From IMG/VR virus record IMGVR_UViG_3300003852_000043, positions 1 through 29,033 of that record: 29,033 nt of DNA. One strand, written 5' to 3'. The notes under the pieces are model-generated. The model searched no databases. It was not told where the DNA came from and worked only from the letters and a program-made list of their open reading frames with translations. Origin of the DNA: a virus. Numbering within the stretch: the stretch's first letter is position 1; each line of letters starts with the position of its first letter. Position numbers and translations under genes: made by a program. This document shows, one piece after another, positions 1 through 29,033 of the stretch.

Positions 1-1634
1 GGAGCGGCTTCTGCACCAGGCGCTGCTGCGGAAGCAGCTGCTGCCACAGCCTGTCTCCAGTTAGGTCCTTGACCTTTGATCTGCTCAATTTCCCATTGGA
101 ACTCAGAATCTTTTCTCATGAACTCACGATTTGCGAGTACATCATGATCAGACCAACCGAGATACTTCTTCTGTGCGTATGTCTTTGACACGAATTCATT
201 TTGAGTGATACTATTATAAGACTCAAACTTCAATTGAAGTTTTTGATTTTCTCTGAGTTCGTAGAAGTTAGTAGGTACATTAAACTCAACTTCAAAATGA
301 TGCTCTCTAAGTTCTAGATTATCCCAGATACCTTTAAGTTTAAGATGGGTTATAAATCCTGGCTTAATACCAGAAGCAACGCGTTGCTGTAGACGAACGA
401 TAAACCTAGCAAATTTGAGCTCCTCGCGAAGGATACCTTCACCATCATTAAATGCGTCTTCAGGATTAACACGAGTAACGGGTACTTTAAGCGCTTTATA
501 GAGCTTCTTAACGAAATATAACAGATCCGTTAATTCACCAAGATTACCAGCTGGTTGTAATCTTGTAACTGATGTACCTTCAGAACCTGCTCTTTTTGGG
601 AACCAGAAAGCATCAAGCATGCTCTGCGGATTAAACTTGTTAACTGTTGAACCTTGATCACCATCATATGTGCGCTTAGACCAATACTGTGTCATCAATC
701 TTCTGAGATATGATTCAGCCTTTGGTGGTGACATATTACCAACGTCAACACTAAATACCAGACGTTCAGGTGCATTAACCAATCGATATATAACAATCGA
801 ATCTTCAATCAAACTCAACTGTCTATAAGATCTACGAGCATTTTCAATGAAAGGCAGGCGAAGCGTTTTATTCTCGTTCCATATACCAGAATTGATATAA
901 ATGACTTGATTCTGGTCAAGAGGTACCATCTGTATCTCTTTTATCTTGGTCGGATTTTTTGAGTCATATACCGGCTTACGAAGCAAATAGCCTTTTACGA
1001 GCATGTTCTGCACGTTTGAGTAGATCGGGTCTACTACATCAGATGGAATAGAGATAATACCAAGTACACCTTTATCAGGGTGATCCTTGTGTATAATGTT
1101 TTCAAAGAATATTTCTGCATCTACAAGCAGCTGACGAAAATATTCCCACCCACGTTTGTGAAGTTCATAGTAACTTACATAACGCTTCCACTCTTCATTC
1201 AACTTCTCCTGCTTCTTTGCATCTATGTCTGAATCTTTGTATATAAGATTTGCAACCGATCCGTCTCGTGCAACGTTGATACATTCATCACAAATTTCAT
1301 CCAATGCATCAGATACCTCAGAGAATGCTGCCATCACTCTGTATTCTGTAAGCCGTTTACCTTTATCGGGTTGAACGTTTGCATACATGAATTCGAGAAA
1401 GTCTTTATTGCGAAGAATATTAGAAGCTGGTTCATCATACTGAACAACAGAGGAAATCGATTTATTAATCAGATTTTCTTGCTGTTTGGAACCTTTATCG
1501 TAGAAAGCTTCGAATTTTGGATTTAGTTCTGCGATTCGGTCAATAACCCTATACCCAGTATACGGTATATTTGATGATACAAACTTCATCAATTCTCTAC
1601 CGAATGTACTTTCACGATTAGAATCAGCCGCCAT
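1..1634 (-). CDS. gp20: Portal protein, T4 gp20-like (C-terminus beyond window)
   Basis: Forms the dodecameric portal at the head vertex through which DNA is packaged and to which the neck attaches. I translated the frame by hand from an ATG at 1634; it stays open for about 544 codons to the window edge, so the stop codon is outside. The middle of the protein reads like T4 gp20: a segment with FNPQSMLDAFWFPKRAGSEG, then LYFVKKLYKALKVPVTRV, then GILREELKFARFIVRLQQR. T4 gp20 is 524 aa. The extra length here is an Ala/Pro/Gly-rich tail (PGAEAA near base 10) that continues off the edge. A late-type box lies nine bases upstream of the start. The gene upstream is the gp15 homologue, so this is part of a head/neck/tail block. 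Family assignment is strong; the C-terminal end is unknown. Confidence 0.93.
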   Translation of the reverse strand, partial: MAADSNRESTFGRELMKFVSSNIPYTGYRVIDRIAELNPKFEAFYDKGSKQQENLINKSISSVVQYDEPASNILRNKDFLEFMYANVQPDKGKRLTEYRVMAAFSEVSDALDEICDECINVARDGSVANLIYKDSDIDAKKQEKLNEEWKRYVSYYELHKRGWEYFRQLLVDAEIFFENIIHKDHPDKGVLGIISIPSDVVDPIYSNVQNMLVKGYLLRKPVYDSKNPTKIKEIQMVPLDQNQVIYINSGIWNENKTLRLPFIENARRSYRQLSLIEDSIVIYRLVNAPERLVFSVDVGNMSPPKAESYLRRLMTQYWSKRTYDGDQGSTVNKFNPQSMLDAFWFPKRAGSEGTSVTRLQPAGNLGELTDLLYFVKKLYKALKVPVTRVNPEDAFNDGEGILREELKFARFIVRLQQRVASGIKPGFITHLKLKGIWDNLELREHHFEVEFNVPTNFYELRENQKLQLKFESYNSITQNEFVSKTYAQKKYLGWSDHDVLANREFMRKDSEFQWEIEQIKGQGPNWRQAVAAAASAAAPGAEAA

Positions 1635-1643
1635 AAGTAAAGA

Positions 1644-1651
1644 TATTTATG
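1644..1651 (-). promoter_or_regulatory. T4-type late promoter box for the portal gene
   Basis: Read on the minus strand this is CATAAATA, one base off the T4 late consensus TATAAATA. It ends nine bases before the portal ATG (1634). T4 late promoters have no -35 element and start about 5-7 bases after this box, which would leave a leader of only a few bases. Confidence 0.75.
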
Positions 1652-1717
1652 ACCAATGATGGAATACTCTAGGTCTGCTTATCGTATTTGTTAACTGGTA
1701 GCAAATACTCGACTCAA

Positions 1718-2497
1718 TCAATATGTTCGAATTATTATAGGTGGTTCACCACCGCTTGCAGAGGCTACTACTGTTTCTACTTCTTTTATCATTCCGGTTG
1801 ATACCGGATACGTGTACGTTAGACCTGATAGCTCTTCGTAAGTTGTAAGAACGCTGTTGACTCTGAGATTTTCGTCAATATAATAGATATTTTTTGTAGG
1901 AGCTGGAGCTGGTGGAAATAACCAACCTTGTATCGTAAATGAAGTATCTGCTGTTATTCTATACTTGTCGGTTGCATTCTGATCTGTTGGATACTGCATG
2001 TTAATTGAACCACTCCACAACACTTCCGACCGAATTTCATATGTACTTGCTAGATTAAATTCAGAAGGTATCTTCCAAGAGATTACAATATACGGATTGT
2101 TGAATGGTATAAAATTAGACAAAATCTGATCCATGTCTGTTTGAAACTTAGTAATGACAGACATATTGACTGTAATGTCAACAGGTACCGGCATTCTCAT
2201 TGCAGATGTCGCAGAAGGGGCTTGTTGCAATGTTAGACCCATCGTCTTATTAAAGACTCTCTCAGTACTTCTAGTAATCCCACCCATACTGATTGAAACT
2301 ACAGGTATGGTTATATTCTGGGCCTTGTTTACCAGATCATACAATACACGCTGCTTAGGAGCATACACATACCGTACTTGAAGAGAGTTAGCCGCTACTC
2401 TATTAGCATCGTAACGTTTAATTATAACATTGTCAAAAGCTGACACGAAACCTGATATCAGATCACGTATTTCAAAGTAAAATTGCTGCGACTTCAT
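1718..2497 (-). CDS. gp15: Proximal tail-sheath stabiliser, T4 gp15-like
   Basis: In T4, gp15 caps the tail tube and sheath and forms the head-binding face of the finished tail. This 259-aa protein is close in length to T4 gp15 (272 aa) and shows the same succession of motifs. Near residues 24-60 it has IIKRYDANR followed by QVRYVYAPKQRVLYDLVNK (T4: IKR... then ITYASKEHFMMKLN). At about 108-132 it has NMSVITKFQTDMDQILSNFI (T4: ELSIFTRYEDDMFQIVEQIL). At about 187-196 it has FTIQGWLFPP (T4: FEVNGWMYPP). It lies directly upstream of the portal gene. In T4, genes 15 and 20 are separated by 16-19, so the order is rearranged. Transcription probably starts at the late box six bases upstream of its ATG. 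Confidence 0.85.
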   Translation of the reverse strand: MKSQQFYFEIRDLISGFVSAFDNVIIKRYDANRVAANSLQVRYVYAPKQRVLYDLVNKAQNITIPVVSISMGGITRSTERVFNKTMGLTLQQAPSATSAMRMPVPVDITVNMSVITKFQTDMDQILSNFIPFNNPYIVISWKIPSEFNLASTYEIRSEVLWSGSINMQYPTDQNATDKYRITADTSFTIQGWLFPPAPAPTKNIYYIDENLRVNSVLTTYEELSGLTYTYPVSTGMIKEVETVVASASGGEPPIIIRTY

Positions 2498-2503
2498 TAA
2501 ACA

Positions 2504-2511
2504 TATTTATG
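2504..2511 (-). promoter_or_regulatory. Late promoter box for gp15, overlapping the helicase stop codon
   Basis: CATAAATA on the minus strand, ending six bases before the gp15 ATG (2497). The TAA stop codon of the upstream helicase gene (2507-2509) is part of the box, so the terminator codon of one gene doubles as the late promoter of the next. Confidence 0.75.
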
Positions 2512-4138
2512 CGAATCTGCTAATAAAGTGAGCTGGTAACTTATCCAAAGACTTTTGCAATACATCAACTGTATTACCATCTAAGATATAGGTAACTGAG
2601 TGGTCATCAGCACTCCTTGTAGCTCTACCAGTTGTCTGTACAAGAGTACTCAACATTTTATTCTGATACCATACCTTATCGTTTTCAAACAATCTGCTTA
2701 CTCTCTTATTGTATAGAGGTGCATAAGGTAGCTTAACTATAATTTGAAATCTCGCGAGATCATCTTTTAAGTCAACACCATGTGTCAATGACGGGCTCAC
2801 TAACACAGTCGCCTCCGTCGTTTCAGAGTGTTGTTTAAGAATGTGTTCATTCTTCTCCTTACCTTTACGAAACAAAAACCGATCGTCATTGCTAAAGTAC
2901 GTGTTTAGATAATCACAAATCTCTTGACTGTGAGTATGTATCACACCTTTTTCTGTTGCGTGTTGATCACATATCTTTTTAATATCAGCGCATATTTGAG
3001 GCAGCAACCCTTTAAGATTTTTATAATTCAGTCTATATCTCGTTGAAACATAAATCGGAGACTTCTTAGGGTCAAACGTACAAGGTGCTTCAATATATTC
3101 GTAATCTGTTATACCTAGCACCTTAGCAAAGTTCTTATGGTCTACTATCGTTGCAGATAACAACAATATCTTTTCACCATGATCGAAGATAGATTTTGAA
3201 AGCTTGTCAACTCGGAGAGGTGTAAAATTTACACCTTCAGCTGTACGATCAACGATATATTCACTATCAGTCCAAGATTCATCAACCTGTGTAAGTGATG
3301 TGTGGAGATTTTTCAGCAACGTTATTCTATTCTTCTCAGCAACAGTTGGTACACCTTTTCTTTCACGTATAGATGTTTGAATTGCTTTTGCTCTAGTATC
3401 AACCGAATCTCTTACATCTGCAATCCATGAACGAGCTTCTAGAAGATCATCCGTTATTAGCGGTTTAAACCTAACATCAGCATACTTCAGCTTAGCGTAT
3501 ACAACCTCGGCGGAGAATTGTTTAACCAACTCCTCTTCTAATTCAGACGCTTCATCACAGATTATAAAATCACGTCTCTTAACATGACTGGGTAGTGCAG
3601 AGAACATCTTGTAATTGGTAACAGTAAATTGTGCAATCAAACCATCGTTGCGAGCGTTATAGTATGGACATTTGTTTTCTTTCTGACACTCTTCTCTTAT
3701 GTATGCCGCAAATACACAAGGTGCAGTCTCTACGTCATAATTCTCATCTACAACACAAGCATAGTTTGATTTTCCCTTTACCAAGCAGGTATCAGTGAAC
3801 AAATCTAGATATTGATCCTGCAGAGCTTTTGTAACTGTTATTGCAATAGCACCATGTGAACCTTCAGCAAGGCATTGCATATCATTAATATATTCACCTA
3901 AATGGTTTTGTTCAAAAGCTTCATATGTTTTTATCAAGTTAATAAAATCAGGTGTAGCCTTCTTGGCATTATTTGCTAGCGTTTTTGCAATTAGAGATTT
4001 ACCGCTACCTGTAGAAGCATTACATATTACGAACTTCTTACCTTTCTTAAATGCAGCTTCAATTTGAGGTATAAGATTACTCTGCTGAGAGTTAGGAGTA
4101 TAACCAGTAGGAAATTTTGAAATGAAAGTATTATTCAC
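2507..4138 (-). CDS. DinG/XPD-like superfamily 2 DNA helicase with iron-sulfur cysteines
   Basis: A 543-aa ATP-dependent helicase of the Rad3/XPD/DinG type, which unwinds DNA 5'-3' and uses a 4Fe-4S cluster domain. Walker A is ASTGSGKS (residues 41-48). The DEAH-type Walker B is DEAS (195-198). Motif VI is QTTGRATR (501-508). Between motifs I and II sit four cysteines (C128, C141, C151, C157), spaced as expected for the cluster. The start is GTG at 4138, and no clear ribosome-binding site precedes it. It is the last gene of an operon that appears to begin at 5302. DinG relatives resolve R-loops and replication blocks; the phage role is not known. T4 itself uses the unrelated Dda. Family confidence is high, substrate unknown. 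Confidence 0.88.
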   Translation of the reverse strand: MNNTFISKFPTGYTPNSQQSNLIPQIEAAFKKGKKFVICNASTGSGKSLIAKTLANNAKKATPDFINLIKTYEAFEQNHLGEYINDMQCLAEGSHGAIAITVTKALQDQYLDLFTDTCLVKGKSNYACVVDENYDVETAPCVFAAYIREECQKENKCPYYNARNDGLIAQFTVTNYKMFSALPSHVKRRDFIICDEASELEEELVKQFSAEVVYAKLKYADVRFKPLITDDLLEARSWIADVRDSVDTRAKAIQTSIRERKGVPTVAEKNRITLLKNLHTSLTQVDESWTDSEYIVDRTAEGVNFTPLRVDKLSKSIFDHGEKILLLSATIVDHKNFAKVLGITDYEYIEAPCTFDPKKSPIYVSTRYRLNYKNLKGLLPQICADIKKICDQHATEKGVIHTHSQEICDYLNTYFSNDDRFLFRKGKEKNEHILKQHSETTEATVLVSPSLTHGVDLKDDLARFQIIVKLPYAPLYNKRVSRLFENDKVWYQNKMLSTLVQTTGRATRSADDHSVTYILDGNTVDVLQKSLDKLPAHFISRFA

Positions 4139-4145
4139 GTGAATA
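4132..4145. repeat. 14-bp perfect palindrome over the helicase start codon
   Basis: TATTCACGTGAATA is its own reverse complement. The GTG start codon of the helicase gene (4138-4136 on the minus strand) lies at its centre. It could be an operator for a dimeric regulator or a hairpin hiding the start codon. It could also be chance in AT-rich sequence. Confidence 0.5.
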
Positions 4146-4159
4146 GACTAATCTAAAAA

Positions 4160-4522
4160 CTACTTATGTGCAAGTGTTTTTCTTAGAATACTTACTTCTG
4201 TGTCGTAAAATTTAGACGGCTTTCCGAAGAAATAAAACTTCATCATGTGTTGGAGTTCAGCATCCGTGTTTATAAACTTATCAACTTTATAAGATAAGGT
4301 AACACCATTTGTGGAGTTTGTATAGAAGAACGGGTAAGGCATTTCAAATAATACAAGCTTGCTGTTATCTGCTAGCTGCAGCCTGAAGTTTAGATAGAAG
4401 TCTTTAACCGAAAATAATATAAGCTTACCCTCTTTTAGCGTCTTATTCTTATGTGTAAATATTATCTCTTGCTGGAGCAACGAGCTCATATCTTTTTCGA
4501 TTGCTTCAGTTATAATATTCAT
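4160..4522 (-). CDS. Conserved-looking hypothetical protein, 120 aa
   Basis: No family recognised. The protein is aromatic-rich and predicted to be mostly beta-strand: a stretch near residues 38-80 alternates charged and hydrophobic residues (DFYLNFRLQL, VLFEMPYPFFYT, VTLSYKVDKF), followed by a helical C-terminus. There is no signal peptide or membrane segment. The ATG overlaps the stop of the preceding gene as ATGA (4519-4522), indicating translational coupling within the 5302 operon. A GGAG lies about twelve bases upstream. Its position between a small WYL_2-like protein and the DinG-like helicase suggests an early function, but the role is unknown. Confidence 0.75.
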   Translation of the reverse strand: MNIITEAIEKDMSSLLQQEIIFTHKNKTLKEGKLILFSVKDFYLNFRLQLADNSKLVLFEMPYPFFYTNSTNGVTLSYKVDKFINTDAELQHMMKFYFFGKPSKFYDTEVSILRKTLAHK

Positions 4523-4896
4523 TGTCGCATAAACTCCATTTTTTGCTTAGTGTCTATTAGAGCTAAGCGCTCATTAAAAAACTTCCAGAACCCTGCCGTT
4601 GGCACCACGCTGATCAGCTCACAAGCATTCATACTAATCAATCTATAATCCTGCATGAATATATCCCACGCTAATACTAAATCCTTTTGCGTAAGATCAT
4701 ATCTATGTCTATTGTTATAGGCTGGTCTAAAATTGAGCGCTATTCGACCCTGCGGGCTATTTAATAGTGTAAGGTCGCTAGTGCACAACATACGACGAGT
4801 AGGAGGCTCACCATGCTTGACGCGCCTTCTCATAAACTTTATTTCTGCAACGTTATGCTGCAGAAGAGTTTGTAAGGATGCTCGCGACACTCTCAT
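4519..4896 (-). CDS. Small protein, possibly Sm-like/SH3-barrel (WYL_2, DUF2693) type
   Basis: A 125-aa protein. The order of segments EIKFMRR, then TRRMLCTSDLTLLN, then LVLAWDIFMQDYRLISM, then CELIS resembles the small phage SH3-barrel family WYL_2/DUF2693: strand, basic loop, MxCT strand, then a V.AWD strand and a final arginine/isoleucine strand. This is a pattern match from memory, not an alignment. The ATG at 4896 lies 44 bases inside the preceding gene. A shorter start at M22 (4833) would avoid the overlap but would cut off the first predicted strand, so the long start is preferred. No clear ribosome-binding site is seen for either. Confidence 0.6.
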   Translation of the reverse strand: MRVSRASLQTLLQHNVAEIKFMRRRVKHGEPPTRRMLCTSDLTLLNSPQGRIALNFRPAYNNRHRYDLTQKDLVLAWDIFMQDYRLISMNACELISVVPTAGFWKFFNERLALIDTKQKMEFMRQ

Positions 4897-5302
4897 CGTT
4901 AGATTTGTCTATTTCACAGATACCGAAAATACGCTGCTCGTTAAGGAATATACCCTTACCGAGTGTACCCGAACCAGCCACGTCAATATCTGACACAGGA
5001 ATACCAAGATTATGCGGAAACAGAACATAGTCACCGACCTTTGTGATCTTCACACCGTTACCTGCGAGAATGACTTTACCAATACGCCAAGCCTTAGTAT
5101 CGGCGTTAATAGGAATGTGTAGACCTCTGCGCTGAATGGTGGTACCATCATTAGACTCATCAGCATACTCGACAAGCAGAACATCGTCGAGTATTGTTCT
5201 CAGTTTATAACCGTAGAACACTGAGTTGAAACTATTCTTCGGAAGTGCAGAGAGATCGATTAAACTCTTCTGCGGCAATAACATGTTGATATCAGCTGGC
5301 AT
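4853..5302 (-). CDS. GroES/gp31-like co-chaperonin (probable)
   Basis: Probable phage co-chaperonin. GroES and T4 gp31 cap the GroEL chamber; T4 needs gp31 to fold its major capsid protein. In this 149-aa protein, residues about 38-130 follow the GroES plan: DDVLLVEYADE (first strand), a flexible loop ending RRGLHIPI (where the GroEL-binding mobile loop lies), then WRIGKVILAGNG, VKITKVGDYVLFPHNLGI, and a closing strand with NEQRIFGICEID. GroES has the equivalent GEVLAVGNG and VKVGDIVIFNDGYG. The protein is longer than GroES (97 aa), with an extra N-terminal segment of about 35 residues. It is the first gene of its operon, behind a sigma70-like promoter whose -10 box ends seven bases before the ATG. 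Confidence 0.65.
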   Translation of the reverse strand: MPADINMLLPQKSLIDLSALPKNSFNSVFYGYKLRTILDDVLLVEYADESNDGTTIQRRGLHIPINADTKAWRIGKVILAGNGVKITKVGDYVLFPHNLGIPVSDIDVAGSGTLGKGIFLNEQRIFGICEIDKSNDESVASILTNSSAA

Positions 5303-5309
5303 AAAAGTA

Positions 5310-5336
5310 GTTATACCAGCTTGGTGTGTTAATCAA
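5310..5336 (-). promoter_or_regulatory. Sigma70-like promoter for the co-chaperonin/helicase operon
   Basis: Minus strand TTGATT (5336-5331), 15 bp, TATAAC (5315-5310), then seven bases to the ATG at 5302. No Shine-Dalgarno sequence fits between box and start. The -35 contains the TGA stop of the upstream gene. Confidence 0.65.
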
Positions 5337-5608
5337 CTTATCACATCACCATTGGCTTCCATCTTCTTATCTTCATAAGGAGACAACTTACGGCGGTAGA
5401 ACTCTTGCTTAACACATTCTAGAGCACCGATAAGGTTATTACCTAGAGTGTATGATGGATTTCTCTCCCAAAGACGCCAGATAATACTAGAAATTACGTA
5501 GTTTACATTACCAACACTAACACCACATTCAAGTGGGTATAGCTTATCGACTAATGCATCAATCTGCTTTTCAAACGCTTTGCGGTTTTCTTTTTCAATA
5601 TATGGCAT
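5333..5608 (-). CDS. DUF6899-like small phage protein
   Basis: A 91-aa protein with the layout of a short phage family I know as DUF6899: an MPYI start, a central NYVIS helix, and a C-terminal block ALECVKQEFYRRKLSPYEDK followed by NGDV. Members are common in many phages and have no assigned function. Predicted all-helical and soluble. A good ribosome-binding site (AAGGAT) lies about six bases before the ATG, unlike the promoter-proximal genes here, fitting an internal gene of the operon that starts at 7199. It is separated by only three bases from the gp62-like gene upstream. Confidence 0.75.
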   Translation of the reverse strand: MPYIEKENRKAFEKQIDALVDKLYPLECGVSVGNVNYVISSIIWRLWERNPSYTLGNNLIGALECVKQEFYRRKLSPYEDKKMEANGDVIS

Positions 5609-5611
5609 AAT

Positions 5612-5977
5612 TTATCCTTGTAATTCTTTATACATTCTAACCTCTCTTTGGCTAATTTCAAGAGCATTAGCAATGAGCGGTATTGACTCATCTTCTTGTA
5701 TTTTATCTTCTTTAGGTTTCTTAATATACGCTATTCGTTTGTTCCGGAGCTTCGGATATATTGAAACGAAGAAATTAAACAAATCCTGCTTACACTTAAA
5801 CAATCCAGAGTATTTGTTAGTTGTTGTGTTGACCACAGTAGCCATCTCAGGTGAGTGCATTGATATCCACCTATTAACCATGAATGGTTGAAAAGATTGC
5901 TCATCATCTGCTGTAGAGAACGTAGAGCGATTCTTCGTATTTAAAATCGCACCTACATAATCAAATATAGTACTCAT
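5612..5977 (-). CDS. Putative clamp-loader small subunit, T4 gp62-like
   Basis: In T4, gp62 with gp44 loads the gp45 sliding clamp onto DNA for the polymerase. This 121-aa protein has the short layout of phage clamp-loader A subunits: an N-terminal acidic/aromatic segment, then FQPFMVNRWISMHSPEMA (about residues 29-46), then a helical LFNFFVSIYPK block and a basic RNKRIAYIKKPKE segment. The FMxNRWxSM core and the K/R-rich YIKK end drive the call. It is much shorter than T4 gp62 (187 aa) but similar to the marine T4-like forms as I remember them. The partner ATPase subunit is not in this window. Moderate confidence; a profile search would settle it. Confidence 0.55.
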   Translation of the reverse strand: MSTIFDYVGAILNTKNRSTFSTADDEQSFQPFMVNRWISMHSPEMATVVNTTTNKYSGLFKCKQDLFNFFVSIYPKLRNKRIAYIKKPKEDKIQEDESIPLIANALEISQREVRMYKELQG

Positions 5978-5979
5978 AA

Positions 5980-6612
5980 TTATTTTACGTAAAGCATTCC
6001 CTTATCACCTTGCATTATATCCGTATTATCTATAGGATGATAATCTAATTCAAATTGTATAGTTCGTTGTATATCAGTGCAAGCAATTTGTGTATATTTT
6101 AACTGCTTTAGAATACTGAGACATTCTAGTACATACTCTCGATCTCTGCTTAACCATTCGAATGCAATTAGAGGTACTTTATGAGTAAGTGATCGAAATG
6201 CTAAATGCTCTCTACCTTCTATGCTCAGTTTAATAAGATCAGGCATACCATATTGATTGATTAAATGATCAAGAGTTACAGATTTAACGCTTATCACGTC
6301 TTGTACTGTCTGTAGCAGATCAAAATACTCATCAATGAAAGCTGTTTTTTTTGTGATTCTTGCGTGGTGTTTAAAGTCAGGCCAAAGAAAGCTATTACCA
6401 GATTCCTTTGATAAGAAGAAACTAACTTTGTCAGATACAACATCTGACACTACACCCTCGATGAGATTAACACAATTCAAAGGAGATAGTTTAAATAGAG
6501 TACAAAATGTTGGGTGGCCTTCTACTGCAACTATATCCACTTCGGGGTACGCTGATATAACAGACCTAGTGTAATCTCCATGGTTGTAACCTATGTCGAA
6601 TACTAGCTTCAT
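5980..6612 (-). CDS. FkbM-family SAM-dependent methyltransferase
   Basis: A Rossmann-fold methyltransferase of the FkbM type, which usually O-methylates sugars. The SAM-binding motif I is FDIGYNHGDYT at residues 5-15, followed by the acidic strand end VAVEGHP. Further on, SVTLDHLINQYGMPDLIKLS followed by IEGREH matches the FkbM signature (TLDxL....DliKiDvEGaE), with Asp replaced by Ser in that last motif. The length (210 aa) is normal. It follows the DUF366-like gene by five bases. The neighbouring glycosyltransferases (7225-10563) suggest sugar methylation of a phage or host glycan, which is inference. Confidence 0.85.
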   Translation of the reverse strand: MKLVFDIGYNHGDYTRSVISAYPEVDIVAVEGHPTFCTLFKLSPLNCVNLIEGVVSDVVSDKVSFFLSKESGNSFLWPDFKHHARITKKTAFIDEYFDLLQTVQDVISVKSVTLDHLINQYGMPDLIKLSIEGREHLAFRSLTHKVPLIAFEWLSRDREYVLECLSILKQLKYTQIACTDIQRTIQFELDYHPIDNTDIMQGDKGMLYVK

Positions 6613-6617
6613 TTATA

Positions 6618-7199
6618 CTAGGTAACCTTCGTCGTAGCAATAAACAGGTCGTCTACCAAAGGATAAAACATTGCAACGACATCATTCATAAACGCTGTTG
6701 CTTGTTCATCTGTCAGATTTGTAGAGTATGCAAATGCTGGTGCACTCTTACCTGCAGTAATATTGATACCAGTATGTCCGAGTGCAATATTGTTTCTCGA
6801 CACCGTTATACTAACACTGGACTTACCTTTAAGTTGCGTAATACCACCTTGAGTGTGTTCTGCATGAACAATCAAATCATCTCCATCAACTTCAATAGGT
6901 TTGTGAATATACTTTGAACTGAGAAGATTAGCGATCTGAGTATTGAACAACCGCTGAAATGCGACTGCACCGAGTGGGCAAAGGTTAGGAATCTCCCAAC
7001 AGAAGTTGATAGCATCATCACTCTTAATAAAGTCGTTGTTCAATGAGTCTTCAAGATCGATCAAATTAATCGTAACGTCCATCGGAGCTCTGAAAGCGAT
7101 AATATTACCGATCGGTAGAGTCTTATCACGAAAATACTTGTAAGCAAAACGAGAGTGGATGGTGTCGCCGTTGTAGACTTTAATATCAGGAATAATCAT
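6618..7199 (-). CDS. DUF366-like protein
   Basis: A 193-aa protein resembling DUF366, a family best known from archaea and of uncertain function. Matching blocks in order: HSRFAYKYF (residues 16-24), IIAFRAPMDV, LIDLEDSLNNDFIKSDDAINF (DLED....fI.S.Dm.hFi in the family), the GDDL strand, VSITVSRNNIALGHTGINI, and a C-terminal EQATAFMNDVVAMFYPLVDD segment. It begins right after a strong sigma70-like promoter and heads the operon DUF366 - FkbM - gp62-like - DUF6899-like. The phage also encodes FolE and QueE in this window, so a link with 7-deazaguanine metabolism is possible, but nothing in the protein proves it. Confidence 0.7.
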   Translation of the reverse strand: MIIPDIKVYNGDTIHSRFAYKYFRDKTLPIGNIIAFRAPMDVTINLIDLEDSLNNDFIKSDDAINFCWEIPNLCPLGAVAFQRLFNTQIANLLSSKYIHKPIEVDGDDLIVHAEHTQGGITQLKGKSSVSITVSRNNIALGHTGINITAGKSAPAFAYSTNLTDEQATAFMNDVVAMFYPLVDDLFIATTKVT

Positions 7200-7205
7200 A
7201 AAAAT

Positions 7206-7233
7206 ATTATAGCTTATATTTTTATCAATTCAA
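7206..7233 (-). promoter_or_regulatory. Sigma70-like promoter for the DUF366 operon
   Basis: Minus strand TTGAAT (7233-7228), 16 bp, perfect TATAAT (7211-7206), six bases, ATG at 7199. The predicted transcription start coincides with the A of the start codon. Confidence 0.8.
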
Positions 7234-8064
7234 CGTGTTATGTATTTTATTTACGAAGCTTTTTGCCATAGATTGAGTCGTGTTGTGTTGTATTAAGTGG
7301 TTGTAAAAATCTTCTTGTAATTCGTCATACTTTGAACCAGCTAGAAGCTTCTTACATAGATCTTTAGGAAAGGATACCATTGTAAGATCTGGACACTTAT
7401 CTATGCCTATGAAATATGGTAAGCACCCGTTAGCCATAATCTCGTAATGTCTCATGCAATCCCAACCTGCCTTTTTTGTGGTAACACCGTAACGAGCCTC
7501 CTGATATCCTTTGTAATAACCTTCTTCGTTTTTATAAATGTAGGTTGATCGATCTCTAGGATCACATATAGAGAAATCTCGAGTCTTAGTGGTGCAATAT
7601 TTTATTTTGTCTGTGGGTATAGCAAAAGATATGGGATATAACCTAGCGTGATCATATATTAGCTCTCGCTTAAAATACAATACACCTAGATTATAAACTG
7701 GATGTATGTTTGTTTCATCTTCACCGTCTACAGCAATTACTTTATTTGGTGGGTAATATTTTAGTATGTCTGTAATATAGTCTGAAAATCTCCAGATTGA
7801 ACCATATACAATGAAATCATAGAATTTATTCTTTATCTTTGCAGTTATATCGCTTCGATCAGCTGTATCATCCGGAAGCACTCTAGTAACGGAAAACCCT
7901 TTACCGTACAGTCTGCTAGCGGCGTCTTTATCGAATGCAATATAGTTATGAAGTTGCTTATTATGATCTACTACATCACTACCAAATAGCTCCTTTAAAC
8001 CTATCAATAAACAATCATTTTGATAGTCTACGTGGTCGCCTTTTGTCAAATATAATATCTTCAC
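7225..8064 (-). CDS. Glycosyltransferase-like protein (GT-B type, family uncertain)
   Basis: A 279-aa protein likely to transfer a sugar. The N-terminal half looks like a Rossmann domain (MKILYLTKGD, FDFIVYGS-type strands, NKVIAVDGEDE). The C-terminal half has a segment GWDCMRHYEIMANGCLPYFI, the type seen in exostosin- and CgeB-like GT-B enzymes just before the donor-binding loop, followed by ...CPDLTMVSFPKDL. The start is GTG at 8064, sharing one base with the preceding TAG stop, so it is probably translated by re-initiation. It is the last of four coupled glycosyltransferase genes. The donor and acceptor cannot be read from the sequence. Confidence 0.7.
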   Translation of the reverse strand: MKILYLTKGDHVDYQNDCLLIGLKELFGSDVVDHNKQLHNYIAFDKDAASRLYGKGFSVTRVLPDDTADRSDITAKIKNKFYDFIVYGSIWRFSDYITDILKYYPPNKVIAVDGEDETNIHPVYNLGVLYFKRELIYDHARLYPISFAIPTDKIKYCTTKTRDFSICDPRDRSTYIYKNEEGYYKGYQEARYGVTTKKAGWDCMRHYEIMANGCLPYFIGIDKCPDLTMVSFPKDLCKKLLAGSKYDELQEDFYNHLIQHNTTQSMAKSFVNKIHNTLN

Positions 8065-9005
8065 TATGACAGAAATACCTTGTTAAATTGATCCATAACA
8101 TTTTTTGGTGTATATTCAGCTACTAAGTTCTTGTAGCACCCTACTGTACGCATTTCTGTTTTAAAATTTAGAAGATGAAATAAACACTCCTCTGCATTTG
8201 AATACCACATACCTAAGTCTTTTAACAGTGTACGATGAGCTTGGTCTAGACCATGTATGCTAGCTATAACAGGTTTATCTAGAAAAAGAAACTCACTAAT
8301 AGCTAACCCAAAGCTTTCACCGTGATTTCTTGCATGTATCATAGCATCACACATGCAGATATAATTAGACTTGTTTTGTAGGTCATATGTACCTTCTATG
8401 TAGATAATATTTTTATGTGTATAGAATGGACGGGTATTCATAAAAACAAAATACAAATCATCTCGCTTTTCAACAGCCTCTATAACAGCTTGATGTACAT
8501 ACGGGAGATCAAACTCTGTATAGCCACCGTGACGACCTATAACAGTAGCGTTTTGCGGTATACCTAGTTTATCCTTTAAACTGAAATCGTTAGGCTGGGG
8601 TAGATCGACAACATATGGTACATACACATCGCTCTCCATTTTATTAGCCAACCACTTCGAGATGTATGCGTATTTGTCTCCATGAGGTTCGCTTCGCTGA
8701 AATACAGCGTGAACTATATTCTTAACATTAGGAACTAGTAATCCATCGTTTTCACCTGCTTTTTGATAATAAACATATTCTATATTGTTCTTATAAACAA
8801 ACTCAAATGACTCTTCGAATCGGTCATATAGAAATACTTCAAAACGGTCTTGAAACTTTTTAAGTGTACTCAGGTCTTTATTTTTACTAGATATGATGTA
8901 TGACTTATTACCTAGTATAGTCTCATTGTATAAGGCGTAATCATAAAGCGCAACTTCAGTACCTCTAATACCTAGCTGATTTGAATGAAAAGCTATCTTC
9001 TTCAT
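8064..9005 (-). CDS. Glycosyltransferase, GT4-like (GT-B fold)
   Basis: A 313-aa GT-B enzyme. The N-terminus SNQLGIRGTEVALYDYA (about residues 8-24) is the glycine-rich acceptor-side loop of family 4 enzymes. The donor-side signature is HGESFGLAISEFLFLDKPVI (229-248), with the E-x7-E pair at E230/E238. The length is a little short for GT4 (usually 350-400 aa). The ATG overlaps the upstream stop as ATGA (9002-9005), and a GGGGA lies about nine bases upstream. Part of the glycosyltransferase operon 10563-7225. Likely a cytoplasmic retaining glycosyltransferase; substrate unknown. Confidence 0.85.
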   Translation of the reverse strand: MKKIAFHSNQLGIRGTEVALYDYALYNETILGNKSYIISSKNKDLSTLKKFQDRFEVFLYDRFEESFEFVYKNNIEYVYYQKAGENDGLLVPNVKNIVHAVFQRSEPHGDKYAYISKWLANKMESDVYVPYVVDLPQPNDFSLKDKLGIPQNATVIGRHGGYTEFDLPYVHQAVIEAVEKRDDLYFVFMNTRPFYTHKNIIYIEGTYDLQNKSNYICMCDAMIHARNHGESFGLAISEFLFLDKPVIASIHGLDQAHRTLLKDLGMWYSNAEECLFHLLNFKTEMRTVGCYKNLVAEYTPKNVMDQFNKVFLS

Positions 9006-9694
9006 ACATTATTTCCCCACTTCTTAAATAAGTTTTGAGATTGACCATCCGTCATATTGTGTTTATTCTCGCTTGTTAGTAGATGATGTGAACCACTCAC
9101 CATATGATACACTCTACTGTTACATACCAGAGCGTGTTTAATATTCTTAGATTGCAGAGATAGAGCGTAGTCATTGTCTTGATACCAGAATTCAAATTTC
9201 TCATCAAACAATTTACACTGCTCTATAACACTTTTATGCAACACTATACACCAGCCAGTTATCTCAAACGATGTGCGATAACCTAAGTGAAAGAGCTTAT
9301 CCGGTTTCATTCCTCTTTTTATATGCCAATTAGGTTCCCACGGTGAGAGTGATTTTATATCCGGGTACTGTTCGTATACTTTATCTATTTGCGTTAACCA
9401 ATTCTGAGTAAAGATTACATCATTATTTGATATGATCACCCAATCTGTTTCAAGATCCTTTATACCAAAATTAAGAAACCTATTATAGTTAAAGGTCTCA
9501 TTTGGTGTGATAACATCACATCCTTGATATACAAAACCTTCTGACAAATAGTTGGTATTTGTCTCAACTATCTTTATCTTGAAGTTAGTATCTGGTTGGG
9601 AAAGCTTTAGCGTATTAATAGCTCTCTGGGTCATACCATACAAGTTCAAGTCTTTTGTATTCGATAGGAATACGCATGTAATTTTATCTATCAT
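9002..9694 (-). CDS. Glycosyltransferase, GT2-like (GT-A fold)
   Basis: A 230-aa GT-A enzyme. The first strand ITCVFLSNT and the NYLSEGF / NYNRFLNFGIK region resemble family 2 nucleotide-binding folds. The metal/nucleotide motif is SNND at about residues 89-92, inside DWVIISNNDVIF. A later FDEKFEFWYQDNDYALSL block corresponds to the acidic catalytic-base region (usually ED; here QDND), and GWCIVLHKSVIEQCKLFDE is typical of GT2 rhamnosyltransferase-like proteins. It is coupled to both neighbours by 4-base ATGA overlaps (9691-9694 and 9002-9005). Substrate unknown. Confidence 0.82.
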   Translation of the reverse strand: MIDKITCVFLSNTKDLNLYGMTQRAINTLKLSQPDTNFKIKIVETNTNYLSEGFVYQGCDVITPNETFNYNRFLNFGIKDLETDWVIISNNDVIFTQNWLTQIDKVYEQYPDIKSLSPWEPNWHIKRGMKPDKLFHLGYRTSFEITGWCIVLHKSVIEQCKLFDEKFEFWYQDNDYALSLQSKNIKHALVCNSRVYHMVSGSHHLLTSENKHNMTDGQSQNLFKKWGNNV

Positions 9695-10563
9695 ATGTGA
9701 TGCTTTGTAAAGATATCTTTCATTATCTGTTTAACTTCGTCAGGCGTAGTATCAGGTACGCAACCTTGCCACGCTGGCAATACACCATGCTTTCGCTTAA
9801 ATATTTCTGCACCTCGACGAATATTATCCTGCCAATCAGATCGCGGTCTGATAGAGCTCGACTTTTCTGAGCATTCAATCTCATCAAGATAGTCTGTGCT
9901 GTTAGCTAAATCAGGCCAATTCCAATAAGGTGTACAGTAACCTGCTTTAGCTATCCTGTAATCGTGATCAACATGCTCAAAAGCGTTTGTATACTCTTCG
10001 TCTATTAAACCAACTTTGTCGAGAACCTCTCTGGTGTAGTAGCAAAAGGCACCTACACTGTTCTGATTAATACCTATCTGTACTCCATTACCATAGTCAA
10101 CAATATATCGTGGCTTAGGAGCACCACCGGAAACATTACCTTTGTTAGCTGGCCCGTGATATGCAAAGCTAAGATGTTGTATACCAGTTTTATTTCTTGC
10201 ATTTATGTAAGCATCAAATACATCTGGTCTCTTAATAACAATGTCATCTTCTATTAAAAAGATATGATCACAACCATCATCCAGGAGCTGCTGAAACGCT
10301 ATATTTTTAGATTTACCTACACCTAAATTCTGCTTATTAACCACAACTCTTAAACCACAAGCTGGTAATCGGACGAGAGGTTTGTCGGTATCTACATATG
10401 GTATATTATCTATTGCTGTACTCGTTATGTCTGAAGTTCCATCATTTACAACGACTAACTCATTAATTTTGCCGAAAGGTATAGATTTAAAACACTTTTC
10501 AAAGAAGGCTGGACGATTGCACGTTATGATACCGACGCCTATTTTTCCATTTATATCGTTCAT
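9691..10563 (-). CDS. Glycosyltransferase, GT2-like (GT-A fold)
   Basis: A 290-aa GT-A enzyme and the first gene of the glycosyltransferase operon. The N-terminus IGVGIITCNRPAFFEKCFKS (residues 7-26) with LVVVNDGTSD is the classic family 2 start. The metal-binding acidic motif is FLIEDDIVI (102-110). VGLIDEEYTNAFEHVDHDYRI supplies the acceptor-side acidic residues (EHVDHD). The C-terminal 80 residues (WQDNIRRGAEIFKRKHG and on) look like an added helical segment. No convincing promoter is visible upstream; the 32-base gap to the divergent gene at 10596 holds that gene's late box on the other strand. Confidence 0.87.
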   Translation of the reverse strand: MNDINGKIGVGIITCNRPAFFEKCFKSIPFGKINELVVVNDGTSDITSTAIDNIPYVDTDKPLVRLPACGLRVVVNKQNLGVGKSKNIAFQQLLDDGCDHIFLIEDDIVIKRPDVFDAYINARNKTGIQHLSFAYHGPANKGNVSGGAPKPRYIVDYGNGVQIGINQNSVGAFCYYTREVLDKVGLIDEEYTNAFEHVDHDYRIAKAGYCTPYWNWPDLANSTDYLDEIECSEKSSSIRPRSDWQDNIRRGAEIFKRKHGVLPAWQGCVPDTTPDEVKQIMKDIFTKHHI

Positions 10564-10581
10564 TTGTATCTATGATACTAA

Positions 10582-10589
10582 CATAAATA
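10582..10589 (+). promoter_or_regulatory. Late promoter box for the 10596 gene
   Basis: CATAAATA ending six bases before the ATG at 10596. No -35 element or ribosome-binding site is present. It lies within the short divergent gap to the glycosyltransferase operon. Confidence 0.75.
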
Positions 10590-10595
10590 ATTAAA

Positions 10596-11282
10596 ATGGC
10601 AACTAACACAGTCAATATTATCAATCTATTGAACCTACCTCAGGCTCAATCGATTGTAGACGGTAATTTCTTTATTGTTCAGAACGAACTCGGTACTCAG
10701 ATCATAGACTGGGCAGACGTACCTGTTGTTCGCGTCGATGACGCTGGTGGTAGCACAATAACATCTCTAACAGCAACAACTATTGAAACATCTAGTGTAG
10801 TTACCACAACTCTATCAGCTCTATCAATTTTTTCAAACGGTAATACAGGTGTAACAGTCGGTGGAGAATATTACAATGCATTTACAGTTGATAACGGTAT
10901 TGTAACTAGCGCTGTATATACCATTGGTAGTCCTGAATATGTAGACATTTTAACAACTCAGTTACCTACTCTATGTGCAGGGTTGTCAGATGTGTTTAAG
11001 AGGCTGTATATAGACTATACATCCGCAAATACGAGTCAATCTCAATTGGCTTCCAGTTTTGCAGTAAGCTTCACAAATGTGACTCTCCCAACTGAGTTAT
11101 CATCACCTGGTAATATAATACAACCATCAGATATTAACTGGAATTGTACACCTCCTATTACCAGTAGTCCGATGTTTAGTAACTTTCAGAATAACGCCGG
11201 TTTCTTATCAATGCAAGTTGACCTCAACTATACACCATCTGAGAGTATTGAATTCTACCTAAAGGTTACTAGAGCGTATTAA
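10596..11282 (+). CDS. Putative virion structural protein (fibre/whisker-like)
   Basis: A 228-aa protein with no firm family. It is rich in Thr, Ser, Asn and Val. The first 50 residues (INLLNLPQAQSIVDGNFFIV, then GTQIIDWADVPVVR) resemble the start of many marine T4-like fibre or neck-associated proteins. A Thr/Ser-rich linker (about 54-78) follows, and then a predicted beta-sandwich with few charged residues. A late promoter box immediately upstream supports a virion role. It is the only gene on the plus strand in the first 15 kb, and its stop codon overlaps that of the convergent kinase gene through TTAA (11279-11282). Fibre, whisker or head decoration are all possible. Confidence 0.65.
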   Translation: MATNTVNIINLLNLPQAQSIVDGNFFIVQNELGTQIIDWADVPVVRVDDAGGSTITSLTATTIETSSVVTTTLSALSIFSNGNTGVTVGGEYYNAFTVDNGIVTSAVYTIGSPEYVDILTTQLPTLCAGLSDVFKRLYIDYTSANTSQSQLASSFAVSFTNVTLPTELSSPGNIIQPSDINWNCTPPITSSPMFSNFQNNAGFLSMQVDLNYTPSESIEFYLKVTRAY

Positions 11283-12070
11283 CTCTTGTGACGGCCGCGT
11301 TTACTTGGCGGGTCTACATAACCTGGTGAGTTTTTAACTCTTATAATCGTAGACTTTAACTGCTCCGTCTCTTTCTCTTCCTTTAGAGCGGATGTCTGCT
11401 CTCTGAGAAGTTGTTCCATCTCATTAAGATTTTCTGTTGAGAAGAGATTTCCAGTAGTTGTATTGTCAATGCTGTCACCATACGAATTAACGTAAAACTT
11501 TATTAGTTCAATTCGCTCTAGTGGATTACCAAACACTTCTATGATAGGTGGTGCATCATCTTTGTGAAAGAACGGAGACTTACCTTTATTGTGGCCAAAC
11601 TGAACAGCTTTAAAGATATTATCAATTTCAATTCTGTATTCATTGTCAACCTCTCTACCGTCTCGAGCCTCAACCTTTACAGGTGCTACTTTGGTTATTG
11701 GTAGAAAGAAAATGATATCAATAGCTTTCATTGCATCTTTAACAAGTGGTATACACTCATCTATAAAAGCTTTATCTATATCTGTAGCCTTCTTATCACA
11801 TGACCACAGTGAATAGATAATATTGTCCAAAGGTGACCGATCAAAGATAATATAATCACTCTTTCTGGTACCTTGTATATCAAGTAACAAGCACTCGAGA
11901 ATTTTACGCTGACTATCTTTAGTTGTTAACTTATTTGATGGTAGCTGATGCTCCTTCAATAAATTGCGATAAGATTCACCAGACCTCTTATACATCGGCC
12001 AGTTCTTAATAAAGTCATCAATAAGTGTTGTCTTACCTATACATTGTGTACCTGATATAGCTATTCTCAT
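11279..12070 (-). CDS. P-loop nucleotide kinase-like ATPase (AAA_28/NadR type)
   Basis: A 263-aa P-loop protein. The Walker A motif is GTQCIGKTT at residues 7-15. YIIFDRSPLDNIIYSL carries the DRxxxD motif of small-molecule kinases (NadR, deoxynucleoside and thymidylate kinase relatives). FFLPITKVAPVK with a following EARDGRE stretch fits the lid/base-binding region. The last 60 residues are charged and probably helical (EQLLREQTSALKEEKE), ending in a basic tail. It lies four bases downstream of queE in the same operon, so it may act on a nucleotide or deazapurine in the same pathway. That is inference; a general deoxynucleotide salvage kinase is equally possible. Confidence 0.75.
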   Translation of the reverse strand: MRIAISGTQCIGKTTLIDDFIKNWPMYKRSGESYRNLLKEHQLPSNKLTTKDSQRKILECLLLDIQGTRKSDYIIFDRSPLDNIIYSLWSCDKKATDIDKAFIDECIPLVKDAMKAIDIIFFLPITKVAPVKVEARDGREVDNEYRIEIDNIFKAVQFGHNKGKSPFFHKDDAPPIIEVFGNPLERIELIKFYVNSYGDSIDNTTTGNLFSTENLNEMEQLLREQTSALKEEKETEQLKSTIIRVKNSPGYVDPPSKRGRHKS

Positions 12071-12074
12071 AAAA

Positions 12075-12836
12075 TTAAACGGATAGAGCTTTGTTCCAGA
12101 TCATCAATTGAAGTCTTGGACTGAATTTAACACAGTATTGTTTACAGATGTCTGCAACATATGCTGATTGTTTACTTTGCTCATCACGGGAACCGCAACA
12201 TGGCATAAGCCATATAAGAGATTTTGGAAGCTTGACTACCGGAGAATTTACAAAGTTCCGGTCAATCTCCTTAACATCTTCTTCACTCTTAACTACAAAC
12301 TTAAAACACGCATTAGCTTGCACTAATACTTTGAGAACTTCTGGTACGTATCGCTTATCTTCAGGGTCACCACCAAGAGCTAGCTTAGGTGATACTGTAA
12401 ATGTTACAGAGAATAAGTTTACCCAATCTGAATGCGGCATAACGGTACCGTTAGTCTCAATATCTATCCGAGGTAGGAATTCATACTTCTCTGCAAGACG
12501 TTTAATAAAGTTAATCAACGGTTCCTGTCTTAAAAGCGGTTCACCACCTGTAATTTTTAGAAGCGCACCGTTTTGAAGCTTTTCAATATATCCATTCTTC
12601 TCTAATAGAGCGAACGTCTCATCAAACGTCAATTTATTCTTCTGTGACCATGATACGAACGAATCACAACCATAAGGTGAATCTACAGACGCAAAACCTT
12701 TACACGTAAGGTTGCAGCCAAAGAGTCGAAGAAATACTGATGGAAAACCTGCAAAGCGTCCTTCACCTTCAACTGTATAAAATATTTCTGGTTCAGAGTT
12801 AACACCAGCAAAGAGTAGATAATTATCGTCTGTCAT
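12075..12836 (-). CDS. queE: 7-carboxy-7-deazaguanine synthase QueE-like radical SAM enzyme
   Basis: Radical SAM enzyme that contracts 6-carboxytetrahydropterin to 7-carboxy-7-deazaguanine on the way to preQ0. Visible family marks: FYTVEGEGRFAGFPSVFLRL (residues 19-38, the QueE substrate loop), then the cluster region with C41, C45 and C57, TGGEP at 96-100 (SAM binding), DIETNGT, and TVSPKLALGGDPEDK. The usual cluster motif is Cx3Cx2C; here it is Cx3Cx11C, with Lys/Gly where the third Cys normally sits, so the third ligand is either C57 or missing. Length (253 aa) is normal. The gene starts directly after a sigma70-like promoter and precedes a P-loop kinase. FolE, the first enzyme of the same pathway, is encoded at 15153; QueD, QueC and a DNA transglycosylase are not in this window. 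Confidence 0.88.
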   Translation of the reverse strand: MTDDNYLLFAGVNSEPEIFYTVEGEGRFAGFPSVFLRLFGCNLTCKGFASVDSPYGCDSFVSWSQKNKLTFDETFALLEKNGYIEKLQNGALLKITGGEPLLRQEPLINFIKRLAEKYEFLPRIDIETNGTVMPHSDWVNLFSVTFTVSPKLALGGDPEDKRYVPEVLKVLVQANACFKFVVKSEEDVKEIDRNFVNSPVVKLPKSLIWLMPCCGSRDEQSKQSAYVADICKQYCVKFSPRLQLMIWNKALSV

Positions 12837-12842
12837 ATTGAA

Positions 12843-12870
12843 ATAATATATTACTATAGATGTAAATCAA
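12843..12870 (-). promoter_or_regulatory. Sigma70-like promoter for queE
   Basis: Minus strand TTGATT (12870-12865), 16 bp, TATTAT (12848-12843), six bases, ATG at 12836. No ribosome-binding site in the six-base gap; a leaderless mRNA is predicted. Confidence 0.78.
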
Positions 12871-12871
12871 G

Positions 12872-13075
12872 CTATGCTTTTGGATCTATACCTAATGATC
12901 TAAGCTCTGCCATAGCTTCTTCTGGTGTTAGTACCTTTTGATCACATGGTAACATCTTTGATGTTTTCTGTCTAGGTGTTGGGTCATTATTTGCACCAGT
13001 AGCTCTTTGAAGTTGTTCAAAAACACTTTCAAGCTTTTGATGTTCAGGTGATAATTGTCTTTCAATGTGAATCAT
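12872..13075 (-). CDS. Small hypothetical protein, 67 aa
   Basis: No family recognised. Soluble and highly charged, with a helical N-terminus (SPEHQKLESVFEQLQRATG), a polar middle, and a C-terminal helix with LTPEEAMAELRSLGIDP that looks like a small helical motif. Its start lies 14 bases inside the end of the preceding membrane-protein gene, so the two are probably translated together. It is the last gene of the short operon beginning at 13607. Its stop is followed at once by the queE promoter. Confidence 0.6.
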   Translation of the reverse strand: MIHIERQLSPEHQKLESVFEQLQRATGANNDPTPRQKTSKMLPCDQKVLTPEEAMAELRSLGIDPKA

Positions 13076-13262
13076 TTTTATAAAGCTTAATGTAACTTCT
13101 AGTTGCTAGATATATTGAAGCAGGCCAAGCTAATGTAGTAAGTGTAGCTACATAACGTGTTTGAGCTTCGCTACCATATCTCATATACAAGGATGGTATG
13201 ATAAAGAAACCTGACCATATCAAACCTAGAATGAAATAGCTGATTAAACAAATCTCAAACAT
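13062..13262 (-). CDS. Small predicted membrane protein, 66 aa
   Basis: No family recognised. The first 27 residues are strongly hydrophobic (ICLISYFILGLIWSGFFIIP) and would form one membrane helix. A second, weaker hydrophobic segment lies at about residues 39-54 (ATLTTLAWPASIYLAT). The C-terminus is basic (RSYIKLYKNDSH), predicting a cytoplasmic tail. Small inner-membrane proteins of this kind in phages include holins, antiholins and superinfection-exclusion factors; nothing here decides between them, and no lysis enzyme lies beside it. It is three bases downstream of the 13607 gene. Confidence 0.6.
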   Translation of the reverse strand: MFEICLISYFILGLIWSGFFIIPSLYMRYGSEAQTRYVATLTTLAWPASIYLATRSYIKLYKNDSH

Positions 13263-13265
13263 ATG

Positions 13266-13607
13266 TTACTTCTTGTTAACACCCCAAGAGGTACCTTGGA
13301 ATGGATCCGACCAACCTTGAGACTTCTTGCCAGGTCCAACTGTAGCAGCTTGTGTTTCATCTCTACCTGTAGATACCTTACAACCAACTTCAGCTGGTCT
13401 TACACCAGTAGGTGTCTGTTCTTCAGGTTGCTTAACTTCATTTAACAATACCATTTGTTTATCTTCACCAGTAGACTCTCCAATGGTCCACTTCTGTACA
13501 TCATTGATAATTTCATCAACACATTGTTTAAGACTACCTGCAATGATTGCTGATAGTAATTTAGCTGCACATTGTTCAACCATCTGTTCTCGTGATATTG
13601 TACTCAT
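13266..13607 (-). CDS. Hypothetical protein, 113 aa
   Basis: No family recognised. The first 50 residues are predicted helical with an amphipathic pattern (REQMVEQCAAKLLSAIIAG, then LKQCVDEIINDVQKW). The last 60 residues are polar, rich in Gly, Thr, Pro and Glu, and probably disordered, ending KSQGWSDPFQGTSWGVNKK. It is the first gene of a three-gene operon and starts six bases after a well-formed sigma70-like -10 box. An open frame of similar length on the opposite strand is discounted because the promoter and the spacing favour this one. Confidence 0.62.
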   Translation of the reverse strand: MSTISREQMVEQCAAKLLSAIIAGSLKQCVDEIINDVQKWTIGESTGEDKQMVLLNEVKQPEEQTPTGVRPAEVGCKVSTGRDETQAATVGPGKKSQGWSDPFQGTSWGVNKK

Positions 13608-13613
13608 GTTATT

Positions 13614-13641
13614 ATTTTATCCGTTTACTTTGTTAAATCAA
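13614..13641 (-). promoter_or_regulatory. Sigma70-like promoter for the 13607 operon
   Basis: Minus strand TTGATT (13641-13636), 16 bp, TAAAAT (13619-13614), six bases, ATG at 13607. Same geometry as the promoters of queE, uvsY and the DNA polymerase gene. Confidence 0.78.
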
Positions 13642-13817
13642 TTTATTTCACTCGAAACCTCGGATCCAACCGACAGAAAGTAGAAAATTATTAATTAAAA
13701 CAGTAAAGTGTATTAGAAAACAGTAAGATGTCCAAGCCCGTGACAGGTATTCCGTCCGCCTACGTATTTACTTTAATCAGCAGTGGAGATAAATCAACTG
13801 ATACGTAAACATTGAAG
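13642..13817 (-). other. Longest non-coding stretch, with possible RNA structure
   Basis: The only gap above 100 bases in the window (13608-13817 including the promoter). No open frame or tRNA was found. Near its right end, ATCAG and CTGAT, flanked by ACGTAT and ACGT, can pair across about 20 bases with a bulge, and GACAGG/CCGTC nearby can form a small hairpin. These lie just downstream of the gene ending at 13818 on the minus strand and might protect or end that transcript. There is no U-tract directly after the hairpin, so it is not a standard intrinsic terminator. The fold was judged by eye only. Confidence 0.3.
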
Positions 13818-14708
13818 TTATTTGAAGTTCGCATCTACGTAATACACATCGATCTGTTTACCTTGGTAAGGTACCTTACCTTGGCTCTTGATAGCACCCT
13901 CAACATCTTGACCTGATGCAAGGTCTTTACCTTTAATTTGTGTACCTGCTGCTTGACCAGCTCTAACTGTGTTACCGTCTATTACTATGATTGCAGAATA
14001 TGTTTTGTTTTTACCAACCATGAAGCTTTGTTTCTGTGTATCGTAAACAATGGTATAGTTTGGATTGGACTCTGCTTCATTCTTTACAAATGAACCAATA
14101 GCTACGTTACCTAGTTGCACTGCATTCGCAGCTGTAGCCATATCAGATACCATGCACTTAGAAATTGAAAAATATGCACGCTGGTTTTTATCCAACTCTA
14201 TTACATATTGACGTTTCAGCATGTTAGCTGTGCTGTTACCGGAGGCAGCCTCTACATTTAACACCGTTTTCTGTCCGATATCTGATGCAGATGTTACAGC
14301 ACCACTCCACACTACATTCTTTTGATCAGTAATAATAAACTTGCTACCTGTTTTAGGCCATCCAGCTGGAAAGTCCATCTTGTTATAGAAATCTTTAAGC
14401 TGCTGATCTCTAGCTTGAGCATAAGCTGCTTTCACCTTATTATACCCAGCAACGAGAAATTGACTAATACCACCTGCGCGAGCAGCAGCCATCTTTTGCG
14501 CTGCAGCGTTAGGATCTAACAAAGCTGTTTTTAAGCCACCCAATACTGGCTTTGCTATGCCTGTGATAGCTGCTCCAGCTTTGCTACCTGCTGTGGTAGG
14601 TGCTACAGGAGCAGCTGGTGCTGCAGGAGCAGTAAACTTACCGGGTTGAGGTGCACCATATACCTCCATTAAACCAACCAACTCGTCAAATTTATTGACA
14701 ATCTTCAT
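13818..14708 (-). CDS. Putative late virion protein, Ala/Pro-rich N-terminus, 296 aa
   Basis: No family recognised. The N-terminus MKIVNKFDELVGLMEVYGAP is a short amphipathic helix containing an LME motif. A Pro/Ala-rich linker (about residues 22-45) and an Ala-rich helical region (up to about 110) follow. The C-terminal 170 residues look like a beta-rich globular domain (WPKTGSKFIITDQKNVVWSG, ITGQ-type strands, QIDVYYVDANF at the end). It overlaps the upstream late gene by 17 bases and would share its late promoter (15111-15118). The N-terminal peptide with an LxE motif fits the capsid-targeting pattern discussed under findings. A head or neck protein is the best guess. Confidence 0.65.
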   Translation of the reverse strand: MKIVNKFDELVGLMEVYGAPQPGKFTAPAAPAAPVAPTTAGSKAGAAITGIAKPVLGGLKTALLDPNAAAQKMAAARAGGISQFLVAGYNKVKAAYAQARDQQLKDFYNKMDFPAGWPKTGSKFIITDQKNVVWSGAVTSASDIGQKTVLNVEAASGNSTANMLKRQYVIELDKNQRAYFSISKCMVSDMATAANAVQLGNVAIGSFVKNEAESNPNYTIVYDTQKQSFMVGKNKTYSAIIVIDGNTVRAGQAAGTQIKGKDLASGQDVEGAIKSQGKVPYQGKQIDVYYVDANFK

Positions 14709-15102
14709 ATCGTTTTAAAAATTCTCTATACAAGTTTGATATCTCTTTATTTGTAAATCCATCTTTTGATAAACGCTCTTCCAACTCTTCAAATGTCTTT
14801 GAATTAAAGGGTGCAACTGGAGAGTCACTATCAGGTGATACACCTAACAAATCCTCAACGTAACATTTAAACAAATCAAACATCGTAGGCTTAGCGAGAG
14901 CTGCTTGCGGAATATCTACAACTGGTGAACCAGGTTGAATCATCATCAATTTAATACTAGCCTCATTCTCTTCTAGAACATATCCCTCATATCCATCAAC
15001 AGCTTTATAATTCTCTGCAGAAGCATGTAAAGGGTCAACCTTAACCCTTATTCTTTTGAGGTTCTTGCCATAGATACCACGGATTGCCGAATCAAACTTC
15101 AT
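14692..15102 (-). CDS. Hypothetical late protein, 136 aa
   Basis: No family recognised. The first half appears beta-rich (GKNLKRIRVKVDP, GYEGYVLEENEASIKLMMI), ending with VVDIPQAAL. The second half is helical and charged (FDLFKCYVEDLLG, FEELEERLSKDGFTNKEISN, YREFLKRYEDC). The start ATG at 15102 has a late-type box eight bases upstream and no ribosome-binding site. It is followed by, and overlaps by 17 bases, the Ala/Pro-rich late gene. Expression late with structural genes suggests a virion or assembly protein, but nothing more specific can be said. Confidence 0.68.
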   Translation of the reverse strand: MKFDSAIRGIYGKNLKRIRVKVDPLHASAENYKAVDGYEGYVLEENEASIKLMMIQPGSPVVDIPQAALAKPTMFDLFKCYVEDLLGVSPDSDSPVAPFNSKTFEELEERLSKDGFTNKEISNLYREFLKRYEDCQ

Positions 15103-15110
15103 TGTAACAT

Positions 15111-15118
15111 TATTTATG
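15111..15118 (-). promoter_or_regulatory. Late promoter box for the 15102 operon
   Basis: CATAAATA on the minus strand, eight bases before the ATG at 15102. It directly abuts the -35 box (15119-15124) of the oppositely directed folE promoter. Confidence 0.75.
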
Positions 15119-15146
15119 TTGAAAATCTAAAAATCACATATACAAT
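15119..15146 (+). promoter_or_regulatory. Sigma70-like promoter for folE
   Basis: TTGAAA (15119-15124), 16 bp, TACAAT (15141-15146), six bases, ATG at 15153. Five of six consensus bases in each box. Next to the divergent late box, so both cannot be occupied at once. Confidence 0.75.
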
Positions 15147-15152
15147 AACTAC

Positions 15153-15812
15153 ATGGAACAATCAAAAAGTATTATAAAACTACCATTTGCTAACGGAACA
15201 CACCCTCGTTCTGTAGAAGAAAAGAATAAAATCATACAAAACGCTGCAGAAGCGTATGCAAAATATCTAGATGCACTAGGTTTTGATTGGAGAAATGACC
15301 CAAATTCATCTAATACACCTACTCGAGTTGCCAAAGCATTTGTTAATGACCTCGCGGCTGGTTGCTACGCCGAACCACCAAAAATTACAGCATTTGATAA
15401 TGTTGACAAGTATGATGGTATCGTATGTCAGAATAATATCAAAGTAGTATCGCTTTGCTCTCATCACCACTTAGCCTTCACAGGTGTTGCGCATGTTGCG
15501 TATATTCCTTCTAAGCACGGTAAAGTTATCGGACTCTCTAAGTTGAATCGAATTGTAGAGTATTTTGCTCGTCGACCACAGGTTCAAGAGAATCTTACAA
15601 TGCAGATCTCGAAATATATTGATGAGGTCTGTGAAGGAAACAATGGTACAGCTGTTGTTATCGAAGCAGATCACACATGCTGCTCACATCGTGGTATTGG
15701 TCATAACTCTACAATGAGAACAGCTAGAATGACTGGAGCGTTTCTTGATAATAAGGATCAATCACGTTCGGAATTCTACAAGTTTGTAGAGTTTGCTAAG
15801 ACTAACAAGTAA
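15153..15812 (+). CDS. folE: GTP cyclohydrolase I (FolE)
   Basis: Converts GTP to 7,8-dihydroneopterin triphosphate, the first step of both folate and 7-deazaguanine (preQ0) synthesis. This 219-aa protein has the full family core: TPTRVAKAF (residues 55-63), LCSHHHLAFTGVAHVAYIP (101-119) with zinc ligands C102 and H105 and the neighbouring histidines, GLSKLNRIVEYFARRPQVQE (127-146), and HTCCSHRGI with the second zinc cysteine C176. Length and motifs are normal, so it should be active. It starts six bases after its own -10 box and faces the late protease-like gene tail to tail. With queE at 12075 it points to a deazaguanine route in this phage; folate supply is the alternative. Confidence 0.96.
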   Translation: MEQSKSIIKLPFANGTHPRSVEEKNKIIQNAAEAYAKYLDALGFDWRNDPNSSNTPTRVAKAFVNDLAAGCYAEPPKITAFDNVDKYDGIVCQNNIKVVSLCSHHHLAFTGVAHVAYIPSKHGKVIGLSKLNRIVEYFARRPQVQENLTMQISKYIDEVCEGNNGTAVVIEADHTCCSHRGIGHNSTMRTARMTGAFLDNKDQSRSEFYKFVEFAKTNK

Positions 15813-15838
15813 TATTAAACGACTTTCGACTTGTTAGT
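15801..15838. repeat. 10-bp perfect inverted repeat at the folE / protease-like gene junction
   Basis: ACTAACAAGT (15801-15810) and ACTTGTTAGT (15829-15838), 18 bases apart, spanning the stop codons of the two convergent genes. Because the arms are inverted, they encode Thr-Asn-Lys near the end of both proteins. The RNA hairpin would form in either direction. There is no T-tract, so a bidirectional terminator or 3'-end protector is only a suggestion. Confidence 0.6.
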
Positions 15839-16228
15839 ATCAACTACTGCGTCGATTTTCTTTAAGAATGGCTCTCCAATCAGGACTTTCTCCTGATTGG
15901 AGCTTCTATCTGATAAGCTGAAGGGTACATTCTCGAAAAAGTGTGGTCCGATACGCATATTCAAGTGTACAACGTATCTATCATGTATCTTTTCACCAGC
16001 TAATATCTCAATTGTATCAACTATCTTCATAACAAGTGTTTTATCGTTCACTGTAAGGAACCTAACCTTGTTATCCTTAATAGGTGTTATATTATCTGCG
16101 TGAATAACGTTATAACCAGTGTTACCAGTATCTATCCGAGCAGATAATCGACCAATTCCGTCAATTTCTACCTCCTCGACAGTACCTAACACCTGCTGGG
16201 ATTCAAAAAAATCTTTAAAACGCTTCAC
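15815..16228 (-). CDS. Retropepsin-like aspartic protease-fold protein with head-targeting-like N-terminus
   Basis: A 137-aa protein resembling the retropepsin-like family annotated as putative ATP-dependent zinc protease (PF05618, RimB-type). From residue 14: LGTVEEVEIDGIGRLSARID, then DTG (33-35, the catalytic motif), a short NTGYNVIHAD loop, HDRYVVHLNMRIGPHFFENV, and LSDRS....VLIGEPFLKKIDAVVD near the end. All follow the family order. One DTG per chain means a dimer would be needed for activity. The first ten residues, MKRFKDFFES, precede the domain and resemble T4 capsid-targeting peptides. The start is GTG at 16228, five bases after a late box. Possibly a virion-packaged or assembly protease; activity is not proven. 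Confidence 0.75.
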   Translation of the reverse strand: MKRFKDFFESQQVLGTVEEVEIDGIGRLSARIDTGNTGYNVIHADNITPIKDNKVRFLTVNDKTLVMKIVDTIEILAGEKIHDRYVVHLNMRIGPHFFENVPFSLSDRSSNQEKVLIGEPFLKKIDAVVDTNKSKVV

Positions 16229-16233
16229 TATAG

Positions 16234-16241
16234 TATTTATC
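16234..16241 (-). promoter_or_regulatory. Late promoter box for the retropepsin-like gene
   Basis: GATAAATA on the minus strand, five bases before the GTG at 16228. The box, leader and first codons are nearly identical to those of the 17458 gene. Confidence 0.7.
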
Positions 16242-16253
16242 TCGACTAACTCA

Positions 16254-16261
16254 TATAAATA
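16254..16261 (+). promoter_or_regulatory. Late promoter box for the 16269 gene, exact consensus
   Basis: TATAAATA, identical to the T4 late consensus, seven bases before the ATG at 16269. Only 12 bases separate it from the divergent late box on the other strand. Confidence 0.82.
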
Positions 16262-16268
16262 ACTGTAT

Positions 16269-16847
16269 ATGGTTATTAACGAGAATCACGACATCATGAA
16301 GATCTACAAAGAGAATCTTCAGACACCATCACAGGTACTAGGTATTGGACATGAAAATCTGTCAAAACTTCAAGTACCTACACGCTGCTGTAAGAAATGT
16401 GGTAATTGCCCTGAAGAGTCAGAGGAAGATATGGGTGAAGAGGATGGTGAGACACCTTTAAACTCGTCAACTGAAGAGATGTATCACGATAAGGTATCAG
16501 TTGATATAGACGGTTTGGGTAGAGCTTTCGATATCGTAGATGTAAATGACACTGTTATACCTTACAAGATTAACATCGACTTCAGATCTTGGGGTATTAA
16601 TGGCATAGATGTTAGACCTACAGGTGAAATTTCAGTTAATGCGTTCTGTACAAAGTATGACAACGGTGAAGGTAAAGATATAGAAGTAGAACGCAACTTT
16701 AAGGTTAATCTTGATAAACTAAAAGTGGAATATCATGATGGTAGAGTTATTAAACCATGTGAGCTTCACCTTTATATTGGACCTGATCACGAAGTTCTTT
16801 ATGAAAGATCTTATATTGAGTTCTATATGATCTCAACAGACTTTTAA
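16269..16847 (+). CDS. Late protein with Cys cluster, possible degenerate paralogue of the retropepsin-like protein
   Basis: A 192-aa protein with no firm family. A cysteine cluster (C40, C41, C44, C47: CCKKCGNC) could bind zinc. An acidic segment follows (PEESEEDMGEEDGE). The remaining 125 residues are beta-rich. Several segments echo its divergent neighbour: IDGLGR (there IDGIGR), LYIGP (there MRIGP), and QVLG near the N-terminus of both. If translation began at the second Met (16296), the start MKIYKENL would also match MKRFKDFF. The catalytic DTG is absent, so it is not a protease itself. The late box favours the ATG at 16269. Its stop shares TTAA (16844-16847) with the convergent gene. 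Confidence 0.65.
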   Translation: MVINENHDIMKIYKENLQTPSQVLGIGHENLSKLQVPTRCCKKCGNCPEESEEDMGEEDGETPLNSSTEEMYHDKVSVDIDGLGRAFDIVDVNDTVIPYKINIDFRSWGINGIDVRPTGEISVNAFCTKYDNGEGKDIEVERNFKVNLDKLKVEYHDGRVIKPCELHLYIGPDHEVLYERSYIEFYMISTDF

Positions 16848-17038
16848 ACGGACGGGTAACCAGGAAACTTACCTTCAAAATCACCTGTTACCATTGAATT
16901 ACTTGGTAATGATGATGGTGTATTAACGTAATTACACTTTCCAGTATAATTCTCTGGGTTCATATTAGATGGAGCATTACTCCTTACCCGCTTTAAGCGT
17001 TTTTTCTTCTTGCTTATAAACTCCTTAAAGGATTTCAT
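16844..17038 (-). CDS. Small basic late protein, 64 aa
   Basis: No family recognised. The N-terminus MKSFKEFISKKKKRLKRVRS is strongly basic and amphipathic, and is reminiscent of the T4 internal-protein leader MKTYQEFIAEA, but no LxE cleavage motif follows. The rest is short, polar and rich in Asn, Ser, Pro and Gly (NYTGKCNYVN, FPGYPSV), probably disordered. It starts three bases after the stop of the Ala/Pro-rich gene upstream and so would be expressed from that gene's late promoter. A DNA-binding internal head protein is a reasonable guess. The short length keeps confidence moderate. Confidence 0.55.
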   Translation of the reverse strand: MKSFKEFISKKKKRLKRVRSNAPSNMNPENYTGKCNYVNTPSSLPSNSMVTGDFEGKFPGYPSV

Positions 17039-17041
17039 AAC

Positions 17042-17458
17042 TTAAACAGATTTGAGGAGACCTTCAACTGTTTTATCTTTAGAACCATACTTGCTAATAA
17101 TAGGCAGAAGCTTGTTAAACGCATCATCTGCGTTAGTTTCATTTATCTCATTAGTGTCAGCACCATCAGCACCTTTAAATTTCAGGTCATTAACAGCAGC
17201 AATATCAGTTTCATCAGGTGAAGCAGTGAAAGCTGTCTTTAAAAGCTTTACCAACATCACATAATTCTCAGATGAGAGCTGTTTTACTTCCGGTTGTTGG
17301 TTTTCGATCGTTTCAGGAGCAGGTTCAGCAGCGTTAGCATCTGCAGCTGGTGCTGCTTCTGCGCCTGGTGCTGGTATAGCTGATTCGGTTGAGCCTAAAG
17401 TAGCATCCTCTTCGGTGAGAATACCATAACGTTGACAGATTGAATTAAAACGCTTCAC
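17042..17458 (-). CDS. Acidic Ala/Pro-rich late protein with MKRF-type N-terminus, 138 aa
   Basis: No family recognised. The N-terminus MKRFNSICQRYGILTEEDAT is a predicted amphipathic helix ending in an LTE motif. A Pro/Ala/Glu-rich disordered segment (about residues 27-60, containing APGAEAAP) follows, then an acidic helical C-terminal part (NYVMLVKLLKTAF, DAFNKLLPIISKYG). The start is GTG at 17458, five bases after a late box. The APGAEAAP tract also occurs as PGAEAA in the portal tail at the left edge. Size, acidity and late timing would fit a prohead core or internal protein. The assignment is inference. Confidence 0.68.
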   Translation of the reverse strand: MKRFNSICQRYGILTEEDATLGSTESAIPAPGAEAAPAADANAAEPAPETIENQQPEVKQLSSENYVMLVKLLKTAFTASPDETDIAAVNDLKFKGADGADTNEINETNADDAFNKLLPIISKYGSKDKTVEGLLKSV

Positions 17459-17463
17459 AATAG

Positions 17464-17471
17464 TATTTATT
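17464..17471 (-). promoter_or_regulatory. Late promoter box for the 17458 operon, overlapping an upstream stop codon
   Basis: AATAAATA on the minus strand, five bases before the GTG at 17458. The TAA stop of the upstream gene (17470-17472) overlaps the box. Confidence 0.7.
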
Positions 17472-18051
17472 AGATCGACATAATAAGCTTTGATTTAAGG
17501 CTTTGAAAATATTCCTTGTTAAGATACTTTAAACCTTCCTTTTCGGTATACTTTCGCACCTTTTCAAATGTAAAATCACTGTAATCTTTATCAGCAATAG
17601 CAGATAACTCCCTCTTTACTTCCTTTATTACGCCTGTTGCTATGAGCGGATTGACAAAATCTGTGTATTGATACTTCGCGAAGTAAACAAGTATAGGTAG
17701 CTTCTTATCTATGTCGTTTAATGTATGCCAGATAGCTCGGACAACGTACGGGTGCACCGAAGGACACGCTATCTCTACTACATTTTCAAGCTCATCCTTG
17801 TTAGTATATACAGTTGTTTTAAGATTACCGTGTGAATTAGCCTTTCGCACCTCCTCACACACGCCTAGTATGACATTATGTTTGATTAAACGCTTTGCGA
17901 TCGGTGTAGGCTCCTGCCACCACTTAATATCTAGATTGTTTAGTTGTACACCTAGTGTAGGTGCAATCTTAACCTTATACAAGGTAGAGAAGTCAACTAC
18001 ACAAAGGCCCACATCCGGTAGTAGTCGGAACCGTGGTTTCAAGCTGTTCAT
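17470..18051 (-). CDS. Hypothetical protein, 193 aa
   Basis: No family recognised. Mixed alpha/beta protein: the N-terminal part holds two strands (VGLCVVDFSTLYKV, LGVQLNNLDIKWWQE), and the C-terminal half is helical and lysine-rich (DFVNPLIATGVIKEVKREL, YTEKEGLKYLNKEYFQSLKS). Two aromatic/charged segments, PYVVRAIWHTLNDIDKK and LPILVYFAKYQYTDFVN, sit in the middle. The ATG at 18051 lies 59 bases inside the resolvase-like gene; the next in-frame Met is too far on to be likely. Following a nuclease gene, a DNA-metabolism role is possible. I considered the gp59 helicase loader but saw no convincing match. Confidence 0.65.
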   Translation of the reverse strand: MNSLKPRFRLLPDVGLCVVDFSTLYKVKIAPTLGVQLNNLDIKWWQEPTPIAKRLIKHNVILGVCEEVRKANSHGNLKTTVYTNKDELENVVEIACPSVHPYVVRAIWHTLNDIDKKLPILVYFAKYQYTDFVNPLIATGVIKEVKRELSAIADKDYSDFTFEKVRKYTEKEGLKYLNKEYFQSLKSKLIMSI

Positions 18052-18562
18052 TGCATGATTGTAGTATTTCTGCGCGTTTATTCAAGAGAAAATCTTTGTT
18101 AGCTTCAAAAAAACCATCTATGGTGCAGATAGTGTATCGTTTGTATTGAATATAGTTACCAGGTGTACGGATCTGAAGAGAATTGTGATACTTACTATCA
18201 AATACAACGAAAGGTGTTACGTGATTTAGTTTAACGGCTAGAAACCACAGCTTATTACAAGCAGAAGCTTGTTCTATCCAACCATCCAATTGTTTATTTG
18301 TATCAAGAAGACTGACAAAGGAGAAATCTTTATAGAACTTACATTCAAATGCCAAGTGGCTTAGCTCATCTGGTGCAATCAAATCACCCGTTGATAGTAA
18401 AGCTTGACTTTTAGTTAGCTTATTCAACCTAAAAGAGTTGAAGCCACCTACAAAGGCTCCGCTGGAAGGCACTCTCTCGAAGTTTAAACCAAAGATTGCT
18501 GTAAGCTTCTTTGCGAGCTCTCGCTCAAATGATTTACCTTTGTTCTTAGCTGCGTTACTCAT
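17993..18562 (-). CDS. Holliday-junction-resolvase-like PD-(D/E)XK nuclease
   Basis: A 189-aa putative endonuclease of the PD-(D/E)XK fold. The N-terminus KGKSFERELAKKL carries the first conserved Glu (E13). FERVPSSGAFVGG (28-40) matches the RxxxSGA motif of Hjc-type resolvases. TGDLIAP gives the catalytic Asp (D60), and AFECKFY the E73-x-K75 pair. Such enzymes cut branched DNA, and T4 packaging needs a resolvase (T4 itself uses gp49, an unrelated fold). The ATG overlaps the stop of the small basic gene upstream (18559-18562, ATGA). The C-terminal 50 residues are not family-specific. Whether it cuts junctions or other DNA is unknown. Confidence 0.75.
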   Translation of the reverse strand: MSNAAKNKGKSFERELAKKLTAIFGLNFERVPSSGAFVGGFNSFRLNKLTKSQALLSTGDLIAPDELSHLAFECKFYKDFSFVSLLDTNKQLDGWIEQASACNKLWFLAVKLNHVTPFVVFDSKYHNSLQIRTPGNYIQYKRYTICTIDGFFEANKDFLLNKRAEILQSCNEQLETTVPTTTGCGPLCS

Positions 18563-18783
18563 GCTGCAGATAACTTACACCGTTGCATCAAGATGGCAAC
18601 CTTCTTACTCTTCTTACCTTTTTTCTTCTTTTGGCCGAGAAAGCTTGGCATTCTAGCATCACCTGGTGCGTATATTTTGTCGCTGCTAAATACTGAGTGA
18701 GAAACATCAGGTGAACCAAACGCAGTTGAGGCTACATTTGACATCTCCATTAACTTATTGTATGTTGAGTTGAAGCGCTTCAT
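18559..18783 (-). CDS. Small basic protein with MKRF-type N-terminus, 74 aa
   Basis: No family recognised. The N-terminus MKRFNSTYNKLMEMSNVAS shares its first six residues with the 17458 protein and contains an LME motif at residues 11-13. The C-terminal half is very basic (a KKKKGKKSKK run at about 52-61), suggesting nucleic-acid binding. Unlike the other MKRF genes, no late box is seen upstream; a GGAA six bases before the ATG could serve as ribosome-binding site. Its start codon overlaps the -35 box of the divergent uvsY promoter. It could be an internal head protein that condenses DNA. This is inference. Confidence 0.6.
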   Translation of the reverse strand: MKRFNSTYNKLMEMSNVASTAFGSPDVSHSVFSSDKIYAPGDARMPSFLGQKKKKGKKSKKVAILMQRCKLSAA

Positions 18784-18810
18784 TGATTTCCGTACTTTGT
18801 GTTATATAAT
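18783..18810 (+). promoter_or_regulatory. Sigma70-like promoter for the uvsY-uvsW-gp55-gp47-gp46 operon
   Basis: TTGATT (18783-18788), 16 bp, perfect TATAAT (18805-18810), six bases, ATG at 18817. This decides the uvsY start: an in-frame GTG at 18799 lies upstream of the -10 box and would not be transcribed from it. Confidence 0.82.
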
Positions 18811-18816
18811 TTACTT

Positions 18817-19212
18817 ATGGTCGATATTGAAAGCTACATTACAGAACTTGATAAAGATCTTCAAGTTACTGCTTTTAACATAAAAGAAGTTCAGATGAGG
18901 TTACCTGCTATTAAACATAAGTGGGTCGGTAGATTTATTAGACATAAGATAGATTTGTTCAAAAAGCTTGCAGCTCGTGACGCAAAAGCCAAAGAAATGA
19001 GAAATGCTATTATGGATCAATCTCCTGTTAAAATCACTGAACCCGCCGCTGATAGAGTAGCCATAAACAGTCAAACTATCAAAGACATGGACGCAGAGAT
19101 AGATAATCTCAAGCTTGTTCTCGAATTCTTGGAAAAATCAGAGAAGACTTTAAGCTCAATGACATGGGATATTAAGAATATGGTTGACTTAATTAAGGCA
19201 GAGCAATCATGA
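18817..19212 (+). CDS. uvsY: UvsY-like recombination mediator
   Basis: T4 UvsY loads the UvsX recombinase onto single-stranded DNA covered by gp32. From the ATG at 18817 this is a 131-aa protein (T4 UvsY: 137 aa). It is almost all helical: DIESYITELDKDLQV at the start, HKWVGRFIRHKIDLFKKLA in the middle (T4: NNVMLYSKWLNKHSSIKKEM region), and LVLEFLEKSEKTLSSMTWDI then KNMVDLIKAEQS at the end, matching T4 LDFCSGALDAIKSRGFAIKH-IQDM. Its place directly before uvsW is as in T4. The stop overlaps the uvsW start (ATGA, 19209-19212). The assignment rests on remembered similarity plus gene order. Confidence 0.78.
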   Translation: MVDIESYITELDKDLQVTAFNIKEVQMRLPAIKHKWVGRFIRHKIDLFKKLAARDAKAKEMRNAIMDQSPVKITEPAADRVAINSQTIKDMDAEIDNLKLVLEFLEKSEKTLSSMTWDIKNMVDLIKAEQS

Positions 19213-20672
19213 TAAAATTTTATTTGGATAAGGGTGGTAAGTACGCTGTAATAGAGACAGATCACCTCACAGAGATACGAGAACACTTCTCAGTTGAGAA
19301 CGATAATGCTAAATTTATTAAGCGTTTTAACCGCTTTGCTTCACCTCGACAGTACGCAATTACACCTACAGGTAGATTTGATGCACCTCTATTCTCGGAG
19401 ATATTAAAGTATTTGTTAGCCAGTAACAACACAGATGAAATCGTAATAGAAGACTCCGAATTTAAACACTGCGTATCACCTGCAAACCATCTTTGGGGTG
19501 CTGACCATTCAACGGAGCCGTATAAGCTGAATCTAGAATTGAGGGATTATCAAGCGGATATTGTTAATAAGTGTTTAGTTGTAGGTAGAGGTACGGTTGT
19601 ATTAGCGACAGCTGGTGGTAAAACACTTACAATGGCTTCACTTATAAGTCGAGTGTTTACGTTTTTTAAATCAACTAACCACGCGGACGATTTTAAGTGT
19701 TTGGTTATTGTACCAGATAGAGGTTTAGCATCTCAAACGTATAACGATTTCACATCTTACGGTGTACCTTTTACATTCTCGAAGTGGACTGGTGATGATG
19801 CTCTTAATCTGTCTAGCAATGTCATCATTGCTAATGCTGGTATAATGCAAAGTGAGAACAGCAATCTAGATTGGGCAGAGTTTGTTGATATGTTGGTCGT
19901 AGATGAAGTTCACAAGGTAAGAAAAGGTAACCAGATAACGGATCTAATAAAAAATATCAAGACATACTGCAAATTCGGCTTTACTGGTACAATGCCAGAG
20001 GGATTACTTGATCAATGGAATATCATCGGTAAAGTCGGACCTATAATCTATGAGAAGAATAGCACCTCATTGAGAAAGGAAGGTTATATATCCAATGTAA
20101 TCTGTCAAGTCATTGAAATATCTTATAAGGATATACCTGCACCAGTTGAAGACAAGATGAAGGCATACAGAGCAGAGCTTGAATTTATTATCAGTAATCA
20201 GTATCGCAACAACGTTCTAGGTACTTTAGCTAAAAATGTAACAAACAATTCACTAATCCTAGTAGACTTCATCGAGCATGGGTTGATTCTTGAAGAAATT
20301 CTTAAGAAAATGTGCACAGACAAGCAAGTATTCTTTATTAGAGGTTCAGTCGAAATTGATGAACGAGAGAGAATTAAGCAGCTGATAGAAAGCAATACTA
20401 ACGTAGTTGTTGTTGCAATATCAAAAATCTTCTCAACAGGTATTGATATTAAGAATTTACACTACATTATATTCGCAGGTGGAGGTAAAGCTAAAATAAA
20501 AGTATTGCAGTCAATCGGTCGCGGGCTGAGATTACATACATCAAAGCAAAAGCTGACTCTTATTGACATAGTTGACGATTTAAAATATGGCAACCGACAT
20601 GCAGATAAAAGACAAAATTTATATGAAAAAGAAAACATCCCCTTCTCAATCAAAAAAATTGAAGAAGCTTGA
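19209..20672 (+). CDS. uvsW: UvsW-like recombination/replication helicase
   Basis: A superfamily 2 helicase that in T4 unwinds R-loops and branched DNA and switches replication from origins to recombination. It is 487 aa (T4: 503). Motifs: LRDYQ (111-115, before motif I), ATAGGKT (133-139, Walker A), DEVH (232-235, Walker B), FTGTMPE (motif III), and QSIGRGLR (434-441, motif VI). The N-terminal 100 residues form the extra UvsW substrate-specificity domain, with a predicted beta-rich start (IKFYLDKGGKYAVIET). It is coupled to uvsY and overlaps the start of the sigma-factor gene. Confidence 0.93.
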   Translation: MIKFYLDKGGKYAVIETDHLTEIREHFSVENDNAKFIKRFNRFASPRQYAITPTGRFDAPLFSEILKYLLASNNTDEIVIEDSEFKHCVSPANHLWGADHSTEPYKLNLELRDYQADIVNKCLVVGRGTVVLATAGGKTLTMASLISRVFTFFKSTNHADDFKCLVIVPDRGLASQTYNDFTSYGVPFTFSKWTGDDALNLSSNVIIANAGIMQSENSNLDWAEFVDMLVVDEVHKVRKGNQITDLIKNIKTYCKFGFTGTMPEGLLDQWNIIGKVGPIIYEKNSTSLRKEGYISNVICQVIEISYKDIPAPVEDKMKAYRAELEFIISNQYRNNVLGTLAKNVTNNSLILVDFIEHGLILEEILKKMCTDKQVFFIRGSVEIDERERIKQLIESNTNVVVVAISKIFSTGIDIKNLHYIIFAGGGKAKIKVLQSIGRGLRLHTSKQKLTLIDIVDDLKYGNRHADKRQNLYEKENIPFSIKKIEEA

Positions 20673-21267
20673 TATTGTTGAAAGCTTGGTGGATGCAGAT
20701 ATTATTACTGCAGATCCGACAGATGCTGACATCAAAGAGCTTGCAAAGATTGTACCTGTAGACATTGTCGGTGAGGCTACACTCACTGTGAGCATTGTAA
20801 ACGGTAAACCAAAGAAGATACGCAAGAAGTCAAAAGCAAGTGAAAGAGAGCACTATGTTAATGGTAAGGAGTTTGAAGAGCGTATTAAAGTGTTCTACGA
20901 TACGGGTAACATATCAGATGAATTGGCAGATTCAATTAATAAGATAGCGAATGGTTTAAGTTTTGCTCCAAACTTCATCAACTACTCGTACAAAGATGAT
21001 ATGGTAGGTGACGCCATCGTAAAGATGTTCTCAGCTCTAAAAAATAAGAAGTTCATGCTCAATTCAGGTTTCTCACCTTTCTCATACTTTACCACAATCG
21101 CATTTCATGCATTCATCAACAGAATAAAAAAGGAGAAGAGGTATCACGAAGCTATAACAGAGTATAAAGAGAAGGTATACACTGATACAATGCATCAAGT
21201 TGGTACAGCAACAAGCACTATCTACGTCGAGCCTGTAAGCAACGGTAACGAGGATAATGGCGAATAA
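20587..21267 (+). CDS. gp55: Late-transcription sigma factor, T4 gp55-like
   Basis: T4 gp55 is a minimal sigma factor that makes host RNA polymerase recognise TATAAATA late promoters. In this 226-aa protein the conserved core is at about residues 90-200: HYVNGKEFEERIKVFYDTG, LADSINKIANGLSFAPNF, then MVGDAIVKMFSALKNKKF, then FSPFSYFTTIAFHAFINRIK with KKEKR, corresponding to sigma region 2 of gp55. The first 85 residues are basic and acidic low complexity. The start is uncertain: ATG 20587 lies 86 bases inside uvsW, and a second ATG (20623, residue 13) lies 50 bases inside. The eight late boxes in this window are its expected targets. Confidence 0.88.
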   Translation: MATDMQIKDKIYMKKKTSPSQSKKLKKLDIVESLVDADIITADPTDADIKELAKIVPVDIVGEATLTVSIVNGKPKKIRKKSKASEREHYVNGKEFEERIKVFYDTGNISDELADSINKIANGLSFAPNFINYSYKDDMVGDAIVKMFSALKNKKFMLNSGFSPFSYFTTIAFHAFINRIKKEKRYHEAITEYKEKVYTDTMHQVGTATSTIYVEPVSNGNEDNGE

Positions 21268-21269
21268 TT

Positions 21270-22304
21270 ATGAAAGTAGCTATCTGGAGCGATCTACATA
21301 TCGGTACTCACGCTAATTCACTCTTCTGGCATAAAGTTGCGCTAGATTGGACGGATTGGTTTAAGAGTGAGATACTTAAGAGGGGTATAACTACAACCTT
21401 ATTTCTCGGAGACTTCTTCGACGATCGAGATGAGATTGCAGGTAATACGCTCGACGTAGCGGCTGACATATTAAACAAATTTCGCGATACACAGCTCGTA
21501 ATGATACCGGGTAACCATGATTGTTTTTATAAAGATCACTCAGGTGTTAACTCTGTTAAAATCTTTAGCGGTTGGAGCAATATAAAGGTATGTAACACTG
21601 TATCGTCTATAGACTTTGGTAATTCATCTGCTACATTTGTACCTTGGGGTGGCGATCTTAGCGAAGTTAGGTGGACACCGTATCTATTTGGTCACTTCGA
21701 GATTAACTCATTTAAGATGAATGGGTCTAAGGTATGCGATAAAGGAATTGATAAAGAGGTTCTATTCAAATTATCACCTCAAATATTCTCCGGTCATTTT
21801 CATCAACGCGACGTTCGGCAGTACGATAAAAATTCTATCATGTACGTTGGAAATGTTTTTGAAACAAATTTTGGTGAAGCAAATTCTCCAAAAGGTTTTC
21901 ATATTCTAGATTTTGATACAGGTGAAATTGAATTTGTAGAAAATAAACTCTCCCCGAAGCATATTAAAATATTCGTATCGGAATGTTTAAAAAATTCCGG
22001 CATTACACCTGAGCAAAGTGAAAACATAAAAGGAAATATTATTCGTCTGATAGTTGATAAACAAATTCCCGCAGATGTTATTGACGCGTTACAAGCCAAA
22101 ATAAAATCATATCAACCTGCTGCAGCTACAGTAGAATTTCTAACAAACAGTAATATAATTGATGTTAACGATGCTATAAAAAGCAGTGATTTATCCGATG
22201 TAAGTGTAGAAAAGGCTATAAATGAGTTTATAACGTTCCTCGAGACACCTAATAAGGATAAAATCACAGAAGCTTGTATCGATTTCTATAACAAATGTAA
22301 ATGA
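21270..22304 (+). CDS. gp47: Recombination nuclease subunit, T4 gp47-like (SbcD/Mre11)
   Basis: The Mn-dependent nuclease subunit of the gp46/gp47 complex, which resects double-strand ends for recombination-dependent replication. It is 344 aa (T4: 339). Phosphoesterase motifs are all present: SDLHIGTH (7-14), LGDFFDDRD (46-54), PGNHD (80-84), and SGHFHQR (174-180), plus the LFGHFEI histidine motif at about 139-145. The C-terminal 130 residues are the less conserved capping and gp46-binding part. It begins two bases after the gp55 stop and overlaps gp46 by ATGA (22301-22304). Confidence 0.95.
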   Translation: MKVAIWSDLHIGTHANSLFWHKVALDWTDWFKSEILKRGITTTLFLGDFFDDRDEIAGNTLDVAADILNKFRDTQLVMIPGNHDCFYKDHSGVNSVKIFSGWSNIKVCNTVSSIDFGNSSATFVPWGGDLSEVRWTPYLFGHFEINSFKMNGSKVCDKGIDKEVLFKLSPQIFSGHFHQRDVRQYDKNSIMYVGNVFETNFGEANSPKGFHILDFDTGEIEFVENKLSPKHIKIFVSECLKNSGITPEQSENIKGNIIRLIVDKQIPADVIDALQAKIKSYQPAAATVEFLTNSNIIDVNDAIKSSDLSDVSVEKAINEFITFLETPNKDKITEACIDFYNKCK

Positions 22305-24127
22305 AACACGTAATCTTTAAAAAACTAACCATGCAGAACTTCATGTCTATTGGCAAAGAGCCTGTAGAAGTGGTGTTTAAGCAAGGTGTCAATGTTATCA
22401 CAGGTACTAATAAGGATAAGATCGATCGTCGTAACGGAGTCGGTAAAAGCTCTGTTGCGGACGCGTTATTCTTTGCAATGTACGGTAATGTCTTGCGACC
22501 TATTAAGAAAGAAGCTATAAAGAACGATAGCACAAGGGGAACATGCTCAGTATCGTTAGAACTAGATGTTGTTAGTGAAAGTACTACACAGTCAGTACGT
22601 ATATCTCGTGAGCTAGAACCATCAAGAGTATTGTTGGAGATAGATAATGTTGACAAAACTCGAGATAGTATTGCGAACACGACAGAATATATAAGCGAGC
22701 TGGTAGGTTGTAACTCGGACGTGTTTGAGAATTGTGTTGTTATGACTCTTAACAATGCTTTACCTTTCATGTGTCGTAAGAAACAGGAAAAGAGAGACTT
22801 CATTGAAAGCATCTTTAACTTAGAAGTTTTTAGTCGGATGTTGAAGGAAGCGAAGGCTGAATATAGCGATTGTAAGTCTGATCTAGATGTTGTAGCAGGT
22901 CGTAAAGATGAAGTTAATGTTTCAATAACAACCATTAAAAACCAGCAATCAACATTTGAAGCCACCAAACTTCAAAAAATTAACAGGTTGAAGGGTCTTA
23001 TTACAGAGCTACAAGAAGATAGAGTTGATCAAGTCGATAAGCTAAACAAAGAAGTAGACTTAAGCGAAGACGAGATTTCAACACTTAAGAATTTTATATC
23101 TGTGATCTACCCTGAGAAGGAGCAAACACTTAATACTGAGCAGCAGACGGTTTCCAATCTCATAGCTGAAAAGCAAGCTAACATACAATCCGCAAAGACC
23201 GCTTTAGCAAAGATGAATGCAAACATGGATAACTGTCCAGTGTGTTTAAGAACCATAACACCTGAAGATAGAGCTCATGTAGATGCAGAACGTGAAAGTA
23301 CAAACTTGATTATAGCAGCTAACGAAGATGTCGTAAAGAATCAAAAACTGGTAGCTCTTAATGTTTTGCAGTGTTTAACTGATCTTAAAAAAGAGAAGAG
23401 AACTGCTGATAGTAAGATTGAGACACAGAATGCTAGAGAGAAAGTAAAGACCAATATAAAGAATGCTATAGCTGCGATAGACACTAATATAGCAAGCGTA
23501 AACAATCAAATAGCTGAAGCGCAAAAAGAAGAAGCTCCGCTTGATACCTTACTGGATCAGCAAAAGGATAAACTTAAAGAGATAGATGAGAATATTAAGA
23601 CGTGTAATGATAAACTGAACTTATTAAATCAGGTTAAGTTTGTCTTCTCTGAAGAAGGTGTTAAATCTCTTATTGTTAAAAGAGTGTTGAACATATTCAA
23701 TACACAGCTAGCTTACTATTTACAAAAACTAGATTCAAATTGTACGTGTGTTTTTAACGAGTATTTTGAGGAGGTTATCGTCAATGATAAGGGTAAAGAG
23801 TATTCTTACTTCAGTCTCAGTGGTGCAGAGCGCAAAAGTATAGACTTGGCTTGCTTGTTTACCTTTATGGATATACGCAGGCTTCAAGGTAATGTAGCAT
23901 TCAATATTAGCATATTTGACGAGCTACTTGATTCTAGTTTAGATGCGAAGGGTATAGATCTAGTTCTCTCAGTGCTTAAAGAGCGCGTTGATAAGTTTAA
24001 TGAGTGTGTTTACATTATCAGTCATAGAAAAGAAAGCACTAAGATGGCTACTGGTGAAGTTATATATCTTGTAAAGAGTAACGGTGTATGTACCCGGGTG
24101 CCTTATAGCGAAACGCATGCTAGTTAA
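22301..24127 (+). CDS. gp46: Recombination ATPase subunit, T4 gp46-like (SbcC/Rad50)
   Basis: The SMC-type ATPase partner of gp47. It is 608 aa (T4: 560). Walker A is NGVGKSS (45-51), after the long GTNKDKIDRR loop typical of gp46. Two coiled-coil stretches (about 175-300 and 325-440) flank a zinc hook with CPVC at 312-315. The ABC signature is SLSGAER (505-511), Walker B is IFDELLD (538-544) and the H-loop is IISH. All elements are intact, so an active complex with gp47 is expected. The coiled-coil is short, as usual for phage homologues. Confidence 0.95.
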   Translation: MKHVIFKKLTMQNFMSIGKEPVEVVFKQGVNVITGTNKDKIDRRNGVGKSSVADALFFAMYGNVLRPIKKEAIKNDSTRGTCSVSLELDVVSESTTQSVRISRELEPSRVLLEIDNVDKTRDSIANTTEYISELVGCNSDVFENCVVMTLNNALPFMCRKKQEKRDFIESIFNLEVFSRMLKEAKAEYSDCKSDLDVVAGRKDEVNVSITTIKNQQSTFEATKLQKINRLKGLITELQEDRVDQVDKLNKEVDLSEDEISTLKNFISVIYPEKEQTLNTEQQTVSNLIAEKQANIQSAKTALAKMNANMDNCPVCLRTITPEDRAHVDAERESTNLIIAANEDVVKNQKLVALNVLQCLTDLKKEKRTADSKIETQNAREKVKTNIKNAIAAIDTNIASVNNQIAEAQKEEAPLDTLLDQQKDKLKEIDENIKTCNDKLNLLNQVKFVFSEEGVKSLIVKRVLNIFNTQLAYYLQKLDSNCTCVFNEYFEEVIVNDKGKEYSYFSLSGAERKSIDLACLFTFMDIRRLQGNVAFNISIFDELLDSSLDAKGIDLVLSVLKERVDKFNECVYIISHRKESTKMATGEVIYLVKSNGVCTRVPYSETHAS

Positions 24128-24131
24128 CTTG

Positions 24132-24158
24132 TTGATAAAGCATAACACGGAATATAAT
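24132..24158 (+). promoter_or_regulatory. Sigma70-like promoter for the 24167 glycosyltransferase
   Basis: TTGATA (24132-24137), 15 bp, perfect TATAAT (24153-24158), eight bases, ATG at 24167. The gap holds no ribosome-binding site. Confidence 0.72.
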
Positions 24159-24166
24159 TAATAACA

Positions 24167-25390
24167 ATGATACCACAGTCACCATTTGCATCTCCATTTC
24201 CGGTTCCGTTTCCGAAGATGTATCCAGCCTTACACAATGAGCCACCCGCTCATATGCCGATGCACCCACCAGAAGCTAATTTTAGACGTGCTTTGAACTA
24301 CTACGCTGATTATAGCGGTTGCGGACATTGGCGAATGATATGGCCTGAACAAGTTATTAACGCTCACAACAAGATGACGGTTCACGGTACCACCGTAATG
24401 TCCTTTGACCCTCGCTATTTCGTTGGTGTTAAGTGTGTACGTATTCAACGTCAAGCAACTGAACACCAATTAGCGTTTGTAAAAGGTTTAAGAAAATTAG
24501 CTGACGCTCAAGGCTTCCGCATTGTGTACGAGATTGATGATGTTATCTTTAGTGAAGATATCCCTGATTATAACAAGTATAAGCCAGCGTTTACTGATCC
24601 AAAGATTCGTCAGTGTTCGCTCGAGATTATGTCTTTATGTGACGAGGTGACTGTTACCTGTGAGTTTATGAGGCAGTACTACATGAGTAAGACTGGTCAT
24701 AAATGTATAACGGTTATACCAAATTATCCACCAGAATTCTGGATGGGTAACCATTACAGAGCAAACAAAATTGAAGATAACTATCGAAAGTTCTGTTGTG
24801 GTAAGAATGCAAAACCTCGTATTCTTTATCCTGGTAGCGGTGCTCACTTTGACGTAGAGAACCGTACAAATCAAAATGATGATTTTGCTCACGTTCGTGA
24901 CGCTATAGTTAAGACAATGGACAAGTATCAATGGGTATTCTTCGGTGGTTACCCATTACCTCTCCACCAGTTCGTACAATCTGGCAAGATTGAGTTCCAT
25001 CCATGGAAACGCTTGTATGAGTACCCTAAACACATTGCTAGCTTGAATGCAAATATAATGGTAGCACCTCTATGCGATAATAACTTTAACAAAGCAAAGA
25101 GTGACCTTAAGCTAATAGAAGCAGGTTGCTTTGGTATTCCGATTGCTTGTCAAGACATAGAGACATACAGTGAATCACCAGTTAAGTTTAAAACCGGTGA
25201 TGAGATGATTGATCAGATAGGTTTAATGATCAAGAATCCTGGATATTATAAAACTCTAAGCAAAGGTGGTAGAGAGATGGCAGAGAAGAGATTCCTTGAA
25301 AGAGATGAGAACATCGACAAATACGTCGAGATGTATACTCTACCATATAAAGATGAGAAGCGCGTACTTCTAAATAGTATCAACAAATAG
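24167..25390 (+). CDS. Glycosyltransferase, GT4-like, within the replication module
   Basis: A 407-aa GT-B-type enzyme. After a Pro-rich N-terminal stretch (first 35 residues), the acceptor half has YYADYSGCGHWRMIWP and VYEIDDVIFSED (the EIDD segment is common in phage and bacterial group 1 transferases). The donor half has RILYPGSGAHF, YQWVFFGGYPLP, and LKLIEAGCFGIPIACQDIET (about 308-327), which replaces the usual ExFG....P.v loop. It has its own sigma70-like promoter and sits between the gp46 and DNA polymerase genes, far from the glycosyltransferase operon. Early expression beside replication genes raises the possibility of DNA glycosylation; a surface-glycan role is equally open. Confidence 0.8.
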   Translation: MIPQSPFASPFPVPFPKMYPALHNEPPAHMPMHPPEANFRRALNYYADYSGCGHWRMIWPEQVINAHNKMTVHGTTVMSFDPRYFVGVKCVRIQRQATEHQLAFVKGLRKLADAQGFRIVYEIDDVIFSEDIPDYNKYKPAFTDPKIRQCSLEIMSLCDEVTVTCEFMRQYYMSKTGHKCITVIPNYPPEFWMGNHYRANKIEDNYRKFCCGKNAKPRILYPGSGAHFDVENRTNQNDDFAHVRDAIVKTMDKYQWVFFGGYPLPLHQFVQSGKIEFHPWKRLYEYPKHIASLNANIMVAPLCDNNFNKAKSDLKLIEAGCFGIPIACQDIETYSESPVKFKTGDEMIDQIGLMIKNPGYYKTLSKGGREMAEKRFLERDENIDKYVEMYTLPYKDEKRVLLNSINK

Positions 25391-25391
25391 C

Positions 25392-25419
25392 TTGAATATT
25401 ATAAAAAGTCAATTATTAT
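25392..25419 (+). promoter_or_regulatory. Sigma70-like promoter for the DNA polymerase gene
   Basis: TTGAAT (25392-25397), 16 bp, TATTAT (25414-25419), six bases, ATG at 25426. Predicted leaderless start at the A of the ATG. Confidence 0.78.
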
Positions 25420-25425
25420 ACAGTA

Positions 25426-28215
25426 ATGTATAGAAATGCAGTTTATCTTCCGAAGAATAAGATAATTCGACTGTACTCATGGGATATGCATGGTAAGCGA
25501 ATATCCTATGATACCTCGTTTGAACCTTATATCTATCTTGAAACGTCTTACGAAGGTGATGCAAAGAGCATATTCAATACAGCTCTCAGAAAGAAGACTT
25601 TTAGTGCTCAATACGAGAGATACAAATACGTAGCTGATAATGAGAGTCAGCGTATTTTTGAAAACTTACCCGTTACACAACAGTTTCTAGTCGATGTCTT
25701 TCACGGTAAAAATGAAGCACCCGAATTTTCGCAGTTTCCTCTTAAGTTAATGTTTATCGATATCGAAACAGATACACATGACCATAAAGATTCTCAGATG
25801 GTGAAGATTCGTAAGATCAATTCCGGGAACGAAAGAGAGATAACTCTTGGAGAAATAAGGCAGAGCAAGGAATTTCAAAAAGATTATGAAATTTATGATG
25901 ATGGTAAATGGTTAACATATCATTCTACATGTTATGCTATAAATGTCTCATTTCCTAACACCGAGCAAGCGAATCAGGAAGTTAATATCATAACAGTATA
26001 TGATTCATTATCACAAAAATACTACACTTGGAGTACACGCAAATGTTCAAAAGAGATAGAAGATTGTGTATATGTTGCATGTAATACAGAGAAACAAATG
26101 TTCTTAAAGTTTCTTGAATTCTACGAGAGTGATTACCCTGACATCTTGTCAGGTTGGAATTCAGAAGGCTTTGATATACCATACATTATTAACCGGTTAA
26201 ACGTACTATTCGGTGCAGATTATGCTCAAAGATTATCACCGGTTGGTAGAATGTCTTCACGTACGTTTATGTCTAGATTCGGTAAACAGCAAGTACGTTG
26301 GTATATTGAAGGTGTTTCTTGTATTGACTATCTTGACATTTATCGGAAGTTTTGTATGTCTCAGCGTGAAAACTATAAGTTAGGTAACATAGGTGAGACA
26401 GAGTTAGGTGAGAGCAAGGTTGACTTTGGTGATCAAACTCTAGCTGCGTTGTCTGACACTGATTGGGATCTATTCGCTGAGTATAACGTAACCGACGTTA
26501 AGCTATTAGCTAAGCTTGAACGCAAGCTGAAATATCTTGAACTTCTACGATCTATCGCATATGCTGGTTGTACTACGTTTGAAAGCGCTTTAGGTACATT
26601 ATCGGTTGTTAACGGGTTATGTGCAATAAAAGCTCGTTCTAAGAATCTTAAAATACCTACATTCAACCGCGAAGATGGAGAGGGTAAGAAGAACGAAGGT
26701 GCTTATGTTGGTGAACCACAGAAAGGGTTTCAAGAGCATATCGTATCATTCGACGCAAACAGTCTATATCCAAACGTGATGATATCTCTCAATCTATCAC
26801 CAGAGACGAAGATTGGTAAGATTATAGAGAAGACTGATACACACGTTACTATTGCACACGTAAATGGTCAACGCTTTGACATAACTCATCAAGGTTTAAA
26901 GGATTTCCTTAAAGCAGAGAAGGTGACGATGTCAATGGCATCTGTTCTCTTCTCACAAAAAGAGAAGGGTATTGTACCTGATATTGTAGATAGCTATTAC
27001 AAAAAGCGTGTTGAGATTCAAAAGAAACAAGACAAATTTTCTCGTGTATTATCTAATACCGAGCAGGAGATTAAAAAGCTAAAGCAAAGTGGTGTTGACG
27101 TAGCTGATAAAGAGGCAGAGTGTGTACAACTTAAGAAGGAGATTGAACAATTCAATATTCGTCAGCATACAATCAAAATTCTTATTAACAGTATCTACGG
27201 ATACTTCGGTAATAAACACGCTCCGATTGGTGATGATGATTTAGCACGGTCAGTTACCCTCACAGGTCAAGCAGCTATTAAGCAGTCGAATTGCTTAATG
27301 CAAGAATACATACAAACTAACGCTAATCTACCTGATGATTACCTGAAGAGTTATGATCCTGTTATATACAATGACACTGATTCATGTTATATCTCGCTAA
27401 AGAAAGTAGCTGAAGCTAAAAAGTTAACGATGATTGGTGCTAACGGTCAAGTTACCCAAGAATATCTAGACGAAGTGAGTAGAATTGATACACATCTAAA
27501 CACAGGTATTAAGAAATGGGGAGAAGATGCTTTGAATTCTCATGATTGTAGGTTAGTTTTTAAACGAGAAGTTATTGCAGATAGTGGTATATTTCTATCT
27601 AAGAAGCATTACGTTCTGCATATTTTAAATAATAAAGGTATTCCTTGTGACAAATATAAGTACGTCGGTGTAGAAATGGTTAAGACAACGATGCCTAAGA
27701 ATATTAAACCTTACGCGAAGAAAATCGTTGAAACAATGTTGAAAACAAAGGACAAGGTTCAAGTCGATAAAGTGTTTAATGAAGCGTATGAAACATTCAA
27801 ATCATTAAGCATAGAAGATATTGCTCACGTTAGTGGTATTACAAACTATAACAAGTTTGCTGATAAGTGTAATGAGTTTACTACAGTAAAGGGTATGCCG
27901 AAGCACGTCAAAGCTGCATACTTTTATAACTTACTTCTTAAGAGGTTTAGTATTGATAACAAGTATGAATCAATTTCTTCAGGTGATAAAATTCGATATA
28001 TCTCAGTGCGCCAACCGAATAAATTTGGGTTGAAAGCAGTAGGATACAAATATTACTACCCGCAAGAGTTTAAGGAGTTCTTTGAACCAGACTACGAAGA
28101 GATGTTTGATAAGCTAATGTTTAGCGTTATAGAGAGGTTCTATCAAGCGGTAAATTGGCAGATCAGAACACCATCTATGAATACTCAAACGGATCTATTC
28201 GATCTGTTTAGTTAA
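25426..28215 (+). CDS. gp43: Family B DNA polymerase, T4 gp43-like
   Basis: Replicative polymerase with proofreading, 929 aa (T4: 898). Exonuclease motifs: FIDIETD (110-116, D112/E114), GWNSEGFD (243-250) and YNVTD (353-357). Polymerase motifs: A is DANSLYPN (443-450), B is KILINSIYG (584-592), and C is NDTDS (649-653), all intact. A 40-residue coiled-coil-like insertion rich in Lys/Glu lies at about 535-580 between motifs A and B (the fingers). The C-terminus TQTDLFDLFS resembles the T4 end LDFLF that binds the sliding clamp. Its stop codon shares TTAA with that of the convergent gene (28212-28215). Confidence 0.97.
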   Translation: MYRNAVYLPKNKIIRLYSWDMHGKRISYDTSFEPYIYLETSYEGDAKSIFNTALRKKTFSAQYERYKYVADNESQRIFENLPVTQQFLVDVFHGKNEAPEFSQFPLKLMFIDIETDTHDHKDSQMVKIRKINSGNEREITLGEIRQSKEFQKDYEIYDDGKWLTYHSTCYAINVSFPNTEQANQEVNIITVYDSLSQKYYTWSTRKCSKEIEDCVYVACNTEKQMFLKFLEFYESDYPDILSGWNSEGFDIPYIINRLNVLFGADYAQRLSPVGRMSSRTFMSRFGKQQVRWYIEGVSCIDYLDIYRKFCMSQRENYKLGNIGETELGESKVDFGDQTLAALSDTDWDLFAEYNVTDVKLLAKLERKLKYLELLRSIAYAGCTTFESALGTLSVVNGLCAIKARSKNLKIPTFNREDGEGKKNEGAYVGEPQKGFQEHIVSFDANSLYPNVMISLNLSPETKIGKIIEKTDTHVTIAHVNGQRFDITHQGLKDFLKAEKVTMSMASVLFSQKEKGIVPDIVDSYYKKRVEIQKKQDKFSRVLSNTEQEIKKLKQSGVDVADKEAECVQLKKEIEQFNIRQHTIKILINSIYGYFGNKHAPIGDDDLARSVTLTGQAAIKQSNCLMQEYIQTNANLPDDYLKSYDPVIYNDTDSCYISLKKVAEAKKLTMIGANGQVTQEYLDEVSRIDTHLNTGIKKWGEDALNSHDCRLVFKREVIADSGIFLSKKHYVLHILNNKGIPCDKYKYVGVEMVKTTMPKNIKPYAKKIVETMLKTKDKVQVDKVFNEAYETFKSLSIEDIAHVSGITNYNKFADKCNEFTTVKGMPKHVKAAYFYNLLLKRFSIDNKYESISSGDKIRYISVRQPNKFGLKAVGYKYYYPQEFKEFFEPDYEEMFDKLMFSVIERFYQAVNWQIRTPSMNTQTDLFDLFS

Positions 28216-28643
28216 GCTTGAACACCAACCGGTTGTGTACCAGGTGTAGCTCCAGCTGCTGGATTAGTTGCCGCACCTTGCTGTGGTTTAGATGTTGCTG
28301 GTGAAACTGGTGCACCCTGCGGTTGTACAGGTGTCTTCGATGCAGGCGACTTAGCAAGCATATCCTGTATAGCTTTTGTTACTGCCTGTACATGCTTAGG
28401 ATCTTTAAGACCTTGCAATGCAGTTGCGAGAGATTGAACAGCATCAGTCGCTGCTTTAACCTCAGGTGCATTAGGATTTGCTTTATCACCCTCTGCAGTC
28501 TGAGCATTAGCTGGTGCTAAGTTCTGCGGATTTTGTGGCCCACCGGCATTTTGTACACCAGTCGCGGGAGCTTCTTCATTTAGATGTTTGATGTAAGAGT
28601 TGTAAATCTTTGTAAACTCGGTTTTGCACAATGGTTTCGGCAT
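28212..28643 (-). CDS. Ala/Pro/Gln-rich late protein, 143 aa
   Basis: No family recognised. The N-terminus (LCKTEFTKIYNSYIKHLNEE, residues 5-24) is an amphipathic helix ending in an LNE motif, like the 17458 protein. A disordered Ala/Asn/Pro-rich segment follows, then one helix (VKAATDAVQSLATALQGLKD, about 63-82, and on to DMLAK), then a long Pro/Ala/Gly/Gln tail. A consensus late box lies five bases upstream. Low complexity makes homology detection hard. Proposed as an internal head or scaffold-like protein by its leader and timing. Confidence 0.67.
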   Translation of the reverse strand: MPKPLCKTEFTKIYNSYIKHLNEEAPATGVQNAGGPQNPQNLAPANAQTAEGDKANPNAPEVKAATDAVQSLATALQGLKDPKHVQAVTKAIQDMLAKSPASKTPVQPQGAPVSPATSKPQQGAATNPAAGATPGTQPVGVQA

Positions 28644-28648
28644 ACAAT

Positions 28649-28656
28649 TATTTATA
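28649..28656 (-). promoter_or_regulatory. Late promoter box for the 28643 gene, exact consensus
   Basis: TATAAATA on the minus strand, five bases before the ATG at 28643. Confidence 0.82.
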
Positions 28657-28689
28657 AGATCCTGAGTGGATTTACCGGCAGGTAGTAGT

Positions 28690-28695
28690 TAATAT
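28690..28695 (+). promoter_or_regulatory. Possible -10 box for the 28702 gene
   Basis: TAATAT ending six bases before the ATG at 28702, the same spacing as the sigma70-like promoters above. No matching TTGA -35 box is present at 15-17 bp, so this is weak and may need an activator. Confidence 0.4.
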
Positions 28696-28701
28696 CTATA
28701 T

Positions 28702-29033
28702 ATGGAACAACAAAAACTAACAACCTTTATCGACCAAACCGGCAGAACCATTATCGGTATTCTCGCTAGTGAAACGCCTGAAACTATTATTGTCAAGGAT
28801 CCTGCGATTCTTTATGTGCAACCTACCCAAGATGGTAAGCTAAACGTCCAAACAATTCCGCTCTACTTCCGTGAATTTATTGGCGACAAGCATAAGAATG
28901 ATGGTACGCTGTGGGTATACAACAGAGCAGGTATCACACTGGGTCTTGACATTGATAACGATCAACGTCTCGTTACGCAGTATAACAACTTGTTTAACGC
29001 ACCTATTCAATCGGCTCAGCCGACACCCGCTAC
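28702..29033 (+). CDS. Hypothetical protein, N-terminal 110 residues (runs off the window)
   Basis: I translated this by hand; the frame is open from the ATG at 28702 to the end of the window. It begins MEQQKLTTFIDQTGRTIIG, then a beta-rich part (ETIIVKDPAILYVQPTQDG, LNVQTIPLYFREFIGD), an FNAPIQSAQPTP end that looks like the start of a Pro/Gln-rich tail. The first 60 residues suggest a small SH3- or Sm-like barrel, a type often seen as short unknown proteins in marine T4-like phages. It seems to use more C-ending codons (ACC, ATC, GTC) than neighbours, which may mean strong expression. Function unknown. Confidence 0.72.
   Translation, partial: MEQQKLTTFIDQTGRTIIGILASETPETIIVKDPAILYVQPTQDGKLNVQTIPLYFREFIGDKHKNDGTLWVYNRAGITLGLDIDNDQRLVTQYNNLFNAPIQSAQPTPA

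What the first reader, a model, noticed from the sequence alone, without database searches (positions are those of the whole stretch)
15815..16228. Retropepsin-like protease domain on a late, head-leader-bearing phage protein
The protein has a DTG active-site motif in the RIDTG context and the LIGEPFL....VD end of the PF05618-type family, yet is late and starts with a targeting-like peptide. T4 maturation uses a serine-type prohead protease (gp21), so an aspartic-protease fold in this class is unexpected. It could be packaged and act on host proteins after injection, or process virion proteins.
Basis: partly seen in the sequence, partly recalled or inferred. Interest (0 to 1): 0.6.

Follow-up and report, generated by a model that had tools for sequence, protein, structure and literature searches.

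The report
Head-targeted phage polyglutamate-type retropepsin
A T4-like virus of bacteria carries a small, late-made protease with the same fold as the HIV protease and as bacterial enzymes that trim chains of glutamate, tagged at its front with what looks like the address label phages use to pack proteins into their heads for injection into the next host.

Summary
The 137-residue ORF at 15815-16228 (-) is a retropepsin-like aspartic peptidase of Pfam PF05618 (RimB/RloA type), 34.4 bits against a cut-off of 27. Its AlphaFold model (pLDDT 91.5) matches RloA and Lpg0085 crystal structures at Z about 17 and retroviral proteases at Z about 8-9. In relatives found by a search that did not use the active-site motif, D-[T/S]-G-N is present in every representative. 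The basic residues that bind polyglutamate in RloA (K/R31, R84, R108 here) are conserved throughout.

"Late" is supported: a T4-type late box sits 5 nt before the GTG start. "Head leader" is supported by sequence: MKRFKDFF resembles the T4 internal-protein leader MKTYQEFIAE, and 19 of 28 representatives carry the motif, against 0.7% of control windows. There are no virion data for this phage; a fused relative is annotated as a structural protein in Yersinia phage YerA41.

It does not replace gp21: 12 of 16 records searched encode an S77 prohead protease. Many relatives are fused behind a RimK-type ligase; the standalone clade, including this one, has no detectable RimK.

Best reading: a packaged, injected RimB-like protease that removes polyglutamate from host proteins. 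Fold near certain, packaging likely, target inferred.

The parts
15815..16228 (-). Retropepsin-like aspartic peptidase gene, 137 aa, GTG start
   Evidence: ORF; PF05618 34.4 bits; model pLDDT 91.5; Foldseek E 3.7e-9 to RloA; Z 17.6 to 2pma
16199..16228 (-). Capsid-targeting-like leader MKRFKDFFES (residues 1-10)
   Evidence: Aromatics at positions 4 and 7 as in T4 IPII/IPIII MKTYQEFIAE (PMC9026906); motif in 19/28 protease representatives, 0.7% of body windows; pLDDT 57 in this block, against 82-97 in the rest
15827..16195 (-). Retropepsin (PF05618-type) domain, residues 12-134
16121..16132 (-). Active-site motif D33-T34-G35-N36
   Evidence: D, G and N invariant in 41/41 representatives, T or S at 34
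16136..16138 (-). R31, equivalent of RloA K46 (polyglutamate contact)
   Evidence: K or R in 41/41 representatives; RloA residues from PMC12239564
15977..15979 (-). R84, equivalent of RloA R114 (polyglutamate contact)
   Evidence: 41/41; aligned to an Arg of 9g58
15905..15907 (-). R108, equivalent of RloA R137 (polyglutamate contact)
   Evidence: 41/41; aligned to an Arg of 9g58
16234..16241 (-). Late-promoter-like box GATAAATA, 5 nt from the start codon
   Evidence: 7 of 8 NATAAATA boxes in the window end 5-8 nt before a start codon; same pattern in 27 related loci, 79 of 171 boxes
16254..16261 (+). TATAAATA box of the divergent neighbour gene 16269-16847
15153..15812 (+). Convergent neighbour: GTP cyclohydrolase I
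   Evidence: PF01227 E 7e-47; neighbour family in 17 of 28 loci
17042..17458 (-). Leader-bearing neighbour with the same promoter-start-leader DNA (ATAAATACTATTGTGAAGCGTTTT)
   Evidence: family found near the protease in 19 of 28 loci

Best explanation
The gene encodes a member of a phage-specific branch of the RimB/RloA retropepsins. It is transcribed late from a T4-type late promoter, carried into the prohead by a T4-internal-protein-like N-terminal leader, packaged with the DNA and injected. As a homodimer with two DTGN aspartates it would cleave polyglutamate chains, most likely those that RimK-type ligases add to host proteins such as ribosomal protein S6, so that host translation or another tagged process is altered at the very start of infection. 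Shown here: homology, fold (as a model), conserved catalytic and polyglutamate-binding residues, late-promoter box, leader resemblance, and coexistence with the ordinary prohead protease in relatives. Inferred: dimerisation, catalysis, packaging and injection in this phage, polyglutamate as substrate, and the host target.
For: PF05618 above its cut-off. Model pLDDT 91.5, pTM 0.83. VIA Z 17.6/17.4/16.9 to Lpg0085, RloA2 and RloA, and 8.3-9.6 to retroviral and Ddi1 proteases. D33, G35, N36, R84 and R108 invariant and K/R31 kept in 41 representatives, including 23/23 of the group found with a query lacking the motif. In RloA, loss of R114 or R137, the equivalents of R84 and R108, had the strongest effects on polyglutamate cleavage (PMC12239564), and RimB needs its DTG aspartate and removes polyglutamate from S6 (PMC11957791). 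Leader motif in 19/28 representatives against 74/10,555 body windows, shared with unrelated neighbours such as nucleotidyltransferases. Many fused relatives have the same leader type (MKVPSFNEFISEA, MQVQPFKNYLEEA). The fused relative in YerA41 is annotated as structural, and YerA41 particles were studied by LC-MS/MS (PMC7354516). Late box 5 nt before the start. S77 prohead protease present in 12 of 16 records searched, so maturation is otherwise provided.
Against: No virion proteomics for this phage. The YerA41 relative is a fusion without the typical leader, so its virion presence is indirect evidence. The window leader has Glu at 9, not at 10 as in T4. The residue after DTG is Asn, where RloA and retroviral enzymes have Ala. 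No host is known, and it is not known that the host polyglutamylates S6. No RimK was found in 17 records of standalone relatives (57-209 kb), so the substrate would have to be made by the host. The window is a 29 kb fragment.
Confidence: 0.45

Rival explanations
1. The protease works inside the prohead or virion on phage proteins, as an accessory maturation enzyme beside gp21, for example releasing or trimming co-packaged leader proteins encoded next to it.
For: Leader and late promoter place it with head proteins; it lies in a conserved cluster of leader-bearing genes.
Against: gp21-type S77 protease is present in 12 of 16 records searched. The conserved polyglutamate-binding arginines point to a narrow acidic substrate; no run of 5 or more Glu, or of 8 or more acidic residues, was found in the ORFs of the related loci, and no run of 4 or more Glu or 6 or more acidic residues in the window. 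RloA did not cut an encoded DDDDEEEDDD stretch (PMC12239564).
Confidence: 0.2
2. The leader is not functional for packaging; the enzyme is simply made late in the infected cell and removes polyglutamate (or a similar tag) from host or phage proteins there.
For: Same catalytic evidence. Several relatives have diverged leaders (L129, L142, L150).
Against: Leader motif in 19 of 28 representatives and on unrelated neighbours, about 100-fold over body windows; the fused relative is annotated as a structural protein in YerA41.
Confidence: 0.18
3. The protein acts mainly as a regulator, stimulating the host RimK ligase as RimB does, so that polyglutamate is made rather than removed.
For: RimB is bifunctional and stimulates polyglutamate synthesis by RimK (PMC11957791); phages with the ligase keep both domains in one chain.
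Against: Catalytic Asp and Gly are invariant in the standalone clade, in which no RimK was found; this argues that proteolysis is what is kept.
Confidence: 0.08

Closest known systems
RimB of Pseudomonas (retropepsin-like endopeptidase of the RimABK system)
   Same: PF05618 domain, DTG aspartate, no signal peptide, conserved basic residues for polyglutamate
   Different: Phage clade with DTGN instead of DTGA, shorter flap region in the alignment with bacterial relatives, head-type leader, no RimK found in the same records; far below the RimB equivalog cut-off (26 of 200 bits)
RloA/RloA2/RloA3 of Pseudomonas and Lpg0085 of Legionella (9g58, 9g59, 2pma)
   Same: Closest solved structures, Z about 17; R114 and R137 equivalents kept
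   Different: RloA enzymes are secreted, with signal peptide and disulfide; the phage protein has no cysteine and a leader of another kind
Bacterial RimBK hybrid (Desulfotalea, Flavobacteriales; Aureibacter L172)
   Same: Same two domains in one chain in many phage relatives
   Different: Protease is N-terminal in bacteria and C-terminal in phages, where a nucleotidyltransferase domain may come first; the window protein has no ligase domain
T4 internal proteins IPII/IPIII and Alt (head-packaged, injected)
   Same: Leader resembling MKTYQEFIAE, late promoter; Alt is the precedent for a packaged enzyme acting on host proteins (own knowledge)
   Different: Cargo is a peptidase, not a restriction inhibitor or ADP-ribosyltransferase; no virion data
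YerA41 and Mosig fused proteins (QSM00767.1, QOI68969.1)
   Same: Homologous domain in isolated phages; YerA41 copy annotated as structural
   Different: Fused to a RimK-type ATP-grasp; 27-31% identical to the window domain

Membership tests
PF05618 / RimB-RloA retropepsin-like peptidases | Profile match over the curated cut-off | tested here: met
   34.4 bits, cut-off 27, residues 13-135
PF05618 / RimB-RloA retropepsin-like peptidases | Single-lobe retropepsin fold | tested here: met
   Z 16.9-17.6 to RloA, RloA2 and Lpg0085; 8.3-9.6 to retroviral and Ddi1 proteases
PF05618 / RimB-RloA retropepsin-like peptidases | Conserved catalytic D-[T/S]-G | tested here: met
   23/23 representatives of loci found without the motif, 41/41 overall
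PF05618 / RimB-RloA retropepsin-like peptidases | Basic residues contacting polyglutamate (RloA K46, R114, R137) | tested here: met
   K/R31, R84, R108 in 41/41; alignment to 9g58
PF05618 / RimB-RloA retropepsin-like peptidases | Homodimer with two aspartates, and cleavage of polyglutamate | not testable with these tools
   Only a monomer model was made; no assay
RimB or RloA3 equivalog (NCBIfam) | Score over the equivalog cut-off | tested here: not met
   26.2 of 200 and 29.6 of 210 bits: a relative, not a RimB or RloA3 by that definition
Retroviral and RloA retropepsins | Ala after DTG | tested here: not met
   Asn in 41/41 phage representatives; bacterial relatives have DTGA or DSGA
RimK-RimB ligase-protease pair | RimK-type ATP-grasp in the same genome | tested here: inconclusive
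   None in the window, in G001, or in 17 records of standalone relatives, but all may be fragments; present as fusion in other phages
T4 capsid-targeting sequence | Aromatic residues at positions 4 and 7 | tested here: met
   F4 and F7; T4 IPII/IPIII Y4 and F7
T4 capsid-targeting sequence | gp21 site L/I-x-E ending at position 10 | tested here: not met
   F7-F8-E9 in the window; nearest relative L001 has E10 (MKKFNEFYKE), with Y at P3
T4 capsid-targeting sequence | Protein present and processed in the virion | not testable with these tools
   No virion data; only the YerA41 fusion, without a typical leader, is annotated as structural (PMC7354516)
S77 prohead protease (gp21) | Serine-protease family match | tested here: not met
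   No PF03420 match in the window; the window protein has a different fold; relatives encode a separate PF03420 protein

The most novel reading that the evidence does not exclude
A head-packaged, injected deglutamylase: T4-like phages have turned the RimK-RimB tagging system into a virion cargo, with one lineage injecting ligase and protease in one chain and another, including this phage, injecting the protease alone to strip polyglutamate from host proteins at the onset of infection.
Probability: 0.35. Interest if true: 0.75.

Novelty: new variant of a known kind. Interest (0 to 1): 0.55.

Why it matters
If true, it adds proteolytic removal of polyglutamate to the short list of enzymes that phages inject (with T4 Alt as precedent), gives the recently described bacterial retropepsins a viral branch, and makes polyglutamylation of host proteins such as S6 testable as a target in phage-host conflict. 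The phage copies met here carry only generic labels ('glutathione synthetase', 'structural protein', 'ATP-dependant zinc protease', 'putative protease'), so the pattern may have been overlooked.

Tried and rejected
Chance DTG: rejected by profile, fold and conservation. Replacement of gp21: rejected, since 12 of 16 records searched carry an S77 protease. The first conservation count, from the scan with A1, was set aside as circular, because its pattern contained D[TS]GN; it was repeated with the C-terminal part only (A4). Encoded acidic runs as substrate in window and neighbours: none found. A wider C-terminal alignment, A3, had no stretch conserved enough to scan. Bacterial genomes: a standalone relative as query gave no relative and A1 gave two (L176 and L177), not followed up. 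PHROGs has no match for the window protein. 'ATP-dependent zinc protease', the Pfam name, is not supported by the fold or by recent work on RimB and RloA. Papers describing a phage RimB or a phage RimK-RimB fusion: none found in the searches made, which cover open-licence papers only.

Full report
WHAT IS THERE. The ORF at 15815-16228 on the minus strand starts with GTG and encodes 137 residues. The window is the whole of a 29,033-base viral record with T4-type genes: tail sheath stabiliser gp15, UvsY and a DNA helicase. The first 20 kb have no close DNA match among phage GenBank records. The protein reaches PF05618 at 34.4 bits against a cut-off of 27 but stays far below the NCBIfam equivalog cut-offs for RimB and RloA3. 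By sequence alone it finds the RloA crystal structure 9g58 (E 6e-4).

FOLD. An AlphaFold model from the window protein and 20 relatives has mean pLDDT 91.5 and pTM 0.83; the first ten residues are the uncertain part. Foldseek ranks RloA (E 3.7e-9), Lpg0085 and RloA2 first, followed by HIV-1 proteases (E from 2e-4). VIA-align gives Z 17.6, 17.4 and 16.9 for 2pma, 9g59 and 9g58, and 8.3-9.6 for foamy-virus, retroviral and Ddi1 proteases. Among predicted viral proteins the best match is an uncharacterised Caudovirales protein (E 3e-17), and others are named 'ATP-dependant zinc protease' or 'putative protease'.

ACTIVE SITE. The first scan of viral contigs used a pattern that itself contains D[TS]GN, so it cannot be used to judge conservation. 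I therefore repeated it with only the C-terminal part of the domain (residues 47-137). In every ORF of that set that reaches the site, D[T/S]GN is present. After collapsing at 80% identity, D33, G35, N36, R84 and R108 are invariant in 41 of 41 representatives, and in 23 of 23 of the motif-independent group; position 31 is always K or R. In RloA the catalytic residue is D48, and K46, R114 and R137 contact polyglutamate, with R114A and R137A having the strongest effects (PMC12239564). The phmmer alignment to 9g58 and the alignment to bacterial relatives place R84 and R108 on the positions of R114 and R137. The residue after D[T/S]G is Asn in all 41 representatives of this phage clade, where RloA and retroviral enzymes have Ala.

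FAMILY IN PHAGES. Most of the 80 loci kept from the first scan are fusions: a head-type leader, a RimK-type ATP-grasp, then the protease at the C-terminus (459-494 aa), or a nucleotidyltransferase before the ATP-grasp (684-1294 aa). Isolated phages with the fusion are Pelagibacter phage Mosig and Yersinia phages YerA41 and GN1. In bacteria the hybrid has the protease at the N-terminus (PMC11957791; L172). The second scan gave mostly standalone proteins like the window's. No RimK profile match was found in 17 records carrying standalone copies, 57-209 kb long, nor in the window or its closest relative; these records may be fragments. In a FastTree of the domain the members of this phage clade group apart from bacterial RloA/RimB types and from one huge-phage sequence (support 0.95), and standalone copies group together with modest support (0.73).

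LATE. NATAAATA occurs eight times in the window and seven of these end 5-8 nt before a start codon on the same strand: gp15 (1718-2497), the protease (GATAAATA), and the genes at 10596, 14692, 16269, 17042 and 28212. In 27 related loci 79 of 171 boxes have a start codon 4-9 nt downstream, most often exactly 5, against 0-4 for most scrambled boxes; scrambles that overlap the true box score higher (17-60), which I put down to that overlap. The T4 late box begins at -13 (PMC2988020), so transcription would start at or next to the start codon.

LEADER. T4 IPII and IPIII begin MKTYQEFIAE; positions 4 and 7 direct targeting and 8 and 10 processing (PMC9026906). The window has F4 and F7, with Glu at 9 rather than 10; L001 has F4, F7 and E10. 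A motif written to fit T4 and these leaders (so partly post hoc) is found in 19 of 28 protease leaders, 24 of 405 neighbouring N-termini and 74 of 10,555 body windows. The protease and gene 17042 share promoter box, start and first codons almost base for base, as if promoter and leader were a cassette.

NEIGHBOURHOOD. Across 28 loci the protease tends to sit in a conserved cluster, between leader-bearing proteins on one side and GTP cyclohydrolase I, family 14692 and QueE on the other. The window order matches that of its closest relative L001 (L093 in the table).

MECHANISM. Best-supported reading: late synthesis, head targeting, injection, and cleavage of polyglutamate on host proteins. RimB removes polyglutamate from S6 and needs its DTG aspartate (PMC11957791); RloA cleaves runs of 8 or more Glu but not an encoded mixed acidic run (PMC12239564). 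Since no such runs were found among window or neighbour proteins and standalone carriers show no ligase, a host-made tag is the most economical substrate. The general-maturation alternative is weakened by the S77 prohead protease found in 12 of 16 records searched. Packaging is supported indirectly by the YerA41 relative, annotated as structural in a phage whose particles were analysed by LC-MS/MS (PMC7354516); the supplementary table of that paper was not read. Dimerisation, catalysis, packaging of this protein, substrate and host are not shown.

Noticed in passing
window 1718, 10596, 14692, 15815, 16269, 17042, 28212 (genes); loci L093-L156: T4-type late boxes (NATAAATA) lie mostly exactly 5 nt before start codons, so late mRNAs of this phage clade would be leaderless or nearly so; 79 of 171 boxes in 27 loci against 0-4 for most scrambled boxes.
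   Followed up: partly
window 16217-16240 (-) and the start of gene 17042-17458 (-): Two leader-bearing genes with different cargo share promoter box, GTG start and first leader codons (ATAAATACTAT[A/T]GTGAAGCGTTTT), suggesting a promoter-plus-leader cassette that is put in front of different cargo genes.
   Followed up: no
L011, L012, L016, L017, L018, L028, L036, L086, L097, L157: Large phage proteins joining a nucleotidyltransferase, a RimK-type ATP-grasp and a retropepsin, some behind a leader-like start, one with a long further extension (L016, 1294 aa); they recall packaged multi-domain 'polyvalent' proteins.
   Followed up: partly
window 12075-12836 and 15153-15812: QueE-like radical SAM protein and GTP cyclohydrolase I in a conserved cluster, suggesting 7-deazaguanine DNA modification.
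   Followed up: no
window 5980-10563: Block with an FkbM-type methyltransferase and glycosyltransferases in the T4-like phage, possibly for sugar modification of DNA or virion.
   Followed up: no
L118 3137-3778 and relatives in 11 loci: Leader-bearing nucleotidyltransferase-like proteins (PGGFKPPHKGH motif) encoded near the protease, another candidate packaged enzyme.
   Followed up: no
L176 5001-5390 (contig of a Lachnospiraceae MAG, 238,712 bases): A DTGN-type relative 34% identical on a contig binned as bacterial; may be phage sequence in a MAG.
   Followed up: no
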